Shown here one piece after another: positions 1 to 64,000 of a DNA stretch of 64,000 bases. The notes under the pieces were generated by a model. It was not told the DNA's origin. It was given only the letters and a program-made list of their open reading frames with translations, and searched no databases. Source of the DNA: an uncultured Eudoraea sp. (lineage in GTDB: Bacteria > Bacteroidota > Bacteroidia > Flavobacteriales > Flavobacteriaceae); contig CAMYJF010000010.1 of assembly GCA_947258555.1 (NCBI GenBank), positions 27,630-91,629 of the forward strand, written 5' to 3'. Position 1 is the first letter of the stretch. Every line of letters begins with the position of its first letter. The position numbers and the translations under genes were made by a program.

Positions 1-2
1 GG

Positions 3-812
3 CTACCCAAATTGATCGATGATCTCTTGGCTAACGCCCGTCATAGAAAATCCGCCATCGTGAAACAGATTTTGCATGGTCACTTTTCGGGTCAGGTCTG
101 AAAACATGCTCACCGTATAGTTGGCACAATCATCTGCCGTAGCATTCCCCAGCGGAGACATTTTCTCCGCGTAGGCAATGAAGCCAGAAAATCCTTTAAC
201 CCCCTGCCCCGCTGTTGTTGGCGTAGGAGATTGCGAAATCGTATTGACCCGTACTTTCTTTTCCTTTCCAAAGAAATAACCAAAACTCCTGGCTACAGAT
301 TCAAGATAAGCCTTGTTATCTGCCATATCATTATAATCCGGGAATGTTCGTTGTGCAGCCATATAAGTCAAGGCTACAATACTCCCCCATTCATTCATTG
401 CATCAACCTTGTAAAGACTCTGCATCACCTTATGGAATGACAGTGCAGATACATCCCAACCTTTTGTAGTGAAGTCATATTTTTCATCCGTATATGCCCT
501 ACCCTTACGTACATTCACAGACATTCCGATGGAATGCAAAACAAAATCGATCTTTCCGCCCAGGATCTCCATACTCTTAGTAACCAAATTTTCCAGGTCT
601 TCTTCACTGGTGGCATCTGCCGGAATGATCTCAGAACTCGTTTTTTTGGCTAGTTCGTTGATCTGACCCATTCGCATGGCAATAGGCGCGTTTGTGAGAA
701 CGAATCTGCCTCCTTCTTCAAAAACTCTTTCTGCTGTTTTCCAGGCAATTGAATTTTCATCTAGGGCCCCAAATATGATCCCTCTTTTTCCTGATAATAA
801 ATTATGGCTCAT
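3..812 (-). CDS. fabI: Enoyl-ACP reductase (NADH), FabI
   Basis: Catalyses the last reduction of each fatty-acid elongation cycle (enoyl-ACP to acyl-ACP) in the cytoplasm. The 269-residue protein is a short-chain dehydrogenase of the FabI subtype: it has the altered nucleotide-binding motif GALDENSIAW near residues 15-24 in place of the classical GxxxGxG, and the FabI-type catalytic pair Y160-x6-K167, with a second conserved tyrosine at 150. Length is standard for the family. The gene is complete, its stop lying only two bases inside the window edge. It follows recN on the same strand after 104 bp, an order common in Flavobacteriaceae. Identification is secure. Confidence 0.95.
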   Translation of the reverse strand: MSHNLLSGKRGIIFGALDENSIAWKTAERVFEEGGRFVLTNAPIAMRMGQINELAKKTSSEIIPADATSEEDLENLVTKSMEILGGKIDFVLHSIGMSVNVRKGRAYTDEKYDFTTKGWDVSALSFHKVMQSLYKVDAMNEWGSIVALTYMAAQRTFPDYNDMADNKAYLESVARSFGYFFGKEKKVRVNTISQSPTPTTAGQGVKGFSGFIAYAEKMSPLGNATADDCANYTVSMFSDLTRKVTMQNLFHDGGFSMTGVSQEIIDQFG

Positions 813-916
813 AAGTTATTAATACCGTTGGTTAGAATGATTAAAACTGCCGTAAAGATATTATAAATTGACCACTTGCAGCCCTATCCTCTGTGGAAAT
901 GGAGGGATCAGGAATT

Positions 917-2569
917 CTAGTTCAGTAGTTCTCGAGCATGGGCCAGAGCCGAATCAGATAAGGATTTTCCTCCCAGCATTTCGGCTAGTTCAACGATGCG
1001 TTCATCTTCGGATAAAAGTTTAATGCGGGTTTGAGTCACATCATTCACATCTTCCTTATATACCTTGTAGTGGAGATCGCCTTTCGAGGCCACTTGTGGG
1101 AGGTGGGTAATAGAAAACACTTGCATATGTGTGCTCATGCCCTTCATGATCTTGGCCATGGCATTTGAAATATCTCCTGAGACGCCAGTATCTATCTCAT
1201 CAAAGACCAATGTAGGTAAGGTCTCATATTCGGCAAGGATCGATTTAATACTTAACATAATCCGACTCAGCTCCCCACCCGAAGCGACTTTCTTCAACTC
1301 CCCGTGTTCACTCCCTTTATTGGCGGTGAACTTAAAGCTCAAGGCATCCTTTCCATTGCGTTTATAGTCCGCTGAAGGCTCAAGAGAAAGTGCAAAAGAG
1401 GCATTGGGCATACCTAATTTTTTTAATTGTTCTTCCAGCTTGCTTAGCAACCTTGGTATCACTGCTTCTCGTTTAGTATGCAGATCATTGGCATAGGCAA
1501 CCAGCCTATTCTCAGTTTCACTTATTTGGCCATCCAGTACTTCTATTCGTGATTGCAACTGTTCAGAGGTATCTACTTTTAAAGCTAGATTCTCTCTTAT
1601 CTCAAGTAAAGATTCAACCTGTAATGCATTGTGCTTCTTAAGTAAACTATACAGCTGCTGTAACCTGGAATTCACTGTTTCAAGTTGTTCCGGATCTGCT
1701 TCCAAGCCCTCCTGTAGTGCTTGAAACTCGCCTGCCAGGTCGTCCAATTCAATATGGACAGACTGAATCCGACTCTGTACCGACTCATACTGGCTTCCGT
1801 ATGAGCTTAATTGAGAGGTGATCTGCCTCAATTGTGCCAGATGTCCTATAATTCCTATGGTCTCATCATGAAGAAGTTGGTGAGCAGCGGAAAGATCTGC
1901 CTGGATATTTTCCACATTACTTAAAGCGCTTTGTTGTTCTTCCAGGGACTCTTGCATGCCGGGCTCTAGCTGTGCTTCATCTAATTCTTGCAAAAGAAAT
2001 TGATTGTAATCCAACTCCCTCATAGCTTCCTGCCTTTGTTCTTCCAACTGATCGCGTTGTGTAGAAAGTGCTCTAAACCGATCCAGGGTTTCCATGTAAG
2101 AGCGCCTTAAGTTTTGATTTCCCGCCAATGCATCGATCACTTTAAGTTGAACAGCCTCCTGTGTTAATTCAATAGTCGCATGTTGCGAATGAACATCGAT
2201 CAACTTACTGCTCAGCTTGTTTAAAATATCTAAAGTAACAGGGGTGTCATTGATGAAAGCCCGAGAACGACCACTGGGATGGATCTCTCTGCGTATCCAG
2301 GTGCTTGGATGATAATCCAGGTCATTGTTTTTAAAAAAGGATTTTAACTCATAGGCCTGGATCTCAAACTGAGCTTCAATAATGCATTTTCGTGTTTTAT
2401 CGCGCAGTGCAGACATGTCGGCACGCTTCCCCAAAACCATTGACAATCCCCCGAGTAAGATAGATTTTCCCGCACCTGTCTCCCCGGTGATCGTGTTGAG
2501 ACCCCTACCAAAATCGATCTGAAGATCGTTGATCAGGGCATAATTCTTTATGGAAATTGAAGCGAGCAA
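917..2569 (-). CDS. recN: DNA repair ATPase RecN
   Basis: SMC-like ATPase that acts on chromosomal double-strand breaks. The 550 residues show the expected split ATPase: Walker A GETGAGKS at 29-36, a central coiled coil of about 160-380, the ABC signature ASGGELSR at 439-446 and Walker B LVFDEID at 464-470. The reading frame begins with TTG, giving MLASISIKNY, which matches the normal RecN amino terminus. The only upstream in-frame codons are seven sense codons after a stop, none of them ATG, so TTG is the likely initiator and may reduce expression. An 8-bp inverted repeat lies just upstream (2574-2600). Function is well supported. Confidence 0.95.
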   Translation of the reverse strand: MLASISIKNYALINDLQIDFGRGLNTITGETGAGKSILLGGLSMVLGKRADMSALRDKTRKCIIEAQFEIQAYELKSFFKNNDLDYHPSTWIRREIHPSGRSRAFINDTPVTLDILNKLSSKLIDVHSQHATIELTQEAVQLKVIDALAGNQNLRRSYMETLDRFRALSTQRDQLEEQRQEAMRELDYNQFLLQELDEAQLEPGMQESLEEQQSALSNVENIQADLSAAHQLLHDETIGIIGHLAQLRQITSQLSSYGSQYESVQSRIQSVHIELDDLAGEFQALQEGLEADPEQLETVNSRLQQLYSLLKKHNALQVESLLEIRENLALKVDTSEQLQSRIEVLDGQISETENRLVAYANDLHTKREAVIPRLLSKLEEQLKKLGMPNASFALSLEPSADYKRNGKDALSFKFTANKGSEHGELKKVASGGELSRIMLSIKSILAEYETLPTLVFDEIDTGVSGDISNAMAKIMKGMSTHMQVFSITHLPQVASKGDLHYKVYKEDVNDVTQTRIKLLSEDERIVELAEMLGGKSLSDSALAHARELLN

Positions 2570-2573
2570 TCTG

Positions 2574-2600
2574 GTATCTTTTGCAAGTGGCTAAAGATAC
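2574..2600. promoter_or_regulatory. Inverted repeat immediately upstream of recN
   Basis: GTATCTTT (2574-2581) and AAAGATAC (2593-2600) form a perfect 8-bp inverted repeat with an 11-base spacer, starting five bases upstream of the recN TTG codon. Read on the minus strand, the distal arm includes TATCTTTA, one mismatch from the TAnnTTTG -7 element. It may therefore be a promoter that happens to be symmetric, or an operator. No factor can be assigned. Confidence 0.3.
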
Positions 2601-2608
2601 TTGTTATT

Positions 2609-2627
2609 CCTGCTAAAAAAAAGCAGG
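2609..2627 (-). terminator. Possible weak terminator after the DUF4835 gene
   Basis: On the minus strand CCTGCT, seven T and AGCAGG form a 6-bp stem whose loop is the T tract. It sits between the DUF4835 gene and recN. The T run is in the loop rather than 3' of the stem, so it is not a canonical intrinsic terminator. Confidence 0.25.
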
Positions 2628-2659
2628 GAATGTGCATTGAAAATGTGAAGAATAAATCC

Positions 2660-3542
2660 TTAGTAGTTGATCTCGTTCCAGGTACTGGAATAGAAAGGCG
2701 CAATCCGATTCAGGGTTTCTTTCAGGGCCACAATATCAACCTTTGGACCGTCTGAGAAAATATTTCTTATCTCTTCCGCTTTGGCATCAAAAAAGGTCTG
2801 TATCAAGAACGCATTAGGCCTTCTTTTGATGAGGGATTCAAATAGGCGCATAGACCCGGCGATCACCTGCTTACCCGTACTATTGTTGTCTCCAAGAATA
2901 TCTAATCCCTTACGGTGATAATTGTACATGGCTATTCTATACTCCCTGAATGTGTTGGAAAGAAGGTTGTCTACTAAGACAAAACGGGTACGGTTATCAG
3001 ATGCAGACTGACTCCATCCGGTAAAGCCACTTCCCTGTGCCTGGGTAACGATCTGCTGTGCTTTTTGGAAATTTTCCGTCCCTCCTTCCAGGGCAAAAGT
3101 ATCTTCATCCAGGCCTAGCATGATATAGATATAGTATGAAATAACTCCCACTAAATTGGAATCAAAAACATTGCTGTTATATACCAGAGGTTGAAATTCA
3201 ATGTATTCAAAATTGAATTGATTATCCTTATAGTTAAACACAGGACTCTCATATGACAGGGCGAGAAGATTGAATTTGAATATTGGCTTCAAAGCGGTTA
3301 GAATCGAAATTCGTTACCGTGATGAACATTCTGCAATTAAGTCGCTCATTCTCTTTGTAAACCCTATTTGTCCATTTAGTTTTATTGACAAAGTCTGTGA
3401 GAGAGCGCTCCAGCGTTCTGAAGATCTGTTGATTAGTTTGTCCCACCTGGTCTGAATTGACGGTGATGGTACAATTCAACTCCTGGGCTGACCCACCAGT
3501 GAGAATTCCAATACTAAAAATTATGACAAGTAGATTACGCAT
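2660..3542 (-). pseudogene. DUF4835 (PorD-like) family protein, frameshifted
   Basis: Members are secreted Bacteroidota proteins of about 295-300 residues; PorD of Porphyromonas gingivalis is linked to gliding and type IX secretion. The amino-terminal part (3249-3542) has a signal peptide starting MRNLLVIIFS and ending GSAQ, and runs to SSRPV before a stop. The carboxy-terminal part, from YESPVFNYKD to the end at 2660, is in another frame. The switch is near 3251-3257. Family members, as I remember them, carry a few extra residues (like YNSS) at this point, so about 11 bases may be missing, or one base added. The start chosen at 3542 overlaps coaBC by 8 bp. Together the two parts cover essentially a full-length protein. 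Confidence 0.8.
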
Positions 3543-4740
3543 GTTCCGTGCTAAGAATTTCATTCCATATATCCGCGGCTACTTCAGCCTTGGTTTTAAG
3601 TTCAAACGTTTTAATTGCATTATTCTTGTCTATATAGGTGATTTTGTTAGTGTTACCACCAAATCCTGCTCCTTCATCCTTCAGTGAGTTCAGGACAATT
3701 GCATCTAAATTCTTGGATTTCAGCTTCTTCTTGGCATTCTCCAGCTCATTTTCTGTTTCTAAAGCAAAGCCTACTAAAAATTGATCTTTCTTGATCTCAC
3801 CAAGTGAGGCGAGGATGTCTTCATTTTTAACCAGGTCCAGTACCATGGCTGAATCTTTTTTCTTGATCTTCTCTTTTGCCACTTCCTTTGGACGATAATC
3901 TGCTACCGCCGCCGCACAGATTACGTAGTCCATATCGGCAAAATGGGCATGTGACTCATCGAACATTTCAGTTGCAGTCGTAACGCGCTTCAGGGACGTA
4001 TTTGTATGTTCCAGTTCCAGCGCGGATGGACCTGTGATCAGTAAAACACTTGCCCCTTGAGCAGCCGCTTCTTCGGCCAGGGCAAATCCCATTTTCCCAC
4101 TGGCGTGATTTCCAATAAATCGTACCGGATCAATGGCTTCATATGTGGGGCCTGCAGTGATCATGACCTTTTTACCAGTTAATGGAAGATCTTTGCTCAG
4201 ATGATCTACTAAGGATTGAACTATTTCCTCTGGCTCTGCCATTCTGCCCTCGCCTACCAGGCCACTGGCCAACTCACCATGTGCTGCAGGAATAAGCAAA
4301 TTGCCAAATGAAATTAAAGTGTCAATAGACTTTTTGGTAGTGGGATGAGCGTACATATCAAGATCCATTGCAGGAGCAAAAAACACAGGGCACTTCGCAG
4401 ACAGATAGGTAGCGAGTAGAAAATTATCACAAGTGCCATTAGCCATTTTTGAAAGGGTATTAGCCGTGGCAGGTGCAATGATCATCATGTCGGCCCAAAG
4501 GCCTAATTCTACATGATTATTCCAGTCTGTCGTATTGCTTTCCTCTTTGACAAAAGAAGAGATCACCGGATTCTTAGATAAGGTTGCCAGGGTCAGGGAG
4601 GAAACAAAAGAACCGGCACTTTCGGTAAGGATCACCTTAACGTTAGCGCCGGCTTTTATCAATATCCTGACCAGGAATGTTGTCTTGTAAGCGGCAATAC
4701 CCCCTGTAATTCCTAACAGGATATTTTTGCCCTGCAACAT
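3535..4740 (-). CDS. coaBC: Bifunctional phosphopantothenoylcysteine decarboxylase / phosphopantothenate-cysteine ligase CoaBC
   Basis: Makes 4'-phosphopantetheine precursors in coenzyme A synthesis. The 401-residue protein has the two expected halves. CoaC (about 1-180) is a flavoprotein with the histidine in NHVELG, the PATANT motif and the substrate-clamp FAPAMD motif. CoaB (about 190-401) has ITAGPTYE, NHASGKMG and AAAVADYRP. Length is standard. It starts one base beyond the omega-subunit gene and its 3' end overlaps the DUF4835 gene, so the set is probably one transcript. Confidence 0.95.
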   Translation of the reverse strand: MLQGKNILLGITGGIAAYKTTFLVRILIKAGANVKVILTESAGSFVSSLTLATLSKNPVISSFVKEESNTTDWNNHVELGLWADMMIIAPATANTLSKMANGTCDNFLLATYLSAKCPVFFAPAMDLDMYAHPTTKKSIDTLISFGNLLIPAAHGELASGLVGEGRMAEPEEIVQSLVDHLSKDLPLTGKKVMITAGPTYEAIDPVRFIGNHASGKMGFALAEEAAAQGASVLLITGPSALELEHTNTSLKRVTTATEMFDESHAHFADMDYVICAAAVADYRPKEVAKEKIKKKDSAMVLDLVKNEDILASLGEIKKDQFLVGFALETENELENAKKKLKSKNLDAIVLNSLKDEGAGFGGNTNKITYIDKNNAIKTFELKTKAEVAADIWNEILSTEHA

Positions 4741-4741
4741 C

Positions 4742-5071
4742 TTATTCCTCGTCTTTCTCGGTGTTTCTGTAATAGATCTTGTCCTCTAACCATTCCTGAA
4801 TGGCCAAGGCATGAGGTTTAGGTAGTTTCTCGTAGAATTTAGATACTTCTATCTGCTCCTTGTTCTCAAAGACTTCTTCGAGGCTATCGCTATAAGTCGC
4901 AAATTCCTCTAATTTCTCTAATAACTCCTTTTTGATCTCTGAATTGATCTGTATGGCTCTTTTGGCTGCAATAGATATAGCTTCATACAGATTATCAGTC
5001 TTGTCGTCAAAATTATCACGATTGATCGTAACAGTGGTAACGGGAGCTTTCGAATTTTTAAGATCGTTCAT
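4742..5071 (-). CDS. rpoZ: DNA-directed RNA polymerase omega subunit (Rpb6-like)
   Basis: Small RNA polymerase subunit that assists assembly of the beta' subunit. The 109-residue protein belongs to the Bacteroidota Rpb6/omega type: the region NLYEAISIAAKRAIQIN (about residues 27-43) is the conserved helix that binds beta', followed by an acidic tail that is peculiar to this phylum. It lies between bamD and coaBC with 1 bp to coaBC and 19 bp from bamD, the usual flavobacterial arrangement. The context is as informative as the sequence, because omega proteins diverge strongly. Confidence 0.88.
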   Translation of the reverse strand: MNDLKNSKAPVTTVTINRDNFDDKTDNLYEAISIAAKRAIQINSEIKKELLEKLEEFATYSDSLEEVFENKEQIEVSKFYEKLPKPHALAIQEWLEDKIYYRNTEKDEE

Positions 5072-5090
5072 TCCTCTTATGTTTAATACA

Positions 5091-5909
5091 TCACAAAGAT
5101 GCGAGTTCTTTATTAACTTTATTCAGGAGATTTCCGGCCTCCTTTTCATATTTAGATTCAGGATAATAGCGGAAAAGGGCATCATAGGCCTCTTTCGCAT
5201 TTTCCAGTCTTTCTTTCTTTCTCAATTCTGTAGAATTCATCGCCAGATTCGTAGACGCTTCAATTTTAAGAAAAAGGGCGTCTTCCCGGTATATTGAACC
5301 TGGATGGTCTGAAATGAAGTTATCCACAGCTGCTATAGCAGAAACATTATACTCCAGTATGTAAGATCTACCAAGTTTCGTATACTGTTTTGCAACCTCG
5401 TAGGATTTCTTCTCTTTTTTTGTCGTCAATTCCCGGGCCATTGCATTCGCCTCTTCAAGAAATTCTGATTCGGGGTAGGCATTGATAAACCCTTGTAACT
5501 TTGTGAGCGCCTTTTCCGTATCTGTTTGATCTAAAGAATATCGTGGAGACAAATGGTAGTAGCTTTTTGCGCCCAAAAAAGCGGCTTCATCTGCTTTATC
5601 ACTCTTAGGATAAGATTTAATAAACCGCTCAAACTGGTAGCCGGCGAAATTGTAATCCTTTATCTCGAAATATGAATCGGCCAGGAAGAACATTACACGC
5701 TCGCCCTGAGGTTTCCCCACGTATTTAGGACCTATTTGTTGGAATAAGCGATTGGCACGTTTAAAATCCCCTTCCTTGTAGTATTTCTCAGCCATGTCAT
5801 ATTTTACCTTAAAATCTTCATTCTTGAGTGTTTTCTGGTACTCATTGCATGAAGTAAGGAAAAGGACTGGAATTAAAAGAAGAAGGGCGTACCCAGAATT
5901 TTTAAACAT
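5091..5909 (-). CDS. bamD: Outer membrane assembly lipoprotein BamD
   Basis: Lipoprotein of the BAM complex, which inserts beta-barrel proteins into the outer membrane. The 272-residue precursor has a hydrophobic signal ending in the lipobox LTSC (cysteine 21), followed by tetratricopeptide-like helices: AEKYYKEGDFKRANRLFQQI, then a YFEIKDYNFAGYQFERFI repeat and a SEFLEEANAM repeat. This is the normal BamD architecture and length. It is 110 bp downstream of dapA and upstream of the omega subunit gene. The annotation is secure from both sequence and synteny. Confidence 0.93.
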   Translation of the reverse strand: MFKNSGYALLLLIPVLFLTSCNEYQKTLKNEDFKVKYDMAEKYYKEGDFKRANRLFQQIGPKYVGKPQGERVMFFLADSYFEIKDYNFAGYQFERFIKSYPKSDKADEAAFLGAKSYYHLSPRYSLDQTDTEKALTKLQGFINAYPESEFLEEANAMARELTTKKEKKSYEVAKQYTKLGRSYILEYNVSAIAAVDNFISDHPGSIYREDALFLKIEASTNLAMNSTELRKKERLENAKEAYDALFRYYPESKYEKEAGNLLNKVNKELASL

Positions 5910-6019
5910 TTTGCAAAATTAGGCATTCTGAACGGAATTCAAAACAAAAATTACAGTTCGAAAATACATAGGCATTCCCTTAATCTGGGTTCATTTCACG
6001 AAGATTTAACAGCTGATGA

Positions 6020-6910
6020 CTAGGAATTAGATGGAATTAATTGATCTACATAGCGATTGATCTTTGACTGCAGACCAACCGTAGCTTGCACCAGGGGTAG
6101 TCTAACTTCCAGGGAACAGACCTCTAATCTGTGGAGTAAAGCCTTGATCCCGGAAGGATTCCCTTCCTCAAAAATTAAGTCCATTCCCTCCTTTAATGAA
6201 GTTTCCAGCTCCCTTGCTTTTTGAGTTTCTCCTTCTGATCCTGATTGGATCATCTCGGCAAATAATTCGGGGAATCCCTGTCCCAAAACTGAGATCACAC
6301 CCTGGCCGCCAAGTAAAACTGTATCCAAAGCCGTAGCATCGTCGCCGGAAATAACGGCAAAGCTGGAAGGCTTTCCATCCAGGATCTCCTTGATCTGGCC
6401 CAGATCTCCGGATGCTTCCTTAACGCCGCAAATATTCGGACAAGAGAACGCCAGTTTTAGTATGGTTTCAGGCAGCACATTACTCCCTGTCCTCGAGGGG
6501 ACGTTGTAGATCACTATGGGTTTGGTGGCTACTTTAGCCAGCGCCTGGTAATGCTTAAAGATCCCATCCTGTGTGGGTTTATTATAATAAGGTGAAACCG
6601 TCAGGATCGCGGTAAACTCCTGCAAATCAGTATTTTGAAACTCTTGCACCAATGTCCTGGTATTATTCCCTCCAATACCAAGTACTAAAGGCAATCGACC
6701 TTTATTTGTGTCTATAACCGTACTGATCACCTGTTCTTTCTCTCCTTTGTCCAGGGTAGCCGCTTCCCCGGTCGTTCCCATTACAACCAAATAATCAACC
6801 CCACCGTCAATACAATGGGTTACAAGACGAGCAAGGGCTACAAGATCCGGTTCACCCTCTGGAGTAAAGGGGGTGGCCAAAGCAACACCTAATCCTTCAA
6901 GTTCTTTCAT
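6020..6910 (-). CDS. dapA: 4-hydroxy-tetrahydrodipicolinate synthase
   Basis: Condenses pyruvate with aspartate semialdehyde, the committing step to diaminopimelate and lysine. The 296-residue TIM barrel shows the pyruvate-binding TTGE motif (46-49), catalytic tyrosine 135 in IYNVPSR, arginine 140, and the Schiff-base lysine 164 in GVKEASGD. Its start overlaps the stop of the upstream DUF6913 gene by four bases (ATGA-type), implying translational coupling. A second enzyme of the pathway, dapF, is elsewhere in the window at 19384. Confidence 0.96.
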   Translation of the reverse strand: MKELEGLGVALATPFTPEGEPDLVALARLVTHCIDGGVDYLVVMGTTGEAATLDKGEKEQVISTVIDTNKGRLPLVLGIGGNNTRTLVQEFQNTDLQEFTAILTVSPYYNKPTQDGIFKHYQALAKVATKPIVIYNVPSRTGSNVLPETILKLAFSCPNICGVKEASGDLGQIKEILDGKPSSFAVISGDDATALDTVLLGGQGVISVLGQGFPELFAEMIQSGSEGETQKARELETSLKEGMDLIFEEGNPSGIKALLHRLEVCSLEVRLPLVQATVGLQSKINRYVDQLIPSNS

Positions 6911-7443
6911 AGCATTAATTCATCCATTACCTGCAAGTACTTTTGCAGTTCCGTTCTGAAAGTGTCAAAATCTAATAACGGAGAACTAAGGATAAGGTCA
7001 TTAAAGATGGAATCTACTTCAGAAAAACCAACTTTTAACCTCGCTTTGGTTTTGATGGTCATTAATTGCAACATCAGATTTTCCTTGGTGTAGTAATTAA
7101 TAAGCAAGTCGTATTCCCGGCTTAAAAATTCCAGTGCGTAGCTATTCTCGATATCTCCGTTCCACCCAAGATCCTTGTCAGAGAAGACGGGTATGGCATA
7201 CGGTGAGTTTGTATCGTAATAGCTCTTATAACCTATGATCTTGACTCCGTTAGGCCTTAATTTGAAGTCGGTAATGAGATCATAAAATTCTTCGGATCTA
7301 TCAAAACTATCCATATCCACGATCACACCAATTGATCTTAGCCCTTTGGGTCTTGATACTGTTGCGGGTAGATTTTCAAGCTCGGCCTTAAGGAATTTTA
7401 AGCCCGACTTTACTTTAAATTTGTCTTTGATCCCCTTTATCAT
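6907..7443 (-). CDS. DUF6913 family protein
   Basis: Conserved flavobacterial protein of unknown function, 178 residues. It has no signal peptide or membrane segment and contains a Rossmann-like stretch (GVIVDMDSFDRSEEFYDLI near residue 38). Its position directly ahead of dapA, with a 4-base overlap, is conserved in the family and suggests co-translation rather than a shared pathway. I know of no biochemical role. Confidence 0.8.
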   Translation of the reverse strand: MIKGIKDKFKVKSGLKFLKAELENLPATVSRPKGLRSIGVIVDMDSFDRSEEFYDLITDFKLRPNGVKIIGYKSYYDTNSPYAIPVFSDKDLGWNGDIENSYALEFLSREYDLLINYYTKENLMLQLMTIKTKARLKVGFSEVDSIFNDLILSSPLLDFDTFRTELQKYLQVMDELML

Positions 7444-7508
7444 TCGGTTCTGCCTTACTACAAATGTAATTAATATACGTTCAAATTCTTGGTTCGGCTC
7501 TGAATGCC

Positions 7509-8090
7509 CTATGGGCGAAGCCAGGTATCAGGATTTAGGTGGAACATTTTCTTCCATCCATGAACGGATTCTGAATCAAAAAGCCAGAAATAAGGAAATG
7601 GTGAAGTGATCGCATAGTGCAAATGGGGTGGCTTCCCTACGGCATTTCCGGTATCCCCCACTGTGCCTATTACTGCCCCTCTTCGTACTGGCTGAAAAGT
7701 TACCGCATCATAACTATCCAAGTGGGCATAATAATGGAATCGCCATTTAGGCCCCAGGATCATAACAGATTTTCCTCCCTTACCCCCTTCATGGGTGTAA
7801 ACTACCACTCCATGAGTAGCAGAGATCACGTCTGTCCCCCTTTCTTCGAAAATATCGATCCCTTTGTGAGTAATTGAACTTCCCCAGGGGTAGGCCCAAA
7901 ATGATTTTATATCCCAATTGTTCGTGCTTGCTCCTTTCACCGGTATGATCATCTGCTGTGGAATAAAAAAGCCACCAATTAAAAGGAGCATCGGACCTAT
8001 AAGCCAACTGCGCGTGCGTCTGTCCTGCCATAATAGTGCCGAGATTGAAATTAGAGCCCCCCAAAAGCGCTGGGTTGTATTGGTGATCAT
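7509..8090 (-). CDS. M23 family metallopeptidase (LytM-like)
   Basis: Likely a peptidoglycan endopeptidase or a regulator of one. The 193-residue protein has one hydrophobic segment (about 28-45) and then a compact peptidase domain with the LytM zinc ligands: H75 and D79 in HKGID, and the HLH pair at 156-158; H123 in YYAHLD is a further conserved residue. All catalytic residues are present, so an active enzyme is expected, anchored on the outer face of the inner membrane. It lies 3 bp after ligA and is probably co-transcribed with it. Confidence 0.88.
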   Translation of the reverse strand: MITNTTQRFWGALISISALLWQDRRTRSWLIGPMLLLIGGFFIPQQMIIPVKGASTNNWDIKSFWAYPWGSSITHKGIDIFEERGTDVISATHGVVVYTHEGGKGGKSVMILGPKWRFHYYAHLDSYDAVTFQPVRRGAVIGTVGDTGNAVGKPPHLHYAITSPFPYFWLFDSESVHGWKKMFHLNPDTWLRP

Positions 8091-8093
8091 AGT

Positions 8094-10944
<2,851 letters not shown>

Positions 10945-10945
10945 T

Positions 10946-11431
10946 TTATAATTTCTTGTGCATCCATACAGGGCAGGCAAAGTGACCCGTATTGCCCATA
11001 CGTTCAGTTAGATAGGTAAACCCATTTTTCAGATATAATTTTTGTGCCGTTTTCATATTGGACATAGTTTCCAAATAACATATTATGTAGCCGAACTCCC
11101 TGGCTTTGTCCAGGCAAAAATGGAGTAATTTTTTTCCGTGACCCCTGCCTTGTGCAGCAGGGTCTAAATACATCTTCTGCAATTCACAAACATCCTCTGA
11201 TGCCCCTGAAAGAGGGGCTATACCCGAGCCGCCCAGCACAATACCATCTTGCTCAAGCACAAAATAAAAAGTCCTTGTCTTACTAAAGGCAGCATACATA
11301 TTCTGTATAGATAAGTCGGCAAAACCTGTTCCCTTTTTCGAAACTTCCATTTCTTCTAAAATTGAGGTGATAATCCGGGCGAGATACGGATTATCTTCGG
11401 CCTGTATCGCCCTGTAAATGGTCGAATTCAT
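10946..11431 (-). CDS. GNAT family N-acetyltransferase
   Basis: A 161-residue acetyltransferase of unknown substrate. The acetyl-CoA binding motif is visible as DPAAQGRGHGKKLL (about residues 91-104), preceded by the strand ELQKMYLD. It is divergent from ribD with only 29 bp between the two start codons, so their promoters must overlap each other's coding or leader sequence. It is tightly linked to prmC, but nothing indicates a role in release-factor modification. Confidence 0.85.
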   Translation of the reverse strand: MNSTIYRAIQAEDNPYLARIITSILEEMEVSKKGTGFADLSIQNMYAAFSKTRTFYFVLEQDGIVLGGSGIAPLSGASEDVCELQKMYLDPAAQGRGHGKKLLHFCLDKAREFGYIICYLETMSNMKTAQKLYLKNGFTYLTERMGNTGHFACPVWMHKKL

Positions 11432-11448
11432 GGTTGCCTTTTTAATCC

Positions 11449-11456
11449 TATTTTTG
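11449..11456 (+). promoter_or_regulatory. -7 element of the ribD promoter
   Basis: TATTTTTG matches the Bacteroidota consensus TAnnTTTG exactly and ends four bases before the GTG start of ribD. No TTG occurs at the expected -33 distance; TTC is present there. If used, transcription would begin at or very near the start codon. Confidence 0.45.
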
Positions 11457-11460
11457 CCCT

Positions 11461-12513
11461 GTGAAGATACATGAAAAATATATTATCCGCTGCCTGGAAT
11501 TAGGTCAGAATGCCATCGGTAGTGCTGCGCCAAATCCAGCTGTAGGTGCCTGTATCGTACTCAAAAATAAAATCATTGGAGAAGGCTTTACGAGTCCCTA
11601 TGGCGGTCCTCATGCAGAAGTAAATGCCTTGTCCCAAATTCAAGACAAACGTCTATTAAAAAACAGCACCTTATATGTGAGCTTAGAACCCTGTTCACAC
11701 CATGGGAAGACTCCTCCCTGTTCAGATGCCATAATAACTGCAGGGATCCCCCGGGTGGTTATTGGGATCAGGGATCCTAATACTGTTGTTGACGGAAAAG
11801 GCATTAGCTCACTTGAAAATGCCGGCATTGAAGTGATTACCAATGTACTTGAGCCAGCTTGTCGTGAACATCACAAGCGTTTTCTTTGTTATCATGAAAA
11901 GAGACGTCCATATATTACCTTAAAATGGGCGCAGACCTCAGATGGTTTCATGGCACCTGAGCATGGATTACGAAAGGGCGAAAAAAAGCCCTATTGGATC
12001 ACCGGCACCCGGGCAAGGCAACGTGTGCATCAATGGCGAAGCCAGGAGCAAGTTATCTTGGTAGGATCCAAAACAGTCCTCGAAGACAATCCGGAACTTA
12101 ATGTGCGTCGCTGGAGCGGAAGATCACCGGTGCGCGTTGTCTTAGATCAAGAAAATCAAGTCAAAGAAAGCCACAGGGTATGTAACGATGCAGCCTTCAC
12201 CTGGATCGTGAGTCCGGAAAACAGGACGGATCTTCCTTCAAATGTGCAACATATTACGATCCCTTTTGACGATCAACTTGCTGAGAATTTAGTAAATGAG
12301 CTGCATCATAAAAAGATAAACAGCCTATTTGTAGAAGGCGGTAGGCAAACACTGCTGACATTTATGGAGGTGGGATTGTGGGATGAAGCGCGGGTTCTAA
12401 CAGGAAATATGGAATTTGGGGAAGGACTTAGGGCCCCTGAAGCCAAAGGACAAATAACTCATCGTGAAAAAATTGGTTCTGATACCTTGTTAATATATAG
12501 GAATGATAGATAG
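11461..12513 (+). CDS. ribD: Bifunctional riboflavin biosynthesis deaminase/reductase RibD
   Basis: Performs the second and third steps of riboflavin synthesis: pyrimidine deamination, then ribosyl reduction with NADPH. The deaminase domain (about 1-145) has the zinc site HAE at 51-53 and cysteines 78 and 87 in PCSHHGKTPPC. The reductase domain (about 148-350) starts at RPYITLKWAQTSDG. The first codon is GTG, and the resulting N-terminus KIHEKYIIRCLEL aligns with known RibD proteins, so no downstream start is plausible. The gene overlaps the following HAD gene by 11 bp. Confidence 0.95.
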   Translation: MKIHEKYIIRCLELGQNAIGSAAPNPAVGACIVLKNKIIGEGFTSPYGGPHAEVNALSQIQDKRLLKNSTLYVSLEPCSHHGKTPPCSDAIITAGIPRVVIGIRDPNTVVDGKGISSLENAGIEVITNVLEPACREHHKRFLCYHEKRRPYITLKWAQTSDGFMAPEHGLRKGEKKPYWITGTRARQRVHQWRSQEQVILVGSKTVLEDNPELNVRRWSGRSPVRVVLDQENQVKESHRVCNDAAFTWIVSPENRTDLPSNVQHITIPFDDQLAENLVNELHHKKINSLFVEGGRQTLLTFMEVGLWDEARVLTGNMEFGEGLRAPEAKGQITHREKIGSDTLLIYRNDR

Positions 12514-13105
12514 CATCATTTTTGATTTTGGCGATGTTTTTATCAACCTGGATAAACCGGCAACGCTTAGAGAATTGCAAAAATTAGGCGTCCCGGATAT
12601 CCCGCCTGTGTTATTTGAATGCCACGACCGCTATGAAAAAGGCTTGATATCCACCTCAGACTTTATTGCTCAGGTTATGGCCATACTACCTGGTCATAAG
12701 GCGGAGGACTTGGTAAAAGCATGGAACGCTATATTATTAGACCTGCCACAGGAACGAATAGAATTTCTTAAGTCACTTAAAAAAGAGGGAGGATATCGCT
12801 GTTTTCTGTTGTCAAACACTAATGAACTGCACATACAATATTGTTTTGATGAATTGGGATCAGATCTTATGACAGATTTTTTCGGCTTATTTGATAAGGT
12901 ATATCTATCCCATGAAGTAAAGATGAGCAAGCCCGATCCCAACATATTTCAAAAGGTGATTGCTGAGAATGCACTCTTACCCAATTGTTCATTATTTGTA
13001 GATGATACCCTGGTACATATTGAATCTGCAAAATCCGTCGGACTTCAAACCTGGCATCTGCAGGTGGGCGCGGAAGACATTACCCAACTCAAATCAAAAC
13101 TATAA
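12503..13105 (+). CDS. HAD family hydrolase
   Basis: A 200-residue haloacid-dehalogenase-superfamily phosphatase of the subfamily IA type. Motif I is IIFDFGDVF (nucleophile aspartate about residue 8), motif II is LLSNTNELH, and motif IV is LFVDDTLVHIESA. Its start lies inside the end of ribD. In many bacteria the phosphatase that dephosphorylates the RibD product is a HAD enzyme, so this gene is a reasonable candidate for that missing riboflavin step. That link is inferred from position only. Confidence 0.88.
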   Translation: MIDSIIFDFGDVFINLDKPATLRELQKLGVPDIPPVLFECHDRYEKGLISTSDFIAQVMAILPGHKAEDLVKAWNAILLDLPQERIEFLKSLKKEGGYRCFLLSNTNELHIQYCFDELGSDLMTDFFGLFDKVYLSHEVKMSKPDPNIFQKVIAENALLPNCSLFVDDTLVHIESAKSVGLQTWHLQVGAEDITQLKSKL

Positions 13106-13966
13106 ATGCTTGATCTCTTATTATCTGTAGTTTGCTCCAGTTTGATCTTTGTCATATTTAAGCTGTTTGCCACCTATAAGGTTGAAACATTATTTGCTAT
13201 CATTATTAATTATGTTACTGCATGCAGTGTAGGTCTAATCCTCTTCGGGCAATCCATACCCTTAACAACCCTCCCGGAAAAATCCTGGTTTTTTCCTGCT
13301 ATTGCCCTTGGAATGCTGTTTATTATAGTATTTAATTTAATGGCGAAAACGTCTCAGGACCTAGGTGTTTCAGTGGCATCAGTGGCGACCAAAATGTCTT
13401 TGGCCATACCTGTGTTGTTCGGGGTTTGGTTGTATAATGAGACCTTGAGCGTATTAAAAATTGCTGGGATCATCCTGGCATTATTAGCCGTTTATTACGC
13501 CTCTGTAAAGCCAGGGTCCAATTTTCGAAGCAAAGGTTTGCTTCTGCCTGCTTTGGTCTTTCTTGGTTCGGGTATCATAGATATATGTATCAAATACATT
13601 CAGGACGGACTCGTCACAGAGGCAGAATTTCCGATATTTAGTGCAGCTGTTTTTGCTGCGGCAGCTGTGACAGGATTGGTGTTTATTAGTGCAACACGAG
13701 CCAAGCGCCTCTTTTCGTTTGGACAACGCAATGTGCTTGCCGGGATCATACTAGGTGTTCCCAACTTTTTCTCGATCTACTTTTTATTACGCGCATTAAA
13801 TACCCCAGCTTTAAACAGTGCCACGGTCTTTACCTTAAATAATGTGGCCATTGTTATGTGTACAACCCTGCTTGGGATTGCTTTATTTAAGGAGCATCTA
13901 AGTAGGACTAATTGGGCAGGAATAGGCCTGGCTGTGGTAAGTATTTTGTTAGTTGCCCTTTTTTAG
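13106..13966 (+). CDS. EamA/RhaT-type transporter
   Basis: A 286-residue integral membrane protein with about ten hydrophobic segments arranged as two repeats of five, the drug/metabolite transporter layout. The first half ends near GIILALLAVYYAS and the second half repeats the pattern, ending WAGIGLAVVSILLVALF. It starts immediately after the HAD stop codon and is the last gene of the ribD unit. The substrate cannot be told. Its stop overlaps the convergent thioesterase stop by four bases. Confidence 0.85.
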   Translation: MLDLLLSVVCSSLIFVIFKLFATYKVETLFAIIINYVTACSVGLILFGQSIPLTTLPEKSWFFPAIALGMLFIIVFNLMAKTSQDLGVSVASVATKMSLAIPVLFGVWLYNETLSVLKIAGIILALLAVYYASVKPGSNFRSKGLLLPALVFLGSGIIDICIKYIQDGLVTEAEFPIFSAAVFAAAAVTGLVFISATRAKRLFSFGQRNVLAGIILGVPNFFSIYFLLRALNTPALNSATVFTLNNVAIVMCTTLLGIALFKEHLSRTNWAGIGLAVVSILLVALF

Positions 13967-14319
13967 AAATACGTTCTTTCAATTTTCTGCAGTAATGAAT
14001 CCGGGCAGCGTATAGGCTTGTTTGTCGCCATGTCCATAAAGGCTAAAACAGTATTTGCTTCTACCAGTAGATCTCCACTTTCCGACTTTATCTCATAGTC
14101 AAATTCAATCTTGACCTGAGGTAATTTTTTGATCTTTGTGACTACTGTTATATAGTCATCATAGGCTGCCGATCTTAGGTATTTCAGGTTTACAGAAATT
14201 ACCGGTAATTTGATGCCGTCTTCTTCCATTTGTTTGTAGGAAATTCCCATAGCCCTTAACCACTCTACTCTACCCATCTCAAGGTATTGCAAATAATTGC
14301 CGTGATATACCACACCCAT
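13963..14319 (-). CDS. Acyl-CoA thioesterase (YbgC/FadM type), 5' end defective
   Basis: Hot-dog-fold thioesterase. From the first usable ATG (14319) the protein is 118 residues, starting MGVVYHGNYLQYLEMGRVEW, which is the middle of the family motif. The bases upstream continue in frame as FRVRYAETDQ (14320-14349), exactly the conserved sequence containing the catalytic aspartate, but the frame meets TGA at 14356-14358 and has no ATG, GTG or TTG in between. An in-frame ATG exists further up at 14373, before the TGA. The gene therefore appears to be damaged at its 5' end. Without the aspartate the product would probably be inactive. Confidence 0.8.
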   Translation of the reverse strand: MGVVYHGNYLQYLEMGRVEWLRAMGISYKQMEEDGIKLPVISVNLKYLRSAAYDDYITVVTKIKKLPQVKIEFDYEIKSESGDLLVEANTVLAFMDMATNKPIRCPDSLLQKIERTYF

Positions 14320-14435
14320 TTGATCGGTTTCGGCATACCGTACTCTGAAATTGTCTCACTTGTAAATTAGCATCGTCAAGAGCTATCTTTTACCTGCAGA
14401 AGTAATCACTAACCGTTCAATAGAGTATTTTTAAG

Positions 14436-15799
14436 ATGGGTCTAACTGCGAATTCCGTTTGGAACAATTGCTTGGCATTTATCCAAGACAATATCCAACC
14501 GCAGGCTTTCAAAACGTGGTTTGAGCCCATCGAACCCATCAAAATTCAAGACAACGCATTAAGCATCCAGGTGCCCAGTAAATTCTTTTATGAATGGCTG
14601 GAAGAGCACTATGTGAAATTGTTGAAAGTAGCCCTCACCAAAGAGCTTGGTGAAGGTGCAAAGTTGGTCTATATAATAAAGATGGAGAATACTTACGGAA
14701 ATTCAGAACCTTTTACCGAGCGGATACCCAGTACGAACAGGGGCGGTGTTTCACCTCAAGAAATGAATGTGCCTATTCATTCCAAAAATCCGGAATTAAA
14801 AAATCCTTTTGTCATTCCGGGTATTCGCAATATCAAAATAGAATCTCAATTAAATCCCAATTATAATTTTGAGAATTTCCTCGAGGGAGATTCCAACCGC
14901 TTGGCGCGTTCGGCAGGGATGGCAGTAGCCAATAAACCGGGGGGCACTTCTTTTAATCCCTTGTTAATTTTTGGTGGTGTTGGTTTGGGCAAGACGCACT
15001 TGGCCCATGCCATTGGTGTCAGCAGTATATTGAATCTGTTAAGAAGAATACGCGAAATGATTTTATCCATTTCTATCAATTGATAGATGTGCTTATCATT
15101 GATGATGTTCAATTCCTTAGTGGAAAGACTGGTACTCAAGATGTGTTCTTTCATATCTTCAACCACCTGCACCAGAACGGGAAGCAAGTGATTTTAACTT
15201 CAGACAAAGCACCTGTAGATATGCAGGACATAGAGCAGCGTCTCTTATCTCGTTTTAAATGGGGACTGTCTGCTGAACTGCAAAATCCTGACTACGAAAC
15301 ACGGATCTCGATCTTAAAGAATAAGTTGTACAGGGATGGGGTTGAAATGCCTGAAGACATCATCGAATATGTCGCAAAGCATATCAAAACTAATATTCGG
15401 GAACTGGAAGGTGCCATTATATCCCTAATTGCTCAATCTTCTTTCAACAAAAAAGAAGTAACATTGGAATTGGCCCGGCAGGTAGTCGAAAAATTTGTAA
15501 AGAATACCAAACGGGAGGTGTCAATAGACTACATTCAGAAAGTGGTTTCCGATTATTTTGAAATGGATGTGGCAACTCTGCAATCTAAAACCCGAAAAAG
15601 GCATATAGTCCAAGCCAGACAGTTGGCTATGTTCTTTGCCAAGAAGTACACCAAAGCCTCGCTTGCAAGTATTGGATCACAAATTGGTAAGCGCGACCAT
15701 GCCACAGTGCTTCATGCCTGTAAAACTGTTGACAATCTTGCTGAAACTGATAAGCAGTTCCGTAAGTATATAGAAGATCTAACCAAGAAATTCGCTTAA
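14436..15799 (+). pseudogene. dnaA: Chromosomal replication initiator DnaA, internal deletion with frameshift
   Basis: The initiator of replication. The first part encodes domain I, the linker and the AAA+ domain up to Walker A (GGVGLGKT, residues 180-187) and is correct to residue 195 (AIGV, 15020). It then reads out of frame to a stop at 15081-15083. From 15020 another frame gives [15 protein letters not shown], Walker B VLIIDDVQF, the sensor regions and the DNA-binding domain IV with GKRDHATVLHAC, ending at 15799. The segment between, about 20 residues in other DnaA proteins, is missing, implying about 61 lost bases. Restoring it gives roughly 474 residues, the usual length. The flanking thioesterase, phosphatase and methyltransferase genes are the usual flavobacterial dnaA neighbours, so this is not an extra copy. 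Confidence 0.92.
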
Positions 15800-15805
15800 T
15801 CCCCG

Positions 15806-16264
15806 ATGCCAACCAAGGTGCTCATGGTTTGCCTTGGCAACATTTGCCGCTCTCCCCTGGCCGAAGGCATACTGCAATCTAAGGTAACCGATATCCCGAT
15901 CTATGTTGATTCTGCAGGCACAGCCGGATACCATATTGGTAATCCGCCCGATCCCAGATCTATTGCCGTTGCCAGAAAGAACCGGATCGATATAAGCCGG
16001 CAACGCTGCCGTAAATTTGAAGTGGCCGATTTCGAAGATTTCGATTTGATCTATGCCATGGACCGAAATAATCTTGCAGACATCCTTCATTTAGCACCCA
16101 ATGAGGCCGCCAGAAAAAAAGTTTCTTTACTTTTAGACCTCCTCCCCGGATCAGAAAATGAAGTGCCTGATCCATACTATGGCGGTGTCGATGGTTTTGA
16201 TCATGTATTTGATCTGATAAACCGGGCATGCGACAAATTCTGTGAAGACATTAACAATCTGTAA
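15806..16264 (+). CDS. Low-molecular-weight protein-tyrosine phosphatase
   Basis: Cytoplasmic cysteine phosphatase of 152 residues. The P-loop CLGNICRS (C9 nucleophile, R15) is at the N-terminus and the general acid aspartate lies in PDPYYGG (D122). All catalytic residues are present and length is typical. The gene follows dnaA by six bases and precedes a methyltransferase gene by two. The substrate in Flavobacteriaceae is not established. Confidence 0.93.
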   Translation: MPTKVLMVCLGNICRSPLAEGILQSKVTDIPIYVDSAGTAGYHIGNPPDPRSIAVARKNRIDISRQRCRKFEVADFEDFDLIYAMDRNNLADILHLAPNEAARKKVSLLLDLLPGSENEVPDPYYGGVDGFDHVFDLINRACDKFCEDINNL

Positions 16265-16266
16265 CC

Positions 16267-16992
16267 ATGTCCAAAAAAAAAGGTAAAAAAACGGGTGCCC
16301 TTTATTTAATCCCCACAACACTAGGCGACACTGAACCTTTGGAAGTACTGCCACTTTCCGTGAAGAAGGCCATCGAACGGATCACTTATTTCATAGTTGA
16401 AAATGAGAAATCGGCACGTAGATTTATCAAAAAAGTCCATCCTCGGAAATCCCAGGCATCGCTAGTGTTAATGCCCTTAAATAAATTTACAGATGCTTCG
16501 CAAATTCCCAGTTTCCTGGATCCTTGTTTTGAAGGCCAGGACGTGGGAGTTGTATCAGAAGCTGGAAGCCCGGCCGTAGCAGACCCGGGTGCCGAAGTTG
16601 TCATGCTTGCTCATGAGAAAGGTATCAGAGTAATTCCCATGCCAGGACCTTCTTCCCTTCTCTTAGCGCTAATGGGAAGTGGACTGAATGGCCAGCAATT
16701 TGCCTTCCATGGGTACTTACCCATAGACGGATCTGATCGTAAAAAGAAGATCAAAGAATTGGAAAAAGAGTCGCGGGAGAAAGATCAAACACAGCTTTTT
16801 ATTGAAACTCCATATAGAAATAACAGTTTGATCCGCGACCTGCTCGCTGCTTTATCTAAACAAACACGTCTTTGCATCGCAGCAGATCTAACCCTTCCGA
16901 CAGAAATAATTTCGACCAAAACAATCGATGAGTGGCGAGAAGAAGTTCCCGATCTTCACAAACGGCCTGCCATGTTTCTCATTAAAGCATAA
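16267..16992 (+). CDS. SAM-dependent methyltransferase, tetrapyrrole methylase family (RsmI-like)
   Basis: A 241-residue protein with the tetrapyrrole-methylase fold, including the glycine-rich SEAGSPAVADPGAE loop (about residues 97-110) and MPGPSSLLLALMGSG (about 123-137). These motifs are shared with RsmI, the 16S rRNA C1402 ribose methyltransferase, but the N-terminus is diverged and many Bacteroidota encode both this protein and a true RsmI. I therefore do not assign rRNA modification firmly. It ends at a shared hairpin terminator. Confidence 0.85.
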   Translation: MSKKKGKKTGALYLIPTTLGDTEPLEVLPLSVKKAIERITYFIVENEKSARRFIKKVHPRKSQASLVLMPLNKFTDASQIPSFLDPCFEGQDVGVVSEAGSPAVADPGAEVVMLAHEKGIRVIPMPGPSSLLLALMGSGLNGQQFAFHGYLPIDGSDRKKKIKELEKESREKDQTQLFIETPYRNNSLIRDLLAALSKQTRLCIAADLTLPTEIISTKTIDEWREEVPDLHKRPAMFLIKA

Positions 16993-17017
16993 ACCCCGTA
17001 GTAGGTACTACAGGGTT
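16992..17017. terminator. Bidirectional hairpin terminator
   Basis: Arms AACCC-c-GTAGTA and TACTAC-a-GGGTT enclose a two-base loop, followed by TTAATTT on the plus strand. It lies between two convergent genes and can serve both. Confidence 0.65.
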
Positions 17018-17040
17018 AATTTATAAAGTAAGGCTTAGTT

Positions 17041-17673
17041 TTAAACCTTAGGATTTCGTTTTGGACTTACTCCGGAAAGATCATACCCTCCAAATTTTTG
17101 GAGATATGCAGAAATACTAGTTCCATACGCATCACATTTATCATGATTTCCATAGGATCTCAAAAAGCGTTTTACATTCCCTGCCCCGGCCAGATGCGCA
17201 GCCGCTAATATACCAGATTCAGTAATTTGCACTCCCTTAATTCGCTTTCCCTTAAATCTGCCAATGTCCTTCCGCAAGATCCATTTATTTCTGGCCATAT
17301 TGGTATAGAATGCCCGTTCCTGAAGTTCAGGATCAAGAAGGAATTGAGACGCATTATAAACGCCCATTAAATTTAGCGTCGCAATACCAAACTGGTACTT
17401 GCCTAAATAACCATAGGTGTTTGTGATAAAATAATTGCCTGAAGATTCCTTAAAGCCAAGTGCTTCCTTGAAACCCACATACGAACTTCCGATAAACGGT
17501 GGGAATATCGAAGTCGTGCGTAGCGTGGTTTTGTTTTTGGGAAACAAAACCATAGTAGGTTCATTTACTTTTAGCGAACTGGGTACACTAACTTTTTTGG
17601 TTGTTTTGCTAGTGAAACTTGCTAAAATAAAAATCATGGTAAGCATACCGATGGTGCCTATCCACTTTTTCAT
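17041..17673 (-). CDS. Lysozyme-like / peptidoglycan transglycosylase-like secreted protein
   Basis: A 210-residue protein with an N-terminal hydrophobic signal (about 5-22) and no lipobox cysteine. The region FKESSGNYFITNTYGYLGKYQFG (about 73-95, shown here in part as ESSGNY and YGYLGKYQFG) resembles the catalytic-glutamate motif ESSG of lysozyme-fold transglycosylases, and HLAGAGNVKRFL resembles their later helix. It is likely periplasmic and acts on glycan strands. It lies 147 bp downstream of mltG, another glycan-cleaving enzyme, which supports a cell-wall role. Confidence 0.7.
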   Translation of the reverse strand: MKKWIGTIGMLTMIFILASFTSKTTKKVSVPSSLKVNEPTMVLFPKNKTTLRTTSIFPPFIGSSYVGFKEALGFKESSGNYFITNTYGYLGKYQFGIATLNLMGVYNASQFLLDPELQERAFYTNMARNKWILRKDIGRFKGKRIKGVQITESGILAAAHLAGAGNVKRFLRSYGNHDKCDAYGTSISAYLQKFGGYDLSGVSPKRNPKV

Positions 17674-17820
17674 ACTAGTGTTTTCAAACGACTTACATCC
17701 AATTATGGACTGCGCTCATTTCACAAGACGAAATTACTCCAGATAACAGGGATTTTTCTTAAAATATGTATAAAATGGATGAAATGATGGGTGAATGGTA
17801 GGAATAACCCGACAATTAAG

Positions 17821-18864
17821 CTAGCGATTGATATTTTGTTGATTAAGCCATCGGATATATTGCGTTTTATTTCGGTTATGTTGCGCTAAGGTACTGGCAA
17901 ACATATGGTACCCAAAACGCTCTACATTAACCACAAAATAGAGATAATCATGGTTTTCGCTATTGAGTACGGCGTCAATAGATGAGATGTCCGGCATAGC
18001 AATGGGGCCGGGAGGAACACCAGTATATTTATATGTATTATAGGGGGAATCCAATTTTAGATCCCGGTATAAGACCCGTTTGATTATAGTATCATAATTC
18101 CCGCTGCTGTGTTTAATGGCAAATATCACGGTAGGGTCGGCCTGCAATTTCATACCTAGCTTTATCCTGTTTAAATACACACCGGCTACCCTGGGCCTTT
18201 CATCAACTTTGGCTGTTTCTTTCTGTACAATAGCAGCCAGGGAGACCACATCTGTTTTACTCATTCCTAAGGCCCTCGCTTTCTTTTCCCGCGCCTCAGT
18301 CCAGAAGCGTGAATATTCCTCATTCATTCGATCCCTGAAACTCTCTGCCGTGGTATTCCAATAGAATTCATAACTATTTGGCAGGTACATTGCCAACGCT
18401 GTTTCATTGGTAAAGCCATTGTTCTTCAAGAAGGTGTCTTCCTGAAATGCTTCTAAAAGGGAAATGCTGTCTGCTTCTATTTGCTGACTGATGCGTCCTG
18501 CGAGATTTGCCAGGGTTTCCTGGTTGTTGAAGGACACGCTGACCGGCGTATTCTGGCTTCTTATTGTATTGATCAGATCATTATTATTCATGCCTTTCAT
18601 CAAGACATATTTACCCGGTTTGATATTTTGATCATAGTGCTTCCTTCGGGCAACCTGGTAAAATGAATCCGAATTGTCTATATAAGGCTCCAGGATTTCC
18701 GCGACATCGTCTATCGTTGATCCTGTCGGGATAAATACGGTAACCTGAGACTCTTCAAAAGTTGTATTTGACGACAGCAGGGCATTATACACCATATAGG
18801 CAAAGCCTGCACAAAGTATCAGACCTATCAGTAAGACCAATAGCACGAGTCTTTTTAGATACAT
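17821..18864 (-). CDS. mltG: Endolytic murein transglycosylase MltG
   Basis: Cuts nascent glycan strands at the inner membrane and so sets their length. The 347-residue protein has one N-terminal membrane helix (about 6-28), a LysM-like region (about 40-110) and the YceG catalytic domain with glutamate 216 in AIVQKETAK, followed by PRVAGVYLNRI and LQADPTV. The length and domain order are normal. It starts one base after a GNAT gene and follows dapF, giving a small operon that links diaminopimelate supply with wall processing. Confidence 0.94.
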   Translation of the reverse strand: MYLKRLVLLVLLIGLILCAGFAYMVYNALLSSNTTFEESQVTVFIPTGSTIDDVAEILEPYIDNSDSFYQVARRKHYDQNIKPGKYVLMKGMNNNDLINTIRSQNTPVSVSFNNQETLANLAGRISQQIEADSISLLEAFQEDTFLKNNGFTNETALAMYLPNSYEFYWNTTAESFRDRMNEEYSRFWTEAREKKARALGMSKTDVVSLAAIVQKETAKVDERPRVAGVYLNRIKLGMKLQADPTVIFAIKHSSGNYDTIIKRVLYRDLKLDSPYNTYKYTGVPPGPIAMPDISSIDAVLNSENHDYLYFVVNVERFGYHMFASTLAQHNRNKTQYIRWLNQQNINR

Positions 18865-18865
18865 A

Positions 18866-19390
18866 TCAGGTGCTTATTTTCTGTAACATTACCTCATCTT
18901 TAAATCCATTTGCACTTCGGATCCAGTCTTTTTTGACCCCGATCTCCTCAAAACCAAGCTTGGCAAAAAGATGTAAGCTCATTTTATTGTCCTTCCCAAC
19001 ATTAGCATAAACCTGTCGCAGGTTAAGCGTTGAAAATGCATAATTAAGCAGCAAGGTAAGGGCTTCTGTTCCTACTCCCTGATTCCTGTTATTGGATTCC
19101 AGAATGACAATTCCCACTCCCGCCCGCATATGGCCAGGGTCAAAATCAAACAGATCGATCAGGCCCAGAAGTCGGTCTTCTTTATCGCAGACACCCAAGC
19201 GCAATTGCTTTACCTCGTAAATATCTTTAAAGGCATTATCTAAATAGGTGCGCAATACATGCCTCGCATAAGGCGTCTTTGTCCCACTGATCTCCCAAAT
19301 AGATGAATTATTCTCTAGTTCATATAAGAATTCCAGATCGCCCGGTTCCAGTGCCCTCAAATAGATATGTTCTCCTTGTAATATCAACAT
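18866..19390 (-). CDS. GNAT family N-acetyltransferase (RimJ/RimL-like)
   Basis: A 174-residue acetyltransferase starting YLRALEPGDLEFLYELEN, the typical opening of RimJ/RimL-related GNAT proteins. The acetyl-CoA site is ESNNRNQGVGTEALTLL (about 114-130) and the downstream NVGKDNKMSLHLFAKLGF motif is present. It overlaps dapF by seven bases and abuts mltG. This dapF-GNAT-mltG order recurs in Flavobacteriaceae. Its substrate is unknown. Confidence 0.87.
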   Translation of the reverse strand: MLILQGEHIYLRALEPGDLEFLYELENNSSIWEISGTKTPYARHVLRTYLDNAFKDIYEVKQLRLGVCDKEDRLLGLIDLFDFDPGHMRAGVGIVILESNNRNQGVGTEALTLLLNYAFSTLNLRQVYANVGKDNKMSLHLFAKLGFEEIGVKKDWIRSANGFKDEVMLQKIST

Positions 19391-20160
19391 TCCAAATAGC
19401 CTTTGAATACCTGCACTGCCGGTCCTTTTAGTTTAATATTGAAATAGCCTGAAGCATCGCCATCAAAGTGAACTTCTAAGTCGCCGCCAAGCGTTTTTAT
19501 TTTTATTTTCCTGGATTCGGATTTCCCTGAATGATGCATGGCCAAAGCTACAGCAGTTACCCCTGTGCCGCATGACTGGGTTTCATCTTCGACACCCCGC
19601 TCATAGGTCCGCACCTCGAAAGTATCTTTTGATCCAGGGCTTACAAAATTAATATTACTACCTGCCTCTCCATAGGCCTCATACCGTAATTTGGCTCCTT
19701 TTTCAGACACATTCAAAGCATCCAGGTCCTCCACAATCTCTATGTGATGAGGAGATCCAGTGTCTACAAACCAGTGGGAATCATGGGTCTCTACATCGCT
19801 CACATCACGCATAGACAAGGATATTACGTCATTTTCTATTTCTGCTTTGTAGTGATCACCGTTGGCACTGAAGGAAGCTTTGTCCTGAACCAGATCCAGG
19901 AAATGAGCAAAAGCCACTATACATCTGCCCCCATTCCCGCACATACTGCCTGGCTTACCATCAGAATTATAATAGACCATTTTAAAATCCAGGGAATGGT
20001 CCCGCTCCAAAAGAATGAGTCCGTCTGCCCCAATACCATAATGTCTGTCGCATAAATTGCGGATCAGCTTGGTATCATTTTTGGGAAAGTTGTCCTGTCT
20101 GTTATCGATCAGAATAAAATCGTTGCCGGTTCCGTGATATTTATAGAAATGCAGGAGCAT
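19384..20160 (-). CDS. dapF: Diaminopimelate epimerase
   Basis: Converts LL- to meso-diaminopimelate, the form used for lysine and peptidoglycan. The 258-residue protein has both catalytic cysteines: C74 in SMCGNGGRC and C197 in TQSCGTG. The substrate contacts TGNDF and PHH are also present. It is divergently arranged with htrA across 125 bp and begins the dapF-GNAT-mltG unit. Identification is secure. Confidence 0.96.
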   Translation of the reverse strand: MLLHFYKYHGTGNDFILIDNRQDNFPKNDTKLIRNLCDRHYGIGADGLILLERDHSLDFKMVYYNSDGKPGSMCGNGGRCIVAFAHFLDLVQDKASFSANGDHYKAEIENDVISLSMRDVSDVETHDSHWFVDTGSPHHIEIVEDLDALNVSEKGAKLRYEAYGEAGSNINFVSPGSKDTFEVRTYERGVEDETQSCGTGVTAVALAMHHSGKSESRKIKIKTLGGDLEVHFDGDASGYFNIKLKGPAVQVFKGYLEC

Positions 20161-20285
20161 AGTTATGCAACGTAAAGATAGAATTTTATTTAAGCTAATT
20201 TTAGCAGTTAAAGAGACGTTAAATCAAAATAGATGAAAATCCCCTTTGTTTATTTTTACTACAAATTAATAATATAGTATCCGAT

Positions 20286-21677
20286 ATGAAGAATATAGCA
20301 AGCCTTTTCGTAGTAGCCGTTTTTGCGGGGGCCCTAACCTTGGGAACTTATCTCTTGTTTTTTGACAACCCTGATTCCACAGTAGTTACCGCTTCCAGTG
20401 AAATGCCTGTAATTTCAACTTCGAGCAAACCATCACTTTTGGGAAACAGTGCCATTGAAGATGTAGACTTTACGATCGCTGCAGAAAAAACAGTCAATGC
20501 AGTTGTGCACGTCAAAAACTTAACAACCTCTAAAGGGTCGACCAGCATTTTTGATTTCTTCTATGGTTCGGAAGGGAATTCAAGGCCTCAATTGGGCTCA
20601 GGATCCGGGGTCATCATATCACCCGATGGGTATATCGTCACAAATAATCATGTGATTGATAAAGCCAAGGAATTACACGTAACCCTAAATAATAATGGCT
20701 CATATGAAGCCACTGTCGTTGGGGCGGACCCAACGACGGATATTGCTTTGATAAAAATTGAACCTGAGCAGCCCCTACCCTATATCGCCTTTGGTGATTC
20801 AGATAATACGAAGATCGGGGAATGGGTATTGGCTGTTGGAAATCCTTTTAATCTGACTTCTACTGTCACTGCAGGGATCGTTAGTGCTAAAGCCAGGAAT
20901 CTGGGTAGAAATCAATCCTTTCTTCAAACAGATGCGGCTGTAAATCCCGGTAATAGTGGAGGCGCACTTGTCAATACCAATGGGGATCTAATTGGGATAA
21001 ATACTGCTATTACTTCTCAAACAGGATCTTATGTAGGCTATTCCTTCGCCGTGCCGAGCAATTTGGCAAAAAAAGTGATTGAGGATATCATGGAATTCGG
21101 AGATGTACAAAAAGGGATCCTGGGCATAACCACAGTTCGACTGAACACCCAACAAGCTGTTGATAAGGGCGTAAATGAAATTGATGGCGTCTATGTTGAC
21201 AGTATTGAAGATGAATCAGGTGCCGATGATGCCGGTTTGCAAACGGGGGATGTTATTAAAAAGGTCGATGATATTCGGGTACGTCGATTTGGCGATCTTA
21301 CAGGCTATGTTTCTACAAAACGCCCGGGAGACAAGGTAGAGGTAACCATTAGTAGAAAAGGAAGAAATATGGTAGTTCCTGTCGTATTGAAAAAACGACA
21401 GTCGGCAATTGTCCCCGGAATCGGGATTGAAGTCAGGAATCTTTCAGATAGCGATAAACGCATATTTAAGGTGAAGAATGGTGTGAAGATCACAAATGTG
21501 CCAGAGCGGTATCGCGGATACGGACTTGATGGGAAAGTAATTATACAGATAGATGACGATACCGTCAGAAATATTGACGATGCAAATCGCTTATTCGCTG
21601 ATATTTCACGCTATGAGCGTTTCAGCATTACCATGATCGATGATGAGGGCGAGCGGGAGCGACTGATATTCCAATAG
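20286..21677 (+). CDS. HtrA/Deg family periplasmic serine protease
   Basis: Envelope quality-control protease. The 463-residue precursor has an N-terminal membrane-anchoring or signal segment (about 5-26), a trypsin-like domain with triad H122 (TNNHVID), D152 (TTDIALI) and S224 (GNSGGA), and two PDZ domains (about 265-360 and 375-463). The first PDZ is clear at DESGADDAGLQTGDVI. It is followed by a strong intrinsic terminator and is monocistronic. Confidence 0.94.
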   Translation: MKNIASLFVVAVFAGALTLGTYLLFFDNPDSTVVTASSEMPVISTSSKPSLLGNSAIEDVDFTIAAEKTVNAVVHVKNLTTSKGSTSIFDFFYGSEGNSRPQLGSGSGVIISPDGYIVTNNHVIDKAKELHVTLNNNGSYEATVVGADPTTDIALIKIEPEQPLPYIAFGDSDNTKIGEWVLAVGNPFNLTSTVTAGIVSAKARNLGRNQSFLQTDAAVNPGNSGGALVNTNGDLIGINTAITSQTGSYVGYSFAVPSNLAKKVIEDIMEFGDVQKGILGITTVRLNTQQAVDKGVNEIDGVYVDSIEDESGADDAGLQTGDVIKKVDDIRVRRFGDLTGYVSTKRPGDKVEVTISRKGRNMVVPVVLKKRQSAIVPGIGIEVRNLSDSDKRIFKVKNGVKITNVPERYRGYGLDGKVIIQIDDDTVRNIDDANRLFADISRYERFSITMIDDEGERERLIFQ

Positions 21678-21691
21678 ATCACATAAACTTT

Positions 21692-21719
21692 AAAAAGCAC
21701 TCTTCGGAGTGCTTTTTTT
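21692..21719 (+). terminator. Intrinsic terminator of htrA
   Basis: AAAAAGCACTC, a TTCG tetraloop (21703-21706) and GAGTGC with seven T form a textbook intrinsic terminator, 15 bp after the htrA stop. Confidence 0.9.
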
Positions 21720-21755
21720 ATGCACAAACTATTCGAACGAGAACGTGGGAAATAG

Positions 21756-21763
21756 TATTTTTG
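21756..21763 (+). promoter_or_regulatory. -7 element of the gapdh promoter
   Basis: TATTTTTG is an exact TAnnTTTG match, 22 bases before the GAPDH start codon and just after the htrA terminator. No TTG is found at the -33 distance, so only half of the consensus is supported. Confidence 0.5.
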
Positions 21764-21785
21764 CATCTGAAAAAGCTGTTCAGAT

Positions 21786-23237
21786 ATGAGCCCACTTAAA
21801 AGCTATGAGAAAGAATTGGCCTTCCAGGCCGATCGTCGAAAAGCCACTACAGAATTTATAAAGATCGTTAGTGATATGTGGTACGATCGTGGAATTGAGA
21901 TCGTACTATTTCGCAACCAGTTGATCGATAAAAATGTCAGCGATATAATAAACCTGCATGAATATGCCGGCGAATTTGTTCAAAAACCTATATCCATATT
22001 CGACTCGGTAGAGATACTGCAGGCTGTAAAAGAGATTGCATTGCCGCCTTCCAAGCTGGATATCGGAAAACTCACATACGAATATCATTCTCAGGCCAGT
22101 TCAACTTATAATGATGTCAAGGCTTTTGCACTCGACAAATTGGGAGAGGCTAAAGAACGCTCACCAATACAGCCTAAAGATGTCATTTTATATGGCTTTG
22201 GTCGTATTGGGCGCTTATTGGCACGCGAACTCATGGCAAAAACAGGCAAGGGCATGCAACTCAGGTTACGGGCCATTGTGACCCGCGGAGAGCTCACCAA
22301 GGATATGCTGGAAAAAAGGGCCACTCTCTTGCGTACGGATTCGATCCATGGTCAATTTTTAGGAACGGTTGAAACCGACTTTAAGAACAAAGCCCTCCTC
22401 ATAAATGGCACTACTGTCCATATGATCTCAGCAAATGATCCTTCAGAGACCGATTACACAAAATACGGGATTCGAAATGCACTGGTAATTGATAATTCAG
22501 GTGCATTCAGGACCAAGGCCGCATTAGGTAAGCATCTGGATGCTAAAGGTGTGAGTAAAGTTTTGCTAACAGCGCCCGGGAAGGATATGCCCAATATAGT
22601 GCATGGCGTAAATCAAAATGAATTTGATCCTGATAAAACCAAGATCTATTCGGCTGCATCCTGTACGACAAATGCCATTACCCCTGTTTTAAAGGTGATC
22701 GATGATTCCCTGGGGATAAAGAAAGGGCATCTGGAGACCATCCACGCCTACACCAATGACCAAAACCTGGTGGATAATATTCATGGAAAATACCGAAGAG
22801 GACGCGCGGCTGCACTCAATATGGTCATCACAGAGACTGGAGCAGGAAATGCAGTTGCGAAAGCACTTCCTGGCCTAAAAGGCAAACTAACTTCCAATGC
22901 GATCCGCGTACCCGTACCAAATGGATCTCTTGCTATTTTGAACCTGGATGTGAGTCGCAAAACTTCTAAAGATAGCCTGAACACTATATTAAAGAAGTAT
23001 GCACTGGAGGGTGACATGGTTGAACAAATTATGTATTCCCTCAGTAATGAACTTGTTTCAACGGATATTGTAGGAACTTCTGCCCCAGCTATTTATGATA
23101 GTACTGCTACCATTGTATCCCCTGATGGTAAGAATATTATCCTCTATGTTTGGTATGATAATGAATTTGGTTATACACACCAGGTAATCCGTCTGGCGAA
23201 ATATATTGCCAAGGTGCGGCGCTACACGTATTATTAA
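21786..23237 (+). CDS. Glyceraldehyde-3-phosphate dehydrogenase, N-terminally extended type
   Basis: Oxidises glyceraldehyde-3-phosphate in glycolysis. At 483 residues it is about 140 longer than the classical enzyme. The additional part (about 1-130) is helical and precedes the NAD-binding motif YGFGRIGRLL (136-145). The catalytic domain is intact, with nucleophile C293 in SAASCTTNAITP and the later YDNEFGYTHQ motif. This long form is a known type in Bacteroidota. I cannot tell whether it favours NAD or NADP, or the glycolytic or gluconeogenic direction. Confidence 0.93.
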   Translation: MSPLKSYEKELAFQADRRKATTEFIKIVSDMWYDRGIEIVLFRNQLIDKNVSDIINLHEYAGEFVQKPISIFDSVEILQAVKEIALPPSKLDIGKLTYEYHSQASSTYNDVKAFALDKLGEAKERSPIQPKDVILYGFGRIGRLLARELMAKTGKGMQLRLRAIVTRGELTKDMLEKRATLLRTDSIHGQFLGTVETDFKNKALLINGTTVHMISANDPSETDYTKYGIRNALVIDNSGAFRTKAALGKHLDAKGVSKVLLTAPGKDMPNIVHGVNQNEFDPDKTKIYSAASCTTNAITPVLKVIDDSLGIKKGHLETIHAYTNDQNLVDNIHGKYRRGRAAALNMVITETGAGNAVAKALPGLKGKLTSNAIRVPVPNGSLAILNLDVSRKTSKDSLNTILKKYALEGDMVEQIMYSLSNELVSTDIVGTSAPAIYDSTATIVSPDGKNIILYVWYDNEFGYTHQVIRLAKYIAKVRRYTYY

Positions 23238-23371
23238 TCTTACATGTAGTCTAAAGAGGTAGTCATTAACGTACAGTATAATAGTATGTTAACATTTTTC
23301 TTTAGTATTTCAGAGGAATGGTTTACTTTAGATTTCTCTGGATCATCAAATCAATAATAGAACTCTTACTT

Positions 23372-24004
23372 ATGAAAAAATTAAGCTATTTTCTCTTGGG
23401 ATTAGCTTTGATTTCAGTAACCGCTTCTTTTTCCCAGGAAAGCAGCTCTAATCAAACCCAACCAGAACAATTATCACTTGACTCTGGCACTATCGACAGT
23501 CAATTTGAATTTATCTACAGGCGTTCTGGAAATTACAGAGCCGAAGGAAGGCGTTATGAAGTTGTACGAATCATTCAGCTTGATAAACTCCGGCAAAATG
23601 TCAAAGACAGCCTGGAAGCTGCTACAAAAAAGAAAAAGGAACTCGAAGCTACTATAGAAGGAAACGAAACTACCATCAGTACATTAAATGCTGATCTTAG
23701 TAATACCAAAGAGCAGCTTCAAACCATTACAGACCAGAAAGACAGTATTTCAATATTCGGTAAGTATATTTCAAAAACAACCTACAACATTATCATGTGG
23801 TCTGCAGTTCTTGGACTTTTACTGGGAATGTTGCTATTCATTATTAAATTCCGTCAGAGCAATTATTTGACCCAGGAAGCGAAAAATAATCTGACTGAAT
23901 TAGAAACTGAATATGAAAATCACAGAAGGCGCGCCCTAGAACGTGAACAGCGAATTAGCAGGGAGTTGCAGGATGAGATCAATAAATACCGCAACAAGAA
24001 GTAG
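23372..24004 (+). CDS. Membrane-anchored coiled-coil protein of unknown function
   Basis: The ATG at 23372 gives a protein of 210 residues starting MKKLSYFLLGLALIS with a clear signal peptide ending SFSQ; a longer frame from 23318 adds an unconvincing leader. A coiled coil (about 80-125, rich in K, E, T and Q), one membrane helix (about 138-158, IIMWSAVLGLLLGMLLFII) and a charged cytoplasmic coiled tail follow. Homologues are sometimes labelled tRNA methyltransferase because of their closeness to trmD, but I see no SAM-binding or knot motif. The topology suggests a periplasm-to-cytoplasm tether. Confidence 0.75.
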   Translation: MKKLSYFLLGLALISVTASFSQESSSNQTQPEQLSLDSGTIDSQFEFIYRRSGNYRAEGRRYEVVRIIQLDKLRQNVKDSLEAATKKKKELEATIEGNETTISTLNADLSNTKEQLQTITDQKDSISIFGKYISKTTYNIIMWSAVLGLLLGMLLFIIKFRQSNYLTQEAKNNLTELETEYENHRRRALEREQRISRELQDEINKYRNKK

Positions 24005-24033
24005 TTCAATCAACAAACCACACCTTTCGATCT

Positions 24034-24483
24034 ATGATCACCTTAATAAAGGGTAGCCTTGAACATCTTGATGATCTGGCAGCTATGTTCGATGAATACA
24101 GGATCTTTTACGAGCAAACCTCTGATCTCCAGGGGGCAAAATCGTTCTTAAAAGAGCGGATCGCCAAGAAGGAATCCATCATTTTTATGGCATTCCTCAA
24201 TAATAAGGCCGTTGGATTCACACAGTTGTTTCCTTCATTCTCTTCTGTATCCATGCAACCTCTTTTGATCCTAAACGACCTTTATGTACACAATGAGTAC
24301 AGGCAAAAAGGAATTGGCGAGGCCCTTCTGGTACATGCGCAGAAATATTGCAGTCAACTTAACTACAAAGGCTTAGGCCTGGAAACCGCAACTGAAAATC
24401 CCGCACAACAACTCTATGAAAAATTGGGATGGGAAAAGGATACGCACTGTTTTCATTACTTTTGGACAGCACCTGTACATTAG
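24034..24483 (+). CDS. GNAT family N-acetyltransferase
   Basis: A compact 149-residue GNAT. The acetyl-CoA binding sequence RQKGIGEALLVHAQKY (about 90-105) and the terminal YEKLGWEKD helix-strand are clear. It lies between the coiled-coil protein (29 bp) and trmD (15 bp), in a probable transcript leading to trmD. The substrate is unknown. Confidence 0.87.
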   Translation: MITLIKGSLEHLDDLAAMFDEYRIFYEQTSDLQGAKSFLKERIAKKESIIFMAFLNNKAVGFTQLFPSFSSVSMQPLLILNDLYVHNEYRQKGIGEALLVHAQKYCSQLNYKGLGLETATENPAQQLYEKLGWEKDTHCFHYFWTAPVH

Positions 24484-24498
24484 ATCAGGTTCCATATC

Positions 24499-25176
24499 AT
24501 GCGCATAGATATTATTACGGTTTTACCGGAACTTCTTGCAAGCCCATTTGAGGCCTCTATTTTAAAAAGAGCCGTTGACAAGGGCCTGGTTGAAGTACAT
24601 TTTCACAATCTTAGGAAATACAGCATTGGCGCATATAAACAGGTAGATGACTATCAATTCGGAGGAGGGGCCGGTATGGTCCTTATGATTGAACCTATTG
24701 ACAAATGTATATCTGCTCTTAAAGAGGAACGTAGCTATGACGAAGTGATCTATCTAACTCCCGATGGGAAACAATTCGATCAGAAAATGGCCAATTCACT
24801 ATCCCTCTCAAAGAATATTATCCTGTTGTGCGGACATTATAAAGGAGTCGACCAACGTGTACGAGATACTTTTATAACAAAAGAGATCTCTATTGGCGAT
24901 TATGTGTTATCCGGAGGAGAACTCGCCGCAGCCGTTGTCTCCGACGCCCTGATCAGATTATTGCCGGGAGTCCTAAATGATGAGACATCGGCCTTGACAG
25001 ATACATTTCAGGATGATCTTTTGGCACCCCCTGTTTATACGAGGCCTCGTGAATACAAGGGACTAACAGTACCGGACATATTACTAAGCGGAAATACACC
25101 AGAAATAGAAAAGTGGCGGGAAGATCAGGCCCATAAACGCACCCAGGAACGCAGGCCTGACCTGTTTGAAGATTAA
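24499..25176 (+). CDS. trmD: tRNA (guanine-37 N1)-methyltransferase
   Basis: Methylates G37 next to the anticodon and prevents +1 frameshifting. The 225-residue protein has the trefoil-knot motifs [11 protein letters not shown] (about 113-123) and [12 protein letters not shown] (about 133-144). The length is normal for the family. Its linkage to rplS (130 bp downstream) is widely conserved, but here rplS has its own promoter. Confidence 0.96.
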
Positions 25177-25208
25177 GTAAAGGTTCCTTCTTTTTTTAAG
25201 GAAAGGCC

Positions 25209-25238
25209 TTGGGAATTATAAAATAAGGACTATTTTTG
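25209..25238 (+). promoter_or_regulatory. Promoter of rplS
   Basis: TTG (25209-25211), 19 bases, then TATTTTTG (25231-25238): both halves of the Bacteroidota sigma-A-type promoter (-33 TTG, -7 TAnnTTTG) at normal spacing. It leaves a leader of about 60 bases before rplS. Confidence 0.7.
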
Positions 25239-25247
25239 CACACCATT

Positions 25248-25283
25248 AAATCAACCGCTGACGAGAGCCGTGAATGTTGGTTT
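25248..25283 (+). promoter_or_regulatory. Structured mRNA leader of rplS (candidate autoregulatory element)
   Basis: In the predicted transcript, AAATCAAC (25248-25255) pairs with GTTGGTTT (25276-25283), an 8-bp helix with one G-U pair. The enclosed 20 bases can form a further short stem (GCT with AGC). Ribosomal protein leaders bound by their own product are known in many phyla; whether this equals any described L19 leader is not something I can confirm from sequence alone. Confidence 0.45.
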
Positions 25284-25306
25284 GAGTAAACTAAATATAT
25301 AGTAAC

Positions 25307-25657
25307 ATGGAATCTTTAATCCGTTTTGTTGAAAACGAATTTGTTCCTAGGAAAGACCTTCCCGAATTTTCCGCCGGAGATACGATCACCGTTTATTACG
25401 AGATCAAAGAAGGCGAGAAAAAAAGAACCCAGTTCTTTAAAGGGGTTGTCATTCAACGCAGAGGCGAAGGTGCCACAGAAACTTTTACGATCCGTAAAAT
25501 GTCAGGTACCATTGGAGTAGAGAGAATATTTCCTGTCCACATGCCCGCTCTTCAAAAAATTGAGATAAATAAAAAAGGTAAAGTCAGGCGTGCACGGATC
25601 TTCTATTTCAGAGGACTACGTGGTAAGAAAGCCAGAATTAAGGAAGTGAGGAAATAA
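25307..25657 (+). CDS. rplS: 50S ribosomal protein L19
   Basis: A 116-residue ribosomal protein at the 30S-50S interface. It contains the L19 core: GDTITVYYEIKEGEKKRTQ, then FKGVVIQRRGEG, FTIRKMSGTIGVERIFPVH and the basic tail KVRRARIFYFRGLRGKKARI. The gene is bracketed by its own promoter and a strong terminator, so it is a single-gene unit although it follows trmD. Confidence 0.98.
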   Translation: MESLIRFVENEFVPRKDLPEFSAGDTITVYYEIKEGEKKRTQFFKGVVIQRRGEGATETFTIRKMSGTIGVERIFPVHMPALQKIEINKKGKVRRARIFYFRGLRGKKARIKEVRK

Positions 25658-25677
25658 CGGATTTCCCCCAAAATACA

Positions 25678-25711
25678 AACCCTGATGTTCACATGAATAT
25701 CAGGGTTTTTT
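25678..25711 (+). terminator. Intrinsic terminator of rplS
   Basis: AACCCTGAT (25678-25686) pairs with ATCAGGGTT (25699-25707), with a T run to 25711. The opposite strand has AA rather than a long U tract, so it is mainly a plus-strand terminator. Confidence 0.85.
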
Positions 25712-25730
25712 AATTCTAACTATCCGGGTA

Positions 25731-26949
25731 TCATGCCTGGAACTCGTTGATCGTTTTCCTAATAATGGCAATACACTCATGCAATTGCTCTTCCATCATA
25801 ACCAGAGGAGGCGCAAACCGAATTATATTCCCATGGGTTGGTTTTGCCAACAAGCCATTATCCTTTAGGGCGATACAAATATCCCATGCTGTGGAGCTGT
25901 CTTCTGTATCATTAATGACAATTGCATTTAGTAAGCCCTTACCTCGAACCAGGGTGATCAAATCGAATTCTCTTTCCAATTTTTCCATCTCATTCCGGAA
26001 AATTTCACCTAAAATTTCTGCGTTTTCTGCAAGGCCTTCGTCCCGAACTACTTCAAGGGCCGCTATAGCTACGGCACAAGCAAGAGGGTTCCCCCCAAAT
26101 GTGGATCCGTGATTCCCGGGTCTGATCACCTCCATGATCTCATTGTTTGCAAGCACTGCTGAAACGGGAAATACTCCGCCTGAAAGCGCCTTGCCCAGTA
26201 TCAAAATATCTGGTTTCACGTCAGGAGTCCCACTACAAAGTTTATCAGCGCATTGACAATTTCCACAGGAAGCGAGGAGTCTGCCTGTTCTGGCTATACC
26301 GGTTTGGACCTCATCAGCAATAAACAAGACATTCTTCGCTTTACAAAGCGCATGAGCTTCCTTTAAATAATCAGGGTCAGGTGTATAGACTCCGGCTTCG
26401 CCCTGGATAGGTTCTACCAGGAATGCGGCCACATGAGCATCATCTAAGGCTTCCCTGAGTGCATTCAGGTCATTATAGCGAATAGAGACAATGCCCGGAG
26501 TGAAGGGGCCAAAATTTTCTGTAGCAACGGGATCATTAGAAGCTGAGATAATGGTGATGGTACGTCCGTGGAAATTATTCTGACATACGATGATCTTAGC
26601 CTTGTTGGCAGGGATCCCCTTCTTTTCATATCCCCATTTGCGCGCTAACTTGATCGCAGTTTCAACAGCTTCTGCGCCCGTGTTCATCGGAAGTACACGG
26701 TCAAACTTAAAGAAATCTGTTACAAATTTTTCGTATCTCCCCAGGATGTCATTGTAAAAAGCTCTCGATGTCAAGGTGAGTTTTTCAGCTTGAGAATTCA
26801 GAGCTCCTATAATAGTTGGATGGCAGTGTCCCTGGTTTACTGCGGAATAGGCAGAGAGGAAATCAAAATATTTATTCCCTTCTACATCCCAAACAAATAC
26901 CCCTTCTCCCAATAGCATCCTGAGATGTTAATCTATCTACTACAGACAT
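25731..26949 (-). pseudogene. rocD: Ornithine aminotransferase, deletion/frameshift near the N-terminus
   Basis: Converts ornithine and 2-oxoglutarate to glutamate semialdehyde and glutamate. The main frame (from 26909 down to 25731) starts abruptly at [11 protein letters not shown] and holds the PLP residues DEVQ and lysine in ILGKALSGG. The expected N-terminus is encoded upstream in another frame: ATG at 26949 gives [13 protein letters not shown], ending at 26911. About 20 residues that normally lie between (containing the conserved KYGAHNY region) are absent, implying about 59 missing bases. An ATG at 26918 could start a shortened 395-residue protein, but part of the active-site entrance would be lost. 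A cysteine cluster CxxCxCx4C precedes the PLP lysine by about 15 residues. Confidence 0.88.
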
Positions 26950-27080
26950 AGAAATAAAGTTTAGAAATTACTGTTTGTCCATTCCTGCTTAGTGGAGAGA
27001 AATCATCCAGGTCGTTCGCTAAATTACAAATATTTGATGGCTTCTATGTCCCTTTTTATGGGTGATTGTGAAAAACAACC

Positions 27081-27088
27081 TACTTTTG
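27081..27088 (+). promoter_or_regulatory. -7 element of the rlmD promoter
   Basis: TACTTTTG is an exact TAnnTTTG match ending five bases before the rlmD ATG. No TTG at the expected upstream distance. Transcription would begin at or within a few bases of the start codon. Confidence 0.4.
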
Positions 27089-27092
27089 CCGC

Positions 27093-28514
27093 ATGCGAAA
27101 AAAACGTCCACTACCGCTATTTGAGCAAGTCGAAATTACAGGTGCCGGGGCCAAAGGAAGAGGTGTCGGGAAAAGCCCTGATGGGCGCGTTATATTCATA
27201 CCTTTTAGTGCACCTGGTGATATCATTGATGTGCAGGTCACAAAGAAGAGACGATCGCACATGGAAGGGAGGATCGTAAAGATCCATAAAGCTTCAGACA
27301 AGCGTACGGCTCCGAAATGCGTTCATTTTGGCCTATGCGGTGGTTGCAAATGGCAACATCTCGATTACAAGGAGCAACTCACCATAAAAGAAGAAACGGT
27401 AAAAAACAATTTAATACGAATTGGACATATTGACTTACCAGAAGTGTCACCTATCCTGGGCGCAGCTGAAGCGTATCACTATCGGAATAAAATGGAATTC
27501 TCCTTTTCCAATCAAAGATGGTTGACAGAAGAGGAAGTTGCTACACAAGATACACTGGCTCACAGGAACGGACTTGGCCTTCATATACCAGGCCGCTGGG
27601 ATCGTGTACTCGATCTGAAGGAATGTTTATTGCAAGCAGATCCCTCTAACGATATTCGCCTGTCTATTCGGAAGTACGCTCTCGAAAATGAAATCTCATT
27701 TTTTGATCCCAAACGGCATACTGGAGTTTTGCGTTCACTAATGATCCGGACTACTTCGACGGGAGAGATCATGGTATTGCTGCAATGCTTTGAGCCGCGT
27801 ATGGAACAGATCAAATTGATTCTGGAGCACCTAAAAAATAACTTCCCTCAGATCACTTCGCTCTTATATGTAATCAACCAGAAAGCCAATGATACGATCT
27901 ATGATCAGGAGATCTTCTGCTATGATGGGAAGGATCATTTGATGGAGAAAATGGGTCCACTTCAATTTAAGATAACTGCAAAATCCTTCTACCAAACTAA
28001 CAGTGAGCAGGCCCATTCCCTGTATAAGGTGGTTAAAGATTTTGCTACTCTAACAGGTAAGGAACTTGTATATGACTTATATAGCGGAACCGGTACTATT
28101 GCTCAATTCATTGCCGCTGATGCACGCCAGGTAATTGGTATTGAATCTGTACCGGATGCTGTGGCAGCTGCCGGGGAAAATGCAGAACTGAATGGATTGG
28201 ACAATACTCGATTTCACGCAGGAGATATGAGGTATGAGCTAAACGACACCTTGGTAGATCTATACGGCCCTCCGGATCTTGTAATTACAGACCCTCCGAG
28301 AGATGGCATGCATAAAGATGTGATCACACAATTATTAAAAATGGATCCGCCAACTATTATTTATGTAAGCTGCAATAGTGCAACACAGGCGAGAGATCTG
28401 GCCTTGTTAGATGAACAATATATCGTTGAAAAAGTGCAAGCTGTAGACATGTTTCCCCAAACACATCATGTGGAAAATGTTGTACTTTTGAAAAAACGAG
28501 CTACTCAGGCCTAA
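27093..28514 (+). CDS. rlmD: 23S rRNA (uracil-1939 C5)-methyltransferase RlmD
   Basis: Methylates uracil 1939 of 23S rRNA. The 473-residue protein has an N-terminal TRAM domain (about 1-65), an iron-sulfur cluster motif with C76, C82 and C85 (CVHFGLCGGCKW), and a methyltransferase domain with DLYSGTGTIAQF, TDPPRDG and the nucleophile cysteine in YVSCNSATQ. Length and domain order are normal. It is divergent from rocD and may be co-transcribed with the two envelope genes that follow (6-bp gap). Confidence 0.93.
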   Translation: MRKKRPLPLFEQVEITGAGAKGRGVGKSPDGRVIFIPFSAPGDIIDVQVTKKRRSHMEGRIVKIHKASDKRTAPKCVHFGLCGGCKWQHLDYKEQLTIKEETVKNNLIRIGHIDLPEVSPILGAAEAYHYRNKMEFSFSNQRWLTEEEVATQDTLAHRNGLGLHIPGRWDRVLDLKECLLQADPSNDIRLSIRKYALENEISFFDPKRHTGVLRSLMIRTTSTGEIMVLLQCFEPRMEQIKLILEHLKNNFPQITSLLYVINQKANDTIYDQEIFCYDGKDHLMEKMGPLQFKITAKSFYQTNSEQAHSLYKVVKDFATLTGKELVYDLYSGTGTIAQFIAADARQVIGIESVPDAVAAAGENAELNGLDNTRFHAGDMRYELNDTLVDLYGPPDLVITDPPRDGMHKDVITQLLKMDPPTIIYVSCNSATQARDLALLDEQYIVEKVQAVDMFPQTHHVENVVLLKKRATQA

Positions 28515-28520
28515 ATTCCT

Positions 28521-29048
28521 ATGCATAGCAGACCCTTCCCAATTGCTTCCATTCTCATAGTGTGTAGTCTGACCTTACTCTCCGTAATTTTTATGGCTGG
28601 ATGTGAGAAGGATGATATTTGTGGCGACGGAGATACGCCTTTGCTCATTGTTCGTTTCTATGACCAGGCAGATCCTGAGTCGACAAAAACCGTTGCCGGG
28701 ATCCGGGTGATTGGGATTGGAAATGGCACAGCAGTTTCATCTTTTGCAGATAGGTCTACCTTAGACTCAATTGGCATTCCTCTACGACTAGACATGGGAG
28801 CAACCGATTTTGTTTTTATTACCAATTCGGAAGATGATAATGGAATGGAAATTGGCAACCAGGACACCCTTCGATTCACCTATATACCTTCAAGCACCTT
28901 TGTTTCCAGGGCATGTGGATTTATCGGTCAATATGAAGACCTCAGTTCGGAACTTACTACAGATGCAGACAATTGGATCCAGAGCATAGAAATATCAACA
29001 CCTTTTGTTCAATCAATAGATAGCGCACATGTCAAGATATTTCATTAG
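28521..29048 (+). CDS. DUF6452 family lipoprotein
   Basis: A 175-residue predicted lipoprotein. A hydrophobic signal (about 8-26) ends in the lipobox MAGC, followed by the cysteine-containing EKDDICGDGDTPLLIVRFYD. The rest is beta-rich with no catalytic motif that I can recognise. Its 3' end overlaps the next gene by 20 bp, and this pairing recurs in Flavobacteriaceae, so the two products may act together at the outer membrane. Function unknown. Confidence 0.75.
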   Translation: MHSRPFPIASILIVCSLTLLSVIFMAGCEKDDICGDGDTPLLIVRFYDQADPESTKTVAGIRVIGIGNGTAVSSFADRSTLDSIGIPLRLDMGATDFVFITNSEDDNGMEIGNQDTLRFTYIPSSTFVSRACGFIGQYEDLSSELTTDADNWIQSIEISTPFVQSIDSAHVKIFH

Positions 29049-29805
29049 CTTATTGTGCCTACTTTGTTTGGGAATTTCATGGTCTCAGGATCAAAATCCC
29101 TCAGCATCCCAAGCAGACTCCCTTGAGCGAACAGATCCATACGGGATCCGCTTTGGCGTAGATTTAAGTAGGCCCGTGTTATCCTTTATTAATGACAGGT
29201 ACACAGGTATTGAATTGGTAGGGGATTTCAGACTACGGGACCGGCTTTTCCTGGCTGCAGAACTCGGAAATGAAGAAAAAGGTCAGAGTGAGATCCTGGG
29301 AGAAGAAGATCCGGGCCCCTCTAACGTCCTTTATGATTATACCACCAAGGGGAGTTATGTTAAACTAGGCGTAAACTTTAATTCATATCAAAATTGGTAT
29401 GGTATGAATAACGTCATCTATGTAGGAGGGCGTTATGCCTTTAGTACATTCAGCCATACACTTAATTCCGCTTCTTACTTTAATAGCAATCGGTATTGGG
29501 ATCCTAACGGATTTACTCTGCTTACGGATTCCGCGCAAGAGTTTGGAGGTTTGAACGCCTCATGGTTGGAAATGGTCGTGGGTATAAATGCAGAAATATT
29601 CGGGAATTTTTATTTGGGGGTTAGTGTACGCCTGGGATATATATTTTCTCAAAAGTCTGCAGAAGATTTCCCAAATCTGTGGATCCCAGGTTTCAACAAG
29701 GTCACCGATGGCAGTAATTTTGGCACAAGCTTTAATTATACCCTCTCCTATTTCCTCCCTTTGTATAAAAAAACAAAGCTTCCCCAGCCGGAAACGTCCG
29801 AATAA
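29029..29805 (+). CDS. DUF6048 family protein (predicted outer membrane barrel)
   Basis: A 258-residue exported protein with signal peptide MSRYFISLLCLLCLGISWSQ. After it come alternating strands rich in aromatic and glycine residues (for example GSYVKLGVNFNSYQNWYGM and NVIYVGGRYAFSTFSHTL), the pattern of a small outer membrane beta-barrel of about eight to ten strands. It starts within the DUF6452 lipoprotein gene, implying translational coupling. No enzyme motif is seen. Role unknown. Confidence 0.75.
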   Translation: MSRYFISLLCLLCLGISWSQDQNPSASQADSLERTDPYGIRFGVDLSRPVLSFINDRYTGIELVGDFRLRDRLFLAAELGNEEKGQSEILGEEDPGPSNVLYDYTTKGSYVKLGVNFNSYQNWYGMNNVIYVGGRYAFSTFSHTLNSASYFNSNRYWDPNGFTLLTDSAQEFGGLNASWLEMVVGINAEIFGNFYLGVSVRLGYIFSQKSAEDFPNLWIPGFNKVTDGSNFGTSFNYTLSYFLPLYKKTKLPQPETSE

Positions 29806-29884
29806 AAATCCATTACTTTTAACAAATTATGTGTACCTTTTAAAAGTATTCCTTCCCCTATTTATTAATTAAATAAATTCTATT

Positions 29885-30451
29885 ATGAGAATATTCAGTA
29901 CGTTGTCTAAGTCCCTAATCGTTTTGTTTATGGTGGGCATTCTAATCGTTTCTTGCAAACAGCAGGCAGAAGAATCCGTAGCGGTTATGGTAGAAACAGT
30001 AGAGAAATCCAGGGCCTATGACATTAGTTCTAATGAAGAAGCGCATATTGATATGGCTGTTAATTATATAAATGCCATTATGGCTAATGACACAGCACTG
30101 GCCCGAACCTTTGTAGCTGATTCTTACTGGGACTATGGCCCTGGCGCAAAAGATTCCGTCGCCCTTAATGATTTCCTGGCGGGGGTTATTGCAAGAAGCG
30201 CCAACAGGACAGACCAGGATGCTGGAGTATTTGTAAACAATGCACTTGTGGTCAATGAAGGACCACTGGCCGGCGAATGGGTGTCTGTTTGGGGCAATTA
30301 TTCCGCTAAAGAAGGAGACTACACCTACGATGTGCCATGGCACCGGGTGTTCAGATTCGAAGAAGGTAAAATTGTTCTCTCCAGAGTGTGGTATGACCGA
30401 CTAGATCCTTCTATGGACATGGGTGCTGTTCAGGTTGTTGAACAGGAATAG
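29885..30451 (+). CDS. NTF2-like fold lipoprotein
   Basis: A 188-residue lipoprotein: signal segment about 8-23 with lipobox IVSC, then a domain with the cone-shaped NTF2/SnoaL pattern (helix HIDMAVNYINAIMANDTALA, then strands including WVSVWGNYSAKEG and PWHRVFRFEEGKIVLSRVWYD). Such domains bind small ligands or act as simple enzymes, and no active-site residue can be singled out. The gene stands alone and ends at a clear terminator. Confidence 0.72.
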   Translation: MRIFSTLSKSLIVLFMVGILIVSCKQQAEESVAVMVETVEKSRAYDISSNEEAHIDMAVNYINAIMANDTALARTFVADSYWDYGPGAKDSVALNDFLAGVIARSANRTDQDAGVFVNNALVVNEGPLAGEWVSVWGNYSAKEGDYTYDVPWHRVFRFEEGKIVLSRVWYDRLDPSMDMGAVQVVEQE

Positions 30452-30474
30452 CGCAGCTTCTTAAAAAATTAGAT

Positions 30475-30503
30475 AGGGTCGGTCTTATATATCGACCCTT
30501 TTT
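30475..30503. terminator. Terminator between the NTF2-like and CotH-like genes
   Basis: AGGGTCG (30475-30481) pairs with CGACCCT (30493-30499), followed by TTTT on the plus strand. It lies between convergent genes and may act on both, most clearly on the plus strand. Confidence 0.75.
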
Positions 30504-30516
30504 AATTGATGCTCAG

Positions 30517-31542
30517 TCAGGATTGACGGGCATGTCGAACGATACGCTTCTCAAACTTTTTTTCGTCACGTAGTATTTCAAAGAATTCACGGACAAAAGA
30601 GTGTATCCTTTTGAAATCCCTTTTCTCTTCCAGCAAGTTTTCAATTGAATTGATTTCTTCCAAAATTTGAGTTTCTTTTTCTAGTATTTCGTCCCGAACC
30701 TGATAAAAAATCTCTTTATCTCTAATATAACCCTTATATGCTCTTTGAGTGACTTCTGTTATATTTTTTGAAAGATCATGAGCACCTGATACATGTGCAT
30801 AAGAGGCATTAACTAAACCAGAGAGGTCAAAATCAAATGGTACAGGTATGATCTTCCCATCTTGAAAAAGTAACTTAATATTATGACGCCCCTTGGTTGA
30901 ATAATCTGTATTTCCGATCATATATTGGAATAGCGCTAATCTTACAGATGCCACGTCATCTTGTTGCAAGGCCGGAATGTTTCTACGAATCTCAGGAATG
31001 CCAAGACGGCTGGCCGCTTCGTCTACATCCTCAAATATTAACGTCGTCGCTTTAATTGACTTATCGCGCTTACCACTAGTCTCTATCCACTCTAAGTCTG
31101 CGAGTCTGGTTTGGAAATATACCGGGGAAAGCACTTTATATATCTTATACGCCAGATATTCTTTAACTACTGCATCGTCGTTTAACTTTTCAATTTTACA
31201 TGGCAAGACTAACTTAAACTTTTGCTCATGATCGAAAGGGCCATCAGATTGGGTGGCAGATCCTATTTTAATTTTTAAAGGGATGTAGTAGCAATTTTTC
31301 TTTCTATAATTACCTCGGGCCCTAATCTCGCACTTAATTTCTTCCCACTGCCCATTATTTAAATACCACATTTTGCCAGGCATGTATGTGCTGTCATTAG
31401 TTATGGTAAGTAGCTGTTTTCGAGAATATTGGAGTTTTATTTTGATAGGGTCAGATGATGCAAAAAGCTCGGGGCTTTGGGCATATAGAGGTACTGTAAG
31501 GGAAAGTATAAACAGGATCAGGACTGGCAATAGCAGCCTCAT
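30517..31542 (-). CDS. Secreted CotH-like protein
   Basis: A 341-residue protein with an N-terminal signal peptide ending PLYAQ. The middle carries an arginine-rich RARGNYRKKNCYY segment and a later MIGNTDYSTKGRHNIKLL ... PVPFDFDLSGLVNA region. This resembles CotH-related proteins, where the RGN and asparagine/aspartate motifs are parts of an atypical kinase fold. The resemblance is partial, so it may instead be a diverged or inactive member. The C-terminal 90 residues are helical and charged. Monocistronic. Confidence 0.55.
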   Translation of the reverse strand: MRLLLPVLILFILSLTVPLYAQSPELFASSDPIKIKLQYSRKQLLTITNDSTYMPGKMWYLNNGQWEEIKCEIRARGNYRKKNCYYIPLKIKIGSATQSDGPFDHEQKFKLVLPCKIEKLNDDAVVKEYLAYKIYKVLSPVYFQTRLADLEWIETSGKRDKSIKATTLIFEDVDEAASRLGIPEIRRNIPALQQDDVASVRLALFQYMIGNTDYSTKGRHNIKLLFQDGKIIPVPFDFDLSGLVNASYAHVSGAHDLSKNITEVTQRAYKGYIRDKEIFYQVRDEILEKETQILEEINSIENLLEEKRDFKRIHSFVREFFEILRDEKKFEKRIVRHARQS

Positions 31543-31728
31543 ATGAGCGTGGTATTATCTTCTAAATTTAGGCAATTTTGGCTATTCGGAGCCAAGTTCG
31601 CCTGGATTTGATCGTATTAATATTCCAATATGAAAGACCCAGCTAAGAACACCTATAGTTCTTCTAAGGTTTTTCTTATTTGATTCATGGATGGAATACG
31701 TAATTTTCTTATACCAAAACAAACTTTA

Positions 31729-32187
31729 ATGAATACTGGAAAGATCCTATTAGCGGGCTTGATCGGCGGTATCGTGGTCTTCATGCTGGGTTTTTTGACT
31801 TTTGCCTTTCTACTGGAAGATTTCTTTGTGGCCAATGCAGGAAGTGCTGAAGGCGTTGTGCGGGAAGACATGCTAATGATCCCGGTCATTATCGGGCATC
31901 TTGCCTGGGGATTACTTCTGGCTTATATCCTTGGCAAACTGAGTAACATTGATACATTTTCCAAAGGAGCCGTGTCAGGAGCCCTAATTGGATTCCTGGG
32001 TAGCTGTACTGTCGATCTGATCCAGTTTGGAACAACGAATCTGACGAACCTGACAGGCACATTGACAAATATGCTATGTCTGACCATCATTTCAGGAGTT
32101 GTCGGTGGGATCATTGGCTGGGTTTATTCCACCGGTATCCGAGATGACATTCTGAAAGAACTCGAAGCGTCGGAAGATATCTCCTGA
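31729..32187 (+). CDS. Small integral membrane protein of unknown function
   Basis: From the ATG at 31729 the protein is 152 residues starting MNTGKILLAGLIGG; an upstream ATG (31687) adds 14 less hydrophobic residues. Four membrane helices can be seen: about 4-28, 56-76, 85-103 and 112-135 of the shorter form. Glycine-rich helices (GGIVVFMLGF, GVVGGIIGWVYS) suggest tight packing. No transport or enzyme motif is recognised. The gene is isolated, with a GAAC...GTTC inverted repeat (31645-31663) upstream. Confidence 0.65.
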   Translation: MNTGKILLAGLIGGIVVFMLGFLTFAFLLEDFFVANAGSAEGVVREDMLMIPVIIGHLAWGLLLAYILGKLSNIDTFSKGAVSGALIGFLGSCTVDLIQFGTTNLTNLTGTLTNMLCLTIISGVVGGIIGWVYSTGIRDDILKELEASEDIS

Positions 32188-32241
32188 CCCCTCATTCCCC
32201 TCAAGCTCCATATTTTGTATCTTTCATACACAGCTTGACTT

Positions 32242-32631
32242 ATGGATGCAAGTTCAAACTACGAGAATCGTATAGGGTTTTCACGTGTTGTGCGTGTCGG
32301 GGATATCATTGCTGTCTCAGGCACAGCCCCACTGTTAGCGAACGGTAAGACAGCTTCGCCTGGTGATCCATATGAACAGACGAGGGTTTGTCTTGAGATC
32401 ATGGAAAGAGCCGTAAAAGAAGCTGGTGGGAATTTAAATGATACTTTCCGAACCCGTATCTATTTAAAAGAGCAAAAGCATTGGGCCGACGCTGCCCGGG
32501 CTCATTCCGAATTTTTTATGGATATTAAACCGGCCTGCACGTTTGTAGTGGTGAAGGGCTTCATTAATGACGAATGGCTTGTTGAAACCGAATTGGACTG
32601 TATTGTCCAAGAAAAACAGGCACTATTATGA
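32242..32631 (+). CDS. RidA family protein (enamine/imine deaminase)
   Basis: A 129-residue member of the YjgF/YER057c/RidA family, which hydrolyses reactive enamines or imines made by PLP enzymes. It contains the typical VVRVGDIIAVSGTAPL opening, a PYEQTRVCLEIMERAVKEAGG helix and the strand DTFRTRIYLKE with a conserved arginine. It is a subgroup distinct from archetypal RidA, so the substrate is uncertain. It overlaps the next gene by four bases. Confidence 0.85.
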   Translation: MDASSNYENRIGFSRVVRVGDIIAVSGTAPLLANGKTASPGDPYEQTRVCLEIMERAVKEAGGNLNDTFRTRIYLKEQKHWADAARAHSEFFMDIKPACTFVVVKGFINDEWLVETELDCIVQEKQALL

Positions 32632-33059
32632 CAACATCAGAACCGCCGATTATAGTGGAACAAGATTTTAAAGTAAGTACAAGCCAACTCTGGTCGGCCC
32701 TTACGGATCCTGACGAAATGAGGCAATGGTTTTTTCCTCAAATGGCAGATTTTAAAGCAGAAGAAGGGTTTTACACAGATTTCCTGATCAGTAATGAAGG
32801 GCGGAATTTTACACATGAATGGACAGTAGTTGAAGTGATACCTTTTGAGAAGATCACTGTCCGATGGCAATTCTCAGAATACCCCGGGGATTCTCATGTT
32901 ACTTTTCTTATAGCTGAAAAACCTATGGGTTCACAGTTGAAACTTCAGGCAGAAGTTTTGGAAGATTTCCCCGACGACATTCCCGAATTTAAGAGAGAAA
33001 GTGGTGTAGGTGGATGGAAATATTTCATTCAGGAGAGTCTCCCCTCCTATTTTCAGTAA
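32628..33059 (+). CDS. SRPBCC (START-like/AHSA1) domain protein
   Basis: A 143-residue single-domain protein with the opening PIIVEQDFKVSTSQLWSALTDPDEMRQW, typical of AHSA1-type START-like folds with a large hydrophobic pocket. It is cytoplasmic with no signal. Start overlaps the RidA stop by four bases (ATGA), so the two are probably co-translated. The ligand is unknown. Confidence 0.82.
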   Translation: MTTSEPPIIVEQDFKVSTSQLWSALTDPDEMRQWFFPQMADFKAEEGFYTDFLISNEGRNFTHEWTVVEVIPFEKITVRWQFSEYPGDSHVTFLIAEKPMGSQLKLQAEVLEDFPDDIPEFKRESGVGGWKYFIQESLPSYFQ

Positions 33060-33099
33060 GTCCATATACTTGGCTTCTTAGCTGAGATGTAATACCCGA

Positions 33100-34263
33100 T
33101 CAGCCAGGATTCTGGAATTTAGCCTTTTTGCTACCTTCATAAATCTCGTATTTAAGCAAACGAGCTTCAAGATTCCCGTTCATCACTTTGATTTTACGCG
33201 ATGGCCTCAGGCCTACAAATTTGTGTGCTTCCGGATCGGCTGTAATAAACCAGGCCTGTGTGCCGGGATACCCTTTTTTTAATGTATCCCCAATAGACCC
33301 ATAAAAGGACTTTGAATGTATGTTCAAACGCTCTCCGTAAGGTGGGTTAAATACCATATGTAAAGGACCTTCCACGGATTTGTTGGTATGAAAGAAATCT
33401 GTGCGTTCAATGTTTATATATTCACTCAGGTTGGCATTTTCGACATTCTGCTTAGCTTTTTCTACTGCAGATGGAGCCTTATCGTATCCGGTGATCGAAT
33501 AATGATGTTCACGAATTTTATTCAAGCTGGCATTTCTGATGGTCTCAAACAACTCCGGGGAATAATTGTTCCATTTCATGAAAGCAAACTCCTCACGATT
33601 AATGTTGGGAGGAATATTACAAGCGATCATAGCCGCTTCAATGAGTATGGTCCCGCTCCCACACATTGGGTCCAGGAAATGAGAGCGTCCATCCCAACCA
33701 CTGTGTAGTAACAATCCTGCGGCAAGGACTTCATTTATGGGTGCAATATTCGTTATCGTCCTGTACCCCCTTTTGTGAAGTGAACTCCCCGAACTATCAA
33801 GCGAAATGTGGCATGACCGTTCTCCCATATGCACATGAATACGCAAATCCGGATTATCTGTGTCTACGGATGGCCTTTTGCCGTGGGTTTGCCTGAATTT
33901 ATCTACAATGGCGTCTTTCACCCTTTGAGAGAGATATAAACTATGTTTGAATATAGGTGAAACAGATACGCTATCCACAACAAAGGTTTGATCAGGACTC
34001 AAGTAGAGATCCCAATTAATGGCCAGAATCTTCCTGTAAAGATCATCTTCAGTATGGATCTTAAGAGTGGCTATAGGCATTAGCACTTTTAATGCCGTCC
34101 TCAAATTGAGATTTGCTTTATATAAAAAACCATGATCTCCCTTAAAGGAAACATTCCTTACCCCGGGTTTGATATCACTGGCACCCAGGCGCGCCAATTC
34201 TCTTGCCAGGAGATCCTCAAATCCGAAGAGTGTTTTGGCTATGATGGGAAAGTTTGCAGACAT
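33100..34263 (-). CDS. THUMP-domain class I RNA methyltransferase (RlmL N-terminal-like)
   Basis: A 387-residue protein with an N-terminal ferredoxin/THUMP region (about 1-160) that binds RNA, and a methyltransferase domain with FLDPMCGSGTILIEAA (about 193-208) and the N2-guanine-type catalytic motif FNPPYGER (about 305-312). It corresponds to the guanine-2445 methylating half of RlmL, though related enzymes modify tRNA. It is divergent from the ZIP transporter across 66 bp that contain a perfect palindrome. Confidence 0.87.
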   Translation of the reverse strand: MSANFPIIAKTLFGFEDLLARELARLGASDIKPGVRNVSFKGDHGFLYKANLNLRTALKVLMPIATLKIHTEDDLYRKILAINWDLYLSPDQTFVVDSVSVSPIFKHSLYLSQRVKDAIVDKFRQTHGKRPSVDTDNPDLRIHVHMGERSCHISLDSSGSSLHKRGYRTITNIAPINEVLAAGLLLHSGWDGRSHFLDPMCGSGTILIEAAMIACNIPPNINREEFAFMKWNNYSPELFETIRNASLNKIREHHYSITGYDKAPSAVEKAKQNVENANLSEYINIERTDFFHTNKSVEGPLHMVFNPPYGERLNIHSKSFYGSIGDTLKKGYPGTQAWFITADPEAHKFVGLRPSRKIKVMNGNLEARLLKYEIYEGSKKAKFQNPG

Positions 34264-34277
34264 ATTCTAAATTAAGT

Positions 34278-34302
34278 GCGTAAAAATACGCTATTTTTAC
34301 GC
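34278..34302. promoter_or_regulatory. Perfect palindrome between the RNA methyltransferase and ZIP genes
   Basis: GCGTAAAAATA (34278-34288), spacer CGC and TATTTTTACGC (34292-34302): 11-bp perfect arms in a divergent intergenic region. On each strand the inner arm reads TATTTTTA, one mismatch from TAnnTTTG, so the symmetry may reflect two back-to-back -7 elements or an operator. Confidence 0.45.
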
Positions 34303-34329
34303 CCCCAATTACCCTTGTGTACAAAGGAT

Positions 34330-35001
34330 ATGAAGGAATATTTGCTTCCCTTTCTGGCGGTGATCATAAGTTTTCTCCTTATGATCGCGATAAAAGGCAT
34401 CCGTGACCGGTCCTTCAAGCTATTGCTGGCCTTCAGCGGTGCTTTTCTTTTATCACTTACAGTCTTTGAATTATTACCTGATGTTTACCGGTTTGACAAT
34501 CACAAAGTATTGGGTGTATGCATTCTGGGAGGCATTCTTTTGCAGATCATCCTGGAATTCTTCAGCCAGGGGGCGGAGCACGGCCACATGCATTTTAAAA
34601 TTTCAGGTAACTTTCCCTGGATCGTTTTTCTTAGTCTTTCTCTACATGCCATAATGGAGGGGATTCCAATTGCCGGCGGTGAGCAAATTCTCTTCGGCAT
34701 AGTGATACATAAGATTCCCATAGCGCTTATTTTAAGTGCTTTTTTCCTTAAGTCAGACATTTCAGTAGGAAAAGCTGCCCTGTTTATGAGTGCCTTTGCT
34801 CTTATGACACCACTTGGGACTTATCTAACAGCTGTACTCCCGGCAATTGAGGATTACCAAATGTTTTTAAAAGCAATTGTCGTAGGGATGTTTCTGCACA
34901 TATCTACCGTCATTTTATTCGAAAGTTCTGAAGGTCATACCTTTAACTTTAGAAAAGTGATAGCGATCATTCTCGGTTCAATCCTGGCTTACTTTATATA
35001 G
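34330..35001 (+). CDS. ZIP family metal transporter
   Basis: Divalent metal (probably zinc) uptake protein in the inner membrane. From the ATG at 34330 (MKEYLLPFLAVIIS) it is 223 residues with about seven to eight helices. A longer frame from 34276 would start inside the palindrome, so I reject it. The metal-site helices are recognisable: SLHAIMEGIPIA (histidine and glutamate in helix IV) and VIHKIPIALIL (helix V), though the second carries HK rather than HE. A histidine-containing loop EHGHMHFK precedes them. Confidence 0.85.
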   Translation: MKEYLLPFLAVIISFLLMIAIKGIRDRSFKLLLAFSGAFLLSLTVFELLPDVYRFDNHKVLGVCILGGILLQIILEFFSQGAEHGHMHFKISGNFPWIVFLSLSLHAIMEGIPIAGGEQILFGIVIHKIPIALILSAFFLKSDISVGKAALFMSAFALMTPLGTYLTAVLPAIEDYQMFLKAIVVGMFLHISTVILFESSEGHTFNFRKVIAIILGSILAYFI

Positions 35002-35004
35002 ATT

Positions 35005-35631
35005 TTAAATGACGTCGATGAAAATAAAGCACCAGTGGCTAATGGCCCCTGCGAGGACGAAGAAGTGCCAGATCATATGATGATGTGTTAAACGTTTCCA
35101 GACGTAGAACAAGATCCCAATAGTGTAGCAAAATCCTCCTAGAGCCAGCAAAGTAAGGCCGAGAGTGGAAGAAGATACAATCAAATTCTGCACATCAAAT
35201 ACGATCAACCAACCCATTATGAGATAGAGGCCCAAGGAAATGATCTCATACTTACCTGTAAAAAATAGTTTCAAAACAGACCCGACCATGGCGATCAACC
35301 AAACGATTGTAAAAATGATCCATCCATTCCCATCTGCTAATTTGATTAGAGCCACAGGTGTATAGGTTCCGGCAATAAGCATAAAAATACTTATATGGTC
35401 CAAAATATGTAGCCGGCGCTTAATCTTTGGATGAGAAGCCAAATGGTAAAGGGTACTAGCTGAAAAAAGCAATATAAGCGAGAGGCCATAAACAGTGAGG
35501 GCAAAAGTGCCATATGGATCGCTACCTGAGTATTCAAACAACAAGATAAAAAAGCCCGGTATACTCAAAAGCACGCCTAATCCATGGGACCAGGCATTCA
35601 ATTTTTCTTCACGGTGATAAGTGAGCTCCAT
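35005..35631 (-). CDS. Hemolysin III family (PAQR-type) membrane protein
   Basis: A 208-residue seven-helix membrane protein. It begins YHREEKLNAWSHGLGVLLS with the conserved glutamate-asparagine-histidine opening, followed by SASTLYHLASHP, LDHISIFMLIAGTYTP and the C-terminal HHHMIWHFFVLAGAISHW, all signatures of the PAQR/hemolysin III family with its putative metal-binding histidines. Despite the family name, no haemolytic role should be assumed. It is convergent with the ZIP gene (3-bp gap). Confidence 0.87.
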   Translation of the reverse strand: MELTYHREEKLNAWSHGLGVLLSIPGFFILLFEYSGSDPYGTFALTVYGLSLILLFSASTLYHLASHPKIKRRLHILDHISIFMLIAGTYTPVALIKLADGNGWIIFTIVWLIAMVGSVLKLFFTGKYEIISLGLYLIMGWLIVFDVQNLIVSSSTLGLTLLALGGFCYTIGILFYVWKRLTHHHMIWHFFVLAGAISHWCFIFIDVI

Positions 35632-35666
35632 AATTTTGTAGGCTAATGTTTATATGAAGTTCTATT

Positions 35667-36350
35667 TTATTCTTCATTTTTTGATTTTCCCCATTTATTA
35701 GTCAGGGTGGCATAGTCATAATCAAGTACTGATTTTTGCCTTTGTAACTTACTGGATGCAAAGGCTCTCTGTAGAACATCCTCTATCAAATAGTCTTCGT
35801 GAATCTCATCCGGGTGAAACTCTTCCTTAATATTAATATCAAACATTTTAGCGGTTGTATTATACCAAAATGCCCTCCATCCGCTTCGTAATTCCTTTAC
35901 CAAACTAAAGGCCGTATTACCTGTTTGCCGGTATATTAATTTTACAAGGATCTGGCCTTCTGTCCTGGTTAATTTTTTGAGCTCCTCTGAAAATTCCTCT
36001 TCAATGAACTTCTGGACCTTTCTGGTGTATTTCTTTTTCTTTCGTTTAGACGTGATCATGTGCAAGGTATCGTTGAGCTCAACGAGTCGCTCAGAGGCCA
36101 TTTTGGCATAGGGATATACTTTGATGGTCTTTCGTCTCAGGACATAATAACGCAACTTTTCTTTATAGGAGCCAAATTCGAGCTTGCCAAAAATGTATAC
36201 TTCCTCAAGGTCTATGCTGGCTTTAAAGATAGAATCACCTTCAATAATGATCAACTTCTCAGCAACCGAATCCAATACCTGTTCGGGTACCTGGGCATTG
36301 CCCTTGGTCACGAAGATCATGAACAGTACGAATAAGAATTCCTTTCTCAT
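35667..36350 (-). CDS. DUF4294 family exported protein
   Basis: A 227-residue protein with signal peptide MRKEFLFVLFMIFVTKGNAQ. The conserved core EEVYIFGKLEFGSYKEKLRY and VYPYAKMASERLVELN is typical of DUF4294, followed by a lysine-rich region and IYRQTGNTAFSLVKELRSGWRAFWYN. It is probably periplasmic. The function is unknown. It is divergent from the M42 peptidase across 109 bp. Confidence 0.8.
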   Translation of the reverse strand: MRKEFLFVLFMIFVTKGNAQVPEQVLDSVAEKLIIIEGDSIFKASIDLEEVYIFGKLEFGSYKEKLRYYVLRRKTIKVYPYAKMASERLVELNDTLHMITSKRKKKKYTRKVQKFIEEEFSEELKKLTRTEGQILVKLIYRQTGNTAFSLVKELRSGWRAFWYNTTAKMFDINIKEEFHPDEIHEDYLIEDVLQRAFASSKLQRQKSVLDYDYATLTNKWGKSKNEE

Positions 36351-36427
36351 ATCAGTTAATACCCAAAATTCTTGCCAAAATTAAGCATTATCGGCATTAG
36401 CGGCTATTAAATAAAAGTGAATATTGC

Positions 36428-36435
36428 TAAGTTTG
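36428..36435 (+). promoter_or_regulatory. -7 element upstream of the M42 peptidase
   Basis: TAAGTTTG matches TAnnTTTG exactly, 24 bases before the ATG. No -33 TTG at the proper distance. Confidence 0.4.
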
Positions 36436-36459
36436 TAAGGAATTAATTTAAACACTGAT

Positions 36460-37542
36460 ATGCCTAAAATCCTCAACAAAAAGTCGATCGATTTCTTTGA
36501 AAGTTACCTGAACAATGCCGCACCAACTGGTTACGAGTGGGAGGGACAAAAGATTTGGATGAACTATCTAAAACCTTATGTCGATACATTTATCACAGAC
36601 ACCTATGGAACTGCAGTAGGTATTATCAACCCTGATTCCAAGTACAAAGTTGTGATCGAAGGCCATTCCGATGAGATCTCCTGGTATGTCAACTATATTA
36701 CGGATGAAGGTCTCATTTATGTCATTCGAAATGGGGGGAGCGACCATCAAATAGCACCATCCAAATGGGTGAATATCCATACAAAAAAAGGTATCGTACG
36801 TGGTGTCTTTGGGTGGCCGGCGATCCATACAAGAGACCGGGCAAAAGAACAACCACCAAAATTAGATAATATCTTTATCGATATCGGAGCAAAAGATAAA
36901 GCCGAAGTTGGGAAAATGGGTGTGCATGTGGGTTGTGTGATCACATATCCCGATGAATTCGAGGTCCTGAACAAAAATAAATTCGTCTGTCGTGCACTTG
37001 ACAATAGAGCCGGAGGCTTTATGATCGCAGAAGTAGCCCGACTCATACATGAAAATAAAGTAGAACTCCCCTTCGGTCTCTATGTGACGAATTCCGTACA
37101 GGAGGAGATAGGCCTGAGAGGGGCACAAATGATCACTGAAACTATTAAGCCAGATGCTGCTATCATTACGGATGTTTGTCACGATACAACTACTCCAATG
37201 ATCGAGAAGAAAAAAGAAGGCCATATTGAAATTGGATCAGGCCCTGTAATATCCTACGCGCCTGCCGTTCAAAATAAACTGCGGGAACGTATTATAGAAA
37301 CAGCAGAAAAGAAAAAGATCCCATTCCAACGATTGGCATCTTCCCGATCTACAGGAACAGATACCGATGCCTTTGCCTATAGCAATGGCGGTGTTGCTTC
37401 CGCGCTGATCTCTTTACCCTTACGCTATATGCATACTACGGTAGAATCCGTGCATAGAGATGATGTTGAGAATGTAATCCGACTTATATATGAATCCCTG
37501 CTAACCATAAAGGCGGGAGAGACATTTAGCTACTTCGATTAG
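36460..37542 (+). CDS. M42 family metallopeptidase (glutamyl aminopeptidase/endoglucanase-like)
   Basis: Cytoplasmic di-metal aminopeptidase of 360 residues. Metal ligands and catalytic residues are in place: H69 in EGHSDEI, aspartate in CRALDNRAGG (about 183), the EE pair in NSVQEEIGLRG (about 216), aspartate in IITDVCHDT and the final histidine in RYMHTTVESVH. Family members often form large tetrahedral complexes that trim peptides. Length is normal. It precedes a NUDIX gene by 24 bp. Confidence 0.93.
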   Translation: MPKILNKKSIDFFESYLNNAAPTGYEWEGQKIWMNYLKPYVDTFITDTYGTAVGIINPDSKYKVVIEGHSDEISWYVNYITDEGLIYVIRNGGSDHQIAPSKWVNIHTKKGIVRGVFGWPAIHTRDRAKEQPPKLDNIFIDIGAKDKAEVGKMGVHVGCVITYPDEFEVLNKNKFVCRALDNRAGGFMIAEVARLIHENKVELPFGLYVTNSVQEEIGLRGAQMITETIKPDAAIITDVCHDTTTPMIEKKKEGHIEIGSGPVISYAPAVQNKLRERIIETAEKKKIPFQRLASSRSTGTDTDAFAYSNGGVASALISLPLRYMHTTVESVHRDDVENVIRLIYESLLTIKAGETFSYFD

Positions 37543-37566
37543 GTTAAAATCGGAAATAAAACTCTG

Positions 37567-38112
37567 ATGGATGAATGGGTAGACATTCTGGATGAGGATG
37601 GCGATGCTAGCGGTAGGACATGCTTGAAATCTGAGGCTCATGCTAAGGGCTGGTTTCATCCCTGTGTTCATATCTGGTTCTATACCCCGGATGGCAAAGT
37701 TTTAGTTCAACAACGGGGGGCTACTAAAAAAACATTTCCCCTATTATGGGATGTCTCTGTTGCCGGTCATATGGAAGCCGGAGAATCAGCGGAAGATGCC
37801 GCAATACGGGAAGTAGCAGAAGAGATCGGCTTGCATATTAAGGCAGCCGATTTGCAAAAAGTAGGGGTTTTCAAAAGCTACAAAGTCCACAACGAAGCAC
37901 TAATAGATGCTGAGTTCCTGAATACATATATTCACCCCTTATCCGTTTCGGTTGATGCATTAATACCTCAGGAATCTGAGGTAGCTGCCCTCAAGTTGAT
38001 CTCAATGCAAGAGTTTACTGCAGCCCTTCAAGAGCCGGTTGCGGTAGGGCACGTGCCTCATGAAAAAATCTATATACGGAATGTACTTGAAATGATCAGG
38101 AAGCAGGTTTGA
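37567..38112 (+). CDS. NUDIX hydrolase, isopentenyl-diphosphate-isomerase-like
   Basis: A 181-residue protein of the NUDIX fold. The signature GHMEAGESAEDAAIREVAEEIG (positions about 62-83) contains the full GX5EX7REVXEE pattern, so hydrolase activity is likely. The beginning MDEWVDILDEDGDASGRTC and PCVHIWFYTPDGKVLVQQR resemble the YfcD/IDI-like subgroup, but isomerase-specific residues cannot be verified. Its 3' end overlaps the convergent hisS by 17 bp. Confidence 0.87.
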   Translation: MDEWVDILDEDGDASGRTCLKSEAHAKGWFHPCVHIWFYTPDGKVLVQQRGATKKTFPLLWDVSVAGHMEAGESAEDAAIREVAEEIGLHIKAADLQKVGVFKSYKVHNEALIDAEFLNTYIHPLSVSVDALIPQESEVAALKLISMQEFTAALQEPVAVGHVPHEKIYIRNVLEMIRKQV

Positions 38113-39484
38113 TCCTGGAAGCAAAATCCTGAAGTTCAGAAGTAGTATACGTTGTTTGCGTGCCGCCTTCCATATCTTTTACCACAAACGTATCGTTTGC
38201 AAGTTCGTTGGCACCTACAAGGATCACAAATGGTATGTTCCTGTTGTTGGCGTATTTTAACTGCTTCTGCATTTTTGCATCAACGGGGTAGAGGTCGGCT
38301 CGGATGCCCAGATCCCTTAATTGCGCACATAATGTGAATGCCCGAGTTGCTTCCTCCATGCCAAAATTGGCAAATAACACATCTACAGAATGTGTAATTG
38401 ATTCGGGAAATAGGTTTAATTCCTCCATAACCATATAGATCCTATCCAGGCCAAAAGAAATGCCAACCCCACTAAGGCCTTCCAAACCAAAGATCCCTGT
38501 AAGATCATCATAGCGGCCACCGCCACCAATAGATCCCATTTTAATACCCTTTGGAGGATTTACTTCTAGAATGCATCCCGTATAATAATTAAGACCTCTG
38601 GCCAGGGTTACATCCAGATCCAATTCTATGCATTTTAAATCCATTTCGGAAACTGCATCCAGTATGTCAGCGACTTCTACCACTCCTTCAATTCCATTTC
38701 TAGAATTCTCCAAAAAGTTATCGAGGATTCTTATTTTCTGGGCACTGTCTCCTTGCAATGCAAACAAGGGAGCGGCCTTATCAATGGCCGATTTAGCAAT
38801 GCCCTTGCTTTCCATCTCCTTGATCACACCGTCGCTGCCCAGCTTGTCTAATTTATCAAGTGCTACCGTAAAATCCACGAGGTGGTGCTGGGCACCAATT
38901 GTTTCTGCGATACCGGAGAGAATTTGCCGATGATTAATACGAACAGTAATATCAGTAAAACCGAGTTCGTGGAAAACACGATCATACAGCTGCAGCAATT
39001 CTAATTCTTGCCACTTCGACCCGGGCCCAACTACATCTGCATCACATTGATAAAATTCCCTAAAACGTCCTTTCTGTGGACGGTCTGCACGCCAAACGGG
39101 TTGGATCTGGTATCTTTTAAAAGGAAACTGCAGCTCATTCTGATGCATGACAACATACCGGGCGAAGGGGACTGTCAGGTCATATCGCAAGGCTTTGTCC
39201 GTAAGCTTTGGCAATAATGTCTTGGAGTTTTTTGAACTATAGGTAACGTCATCCACTTTATTAATAAAATCACCCGAATTCAAAATCTTAAATATCAACC
39301 GATCTCCTTCTTCCCCGTACTTTCCCATCAGGGTGTCCAGGTTTTCGAATGAAGGGGTCTCGATGGGTGCAAAACCAAAAGTGGTAAAGTGATTTTTTAT
39401 GCAGCCTATAATATAATCCCGCTTAGCAACCTCTTGGGGAGAAAAATCACGGGTTCCTTTTGGTATGGCAGGTTTTTTAGACAT
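38096..39484 (-). CDS. hisS: Histidyl-tRNA synthetase
   Basis: Charges tRNA-His. The 462-residue class II synthetase has motif 2 (RYQIQPVWRADRPQKGRFREF, about 122-142), the histidine-binding motif LARGLNYYTG (about 300-309) and motif 3 GVGISFGLDRIYMV (about 348-361), plus a C-terminal anticodon-binding domain from about residue 375. Length is standard for the Bacteroidota form. A -7 element lies 16 bases upstream of the start. Confidence 0.96.
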   Translation of the reverse strand: MSKKPAIPKGTRDFSPQEVAKRDYIIGCIKNHFTTFGFAPIETPSFENLDTLMGKYGEEGDRLIFKILNSGDFINKVDDVTYSSKNSKTLLPKLTDKALRYDLTVPFARYVVMHQNELQFPFKRYQIQPVWRADRPQKGRFREFYQCDADVVGPGSKWQELELLQLYDRVFHELGFTDITVRINHRQILSGIAETIGAQHHLVDFTVALDKLDKLGSDGVIKEMESKGIAKSAIDKAAPLFALQGDSAQKIRILDNFLENSRNGIEGVVEVADILDAVSEMDLKCIELDLDVTLARGLNYYTGCILEVNPPKGIKMGSIGGGGRYDDLTGIFGLEGLSGVGISFGLDRIYMVMEELNLFPESITHSVDVLFANFGMEEATRAFTLCAQLRDLGIRADLYPVDAKMQKQLKYANNRNIPFVILVGANELANDTFVVKDMEGGTQTTYTTSELQDFASRIKPAS

Positions 39485-39500
39485 CTGTTGTAATATGGTA

Positions 39501-39508
39501 CAAATATA
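39501..39508 (-). promoter_or_regulatory. -7 element of the hisS promoter
   Basis: On the minus strand TATATTTG matches TAnnTTTG exactly, ending 16 bases before the hisS ATG. No -33 TTG could be found at the normal distance. Confidence 0.4.
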
Positions 39509-39543
39509 ATAGTTTGAAGCAGGTCTCGTCCGGCAGTTTTTAT

Positions 39544-40014
39544 TTATTCAACGATCTCATCGAACCACAGGAAGAGTTCACCTTTGGTTATTGTTGCACC
39601 TTGCTGGATTAGATCGAACAGTTCCTGGCTGCGTTCTTCCGAAAACGATTTAGACGCCGTTAGGTATTCCACGAAATCTGTTTGCCAATTCTTTTTAAAC
39701 CAGGAAAAACCTTCCTGGCTTCTAAGATCAATTTCAGGATTGAGCACTTTAACGGAGATAAGGCGTATCTCCTTCTCTGCGGCATAAAACAAATGCATCT
39801 GCTGCTCTGAAATACTCTCCAGGTATGACACATTGGCTAATACTCCTTCCCAAACCAGATCGCTGAATAAGTCCAGCTCCTCCTCTACTTCCTCTGGCCG
39901 GGAAGCTTTCATAACAACCCAATCGTCATGAGATATGGAACGTGTAGCCAGGAATCTACTGAATTCCTCGTGTAATTCTTCAAATTGCTCTTTAGTAAGT
40001 CGTGCGTATTTCAT
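39544..40014 (-). CDS. DUF6495 family protein
   Basis: A 156-residue cytoplasmic protein conserved in Flavobacteriaceae. It opens MKYARLTKEQFEELHEEFSR, is strongly acidic, and contains the conserved ELDLFSDLVWEGVLANVSYLE segment. No signal, membrane helix or catalytic motif is present. The function is unknown. The terminator of the downstream receptor gene occupies the region directly upstream of its start, so its promoter must be inside or before that hairpin. Confidence 0.75.
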   Translation of the reverse strand: MKYARLTKEQFEELHEEFSRFLATRSISHDDWVVMKASRPEEVEEELDLFSDLVWEGVLANVSYLESISEQQMHLFYAAEKEIRLISVKVLNPEIDLRSQEGFSWFKKNWQTDFVEYLTASKSFSEERSQELFDLIQQGATITKGELFLWFDEIVE

Positions 40015-40046
40015 AAAAAAAGTCGCCCCAAAAGGAATGGGGCGAC
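40015..40046 (-). terminator. Intrinsic terminator of the TonB-dependent receptor gene
   Basis: On the minus strand, GTCGCCCC and GGGGCGAC (40046-40039 and 40029-40022) form a perfect 8-bp stem with a 9-base loop, followed by seven T (40021-40015). Confidence 0.9.
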
Positions 40047-40067
40047 CAATATTTATTCCCTAAATTC

Positions 40068-43000
40068 TTAATTGAAAATATATCGCAGTCCTACCTGAGC
40101 TCTCCAACGCGAGCGCTCATCTGTAGCTGTGTTATATGTTTTCGTTAAATCCGGATCAAAAGTATATGTTGGTACATTAGAAGCATCAACTGTAACCCCT
40201 AATAATTGGTTAAAAGCAGGATCCTCAACAATACCCCATTCAGAATTTAGAAAATTCCCTACATTCAATACATCAAGACTAAACTGTAATTTATTCTTGT
40301 TATTGAATTTCAGGTCCTGAAGAATTTTTAGGTCCCATCGTCCTTTCCACGGAGCTTTTGCACCATATCGTGCGGCATAAGACCCCCGGTTATCACTTAG
40401 GTAGTCATCTTGCTGAATGAATGCCTCGAAGGCTTCGGCCTGACCTGCACCACTGAAATTCATAGAACTCAATTCCGAAGATGTCGGAATGTAGATCAGG
40501 TCATTAATGCTCGAACCATCATTATTAATGTCACCTCCATAGATGTAATTATAGCGAGCTCCACTGGCATATTCAAAAAAGGTGGTAACCGTGGTTCCCG
40601 TTTTAAATTCCTTAGACAGCACCCCAATAAAACGATGGTTATCTCCATAACGTGAGAAGGCAAGGACATCTTCATTTGCATTTCCGGAGATAGCGTTACC
40701 CGCAAAGGCATCACCGGTTATCTCTGCCTCAATGGAGTTTACTTCTTTAGAATTTAAAAAGCTATAGGCCATCATGGCATACAGTCCGTTATTCCAGGTC
40801 CTTTGACCTTTTAATGAGGCATTCCACACGCGACCCTTATCAGAATTTGTAAATACATACGCATTGGTAGGTCCTCCAAAGATCATAGCCTTGTCGTCAT
40901 TGGAATAAACAGGACGGTTATCAGGCCCACTTAAGGTCAGGGAAGGATCTCCCAGTCCCCAATTCTGTACATGTGCTGCATTGAGATCTTTGGTATAGGA
41001 AATGTCTGCTGAAAGCTTCAAGCCGCTATCGTATTGTTTGTCATAACCAATATTAGTTCTCCATACCTGTGGCCATTTAAAATCAGGATCCACTACTTGA
41101 TAGAAAAAGAAATCTAGTCCCTGTGTCTGATTACCCAGCCATACAAATGGGAATCTACCCGTAAATACGCCGGTTCCACCACGTAATTGTTCTGTATTCC
41201 CACCGCTAATGTCATAGTTGAATCCAACTCTTGGTGAAACAAGGAAATCGTTTGATGGCATTACTTCAGAATCGAGGGAGGTAGCATCACCTGAATCTCC
41301 GTCAAAATATTGAATACTTGGAATATATGTGCCCATGGCACCTCCCTTACGTTCTATATTCTCGCGAACTTTATCAACTGTGTCAAAATAGAGAGGTTTG
41401 TCAAATCTGATCCCATACGTAAGCTTGAATTTCAGATTAACATCCCACTCATCCTGAAGGTAAAAGGCCATCTGTCCAACATTAAGTTCAGATAGCGCCC
41501 ATCCACCGGGATTTCCAGTTCCTGCGGCATTGAAACCTCTATCGGCATTAATAGCTGTATTAAAAGCGGCCTGTAAGGATCCCGAGCTAGCAAAATCAGG
41601 AAAGTCTGTAATAGTGGTGGTTGGGAAAAATACCCCTTGCGCTCCATAAACGCCAAGATTGAATGAATTATCAAATTGGAATTTTTCAAAGGAAAAACCA
41701 ACGGTATAGGTATGACTCCCTTGATAATAATTCAGGTTGTTCGTAAGTTGGAAAACTTTCTGATCCAACCTATTATTAATTGAGAATGGCTCGTGCCCTG
41801 CAATAATGTAGTTGGAAGCTCCAGCTGCATCTAAAATAGTTATAGTAGGTGCAGGAGTAGATAACGGATTGCGGAAATCATCGAAATGGGTATAGCCTAT
41901 CTGTAACTTGTTGGAGGCATTATCTGCGAGCTGGCTGTTTAATTCAACCTGTATCGATTTAATATTGTTATTGATCTCATACCCGGAGTTCTCAAATTGC
42001 AGGGTAGATATATTCGGGCCTCGGAAACCCAGTGCAGACGGGTGCGCCGGTTTCTCCTTAGAAGCTGTCAGCCAATTATAGATTACGGCAATCCTGTTTT
42101 TATCATTGATATTCCAGTCCAGCTTGATGATCCCTTTTTCCGATTCTTGCGCAAAATTGAAGCCTTCAAAACGTCCCGGATTATAGAATATATCATTTCC
42201 AGATCCATCTTGTCCGATGACAACCTGACGTAGCAAATTGTCCACAGTTCTGAAATCTGCAGCAGAAACTCTGGATTCAGATAGTGTACCTTGACCGGCA
42301 TTAGGTACAAATCCTGCGGTACCTAATTCGGTCAGATCATCGTTCTCGTAATTGAAAAAGAAGAATAGCTTGTCCTTTACAAGAGGCCCTCCGATACTCA
42401 AGCCATATTGAGTTTGCTTTAATCCGGTCTTGAATACATCGCTTCCTTCGATTTTTCCCCCAGTTAGATCATCATTACGGAAGAAACCATAAGCCGTGCC
42501 ATAGAACTCATTTGTTCCACTTTTTGTTACGGCGTTCACAGAAGCCCCGGTAAATCCTGCCTGAGTAACATCGTAGGGTGCAGTAGTAACCTGGATCTGA
42601 TCAATAGCGTCCAGGGAAATAGGTTGGGCGTTTGATTGTCCTCCAGGAGTAGCCGCATCCAAGCCGAAAGGGTTGTTAAAGATGGCACCGTCAAGTGAGA
42701 AATTATTGTATTGGTCATTTCTACCTCCGAAGGAAATGCCGGATGTACCTGAAGAAGCAGTTGGTTCGAGGCGCGTGAAATCTGCAGCCGATCTGGAAAT
42801 AGTAGGCAGTCTTGTCAATTCTCTTGACCCCACACTCGTTTCTGCTCCTGTACGGTCATTTCCAAAAATATCATGGTCATAAACTACGATCACTTCCTCA
42901 AGAGCCTGTGCTTCCGGCGTGAGAGCCGCATCCAGTATATATGTCTTACCAAGTGTTAGAAAGATGTCAAATTGCGATTTATCAGCAAATCCCACATAGG

Positions 43001-43241
43001 AGATGGTTACTTCATAAGGGCCACCTACCCTCATGTTCCTTAGGTTATATCGACCATCCTCATTACTAATACCGCCGAATTTTGTACCTGTCGGGATGTG
43101 AATGGCAATAACATTAGCGCCTAATAGGGGAACATTTTGATCGTCAGTGACCGTCCCTCTCATGTTCGAGGTGGTTACCTGGGCTGTTCCCGTCAATCCA
43201 ACTAAGAGAAGCAACAGGAAGGAAACAATTTTGATTTTCAT
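40068..43241 (-). CDS. TonB-dependent receptor, Oar-like, with N-terminal carboxypeptidase-regulatory domain
   Basis: A 1057-residue outer membrane protein. The signal peptide ends GTAQ (about residue 20). A carboxypeptidase-regulatory-like beta domain follows (about 25-110, MRGTVTDDQNVPLLGANVI), then a plug domain (about 125-240) with RLPTISRSAADFTRLEP and FNNPFGLDAATPGGQ, then a large beta-barrel ending in the aromatic GLRYIFN. The pattern is that of OmpA-related Oar proteins rather than SusC: there is no SusD partner next to it. The substrate is unknown; small peptides or protein export-related cargo are possible. Monocistronic with a strong terminator. Confidence 0.9.
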   Translation of the reverse strand: MKIKIVSFLLLLLVGLTGTAQVTTSNMRGTVTDDQNVPLLGANVIAIHIPTGTKFGGISNEDGRYNLRNMRVGGPYEVTISYVGFADKSQFDIFLTLGKTYILDAALTPEAQALEEVIVVYDHDIFGNDRTGAETSVGSRELTRLPTISRSAADFTRLEPTASSGTSGISFGGRNDQYNNFSLDGAIFNNPFGLDAATPGGQSNAQPISLDAIDQIQVTTAPYDVTQAGFTGASVNAVTKSGTNEFYGTAYGFFRNDDLTGGKIEGSDVFKTGLKQTQYGLSIGGPLVKDKLFFFFNYENDDLTELGTAGFVPNAGQGTLSESRVSAADFRTVDNLLRQVVIGQDGSGNDIFYNPGRFEGFNFAQESEKGIIKLDWNINDKNRIAVIYNWLTASKEKPAHPSALGFRGPNISTLQFENSGYEINNNIKSIQVELNSQLADNASNKLQIGYTHFDDFRNPLSTPAPTITILDAAGASNYIIAGHEPFSINNRLDQKVFQLTNNLNYYQGSHTYTVGFSFEKFQFDNSFNLGVYGAQGVFFPTTTITDFPDFASSGSLQAAFNTAINADRGFNAAGTGNPGGWALSELNVGQMAFYLQDEWDVNLKFKLTYGIRFDKPLYFDTVDKVRENIERKGGAMGTYIPSIQYFDGDSGDATSLDSEVMPSNDFLVSPRVGFNYDISGGNTEQLRGGTGVFTGRFPFVWLGNQTQGLDFFFYQVVDPDFKWPQVWRTNIGYDKQYDSGLKLSADISYTKDLNAAHVQNWGLGDPSLTLSGPDNRPVYSNDDKAMIFGGPTNAYVFTNSDKGRVWNASLKGQRTWNNGLYAMMAYSFLNSKEVNSIEAEITGDAFAGNAISGNANEDVLAFSRYGDNHRFIGVLSKEFKTGTTVTTFFEYASGARYNYIYGGDINNDGSSINDLIYIPTSSELSSMNFSGAGQAEAFEAFIQQDDYLSDNRGSYAARYGAKAPWKGRWDLKILQDLKFNNKNKLQFSLDVLNVGNFLNSEWGIVEDPAFNQLLGVTVDASNVPTYTFDPDLTKTYNTATDERSRWRAQVGLRYIFN

Positions 43242-43287
43242 GAATCACGATTTTGAGTTAGTTTAAATTAGTTGCATTGTTAAAAAT

Positions 43288-43322
43288 AAGAAAAAAAAAG
43301 AGCTATGCGGGCATAGCTCTTT
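43288..43322 (-). terminator. Intrinsic terminator of the rpsF-rpsR-rplI operon
   Basis: On the minus strand a perfect 12-bp stem (43322-43311 with 43308-43297, core GAGCTATGC) with a two-base loop is followed by about nine T. It sits 24 bp after the rplI stop. Confidence 0.92.
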
Positions 43323-43345
43323 CAAGAATTTTCATGAATAATTTC

Positions 43346-43801
43346 CTACTTCTTCTTTTCGGCGATTACTTCAAAAGGTAGGGTAAGGTTTACTTCTCTG
43401 TGAAGTCGGATCTTGGCTTCGTAATTACCAAGTCTTTTTACCATACCTCCTTTTACCATGATATATTTCTTTTCTATCTCGTGTCCTTCTTTGTCAAGGG
43501 CTGCAGCCAGATCGATATTTGATACCGATCCAAATAATTTGTCGGCAGAACCAACCTTTGCAGGAATCTTGATCTCCAGGGCACCCAGTGCTTCGGCAAG
43601 TGTATTTGCCTCTTCGATCTCTTGCTTTTCTTTATGCGCCTTTTGCCTGATATTCTCTGCCAAAACTTTCTTGGCTGATGGAGTGGCTAAAATGGCCATG
43701 CCTCTTGGGATCAAAAAATTTCTTCCGTAGCCGTTCTTAACTTTTACGATATCATCCTTATATCCAAGATTGACTATATCTTCTTTTAATATGAGTTCCA
43801 T
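43346..43801 (-). CDS. rplI: 50S ribosomal protein L9
   Basis: A 151-residue two-domain ribosomal protein. The N-terminal domain binding 23S rRNA reads MELILKEDIVNLGYKDDIVKVKNGYGRNFLIPRG in part (its GYGRNFLIP motif is diagnostic), followed by the long helix and the C-terminal domain with GSVSNIDLAAAL. It is the last gene of the rpsF-rpsR-rplI operon, 14 bp after rpsR, and is followed by a strong terminator. Confidence 0.97.
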   Translation of the reverse strand: MELILKEDIVNLGYKDDIVKVKNGYGRNFLIPRGMAILATPSAKKVLAENIRQKAHKEKQEIEEANTLAEALGALEIKIPAKVGSADKLFGSVSNIDLAAALDKEGHEIEKKYIMVKGGMVKRLGNYEAKIRLHREVNLTLPFEVIAEKKK

Positions 43802-43815
43802 TCGAATTCTCTTTA

Positions 43816-44112
43816 TTATTTCAACAAATCGCCAACATACGGCATTAATGCTAAGTGACGGGCTCTTTTAATCGCCTGGGCCGCTTTGCGCTGATACTTC
43901 AGAGATGTCCCTGTAAGCCTTCTTGGAAGAATTTTTCCTTGCTCGTTTACTAATTTCATCAAGAAATCCGGGTCCTTATAATCAATGTACTTAATACCTG
44001 ATTTTTTAAACCTGCAGTATTTCTTTTGCTTACTAGTTTCAATGTTCAACGGAGTCAGATATCTGATCTCCCCGTCCTTTTTGCCTTTAGCTTGTTGTTC
44101 TATAGAAGCCAT
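43816..44112 (-). CDS. rpsR: 30S ribosomal protein S18
   Basis: A 98-residue S18 with the N-terminal basic extension usual in this phylum and the core [22 protein letters not shown], then [28 protein letters not shown]18 pairs with S6 on the platform of the small subunit, which agrees with its position between rpsF (3 bp) and rplI. Length and motifs are normal. Confidence 0.97.
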
Positions 44113-44115
44113 ACC

Positions 44116-44457
44116 TTATGCTGTTTTTTCAGTTAATCTGGTTCTTCGCTTTTCAGCCCATGCGACTGCATGCTTATCTAACTTTACCGTTAGGAATCGC
44201 ATTACGCGCTCATCTCGCCTGAACTCTTGTTCATAAGGGTTAATTACAGCTCCATCGGAGGTGAATTCAAAAAGGTGGTAAAACCCACTCTTTTTGTTTT
44301 GGATCGGATAGGCCAATTTCTTGAGTCCCCAATTTTCCTTGGATACCATTTTGGCCCCGTTTTTGGTTAAAAAACCTTCAAATTTCTTTACTGTTTCCTC
44401 TATCTGCGTATCAGATAGAACGGGATTAAGAATGAAAACAGTTTCGTAATTGCTCAT
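44116..44457 (-). CDS. rpsF: 30S ribosomal protein S6
   Basis: A 113-residue S6. The ferredoxin-like fold begins [24 protein letters not shown] and includes [22 protein letters not shown] and [16 protein letters not shown]. It is the first gene of its operon. The promoter (44481-44511) places transcription start about 15-20 bases before the ATG, so there is no room for a long regulatory leader. Confidence 0.97.
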
Positions 44458-44480
44458 ATATTGTTTTAATTTTAGGATTG

Positions 44481-44511
44481 CAAAATTAAGAATATTTACT
44501 CCTACTTACAA
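44481..44511 (-). promoter_or_regulatory. Promoter of the rpsF-rpsR-rplI operon
   Basis: On the minus strand TTG (44511-44509), 20 bases, then TAATTTTG (44488-44481): both halves of the Bacteroidota promoter consensus at proper spacing. Confidence 0.7.
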
Positions 44512-44528
44512 GAATTTCACAAATTCTT
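44510..44528. promoter_or_regulatory. Palindrome overlapping the rpsF -33 element
   Basis: AAGAATTT (44510-44517), spacer CAC and AAATTCTT (44521-44528) form a perfect 8-bp inverted repeat. Its proximal arm overlaps the -33 TTG of the rpsF promoter by two bases, where a bound protein would touch RNA polymerase. Confidence 0.4.
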
Positions 44529-44693
44529 CGTTATTGGTACAAGAATTATCAAATTTGAACTTAACCTATAAAGCTAAAACATCAATTATTGGCCATTACA
44601 CCAGAATTTACGCCCTGTTCACAACTTTTATTGCAGTTGAACGGACTTTTTATGTAATTTGTCGATGATTTAACCCCACAAATCAACCCATTT

Positions 44694-45386
44694 ATGAAAC
44701 TTAGAAGTATTGTAGTTGATGACTCATCAATGCAGCGTATGGCAGTCGCTAAGTTGGTCAATAACCACCCAAATCTTGCACTGGTTGCGGAATATAGCAA
44801 TGCTATTGAAGCAAAGAATGGCATTAAGAACAATGAGGTAGATCTCATATTTCTTGATGTTGAAATGCCCATAATCAGTGGATTCGACCTACTTGAATCT
44901 TTAGAAAACCGCCCTCAGGTGATCCTTATAACAGGAAAACCAGATTACGCCTTAAAAGCTTTTGATTACGACGTAACCGATTATCTACACAAGCCAATCA
45001 CTTTGGCGCGTTTCGATGCCTCGGTAAAGCGTGCAGTAAGCAAGTATGAGCAAATACACAAGGTAAACGAAGATGAGGAGCATATTTTCGTAAAGAGCAA
45101 TCTCAAGAAAAGAAAAGTAATTCTTAACGAAATAAAGTGGATAGAGGCCCTTGGGGACTACATTAAATTGGTAACGGATGAAGCCAATATTGTGATCCTT
45201 TCTACCATGAAAGCTTTTGAGCAGCGATTACCGTCTGAAAAATTTCTCCGGATCCACAAATCTTATATTGTGAACCTGGAAAAAATTGAACGCTTTAACA
45301 GTAAAAATGTTGAAGTGAGTGGACGATCGATCCCGCTTAGTCGCAACAAGAAAACGGAGCTCGCAGAGGCATTGAATAATGTCTAA
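44694..45386 (+). CDS. LytTR-family response regulator
   Basis: A 230-residue two-domain regulator. The receiver domain (about 1-120) has the acidic pair DD at 9-10, phosphoacceptor D55 in LIFLDVEMP, threonine in LITGKP and lysine in LHKPITL. The LytTR DNA-binding domain (about 135-230) has KWIEALGDYIKLVT and FLRIHKSYIVNLEKIERF. No sensor kinase is encoded nearby, so its partner must be elsewhere. It is divergent from rpsF (236 bp) and its stop codon directly abuts that of priA with no intervening base. Confidence 0.93.
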   Translation: MKLRSIVVDDSSMQRMAVAKLVNNHPNLALVAEYSNAIEAKNGIKNNEVDLIFLDVEMPIISGFDLLESLENRPQVILITGKPDYALKAFDYDVTDYLHKPITLARFDASVKRAVSKYEQIHKVNEDEEHIFVKSNLKKRKVILNEIKWIEALGDYIKLVTDEANIVILSTMKAFEQRLPSEKFLRIHKSYIVNLEKIERFNSKNVEVSGRSIPLSRNKKTELAEALNNV

Positions 45387-47840
45387 TTAAATGTGGTCTG
45401 CGTGATAGATCACGCGGATACTCCGGTATTGGGAAATAGCATTAAAGGATCTTTGGATTCTTTTAATGCTATTTTTCGTTTGTGCCATGGACACTTCCAA
45501 TGGGATTTTAATCAGTATTTGCTTTATATACTGATTTCTCAACCTGCTGATCAAAGGCGATTCAGGTCCCAACACATTACTGCTAAATTCCTGCCTTAAA
45601 GACCTTGCAAACCAGGAAGACCCTTCCTGTACTCGCTGGTACTCCTTATGCTTGAATTCTATGCGAATGATACGTATAGCCGGAGGATATCTGAATTGTT
45701 CTCTCTCCTTCATCTGCCTGTCAAACATGGCCTTATAATCTCCATGCAGCACCTGTTTTAATACGGGATGTACAGGCTGATAGGTTTGAATGATCACTTG
45801 CCCTTGTTTCTTTGTACGTCCTGCCCTGCCCGCCACTTGCATTAAAAGTTGATAGCCTCGTTCGTGTGCTCTGTAATCAGGAAAATTTAACAGCGTATCT
45901 GCATTCATGATCCCTACAAGGTTTACATGCCGAAAGTCTAGTCCTTTAGTGACCATTTGCGTACCCACAAGGATATCAATGTCGCGCTTTTCAAAAGCGG
46001 TAATTATTTTTGAATAACTGTGTTTCCCCCTGGTGGTATCATAATCCATTCGCATAACCCGGGCATCCGGTAGCAGCGTACCCAATTCTGTTTCCACCTG
46101 CTCCGTACCTAAGCCTTTGGTATCCAAACTTTGATTTCCACAAGCCGCACAACCCACTTCCAGGGTTTCATGATAGCCGCAATAGTGACATCGCAATTCT
46201 CCGCGGTATTGATGATAGGTTAGACTCACATCACAATTCTGGCACTGAGGTATATGTCCACAGCTGGTGCACTCTACAATTGGGGAATATCCCCGTCTGT
46301 TTTGGAATAGAATGACTTGCTCCTTATTGGCCAGGGTTTCGCCGATTGCCTCTAACAATGGTACAGAGAAATGCCCCTGGATAATTTTCTTTCGATGCTG
46401 TTCCTTCAGATCTACAAGATGTACCTCTGGCATCAGGATCTCCTTGTAGCGATCCGGAATTTGGGCATAGCCGTATTTTCCTGTACTGTGATTATTGTAA
46501 GAAGTAACACTGGGCGTCGCAGATCCTAAGACGATCTGTGAACCAAGGGATTTTGCCAATACCACAGCTGCATCCCTGCCATGATATCTGGGCGCCGGGT
46601 CGAATTGTTTATAAGATGGGTCATGTTCTTCATCTACAATGATTAGCCCCAGTTTGCGAAAAGGCAAGAACAAAGAAGAACGGGTTCCAAGAATCACCTT
46701 TGTCTTGGGAGATTCCTTAAGCACATTGTTCCAGGTTTCCACTCTTTCATGGACAGAGTAACGCGAATGATAGACTGTGATAGCATCTCCAAAGTGCTGT
46801 TGTAAACGTGTTATCAGCTGTGCCGTAAGGGCGATCTCCGGCACCATGTATAACACCTGTTCACCCTTGATTAAGGCTTTCTGAGCTAATTTGACATAGA
46901 TCTCTGTCTTCCCAGAGGCTGTGACTCCATGCAGCAGTACTACTTTGCCTGAATCGAGGTGGTCCTCAGTGTTTGCCAGGGCTTGAGACTGTTGTGGGTT
47001 CAAGCTGATATCCGATATTTTCTCTACATGCAGCTCGGTATTCAACCTATCTTCCCTGACCTTCTTCTCTTCAAAAATACCTTTGTCAAGTAAGGATTTA
47101 CGGATCGCTGCTGAAATACCGCTCGACTTTATAAGTTCAGAGGACGAGATCCAATCATTTAATTTACCCGCCAGCTTAAAATAGTGCATGAGCAGGGTTT
47201 TCTGTTTTTCGGCTCTGGACAATTGTTCTAAAACGGTAGCTAACCCTTCATCAGTCTGATAATCAGGTAGTACACGTATGTATTTGACCCACTTAGGTCG
47301 ATACCGCTCTTGTATCTTCTCCTTCATCTGGATCAATCCTTCTTCCATCATGGACTGGAGAACCGGTAAAACACGCTGACGCTCTAAAATGCGCTGTATG
47401 TCTCCTACTTTAAGAGCGCTATTATTCTGTAAGGCTTCCAGGATCAGAAATTGATTATCTGTCAACTCCGCTTCATTTGCCTCTTCTTTTACTGATGGAA
47501 GAATAACAGTCTCGCTTTCTAACATAAAAGCGCCCGGAAGTGCAGTGCGCATCACATCCCCCAATGTGCACATGTAGTAAGATGCGATCCATTGCCAAAA
47601 TGCCAGGTGATCTTCAAAAACTATGGGCTCCTGGTCAAGGACCTGATCAATAGGCCGGGCTTCATAGCCTTGGGGTGCATCCTCATGAAGTGAGTGAACA
47701 AGAGCTGTGTATAGTTTAGATCGTTTGAAGGGTACTGCAATGCGCATGCCGGGTCGCAAAATGCCAGCCTGATCATCCGTAACTGAATACGTATAGAGCT
47801 TGTCTAAGGCAAGTGGAAGAATGACATCAACATAAGGCAT
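45387..47840 (-). CDS. priA: Primosomal protein N' (replication restart helicase PriA)
   Basis: Reloads the replicative helicase at stalled forks. The 817-residue protein has a DNA-binding N-terminal domain, Walker A GVTASGKT (305-312), the DEEH box in LIIVDEEHDPSYKQF (about 400), a zinc region with paired cysteines (CTSCGHIPQCQNCD, CHYCGY, CAACG; about 525-575) and a helicase C-terminal half with GTQMVTKGLDF and QVAGRAGR. All hallmarks are present. Length is normal. Confidence 0.95.
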   Translation of the reverse strand: MPYVDVILPLALDKLYTYSVTDDQAGILRPGMRIAVPFKRSKLYTALVHSLHEDAPQGYEARPIDQVLDQEPIVFEDHLAFWQWIASYYMCTLGDVMRTALPGAFMLESETVILPSVKEEANEAELTDNQFLILEALQNNSALKVGDIQRILERQRVLPVLQSMMEEGLIQMKEKIQERYRPKWVKYIRVLPDYQTDEGLATVLEQLSRAEKQKTLLMHYFKLAGKLNDWISSSELIKSSGISAAIRKSLLDKGIFEEKKVREDRLNTELHVEKISDISLNPQQSQALANTEDHLDSGKVVLLHGVTASGKTEIYVKLAQKALIKGEQVLYMVPEIALTAQLITRLQQHFGDAITVYHSRYSVHERVETWNNVLKESPKTKVILGTRSSLFLPFRKLGLIIVDEEHDPSYKQFDPAPRYHGRDAAVVLAKSLGSQIVLGSATPSVTSYNNHSTGKYGYAQIPDRYKEILMPEVHLVDLKEQHRKKIIQGHFSVPLLEAIGETLANKEQVILFQNRRGYSPIVECTSCGHIPQCQNCDVSLTYHQYRGELRCHYCGYHETLEVGCAACGNQSLDTKGLGTEQVETELGTLLPDARVMRMDYDTTRGKHSYSKIITAFEKRDIDILVGTQMVTKGLDFRHVNLVGIMNADTLLNFPDYRAHERGYQLLMQVAGRAGRTKKQGQVIIQTYQPVHPVLKQVLHGDYKAMFDRQMKEREQFRYPPAIRIIRIEFKHKEYQRVQEGSSWFARSLRQEFSSNVLGPESPLISRLRNQYIKQILIKIPLEVSMAQTKNSIKRIQRSFNAISQYRSIRVIYHADHI

Positions 47841-47848
47841 AGGGAATC

Positions 47849-48805
47849 CTATATATTTATTTTTTTGCGCAGGGAATTCAATGTGGCATTCAATTCAAAT
47901 CCGAGTAACAGAATATTGGCATTTATCCATATATAGACCATAAGGATGAGCAGTCCCCCCAGAGCACCATAAAGCTCATTGTATCTGGCGAATTTTTCAA
48001 CATAAACCCCGAAGAGGTACGATGTCAACAGGAATAAGAGCGTGGAGATCAATGCCCCATAAGAAAAGAATTTGGCATTTTTCCCTTCGGCCGTACCAAA
48101 ATAGTAGAGGGTTGCAGTAGTCAAATATGAGATAAGGATAAAGAAGAGCACTTTACCAATCCTGGCCAGGTACAAATCAGTTTTGGTAAAATCGTATCCC
48201 TGCGTCTTTGCCGCCCATTCGCCGAGATATTCCAGTATGTAAAATTCAAAATATACATAGGCGATTGCACCAATGATCAGGAGTACAGAAAGAATAATAC
48301 CTACAATTAGCGCATAGGCATACTGCTTGAAAAAATTCCGTGTAAGTTCTATATGATACGAATTTTCAAATCCCTCGAAAATAGCATTCACACCATTCGT
48401 CATCAGGAATATGGAAATAATAAATGCTGAAGACAGGAGTCCGCCTCTTTTTTGATCTTTGATTTGCTGATAGATTTCTGTAAAATACTCCCCGGTTGCA
48501 TCCGGCAGGAAGGATTCCAGGAATAACATAAACTGACCGTCAAAATTCTCATTCCCCACACTTACAAAGGGAATTAAAAATGGAATCAGGGTGATCAAGA
48601 AAATGAGCAGTGGAAAGATCGCCATGAAAAGGCTAAAGGCAATAGAACTTGCCCGTGTACTCAAAGTGCCCTCAACGATCCCTTTAACATACATTTTCAA
48701 CAGATCGTACATGGAAAGACCTTCAAAGGCTTTAAGCTTGATCTTTTTGAGAAGACCAAAAACCTGGCGTATCACAGGTAATTTATTCAATTTAGCTTCT
48801 ATCAT
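47849..48805 (-). CDS. YihY/virulence factor BrkB family membrane protein
   Basis: A 318-residue membrane protein with six predicted helices (from about 57 to the C-terminus). Recognisable family segments are GTLSTRASSIAFSLFMAIFPLLIF near the first helix, FFKQYAYALIVGIILSVLLI and the final YGALGGLLILMVYIWINANILLLGFELNA. Once annotated as ribonuclease BN, the family has no proven enzymatic role. It lies between nadC (2 bp) and priA (8 bp), in a probable operon. Confidence 0.9.
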   Translation of the reverse strand: MIEAKLNKLPVIRQVFGLLKKIKLKAFEGLSMYDLLKMYVKGIVEGTLSTRASSIAFSLFMAIFPLLIFLITLIPFLIPFVSVGNENFDGQFMLFLESFLPDATGEYFTEIYQQIKDQKRGGLLSSAFIISIFLMTNGVNAIFEGFENSYHIELTRNFFKQYAYALIVGIILSVLLIIGAIAYVYFEFYILEYLGEWAAKTQGYDFTKTDLYLARIGKVLFFILISYLTTATLYYFGTAEGKNAKFFSYGALISTLLFLLTSYLFGVYVEKFARYNELYGALGGLLILMVYIWINANILLLGFELNATLNSLRKKINI

Positions 48806-48807
48806 AT

Positions 48808-49665
48808 TTAATATGCCTTTAGGCTAAGGTCTTTGTTCTTAACGGAATGGGTCAGTGCACCGCTGGAGATATAATCAACACCGCATTCCGCATAGGCGCG
48901 CAGTGTATTTTCGTTTATCCCGCCAGACGATTCTGTCTGACAATTGTCGCCAATAAGTGCTACGGCCTCCCGCGTATCCTCAAAACTGAAATTGTCGAGT
49001 AATATTCTGTGAACCCCATCTTCTTTGAGGATCTGGGCTACTTCATCTAAATTTCTTGCCTCAACAATGATCTTCAGATCCCGGTCTTCCTCCTTTAGAT
49101 AAGCATGTGTTTTTCGTATAGCTTTGCTAATTCCACCGGCAAAATCTATATGATTATCCTTGAGCATGATCATATCATATAAGGCAAATCTGTGATTCTC
49201 CCCTCCACCGATCTTGACCGCCCACTTTTCCAAAGCGCGGATACCGGGTGTGGTTTTACGAGTGTCCAATATTTTTGTACTTGTACCTTCTAAAAGTGTA
49301 ACATATTCCTGTGTCTTTGTAGCAATTGCACTCATGCGCTGCATAGCATTCAATACGAGTCGCTCTGCTTTAAGGATGCTCTGTGATGATCCGAAAACCT
49401 GAAAAGCAATATCTCCATACTTCACAGTTGTGCCATCAGGTATCAGCACCTCCATTTTTAAGGATGGGTCTACATATTTAAAAACGCGGCTGGCAAAATC
49501 CACCCCGGCAAGGATCCCTTCATCTTTGACCAGGAGATGTGCCCTACCCTTTGCAGAATCAGGTATACATGCACGGGAACTATGATCCCCATCCCCTACA
49601 TCTTCCCGGATGGCATTTGCAATGATTAAATCGAGTTCTTCTTCGAATTTTTCTGCTGATATCAT
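48808..49665 (-). CDS. nadC: Nicotinate-nucleotide pyrophosphorylase (quinolinate phosphoribosyltransferase)
   Basis: Joins quinolinate to PRPP in NAD synthesis. The 285-residue protein has the N-terminal domain with DVGDGDHSSRAC, the conserved ERLVLNAMQRMSAIAT, the substrate-binding TRKTTPGIRALEKWAVKIGGG in part (TRKTTPG, then GGGENHR), and the lysine MLKDNHI. The glycine-rich end SGGINENTL and DYISSGALTHS is also present. It is complete and of normal size. Confidence 0.96.
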   Translation of the reverse strand: MISAEKFEEELDLIIANAIREDVGDGDHSSRACIPDSAKGRAHLLVKDEGILAGVDFASRVFKYVDPSLKMEVLIPDGTTVKYGDIAFQVFGSSQSILKAERLVLNAMQRMSAIATKTQEYVTLLEGTSTKILDTRKTTPGIRALEKWAVKIGGGENHRFALYDMIMLKDNHIDFAGGISKAIRKTHAYLKEEDRDLKIIVEARNLDEVAQILKEDGVHRILLDNFSFEDTREAVALIGDNCQTESSGGINENTLRAYAECGVDYISSGALTHSVKNKDLSLKAY

Positions 49666-49743
49666 GCTTTTTATTAAACTATGCTAAAGTACTAAAATTA
49701 GGGCCTATTTAATGGCCTGTCAATTATATCATACCTTTAGTGC

Positions 49744-50217
49744 ATGAAGCTTAAACTAGTCGTTCTGGGGAAGACAGATAAGATGGAATTACAGGTCTTG
49801 ATCGATGAGTATATGGGCCGGATACGTCATTATTTACCTTTTGAAATGGAGGTTATCCCCGATATAAAACGATCCCGGAATAGTTCTCATGAGGAAGTAC
49901 GAAACAAAGAAGGAAAGGCCATTCTGGATCGATTGAAACCTTCTGATATTGTCTTTTTGTTCGATGAAAAAGGAAAGCCCTATTCTTCTCGTGGATTTGC
50001 GAAATTGCTTCAGAAACAAATGAATGCCGGACATAAGCAATGGGTGCTCGTCGTCGGCGGTGCGTACGGATTCAGCAATGAAATCTATGATAGGGCCCAG
50101 GGAAAGATCTCTATGTCAGAAATGACATTCTCCCATCAGATGGTGCGACTATTTATTGTAGAACAGCTATACAGGGGGTGTACGATCCTCAAAGGGGAAC
50201 CCTACCATCACGATTGA
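49744..50217 (+). CDS. rlmH: 23S rRNA (pseudouridine-1915 N3)-methyltransferase RlmH
   Basis: Methylates pseudouridine 1915 in helix 69 of 23S rRNA. The 157-residue SPOUT protein has the knot motifs LVVGGAYGFSNEIYDRA (about 102-118) and MTFSHQMVRLFIVEQLYR (about 131-148), ending in the conserved GEPYHHD. It is divergent from nadC across 78 bp and convergent with the SerB-SerA gene. Motif TACCTTTA, a one-mismatch -7 element, ends three bases before the ATG. Confidence 0.96.
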   Translation: MKLKLVVLGKTDKMELQVLIDEYMGRIRHYLPFEMEVIPDIKRSRNSSHEEVRNKEGKAILDRLKPSDIVFLFDEKGKPYSSRGFAKLLQKQMNAGHKQWVLVVGGAYGFSNEIYDRAQGKISMSEMTFSHQMVRLFIVEQLYRGCTILKGEPYHHD

Positions 50218-50224
50218 TCTCGGC

Positions 50225-52108
50225 CTAATAAAGCACCCTGAATTTAATGGTGTGTTCAATATTCTTGAGGGCCTTGATCACATCTTTATTGTACTCCTTA
50301 TCCAGGTCTGAGATCACATATCCCACTTCGCTATCTGTGGACAGGTATTGTCCGGTAATATTCATGTCGTACGAAGCAAGTACTTCGTTGATCTTGGCCA
50401 TAATACCAGGGACATTTTCATGAATATGCAAAAACCTATGTGCATTAATCTGTTTTGGCAATCTGATATTTGGAAAATTAACCGCATCTACCGTATTACC
50501 GGAGTTTATATAATCCATGATCTTGTTCGGGACAAAATCGGCGATGTCGCGCTGAGCTTCTTCTGTACTGCCTCCTATATGAGGTGTGAGTATCACATTT
50601 TCAATACCTTGAAGCCCTGATTTAAACGGACCGTTAGAACGGGGCTCTTCCGGAAATACATCAATTGAGGCACCACCCAGCTTTCCACTCTTCAAAGCTT
50701 TCTCCAATGCTTCCAGATCCACAACAAAGCCCCGGGAAAGATTAATAAGGCAAGCACCATCCCGCATTTGGTTGAACTCTCGTTCCCCTATAAAATTAGT
50801 ATTGGATTTATTGTCATCTATGTGAACTGATACCACATCTGAAACATTGAGCAAGTTCTCAAGTGTGCTGCAACGAATGGCATTACCAAGCGCAAGCCTT
50901 GATTCCAGGTCATAGTAATAAACACGCATACCCAAGTTCTCAGCGATAATGGATAACTGCTTGCCAATATTTCCATAGCCAACTATCCCGAGATTCTTTC
51001 CGCGGACTTCCCTGGAATTACTCGCTGTTTTGTTCCACTTACCCTGGTGCATCTCCACACTCCTGGGAAATACATTTCGCATCATCATGATGATCTCACC
51101 AATGGCAAGTTCTACAACAGAACGGGTATTGCTGTAAGGGGCATTAAAGACTACGACACCTTTCTTCCGGCACTGATCCTGATCAATCTGCTTCGTCCCA
51201 ATACAGAACGCTCCGATAACCAATAATTTATTAGCTGCTTCCAGTACTTTCTTAGTTACCTGTGTCTTGGACCTGATACCGAGAACATGGACTCCCTTGA
51301 TCTTTTCGATAAGATCTTTCTCCGGCATACTGGTGGTAATTAATTCAACAGAAAAACCGTCTTCCGATAGATTGTCAAATGCCACCGGATGTACATTTTC
51401 AAGAAGCAGGATCTTAATCCGGTTTTTAGGATAAGACAGATTCCGTGGCAAATCGTTCACAAACAAAAACTCATCTAAATTTGGCGTGACGTGATCTGCA
51501 TTGTCCGCTGCTTTTTCACGGTGTACATTCTCTGTATAGGCAAAGAATTTATGAGCAATGCCAGCTTCGCGCATAACATAATCACTATAGCCGTCTCCAA
51601 TAACCTGTACTTCCCCATCGAGATCCAGTTGGCGGAGACATTCGATCTTGCCATTGTGGCTTGCTAACGGATTCTCTTCATCAAAACCAACGATTTGTCC
51701 TTCATTGTCGAACTTGAAGGTATTGGCATACACACGATCTGAAGGAATGTTATATTCGGCAACAATGGGATCTATGAATTCCTTAAAACCACAGGAGATC
51801 ACATAGATGTCATCAGTAAATTTTTCAAAGAATTCTCTGTTTGAGGAAATAGATTTAGAGATCTTTTGCTGTAATTCTTCCACCAGACCGGGCAGGTCAT
51901 CCTTATGTGCTTTTAACAATTTGATGCGCCTTTCCAGCGATTCTGTAAATGAAATATCGCCGTCAATTCCAAGATTTGTGATCTGCTGGATCTCTCTGAG
52001 GATCTCACCTTTGCGCCTATCGCCTTGAAGTGTGAGTTCGGCCAGTACGTCCAGGGCTTCCACCCGGGTCAGTGTACTATCAAAATCAAATACATATTTA
52101 CGTCCCAC
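50225..52108 (-). CDS. Fused phosphoserine phosphatase / D-3-phosphoglycerate dehydrogenase (SerB-SerA)
   Basis: One 627-residue polypeptide holds the first and last enzymes of serine synthesis. The HAD phosphatase part (about 1-215) has nucleophile D8 and D10 in DFDSTLT, a later VIGDGYSDYVM motif and the ISCGFKEF region. The dehydrogenase part (about 235-540) has the NAD-binding GIVGYGNIGKQL, INLSRGFVVD and TPHIGGST with catalytic arginine and histidine, and ends in an ACT domain (about 550-627, HENVPGIMAKINEVLA) that likely senses serine. This fusion occurs in Flavobacteriaceae. No separate serB is needed. Confidence 0.92.
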   Translation of the reverse strand: MGRKYVFDFDSTLTRVEALDVLAELTLQGDRRKGEILREIQQITNLGIDGDISFTESLERRIKLLKAHKDDLPGLVEELQQKISKSISSNREFFEKFTDDIYVISCGFKEFIDPIVAEYNIPSDRVYANTFKFDNEGQIVGFDEENPLASHNGKIECLRQLDLDGEVQVIGDGYSDYVMREAGIAHKFFAYTENVHREKAADNADHVTPNLDEFLFVNDLPRNLSYPKNRIKILLLENVHPVAFDNLSEDGFSVELITTSMPEKDLIEKIKGVHVLGIRSKTQVTKKVLEAANKLLVIGAFCIGTKQIDQDQCRKKGVVVFNAPYSNTRSVVELAIGEIIMMMRNVFPRSVEMHQGKWNKTASNSREVRGKNLGIVGYGNIGKQLSIIAENLGMRVYYYDLESRLALGNAIRCSTLENLLNVSDVVSVHIDDNKSNTNFIGEREFNQMRDGACLINLSRGFVVDLEALEKALKSGKLGGASIDVFPEEPRSNGPFKSGLQGIENVILTPHIGGSTEEAQRDIADFVPNKIMDYINSGNTVDAVNFPNIRLPKQINAHRFLHIHENVPGIMAKINEVLASYDMNITGQYLSTDSEVGYVISDLDKEYNKDVIKALKNIEHTIKFRVLY

Positions 52109-52256
52109 GATACAGGTATAAAATTTAAGGGTGTAAAATTAGGAATAATCTCATCGAACCGGATACAGACATAGCGAAATTGCCATTCTTCTTATTAACA
52201 ACCTGATCTTTTACGGATTTGTGATAGGGATACTATTAAATTATCAATAATGAGGT

Positions 52257-52325
52257 CTACCTAAGGAACACATAGGCCAATCCGGCCAGAATGGATAAGC
52301 CAAAGCTCAACAGGGTACCGATCAA
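52257..52325 (-). CDS. Possible microprotein with one membrane helix
   Basis: Directly after the satD stop, a short frame from TTG at 52325 encodes IGTLLSFGLSILAGLAYVFL, a nearly perfect membrane helix, ending in R before TAG at 52257. The frame has no ATG. It could be a real 22-residue membrane peptide, the remnant of a lost membrane protein gene, or chance. It is the only coding-like signal between the SerB-SerA and satD genes. Confidence 0.25.
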   Translation of the reverse strand: MIGTLLSFGLSILAGLAYVFLR

Positions 52326-52930
52326 AATAAGTTAAGAATTTGTTTTTCATAATGAGATAACATGGATGTAACCAATTTCCATCTTGCCCTTTTTCTACGC
52401 TGACTGATGGCAGATTGTTTGATGTCTAATTGCCTGGCAAAAGCCATTTGCGACCTGTTGGGATGAGCCAAAGACAGGGCTGTGATCTCTGCCGATACAG
52501 GGCTCCAGTGATCCATAAAATTCAAGCCAAGGGCAAGGATCAGGTTCCAAGTCTCATCGAATTCCGAGCTGCCCGTAGACAACATTAGTGTAGACTTCTT
52601 CTTCTTTAATACGCCAAAAGTGCGTCCGGAACGCTGATAGGCAGTACCGTTAGATTCACTTATCCGCTCTGCTTTGTGGCTTTCTTCACCGATCCCTATC
52701 CCAATACGCACATCCAATTCTGAGTGTGACCGTATGATGGCTTTGCATTGAATTGCAACCTTCAATGCATCTGCAGCAGGTACTTTAAGTTGAAATTGGT
52801 CCCCGCGGTAGATCTCCCACGTGGCTGGGGTCGACCCATTCTGATTAAAAAAAACTTTAAGCGGATCCATCCATGAACTATCAGGTTGGGCCGCAGAATT
52901 AATGATATCACCAGTTAGAATTGCAATCAT
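52322..52930 (-). CDS. SatD family protein
   Basis: A 202-residue protein of the SatD family, found in many Bacteroidota and in streptococci. It opens MIAILTGDIINSAAQPDSS and has a conserved WEIYRGDQFQLKV segment and RIGIGIGEESHKAE, a region resembling a nucleotide-cyclase-like fold. The C-terminal part (about 160-202) has a helix-turn-helix, ARQLDIKQSAISQRRKRARW, so it is probably a DNA-binding sensor. The DUF3307 membrane protein that often accompanies it is absent here. Its upstream region has repeated ATTAG/CTAAT half-sites. Confidence 0.78.
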   Translation of the reverse strand: MIAILTGDIINSAAQPDSSWMDPLKVFFNQNGSTPATWEIYRGDQFQLKVPAADALKVAIQCKAIIRSHSELDVRIGIGIGEESHKAERISESNGTAYQRSGRTFGVLKKKKSTLMLSTGSSEFDETWNLILALGLNFMDHWSPVSAEITALSLAHPNRSQMAFARQLDIKQSAISQRRKRARWKLVTSMLSHYEKQILNLF

Positions 52931-52934
52931 AATT

Positions 52935-52980
52935 ATTAGTTAAAACGCTAATATATTAAAATATTATCCAATTAGCTAAT
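52935..52980. promoter_or_regulatory. Cluster of ATTAG/CTAAT half-sites upstream of satD
   Basis: ATTAG (52935-52939), CTAAT (52948-52952) and the palindrome ATTAGCTAAT (52971-52980) give four half-sites in 46 AT-rich bases starting five bases upstream of the satD ATG. The layout suits autoregulation by the SatD helix-turn-helix, but AT-rich DNA makes such words common. Confidence 0.35.
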
Positions 52981-53010
52981 AAATTAAAAAGTAAGTCTTT
53001 CAACTTATTC

Positions 53011-53463
53011 TTAGAACCAGCGTCTAACTTCTTTACAATATTTAGTGTAGGATTCCCCGAACAAGCTACCTAAGGCTTCTTCTTCTGGCTTGATCTGAAA
53101 GGCATTCATATAGGAGATAAAACCGGCTGCAACCAGGGTATTGAAGGCATTGCCCAGATATATTCCATATGCAAGAAGAAATAATAACAGAGCCAGGTAC
53201 ATGGGATTTCTGGTAAATCTGTAAATCCCGCTAATGACCAATACATTGGCCTTACCTGGTTCTCTGGGATCTATTGTGGTCTTATTTAGAAAAAACAGGA
53301 TCATCGCCCAAATAGCAAGAACCCATCCTATACTTACAAGAGTCAAGATGAGGTATTTTCGACCGAAGAATTCGAATTCTCCCACCGGAAGAAATCGATC
53401 CAGTACGTACATCAGTAATACAAAAATCAAGAATATTACGGCAGGTGGGAGTTTGAGTCGCAT
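53011..53463 (-). CDS. Isoprenylcysteine carboxyl methyltransferase (ICMT/PEMT)-family membrane protein
   Basis: A 150-residue membrane protein with four helices. The family motif FTRNPMYLALLLFLLAYG (about 83-100) and the terminal EEEALGSLFGESYTKYCKEVRRW are clear. In eukaryotes the family methylates isoprenylated proteins or phospholipids. In bacteria its substrate is generally unknown, and no isoprenylated target is implied. It is divergent from rdgB across 52 bp. Confidence 0.85.
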   Translation of the reverse strand: MRLKLPPAVIFLIFVLLMYVLDRFLPVGEFEFFGRKYLILTLVSIGWVLAIWAMILFFLNKTTIDPREPGKANVLVISGIYRFTRNPMYLALLLFLLAYGIYLGNAFNTLVAAGFISYMNAFQIKPEEEALGSLFGESYTKYCKEVRRWF

Positions 53464-53515
53464 TGTCTAATTTAACGTTCTCAAATTTACTACATTCGAC
53501 CACCAAAACTTCAGA

Positions 53516-54091
53516 GTGGAACTTGTTTTTGCAACTCATAATACACACAAAGCACGCGAAGTTAGCGCCATCCTTCCCAGCGGTATTTCGCTTAAAAGCA
53601 TGGCTGATATTGGATTTCATCAAGACATTCCGGAAACCGCAGATAGCTTGGAAGGTAATGCTCTATTAAAGGCACAAGCTGTTTACGATGCTTGTAAACT
53701 CCCCTCTTTTGCCGATGATACCGGACTTTTTATTCCTGCTCTCAATGGGGCACCAGGTGTACTAAGTGCTCGATATGCAGGTTCTCCTCCCGATTCCAGG
53801 GGCAATATGCAAAAAGTGCTTACAGAACTTTTAGGCTCAGATAAAAGAGACGCCTATTTCCGAACAGTCATTGCCCTGGTAACAGCAGAGAGCGTCCATT
53901 ATTTCAGCGGGGAAATTGCAGGGAGGATAATCCATGAACCCATAGGCACAGGGGGATTTGGTTATGATCCCATTTTTGTGCCCGAAGGATACGATCGCAG
54001 CTTTGCAGAATTGCCATCAGAAGCAAAGAATAGTATTAGTCACCGTGCCCTTGCCTTTAATTCGCTTATCGCCTTCCTATCCACGTTGTAG
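53516..54091 (+). CDS. rdgB: Non-canonical purine NTP pyrophosphatase (RdgB/HAM1)
   Basis: Hydrolyses ITP, XTP and dITP to prevent their incorporation into nucleic acids. The 191-residue protein has the N-terminal FATHNTHKAREV motif, the metal-binding region FADDTGLFIPALNGAPGVLSARYAG in part (ADDTGL, ARYAG) and the C-terminal GGFGYDPIFVPEGY and ISHRALAF. The only start consistent with these is GTG at 53516. Complete and normal in length. Confidence 0.95.
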   Translation: MELVFATHNTHKAREVSAILPSGISLKSMADIGFHQDIPETADSLEGNALLKAQAVYDACKLPSFADDTGLFIPALNGAPGVLSARYAGSPPDSRGNMQKVLTELLGSDKRDAYFRTVIALVTAESVHYFSGEIAGRIIHEPIGTGGFGYDPIFVPEGYDRSFAELPSEAKNSISHRALAFNSLIAFLSTL

Positions 54092-54139
54092 TGCATATAG
54101 TTATTTAGGGAATTGAGTGACAGGCAGCTAAATTCACCG

Positions 54140-54147
54140 TATCTTTG
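54140..54147 (+). promoter_or_regulatory. -7 element upstream of the DEAD-box helicase
   Basis: TATCTTTG matches TAnnTTTG exactly, 39 bases before the ATG at 54187. A TTG lies 24 bases upstream, slightly too far to count. Confidence 0.4.
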
Positions 54148-54186
54148 CCGCTCATTTATGCCAATTGGCATAGGCAATCCATTGAC

Positions 54187-55938
54187 ATGACAACTTTTAA
54201 GGCATTAGGGCTCGAAGAGCCATTTGTTAATGCTACCCTCGACCTGGGTTTTGAAACACCCACTGAGATCCAGGAAAAAACAATTCCTGTTTTATTATCC
54301 GGGGAGACCGATTTGATCGCATTGGCGCAAACAGGTACCGGAAAAACGGCTGCCTTTGGTCTGCCCCTGCTCCAATCAATAGCCGTGGAGAGTCGGATTA
54401 CGCAAGCCGTAATCCTTTCCCCTACGCGGGAGCTTTGTATGCAGATCACCCAAGAGATTAAGCAGTATGGCAAATACCTTAAAGGTCTGAATGCAGTAGC
54501 GGTCTACGGAGGTGCCAGCATAAGCGAGCAGGCAAAACAGCTTAAAAAAGGTGCGCAGATCATCATTGCGACTCCTGGGCGACTAAAGGACCTGATGTCT
54601 CGTGGTTATATTGACTTGGGTAAGATCTCCTTCTGCATCCTGGACGAGGCCGATGAAATGCTGAATATGGGCTTCTATCCTGAAATAAAGGAAATTCTTT
54701 CTAAAAGCCCCAATGATAAAGCTACCTGGTTATTTTCGGCAACAATGCCAAAAGAGGTATCACGGATTGCCATGAAGTTCATGAATGATCCTTTTGAAAT
54801 ATCCGTTGGCGAAAAGAATACCTCCACGGATTCTGTCCGCCACGAATATTATACGATTGGAGGACGTGATCGATACCCTGCCTTAAAACGACTGGTTGAT
54901 GCCAATCCGGGTATCTTTTCTCTCATTTTCTGCCGTACAAAGCGCGATACGCAGCGGATCGCTGAAAAGTTAATTGAAGACGGTTACAATGCCGGTGCTA
55001 TACATGGCGATCTAAGTCAGAATCAGCGAGACTTGGTAATGAACGCCTTTCGTAAAAAACAATTGCAATTATTAGTAGCCACTGACGTAGCAGCCAGAGG
55101 GATAGATGTAGATGACATTACGCATGTAATCAACTACCAACTGTCTGATGAAATTGAAACATATACCCATAGGAGCGGCCGGACAGGAAGGGCGGGAAGA
55201 TCCGGGATCTCAATGGTGATCGCTACACGAAGCGAGCTGAGAAAGATCCATGCGATAGAAAAGAAAATCAAGCAAGAGTTTGTAAACAAAAAGATCCCTA
55301 CTGGTTTGGAGATCTGCGAGATACAGTTATATCACCTTGCAAATAAAGTCAAGGAAACGGCCATAGATCAAGACATTGAGGGATATCTTCCTGCTATCAA
55401 CGATGTACTTGAAGGTATTACCCGGGAAGAATTGATCAACAAAATGATGTCTGTGGAGTTCAAGAGATTCCACAATTATTACAGCAAGTCAAAAGATCTG
55501 AATTCACCCTCTGGCAATGGAGAATCCCGACAAGCAAAAAGTCGTTCAAAATCCTATGCACCAGATACGATACGCTATTTTATTACCCTTGGAGAGCGTG
55601 ATGGCTTAGATTGGAAGTCGCTTAAGGATTTTGTAACAGGCGTATTAAAATTGCAAGGCGAAGAGATTTTCAGGATAGATGTAAAAGAGAGTTTTTCCTT
55701 TTTCAACACGGCACCCGATCTACAGGATTTTGTGCTATCAACACTTTCAGCAAGTGAATTCAAAGGAAGGCCCATAAGTATAGAAATCTCCAGAAATCCT
55801 GAGATCGCACCAGGAGGAGGTGGAAGAAGACGAAAGAAAAGCCGTGGTAAATCTTCAAAGTTTAATAAACGAGATAACTTTTACGGAGGTAAAAGAAAGA
55901 AAGGGAAATCTTCTGGTAAACGCCGGAAAAATAGGTAG
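54187..55938 (+). CDS. DEAD-box ATP-dependent RNA helicase (DeaD/CsdA-like)
   Basis: RNA helicase of 583 residues from the ATG at 54187; a longer frame begins inside the -7 element and is rejected. Motifs: Q motif GFETPTEIQ, motif I AQTGTGKTAAFG, PTRELC, ILDEADEMLN, SATMP, and in the second half DVAARGIDV and HRSGRTGRAGR. The extended tail includes a DbpA-type RNA-binding fold (about 470-550) and ends in a basic, glycine-lysine-arginine-rich region. It likely acts in ribosome assembly or cold adaptation, as the tail suggests. Confidence 0.93.
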   Translation: MTTFKALGLEEPFVNATLDLGFETPTEIQEKTIPVLLSGETDLIALAQTGTGKTAAFGLPLLQSIAVESRITQAVILSPTRELCMQITQEIKQYGKYLKGLNAVAVYGGASISEQAKQLKKGAQIIIATPGRLKDLMSRGYIDLGKISFCILDEADEMLNMGFYPEIKEILSKSPNDKATWLFSATMPKEVSRIAMKFMNDPFEISVGEKNTSTDSVRHEYYTIGGRDRYPALKRLVDANPGIFSLIFCRTKRDTQRIAEKLIEDGYNAGAIHGDLSQNQRDLVMNAFRKKQLQLLVATDVAARGIDVDDITHVINYQLSDEIETYTHRSGRTGRAGRSGISMVIATRSELRKIHAIEKKIKQEFVNKKIPTGLEICEIQLYHLANKVKETAIDQDIEGYLPAINDVLEGITREELINKMMSVEFKRFHNYYSKSKDLNSPSGNGESRQAKSRSKSYAPDTIRYFITLGERDGLDWKSLKDFVTGVLKLQGEEIFRIDVKESFSFFNTAPDLQDFVLSTLSASEFKGRPISIEISRNPEIAPGGGGRRRKKSRGKSSKFNKRDNFYGGKRKKGKSSGKRRKNR

Positions 55939-56022
55939 ATCTACATTTTACGTTAATAGTATATTAAAAGAGAGCTAGCCATAAATTTTTTGCTTTATTT
56001 GACTTACAAATAAAGGACTGCT

Positions 56023-56805
56023 ATGAACAGGATTGTGATCATATTGGTATTTCTAATTGGGATAGCCTCCCATGGTCAGGATGTGGTCGCGCCTCAACAG
56101 GAGCAGGAATTTCGAGCTACAGTAATTAATGCACAAACACAACGTCCATTAGAAAGTGTACACGTGATAAACCTGAATAAAGTAATAGGTACCATTACAG
56201 ATGCCAAAGGTGCCTTTACTATGACAGCCAGTGTGAATGACACCTTATTTTTCTCCTATTTAGGTTTTAAGTCACAAAAGATCCGCATTACTAATGATAT
56301 GTTCAAATTCCAGGACACTAAGGTGGCATTGACCGAATTAGCTTATGCGCTGGAGGAAGTGATACTTCAGCCTTATCAGCTTACCGGCTACCTGGAGATC
56401 GATATCAAAAACCTGCCCATTAACACGGCCTATCAATATAGCATTTCAGGACTTCCCCGCAGTTATGAAGCCGGATCCAAAAACCCCAGTGCTGTAACCA
56501 AAGTATTAGGGGCTATCCTGAACCCGGTAGATCTGCTACGGAATCTCTTTGGGAAGAAACCGAGGCAGATGCGCAAACTCCGCCTGATCAAGGAAGATGA
56601 CGAGATCCGGGACCTTCTTGCTTCTAAATTTGACCGGGAAACACTCACAGAGCTCCTTCAGATAGAAAAGGTTGATATAGATGATATCTTATCTAATTGT
56701 AGTTATTCCAAATCCTTTATTAAAACAGCGAATGACCTCCAGATCCTGGATGCCATTAGCAGTTGTTACGAGGAATACCGGGTTCTGAATCGCGGGTCTG
56801 AGTAA
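56023..56805 (+). CDS. Exported protein with carboxypeptidase-regulatory-like domain
   Basis: A 260-residue protein with a signal peptide ending ASHGQ. The domain at about 29-110 (FRATVINAQTQRPLESVHVINL, then GTITDAKGAFTM and DTLFFSYLGFKSQKI) is the CarboxypepD_reg-like fold often found at the start of TonB-dependent receptors, but no barrel follows. The C-terminal 130 residues are helical and charged, with two cysteines near the end. It is probably periplasmic, with a role unknown. Confidence 0.75.
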   Translation: MNRIVIILVFLIGIASHGQDVVAPQQEQEFRATVINAQTQRPLESVHVINLNKVIGTITDAKGAFTMTASVNDTLFFSYLGFKSQKIRITNDMFKFQDTKVALTELAYALEEVILQPYQLTGYLEIDIKNLPINTAYQYSISGLPRSYEAGSKNPSAVTKVLGAILNPVDLLRNLFGKKPRQMRKLRLIKEDDEIRDLLASKFDRETLTELLQIEKVDIDDILSNCSYSKSFIKTANDLQILDAISSCYEEYRVLNRGSE

Positions 56806-56928
56806 TATTGCCTTGTCTTTAACCTTCTTAATTAGCTTCCTGCGCTTTTATTTTTTCCTCGCTTAGCCATAGAAAGAAAATTTTAATTTTCCGACCGCAA
56901 TGTTTAGCTTTAACCAAAATCTTTACCC

Positions 56929-58614
56929 ATGAAAAATTGGCTATTCCTCGGCCTGGTCCTACTTATTCTGGGATCCTGTAAAGAGAGGGAAAAAACTGTG
57001 GTGGCAGACGCCAGCGCCATAATTGATAGTACATCTGTTAAGAATACACCTTTCCTATGGGAAGCGGCCAATGTCTATTTTTTGCTCACTGATCGTTTCA
57101 ACAATGCGAATCCGGAAAATGATGTAAACTTCGACAGATCGAATCCAACTGCCGTTCTCAGAGGATTTTTAGGCGGCGACATCCAAGGCATTACCCAAAA
57201 GATAAATGCAGGCTACTTTACCGATCTAGGTGTTAACGCTGTTTGGTTTACGCCCGTGGTAGAGCAAGTTCATGGAGATGTTGATGAAGGCACAGGAAAT
57301 ACCTATGCCTATCACGGTTATTGGACAAAGGATTGGACAGCTTTAGATCCCAACTTTGGGACAAAAGAGGATCTTGAAGCTTTAGTAAAAGCGGCACACG
57401 GCAGAAATATAAGAGTCTTACTGGATGTTGTTGTCAATCATACGGGGCCCGTTACTGAAGCGGATCCTATTTGGCCAGAGGAATGGGTTCGGACTTCTCC
57501 AACATGTGAATTCACCACTTATGAAAATACGACATCCTGCACCCTGGTAGAAAACCTCCCGGACATTTATACCGAATCAGGCGAACCGGTTGAACTCCCG
57601 GACGCCTTACTTGCTAAATGGAAAGAAGAAGGCAGGCTTAGTAATGAGCTGGACGAGTTGCAGGTTTTCTTTGACAGAACAGGATATCCAAGGGCTCCAA
57701 GATTTTATATTATCAAGTGGCTTACAGACTATGTAAAAGACCTGGGAATAGATGGCTTTAGGGTCGATACCGTCAAGCATGCAGATGAGCATACCTGGGC
57801 AGAGTTATACAAGGAAGCTTCCCTTGCCTTTGATTCCTGGAAACAAAAACACCCAAATAAAACCCTGGATGACACCCCTTTCTATATGGTTGGAGAAGTG
57901 TACAATTATGCCATTTCCGGTGGACGCGAATTTGATTTTGGCGACAAAAAGGTGGATTATTATGATCATGGTTTTCAGAGTTTGATCAATTTTGACCTTA
58001 AAACAGACGCAGAAAAAAATTATGAGACTATTTTCAGAAAGTATAATACGCTGCTTAATACAAAGCTCAAAGGCAAGAGCGTGATGAACTATTTAACTTC
58101 TCATGACGATGGGTCTCCTTTTGATCCGAAACGCGAGAAGACTTACCAGGCGGCCAACGTTTTGCTCCTGACACAGGGAACTTCACAGATATACTACGGC
58201 GATGAAACTGCACGCAGTCTGATCATTGAAGGCACTGAAGGTGATGCCACTTTGAGATCCTTTATGAACTGGACAGATCTGGACAGTTTGGCAGAAACCA
58301 AAGCCCTTCACAAACACTATCAGAAATTAGGAAAGTTCAGAAGGGATCACCCTGCCATAGGCGCCGGAAAACACAGACGATTGGCCAGAAAACCTTATGT
58401 GTTCAGTCGTACGTATATTGAAGATGAATTCAAGGACAAAGTGGTAATTGGGCTAGACCTTCCAAAGGGTAAAAAATCGCTTTGGGTACAAGGCTTCTTT
58501 GGAGACGGAACGACATTATACGACGCCTACTCCGAAACTACTGTCGTAGTCGAAAAAGGAAAAGTCACGCTTGAAAATGACCATGATATCGCCCTGCTTG
58601 AACTGGCGCAATAA
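56929..58614 (+). CDS. Alpha-amylase family (GH13) lipoprotein
   Basis: A 561-residue lipoprotein with lipobox LGSC (C17), so it is probably anchored in the outer membrane or periplasm. The GH13 barrel has region I VVVNHTG (about 168-174), the nucleophile D280 in DGFRVDTVKH, the acid/base E323 in MVGEVYN and the transition-state aspartate in TSHDDG (about 391-396). It should cut alpha-1,4-glucans. No SusC/SusD or sugar regulator lies beside it, so it is not part of a polysaccharide-utilisation locus here. Confidence 0.92.
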   Translation: MKNWLFLGLVLLILGSCKEREKTVVADASAIIDSTSVKNTPFLWEAANVYFLLTDRFNNANPENDVNFDRSNPTAVLRGFLGGDIQGITQKINAGYFTDLGVNAVWFTPVVEQVHGDVDEGTGNTYAYHGYWTKDWTALDPNFGTKEDLEALVKAAHGRNIRVLLDVVVNHTGPVTEADPIWPEEWVRTSPTCEFTTYENTTSCTLVENLPDIYTESGEPVELPDALLAKWKEEGRLSNELDELQVFFDRTGYPRAPRFYIIKWLTDYVKDLGIDGFRVDTVKHADEHTWAELYKEASLAFDSWKQKHPNKTLDDTPFYMVGEVYNYAISGGREFDFGDKKVDYYDHGFQSLINFDLKTDAEKNYETIFRKYNTLLNTKLKGKSVMNYLTSHDDGSPFDPKREKTYQAANVLLLTQGTSQIYYGDETARSLIIEGTEGDATLRSFMNWTDLDSLAETKALHKHYQKLGKFRRDHPAIGAGKHRRLARKPYVFSRTYIEDEFKDKVVIGLDLPKGKKSLWVQGFFGDGTTLYDAYSETTVVVEKGKVTLENDHDIALLELAQ

Positions 58615-58622
58615 GTATTTCC

Positions 58623-59000
58623 TTATTGATTGGAATGCAAGGCGATCCGGTTGCCCTCAGTATCTTTTATTAACCCCATGAAACCATGGCCACCACCGAT
58701 CTCCGTTTTCTCCTGAAGAACTTCTCCCCCGGCGGAAGCTACACGAGATAACTCGTCAGTAACATCCCTACAGGAAAAGTACACTACTGAGCCATGTGTA
58801 AGACTGGGTCTGTATTCTTCATGCTGCATAAGGGTACCTGATGATCCGGGTTTGTTCTCTCCCATCGGAAACCAGCCCATGATCACTCCGCCCAAATCAT
58901 GAACGCTAATTGCGATATTAAATACTTTCTCGTAAAATGTCTTTGCCCGTTCCATATCAAGAACGGGGATCTCTACCCAACCAATTAAATTTCTATCCAT
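58623..59000 (-). CDS. VOC family protein (glyoxalase-like)
   Basis: A 125-residue single vicinal-oxygen-chelate domain. It begins IGWVEIPVLDMERAKTFYEKVF, with glutamate, and ends GLIKDTEGNRIALHSNQ. Typical metal ligands (histidine and glutamates) are partly present, but the substrate cannot be told. It is six bases from the SRPBCC gene upstream on the same strand and probably shares its transcript. Confidence 0.85.
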   Translation of the reverse strand: MDRNLIGWVEIPVLDMERAKTFYEKVFNIAISVHDLGGVIMGWFPMGENKPGSSGTLMQHEEYRPSLTHGSVVYFSCRDVTDELSRVASAGGEVLQEKTEIGGGHGFMGLIKDTEGNRIALHSNQ

Positions 59001-59006
59001 CTGAGT

Positions 59007-59534
59007 TTATTTTTCAAGTATTTCTTTTAATGAACTCAAGCCTTCTTCAAAGTCTTTGCCCACAGCTTTGTCCATGTTCATAAAGAGCATCATTATGCTC
59101 ATTGGAAATTTATTTTTCCCGCTGAAACCCCAGGTAAAATTAGTTCCATTAAATTCATTATCAGCTAATTGCAAGTATGCATCTGATTCCGATTTCCAGG
59201 GTTTAAAGAATCGTAAACGAGATTCAATGCGGTCGTTATCTACGATCCTGGTGACCTCTTGCTCTCCTTCCCCAACTTCCTTATTCCCCTGCCATTTACT
59301 TATGGCCCCAACCTGGCCGTCTGTGCCTTCAAATTGTTTCTTCATATTGGGGTCTCTTTTGCCCCATGGACTCCATTCATCTTGTTTTTGCAAGGAACGC
59401 ACATAATTAAACACCTCGTTTCTCGGAAGATTGATGTCAATTGATCTTGAAACGTCATACGATTTTGGGGCGATCAAGCCTAGAACGGCTATCAGCACGA
59501 CGATACCAATAAGAATGTAAAGTAATGTTTCCAT
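59007..59534 (-). CDS. SRPBCC family protein with N-terminal membrane anchor
   Basis: A 175-residue protein. A hydrophobic helix (about 3-22, LYILIGIVVLIAVLGLI) is followed by a START-like domain whose opening VSRSIDINLPRNEVFNYV is typical of polyketide-cyclase-like SRPBCC proteins. It may face the periplasm or remain at the inner membrane. The ligand is unknown. It pairs with the VOC gene, a combination often seen in Bacteroidota. Confidence 0.82.
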   Translation of the reverse strand: METLLYILIGIVVLIAVLGLIAPKSYDVSRSIDINLPRNEVFNYVRSLQKQDEWSPWGKRDPNMKKQFEGTDGQVGAISKWQGNKEVGEGEQEVTRIVDNDRIESRLRFFKPWKSESDAYLQLADNEFNGTNFTWGFSGKNKFPMSIMMLFMNMDKAVGKDFEEGLSSLKEILEK

Positions 59535-59569
59535 TTTTGTTTTAGTGAGCGGGTTGAAGGGATAAGATA

Positions 59570-60232
59570 TTAAATTTTAGCGTCTTTTTGATACCGCGCA
59601 AGTATCTCTTCCACATGCTTGATCGACCTTACCGTCCAATCGAACTGCCTCATTAATTTCTCTTCCTCAGTTAATTCCCAAGGGTGATCAGAACTACGCA
59701 GCGCTTGTGTCAGCTTTTGAAGAATGATGGCTGCAGAAACTGAAATATTCAGACTTTGGGTAAACCCAACCATTGGGATTCTCAATTTAATATCGGCCTG
59801 ATCCATTACTTCATCACTTAATCCTTCTTTTTCGGTGCCAAAACAAAGCGCAACAGGCCTTTTAAATGCAAAATCTTCCAGGGGAATGGCTCCGCTATCT
59901 GGTGTTGTGGCCACAAGTGTATACCCTTTGGACCGCAAGTGTTTTATACAGTCTGAAGCCTTCTTATAGCTGTGGACATCTACCCATTGCTGTGCGCCCA
60001 TAGCTATATTCTTGTCCAGGCGCTGCCCGAATCGTTCTTCAATAAGGTGGGCAGTCTGAATTCCAAATACATCACAACTTCGGATTACAGCACTGGTATT
60101 ATGAACCTGAAAAACATCTTCGGTGACTACGGTAATGAAATTTGTCCGCTTAGACAAAACTTCTCGGAAGCGCGCTTTTCGCTCTTCTGAAACAAAGCTT
60201 TCCAGATATGCCAAAAGGTCTAAATCAACCAT
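59570..60232 (-). CDS. trmH: tRNA (guanosine-18 2'-O)-methyltransferase TrmH
   Basis: SPOUT methyltransferase that modifies G18 in the tRNA D-loop. The 220-residue protein has the TrmH arginine motif HNTSAVIRSCDVFGI (about 44-58), the SAM-binding knot with LCFGTEKEGLSDEV (about 132-145) and IPMVGFTQSLNISVSAAI (about 153-170), plus the N- and C-terminal helices characteristic of TrmH rather than RlmB. It is divergent from the sirtuin gene across 45 bp. Confidence 0.9.
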   Translation of the reverse strand: MVDLDLLAYLESFVSEERKARFREVLSKRTNFITVVTEDVFQVHNTSAVIRSCDVFGIQTAHLIEERFGQRLDKNIAMGAQQWVDVHSYKKASDCIKHLRSKGYTLVATTPDSGAIPLEDFAFKRPVALCFGTEKEGLSDEVMDQADIKLRIPMVGFTQSLNISVSAAIILQKLTQALRSSDHPWELTEEEKLMRQFDWTVRSIKHVEEILARYQKDAKI

Positions 60233-60277
60233 AGGTCTAAAGTAAGAAAACGTATCTTTATATATGAAGATTTGACT

Positions 60278-60973
60278 ATGCCAAAAAATGTTGTGATCTT
60301 AACCGGAGCAGGGATGAGTGCAGATAGTGGACTGCGCACATTCCGGGATGCCAATGGTTTGTGGGAAGGTCACGATGTTATGAAAGTGGCTTCTCCTCAG
60401 GGGTTTGCAACAAATCCGGAACTTGTTTTGGATTTCTACAACCAGCGCCGGCGTCAACTTAAAGAAGCCGAGCCAAATACCGGGCATACCGCTTTGGTAG
60501 CTTTAGAACAATATTTCAATGTTTCTATTATTACCCAGAATATAGACGACTTACACGAAAGGGCAGGAAGTAGTCATGTCTTGCATTTACATGGAGAACT
60601 ATTCAAAATTCGAAGCACTGGGAATCCGACCGATATCCGGTTTTGGACCGAAGATGTTTTTCTTGGTGATCTCTGTGAACTAGGGCATCAGTTAAGGCCC
60701 CATATTGTATGGTTTGGAGAAGATGTACCCCTGCTGGCCGAAGCCGCACGACTAACTTCCGGCGCAGATATCCTCATAATCATTGGCACCTCTATGCAGG
60801 TTTATCCGGCAGCCTCACTTATCCATTATGGACCACAAGGTATACCGAAGTATTTTGTAGATCCTAATCCGACGCTATCGGCGCATCAATACGACAATCT
60901 GGAAATTATAACGAAAAGAGCGGCTGAGGGCGTCCCTACTCTGGTTGCTGACCTAGTTGATAGAGTGCTCTAG
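60278..60973 (+). CDS. NAD-dependent deacylase, class III sirtuin (CobB-like, zinc-less)
   Basis: Removes acyl groups from protein lysines using NAD. The ATG at 60278 gives 231 residues starting PKNVVILTGAGMSADSG; the upstream TTG adds two residues. The Rossmann motif GAGMSADSGLRTFRD, QNIDDLHERAG and catalytic H105 in HLHGE are present. Y54 and R57 (FYNQRR) match the YxxR signature of desuccinylases such as CobB and SIRT5. The usual four zinc cysteines are absent (a single cysteine remains), as in other Bacteroidota members. Its end overlaps the convergent haem-binding gene by 38 bp. Confidence 0.9.
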   Translation: MPKNVVILTGAGMSADSGLRTFRDANGLWEGHDVMKVASPQGFATNPELVLDFYNQRRRQLKEAEPNTGHTALVALEQYFNVSIITQNIDDLHERAGSSHVLHLHGELFKIRSTGNPTDIRFWTEDVFLGDLCELGHQLRPHIVWFGEDVPLLAEAARLTSGADILIIIGTSMQVYPAASLIHYGPQGIPKYFVDPNPTLSAHQYDNLEIITKRAAEGVPTLVADLVDRVL

Positions 60974-61409
60974 TCTTGGCAGCCCAACTGGAAATGTCAC
61001 TGATCTGGTCATCTGTTAAGCGTGCATCTTCATGTGTCCACTTGTACTCTTTCAAAGGCATATTTTCCTTTTTCACTTCCTCGATCACTTCCTCTAGCTT
61101 ATGATCCTTCTTATCTGTTTCATAACTCTCCCAGGCAGAGAAATTTAAATGCCCTTTCCCGTGATCCACATGATCTGCAAGCCAATAGGAAACAGGGGCA
61201 ATATTGTTATACCATGGATAGACAGTGTTATCACTATGACAATCGTAGCATGTATTCTTCAGTACCACCAAAACTTCATCAGGTGGATTCGTCTCTTGCT
61301 CAAAATAAGAGGCATGATCTGCGGATGCCGTATTCTTTTCCGGACGAATAAATTGCATCACTATGAAAGATATGAGCAGTACCCACGCTATTTTTTTCAG
61401 AAGTTTCAT
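60936..61409 (-). CDS. Haem-binding domain protein with one CxxCH motif
   Basis: A 157-residue protein from the ATG at 61409 (MKLLKKIAWVLL); an upstream TTG is less likely. It has an N-terminal membrane anchor (about 5-22) and a periplasmic domain with CYDCHSDNTVYPWYNNIAP, a covalent haem site (CxxCH), followed by SYWLADHVDHGKGHLNFSAW. This matches the small haem-binding domain family common in Bacteroidota. It probably carries electrons or senses redox state. Its 3' end lies inside the sirtuin gene. Confidence 0.85.
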   Translation of the reverse strand: MKLLKKIAWVLLISFIVMQFIRPEKNTASADHASYFEQETNPPDEVLVVLKNTCYDCHSDNTVYPWYNNIAPVSYWLADHVDHGKGHLNFSAWESYETDKKDHKLEEVIEEVKKENMPLKEYKWTHEDARLTDDQISDISSWAAKTRALYQLGQQPE

Positions 61410-61445
61410 AAATTGGTTTTGACGCACTAAAATATAGAATTTCAA

Positions 61446-62018
61446 GTGGAGCAGGAAGTACTTAAAGAATGTTTAACGTTGATGTGTCAAATGCGTGAAG
61501 AGCGCTTTAAAGCAGCCTCACTGCTAAGGGAATATCCCAATAGCATTCCAATGCTTTTGGATATGATCATTGCCGATGGTGAAGAATATGGATTAAGAGG
61601 AGGCTGGGCCCTGGACCTGGCCCTTCAGGAGGATCTCCATTTAATCCTTCCTTCCCTTGATAAATTCTGTGACGGACTCCTTAAACTTACCAATGAATCT
61701 GCAATTCGCTCCTTTGCCAAGATCAGTGAATCGCTCTTGGTAGCCTATTTTCAAAAAATGGATAGACATGTCATAAACAGCCTCAAACCTGAACACCTGG
61801 AAACCATGACCGAAGCCTGTTTTGATTGGTTAATAGGTGATCACAAAGTAGCGGCAAAAGCTTTTGCCATGACCAGTCTGTTTGAATTAGGAAAAGAATT
61901 TGACTGGATACATCCCGAATTGAAAATCATTTTACAACGAGGCTACCCTCTAGGAAGCGCGGGTTATAGATCACGTGCCCGGAAAGTACTTGATAAGATT
62001 AAGACCTTATCCTCCTAA
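61446..62018 (+). CDS. Helical-repeat (HEAT-like) protein of unknown function
   Basis: A 190-residue, almost wholly helical protein starting with GTG at 61446. Pairs of amphipathic helices (for example RFKAASLLREYPNSIPMLLDMI and SAIRSFAKISESLLVAYFQ) resemble HEAT repeats. There is no lyase signature, although homologues next to purB are sometimes labelled adenylosuccinate lyase. It is 74 bp upstream of purB, which has its own -7 element. Function unknown; protein binding is likely. Confidence 0.7.
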   Translation: MEQEVLKECLTLMCQMREERFKAASLLREYPNSIPMLLDMIIADGEEYGLRGGWALDLALQEDLHLILPSLDKFCDGLLKLTNESAIRSFAKISESLLVAYFQKMDRHVINSLKPEHLETMTEACFDWLIGDHKVAAKAFAMTSLFELGKEFDWIHPELKIILQRGYPLGSAGYRSRARKVLDKIKTLSS

Positions 62019-62055
62019 TCCTGACCCAGAAATTTTTTACTCCATGGCATATAAG

Positions 62056-62063
62056 TATCTTTG
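62056..62063 (+). promoter_or_regulatory. -7 element of the purB promoter
   Basis: TATCTTTG matches TAnnTTTG exactly, 29 bases before the purB ATG. TTT rather than TTG lies at the -33 distance. Confidence 0.45.
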
Positions 62064-62092
62064 CATCTTTGCTGTAATCCTGGTTTTGTACT

Positions 62093-63436
62093 ATGAATAC
62101 ATATAATTTAGAAGCCATCTCCCCTATTGACGGTCGCTACACTGCTAAGACCGAAGAATTGAAAACATTTTTCTCAGAATCCGCCTTGATCCGATACCGA
62201 ATTCAGGTAGAGATCGAATATTTTATCGCCCTCTGTGAAATCCCTCTGACCCAACTACCAAATTTGGATGAAGCCCAGAAAGATGACTTACGGTCCATTT
62301 ACCTCGACTTCAGTACTGATGATGCTGTCAAGATCAAGGAAATTGAAGCAACAACCAACCACGATGTGAAAGCCGTGGAATACTTCGTCAAAGACCAGGT
62401 AGAGGCCAGAGGATTTGGCGCGCATAAAGAATTCATACATTTCGGGCTTACCTCTCAGGACATAAATAATACGGCCATTCCGCTCTCTTTGAAAGCAGCC
62501 ATGAACGATGTCTATGTGCCTCAGTATTTAGCGCTGACAGATACATTGAGCTTGCTGGCAAAACAATGGGAAGACGTTCCTATGCTGGCCCATACACATG
62601 GCCAACCTGCATCCCCTACCCGGCTAGGCAAGGAGATCGACGTATTTGTAAAGCGGTTAGCTGAGCAATTCAACCTTCTGAATGATATTCCTAGTGCAGC
62701 CAAATTTGGAGGCGCTACAGGGAATTTAAACGCACATCATGTAGCCTATCCCGATATCGACTGGCAGGAATTTGCCAATAGTTTCGTTCAGGAAAAACTC
62801 GGTTTATACCGGTCTTATCCAACCACACAGATAGAACACTACGATCACATGGCTGCCTTGTTCGACACACTGAAGCGGATCAATACCGTTCTGATAGATC
62901 TCAACAGGGATATCTGGTCCTATATTTCCATGAACTACTTCAAACAGAAGATCAAGAAAAATGAGATCGGTTCTTCAGCTATGCCCCATAAGGTGAATCC
63001 TATCGATTTTGAGAATGCCGAAGGTAATTTAGGCCTGGCCAATGCGTTGTTTGGCCATCTGGCAGCTAAGCTTCCGGTATCGCGTTTACAACGAGATCTA
63101 ACAGATAGTACAGTACTCAGGAATATAGGTGTGCCTTTCGCACATACCTTGATCGCTTTTAAGAGCACTATAAAAGGTTTAAATAAGTTAGTCCTTAATG
63201 AAGAAAAATTACAACAGGACCTTGAAAGTAACTGGGCTGTTGTCGCAGAGGCTATTCAGACCATTTTAAGACGTGAAGGTCATCCAAGCCCATATGAATC
63301 GCTAAAAGCGCTTACACGCACTAATTCCGTTATTGACAAGGATGCTATCCAGTCCTTTATAGAAGATCTTGATATTTCATCCGAATTAAAGAAAGAATTA
63401 AAGTCGATCACCCCTTCTAACTATACCGGGATATAA
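62093..63436 (+). CDS. purB: Adenylosuccinate lyase
   Basis: Releases fumarate at two steps of purine synthesis. The 447-residue protein belongs to the long PurB subgroup. Recognisable motifs are ISPIDGRYTAKTEEL at the N-terminus, EATTNHDVKAVEYF (about 83-96), TSQDINNTA, THGQPASPTRLGKE and the family signature SSAMPHKVNPIDFENAEGN (about 295-313) with its mobile serine loop. The downstream hairpin can terminate it. Complete. Confidence 0.96.
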   Translation: MNTYNLEAISPIDGRYTAKTEELKTFFSESALIRYRIQVEIEYFIALCEIPLTQLPNLDEAQKDDLRSIYLDFSTDDAVKIKEIEATTNHDVKAVEYFVKDQVEARGFGAHKEFIHFGLTSQDINNTAIPLSLKAAMNDVYVPQYLALTDTLSLLAKQWEDVPMLAHTHGQPASPTRLGKEIDVFVKRLAEQFNLLNDIPSAAKFGGATGNLNAHHVAYPDIDWQEFANSFVQEKLGLYRSYPTTQIEHYDHMAALFDTLKRINTVLIDLNRDIWSYISMNYFKQKIKKNEIGSSAMPHKVNPIDFENAEGNLGLANALFGHLAAKLPVSRLQRDLTDSTVLRNIGVPFAHTLIAFKSTIKGLNKLVLNEEKLQQDLESNWAVVAEAIQTILRREGHPSPYESLKALTRTNSVIDKDAIQSFIEDLDISSELKKELKSITPSNYTGI

Positions 63437-63441
63437 AAAGA

Positions 63442-63460
63442 CCGGTGTGATGTACACCGG
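63442..63460. terminator. Bidirectional terminator between purB and the DUF4252 gene
   Basis: CCGGTGT (63442-63448) pairs with ACACCGG (63454-63460), flanked by AAAAGA and CCTTTA. It serves two convergent genes. Confidence 0.75.
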
Positions 63461-63483
63461 CCTTTATAATTCATCTAAGCTTA

Positions 63484-64000
63484 TTAGCTTTTAAGGAATT
63501 CCCCAATCTCACCCAGAGCGTCAGAATCGTAATCTGCTTTTTGTAAGACCTGGATCAATTGGGCCAGGTGTGCAGGATTCATATCCTCTCCAAGAACCCG
63601 TATTAGTGCAAATCCTTTTTCCTTACTGTTCCCATAGAGGACTACCTCATCGATAGATTCGTCCTCGCCCAGATATTTGACTACCCCTTTTCCATACTCG
63701 GACTTGAGTTTCATCAATTCCTTGTACTCATCATTCTTGAGAATGGCATTTACTTTCTCAATTTCTGCCTGGTATTCTAATTGGTTGTTCTCAGTTTTTT
63801 TGAAAGCAAGCAGATTCAGCTTACGTAAAGACGAAAGGGCCTCTTTCTGAGATTCAGTAAGTTCTACTTCGTCTAAATTTAAAATGCTGACAGGCACATC
63901 TAAGGATAGGAAGTTTGGGTTCTCCGAATTGTCAACATAATATTCCTGCAAACTCTGGCTGGAGGAGCAGGCTTGAAACAAACTCAGGGATAACATCCCC
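63484..64000 (-). CDS. DUF4252 family lipoprotein, 5' end beyond the window
   Basis: The visible 170 residues begin MLSLSLFQACSSSQSLQEYY. The hydrophobic run and LFQAC look like the end of a lipoprotein signal peptide, so the true start probably lies outside the window. The rest (SILNLDEVELTESQKEALSSL, KKTENNQ, EVVLYGNSKEKGFALIRVLGEDM) matches the DUF4252 pattern, a Bacteroidota envelope family of unknown role. It is convergent with purB across a shared terminator. In related genomes a sigma factor may precede such genes; that cannot be checked here. Confidence 0.72.
   Translation of the reverse strand, partial: GMLSLSLFQACSSSQSLQEYYVDNSENPNFLSLDVPVSILNLDEVELTESQKEALSSLRKLNLLAFKKTENNQLEYQAEIEKVNAILKNDEYKELMKLKSEYGKGVVKYLGEDESIDEVVLYGNSKEKGFALIRVLGEDMNPAHLAQLIQVLQKADYDSDALGEIGEFLKS

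Follow-up and report, generated by a model that had tools for sequence, protein, structure and literature searches.

Why a thioesterase gene next to dnaA carries its catalytic motif upstream of any start codon is the question raised by this locus. The window, meaning the whole stretch of 64,000 nucleotides that was analysed, lies on contig C10 of an Eudoraea assembly (G000), and we compared it with two congener genomes (G001 and G002). On the minus strand, the frame runs from a TGA (14358-14356) through the codons GAC AAT TTC AGA GTA CGG TAT GCC GAA ACC GAT CAA to an ATG (14319-14317), which reads as a stop followed by DNFRVRYAETDQM. The earlier note had placed FRVRYAETDQ in frame just above the first ATG (14319), in a stretch with no start codon and with a TGA further up, and our reading of the minus strand confirmed all of this. 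None of the 10 codons that separate the TGA from the catalytic GAT is ATG, GTG or TTG, and the CAA preceding ATG 14319 is no start codon either. The in-frame ATG that the note had reported upstream of the TGA, at 14373, is also present in the sequence, and it opens a short frame, MLIYK and a stop, that ends at the TGA. The spacing of 62 bp to dnaA was recovered as the distance from ATG 14373 to the dnaA ATG at 14436, and 116 bases separate ATG 14319 from the dnaA ATG in the window.

The thioesterase gene itself is ordinary. Its read-through frame (13963-14355) scores 100.5 bits with TIGR00051 (cut-off 68.7), which places it in the YbgC/FadM family of acyl-CoA thioesterases, and 69 bits with Pfam 4HBT_2 (cut-off 25.5). 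Since both the window frame (100 bits) and the intact G001 protein (102.8 bits) stay below the cut-off of TIGR02799 (141.35), the equivalog for the Tol-Pal-associated YbgC, we did not file the gene as YbgC proper. For the Asp, a catalytic role is reported from H. influenzae YbgC, where it was mutated in D18N (PMC2698920). In this family the catalytic Asp should lie inside a frame that has a start codon; in the window the Asp codon is in frame and the start codon is absent, and a product made from ATG 14319 would lack the catalytic Asp.

Relatives were collected by a genome search, in which 54 of 60 genomes (the window's own among the 60) had a thioesterase match, and by a contig scan, from which the best 80 of 586 confirmed matches were taken. 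With the window's own genome excluded, the loci from both searches make up 109 relatives, in which a few species occur twice, once from each search. Among these matches listed, the catalytic column is Asp in every one of the 109, and every one has an upstream start codon, which is ATG in 93 and only GTG or TTG in the other 16 (L009, L031, L037, L046, L055, L057, L059, L063, L064, L066, L067, L069, L075, L100, L103 and L105). The read-through frame of the window is 92% identical to the open frame of G001 and 88% identical to that of G002. Based on this identity and on the Asp and the start codon shared by all relatives among the matches listed, the motif frame is not a product of chance.

The region 14319-14373 is only a symptom, and the cause is the junction 14350/14351 (Table 1). 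The earlier note had proposed a comparison with relatives, and this comparison revealed that both congeners are longer than the window at exactly this junction. As judged from G001, the block absent from the window consists of about 120 intergenic bases and about 20 from the 5' end of the thioesterase, which include the ATG and the codons that precede the motif. When we searched the rest of G000 for the missing intergenic block, it was not found. In the alignments, the counterpart of the TGA and of ATG 14373 is the dnaA leader of the congeners; both therefore belong to that leader and not to the thioesterase, and the proposal that the stop is an error or a recent mutation in the thioesterase start finds no support. 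The proposal of an unusual start codon finds none either, since the congeners carry an ordinary ATG that is simply absent in the window. The third proposal, a small deletion that removed the start, was right in kind, in that 140-141 bases including the ATG are missing relative to both congeners, but as a deletion of the organism's own it is disfavoured, the evidence pointing more to the assembly than to the organism. On the dnaA side of the junction, positions 14351-14521 are 97% identical to G001. Two G001 contigs (C355 and C275) both end in the dnaA start region at 14395-14521, where they overlap by 127 bases of the window span, and this region therefore breaks the assembly of a congener too.

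Table 1. Coordinates of the features at the thioesterase and dnaA locus and at the other clean losses in the assembly
Feature	Position	Strand	Basis or remark
YbgC/FadM-family thioesterase without start codon and first codons	13963..14349	-	Stop codon 13965-13963; first homologous codon F 14349-14347
Junction, 140 (vs G001) or 141 (vs G002) bases missing	14350..14351	.	Alignments to both congeners
Retained dnaA leader / intergenic part	14351..14435	+	Congener alignments
In-frame TGA (14358-14356) and ATG (14373-14371)	14356..14373	-	Aligns to dnaA leader of G001 and G002
dnaA 5' part (DnaA_N, start of ATPase domain), in frame to the break	14436..15019	+	Pfam DnaA_N 74.7 bits; Bac_DnaA profile positions 1-57
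Junction, 61 bases of dnaA missing vs both congeners, frame shifted	15019..15020	.	Alignments
dnaA 3' part in other frame (rest of ATPase domain, C-terminal helix-turn-helix)	15020..15799	+	Bac_DnaA positions 75-161; Bac_DnaA_C 98.1 bits
Ornithine--oxo-acid transaminase, 59 bases missing at 26909/26910	25731..26918	-	TIGR01885 603.2 bits; compared with G002 only
Type III pantothenate kinase, 29-base clean loss	L190:4903, G000 contig C8		vs G001
Pyruvate:ferredoxin oxidoreductase, 100-base clean loss	L220:17117, G000 contig C20		vs G002

The arrangement of the two genes in other genomes is consistent with such a loss. The thioesterase is divergent to dnaA in 107 of the 109 relatives among the matches listed, and the other two have no dnaA match in the fetched stretch. 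In the 107 relatives with both genes among the matches listed, the projected distance from start to start is 162-534 bases with a median of 203, and in G001 the start codons of thioesterase and dnaA are 205 bases apart. The spacing of 62 bp in the window is thus a consequence of the 140-base loss. Compared with Flavobacteriaceae loci in which a YbgC/FadM-family acyl-CoA thioesterase lies beside dnaA, the window shares the family (TIGR00051) and the divergent neighbour, and differs only by the missing start region and the absence of most of the intergenic region.

The neighbouring dnaA, on whose state the earlier note is silent, is broken as well. Since 61 bases are missing at 15019/15020, the gene is split into two ORFs (14436-15083 and 15080-15799), and the two pieces score 140.5 and 314 bits with TIGR00362, the DnaA equivalog, which demands more than 343.9 bits in one frame. 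G001 and G002 each have a single uninterrupted dnaA frame of 478 codons, and the Bac_DnaA match runs through it without a break. A search of G000 with PF00308 for a second dnaA found none, and the GC skew on contig C10 shows no clear switch at dnaA. When we compared codons with those of G001, dnaA had 117 synonymous and 7 nonsynonymous differences in 448 codons, and the thioesterase had 37 synonymous and 9 nonsynonymous differences in 128 codons. Because these differences are mostly synonymous, neither gene looks like an old pseudogene.

Similar losses were found elsewhere in the assembly. We compared 1,305,045 bases of G000 with 206,168 bases of G001 (17,645 of them reading N) and 437,314 bases of G002 (about 2,000 counted twice). 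Alignments of at least 800 columns and more than 70% identity were counted, which cover 305,807 bases of G000, and a gap was called clean when its 40-column flanks reached at least 75% on both sides. Within these 305,807 bases, clean gaps of at least 20 bases that break a frame or a start occur at five distinct sites as sequence missing in G000 and at none as sequence missing in the congeners. The five sites are the thioesterase start (140 bases; against G002 the gap is 141, a multiple of three), dnaA (61), ornithine aminotransferase (59), type III pantothenate kinase (29) and pyruvate:ferredoxin oxidoreductase (100), of which the first two are seen against both congeners and the 59-, 29- and 100-base losses against one congener only. 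Because 59 bases are missing near the 5' end of the ornithine aminotransferase gene, the ATG at 26918 that looks like its start is not in the reading frame of the true 5' end. Two further clean gaps have lengths divisible by three: G000 lacks 21 bases at one of them, and G002 lacks 33 at the other. Ragged gaps were also observed: those missing in G000 comprise a second loss in pyruvate:ferredoxin oxidoreductase near L220:18346 (49 and 23), one at L148 (22) and one at window positions 30507-30515, the last against G002 only, with G001 aligned there without any gap of at least 8 bases, and those missing in G002 are at L183 (47 and 32). As drafts, the congeners fall short of G000 (88% and 89% complete, in about 380 and about 310 contigs), and agreement of both therefore counts more than either alone.

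Genome decay was considered and rejected as the source of these losses. Small clean gaps that break long frames are balanced, with 26 as losses in G000 and as many in the congeners, and the codons of dnaA show no relaxation.

We then consider how the assembly was put together. In the 1.305 Mb that were read, G000 contains eight N-runs of 13-97 bases, and a scaffold gap of 20 N (G000:C10:27610-27629) ends at the base that precedes window position 1. Four of the eight runs could be sized from congener coordinates, the 20-N run before the window being left out, and all four are wrong: 82 N stand for 55 bases (G001), 95 N for 56 (both congeners), 33 N for 166 (both congeners) and 75 N for 60 (G002). 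Three of the four are thus too long, by 15-39 bases, and one is too short by 133. The assembly is therefore scaffolded with unreliable gap sizes, and at both joins in the thioesterase-dnaA region it lacks sequence that independent relatives have (140/141 and 61 bases against both congeners), as would be expected of gaps that carry no mark. Under-predicted and negative gap sizes are described as a recognised scaffolding problem in the PBJelly paper (PMC3504050). The mis-sized gaps treated there and the case of G000 are alike in that contig order is right and distance is wrong, and the N-runs of G000 are indeed mis-sized; the suspected gaps of G000 differ in carrying no N at all, so that they look like completed sequence in which genes are broken. 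In a term search, no paper of the searched literature named metagenome assembly errors together with truncated genes.

Based on the 61-base loss in dnaA, the other losses in G000 and the N-run evidence, we attribute the thioesterase loss to the assembly rather than to the organism. Judged from the sequences compared, the missing start is very probably an unmarked gap in a scaffolded draft that was closed without N, and not unusual biology. During scaffolding, the size of some gaps between contigs would have been underestimated and these gaps closed with no N inserted; an estimate that fell to zero or below would lead to such a closure and could produce the pattern seen at 14350 and at 15019. 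The unmarked gap at 14350/14351 would then hide about 140 bases, namely the start codon and first codons of the thioesterase and most of the divergent intergenic region, and the one at 15019/15020 would hide 61 bases of dnaA. The former join would also have brought the dnaA leader, with its TGA and ATG 14373, next to the thioesterase. From the losses themselves, the absence of the lost sequence elsewhere as far as searched, the similar losses at other sites, the N-gaps and their wrong sizes, all of which are observed, we infer that one and the same step produced the unmarked joins and the marked gaps. Several points speak against a scaffold gap: only one of the four sized N-runs errs in the needed direction, the congeners are drafts of lower quality, the 59-, 29- and 100-base losses each rely on a single congener, and the two joins in the dnaA region are just 669 bases apart and could also reflect one local event.

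The same proximity bears on the view that the deletions are real, in which the organism has lost the promoter block of thioesterase and dnaA together with 61 bases of dnaA, the genes being inactive or further copies being unassembled. Two losses within 669 bases could be a single local event, the contig runs through this locus without any N, and the assembly has a completeness of 95.25% and a contamination of 0.02%. Such deletions would, however, inactivate the only dnaA that was found, the codons of which look strongly constrained, and they would leave aside the similar clean losses in unrelated genes of G000, none of which is matched in the reverse direction, and the lack of any excess of small frame-breaking indels. 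We consider real deletions very improbable. An extra copy elsewhere in G000 was tried as an explanation and rejected, since neither the missing block nor a second dnaA was found, although a completeness of only 95.25% leaves room for an unassembled copy. It is scarcely credible that the deletions are real and that this flavobacterium initiates replication independently of DnaA, its only dnaA being frameshifted and the conserved upstream block gone. True deletions would imply that this lineage can do without dnaA, a surprising outcome.

A different assembly artefact in place of an unsized scaffold gap, for example a strain variant that was collapsed, a chimera from amplification or an error in polishing or gap-filling, would fit joins that carry neither N nor a long shared repeat at the junctions, and it would fit the fact that most sized N-runs are too long and not too short. 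Against this, short scaffold gaps do exist in G000, the size of one being underestimated by 133 bases, and the identity profile gives no support for a foreign insert between the junctions, so that such an artefact appears unlikely. The stretch 14351-15019 was examined as such an insert because it is 92.7% identical to G001, compared with a median of 84.8% for windows of the same size; but G001 and G002 are themselves 89.5% identical there, indicating that the region is simply conserved, and the chimera was rejected. An intact gene, read from a non-standard start between the TGA and the motif or from ATG 14373 with the TGA as a sequencing error, draws on the 16 of 109 relatives without an ATG above the motif among the matches listed, in which the choice of start is somewhat flexible. 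In the window, not even GTG or TTG is present, both congeners have their ordinary ATG in the very stretch that is absent here, the TGA and ATG 14373 align to the dnaA leader, and the break in dnaA would be left unexplained; we regard the chance that the gene is intact as negligible.

An unmarked scaffold gap as the preferred reading has consequences for the use of this genome. The draft looks clean by its completeness and contamination, yet unmarked losses would break normally essential genes in it. Short losses of this kind create false starts and apparent pseudogenes, and the gene calls, start sites and pseudogene counts of G000 need checking against the congeners.

The intergenic region that is largely missing from the window contains a strongly conserved non-coding element in the relatives. 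The 15-mer TTGTTCACATATTTG, read on the dnaA strand, occurs exactly in the intergenic regions of 76 of 107 relatives among the matches listed, and the best match in the same set has one mismatch in 10, two in 3, three in 13 and four to six in 5. The block missing from the window covers 12 of its 15 bases in G001, and the window has no match to it with up to two mismatches. As a text string the 15-mer was not found in the searched literature, which carries little weight, and the dnaA leaders of three loci (L003, L041 and L034) gave no Rfam match to a structured RNA at the gathering score. No exact copy occurs in 568,604 flanking bases, and among 2,100 shuffled intergenic sequences the best match has two mismatches in three cases and more in the rest. 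Its TTTG end resembles the -7 element of Bacteroidetes promoters and TTGTTCACA resembles a DnaA box, both as putative assignments. Based on its sequence conservation, the 15-mer is likely to be a dnaA promoter or a DnaA-box-like element, and we propose it as a candidate for either.
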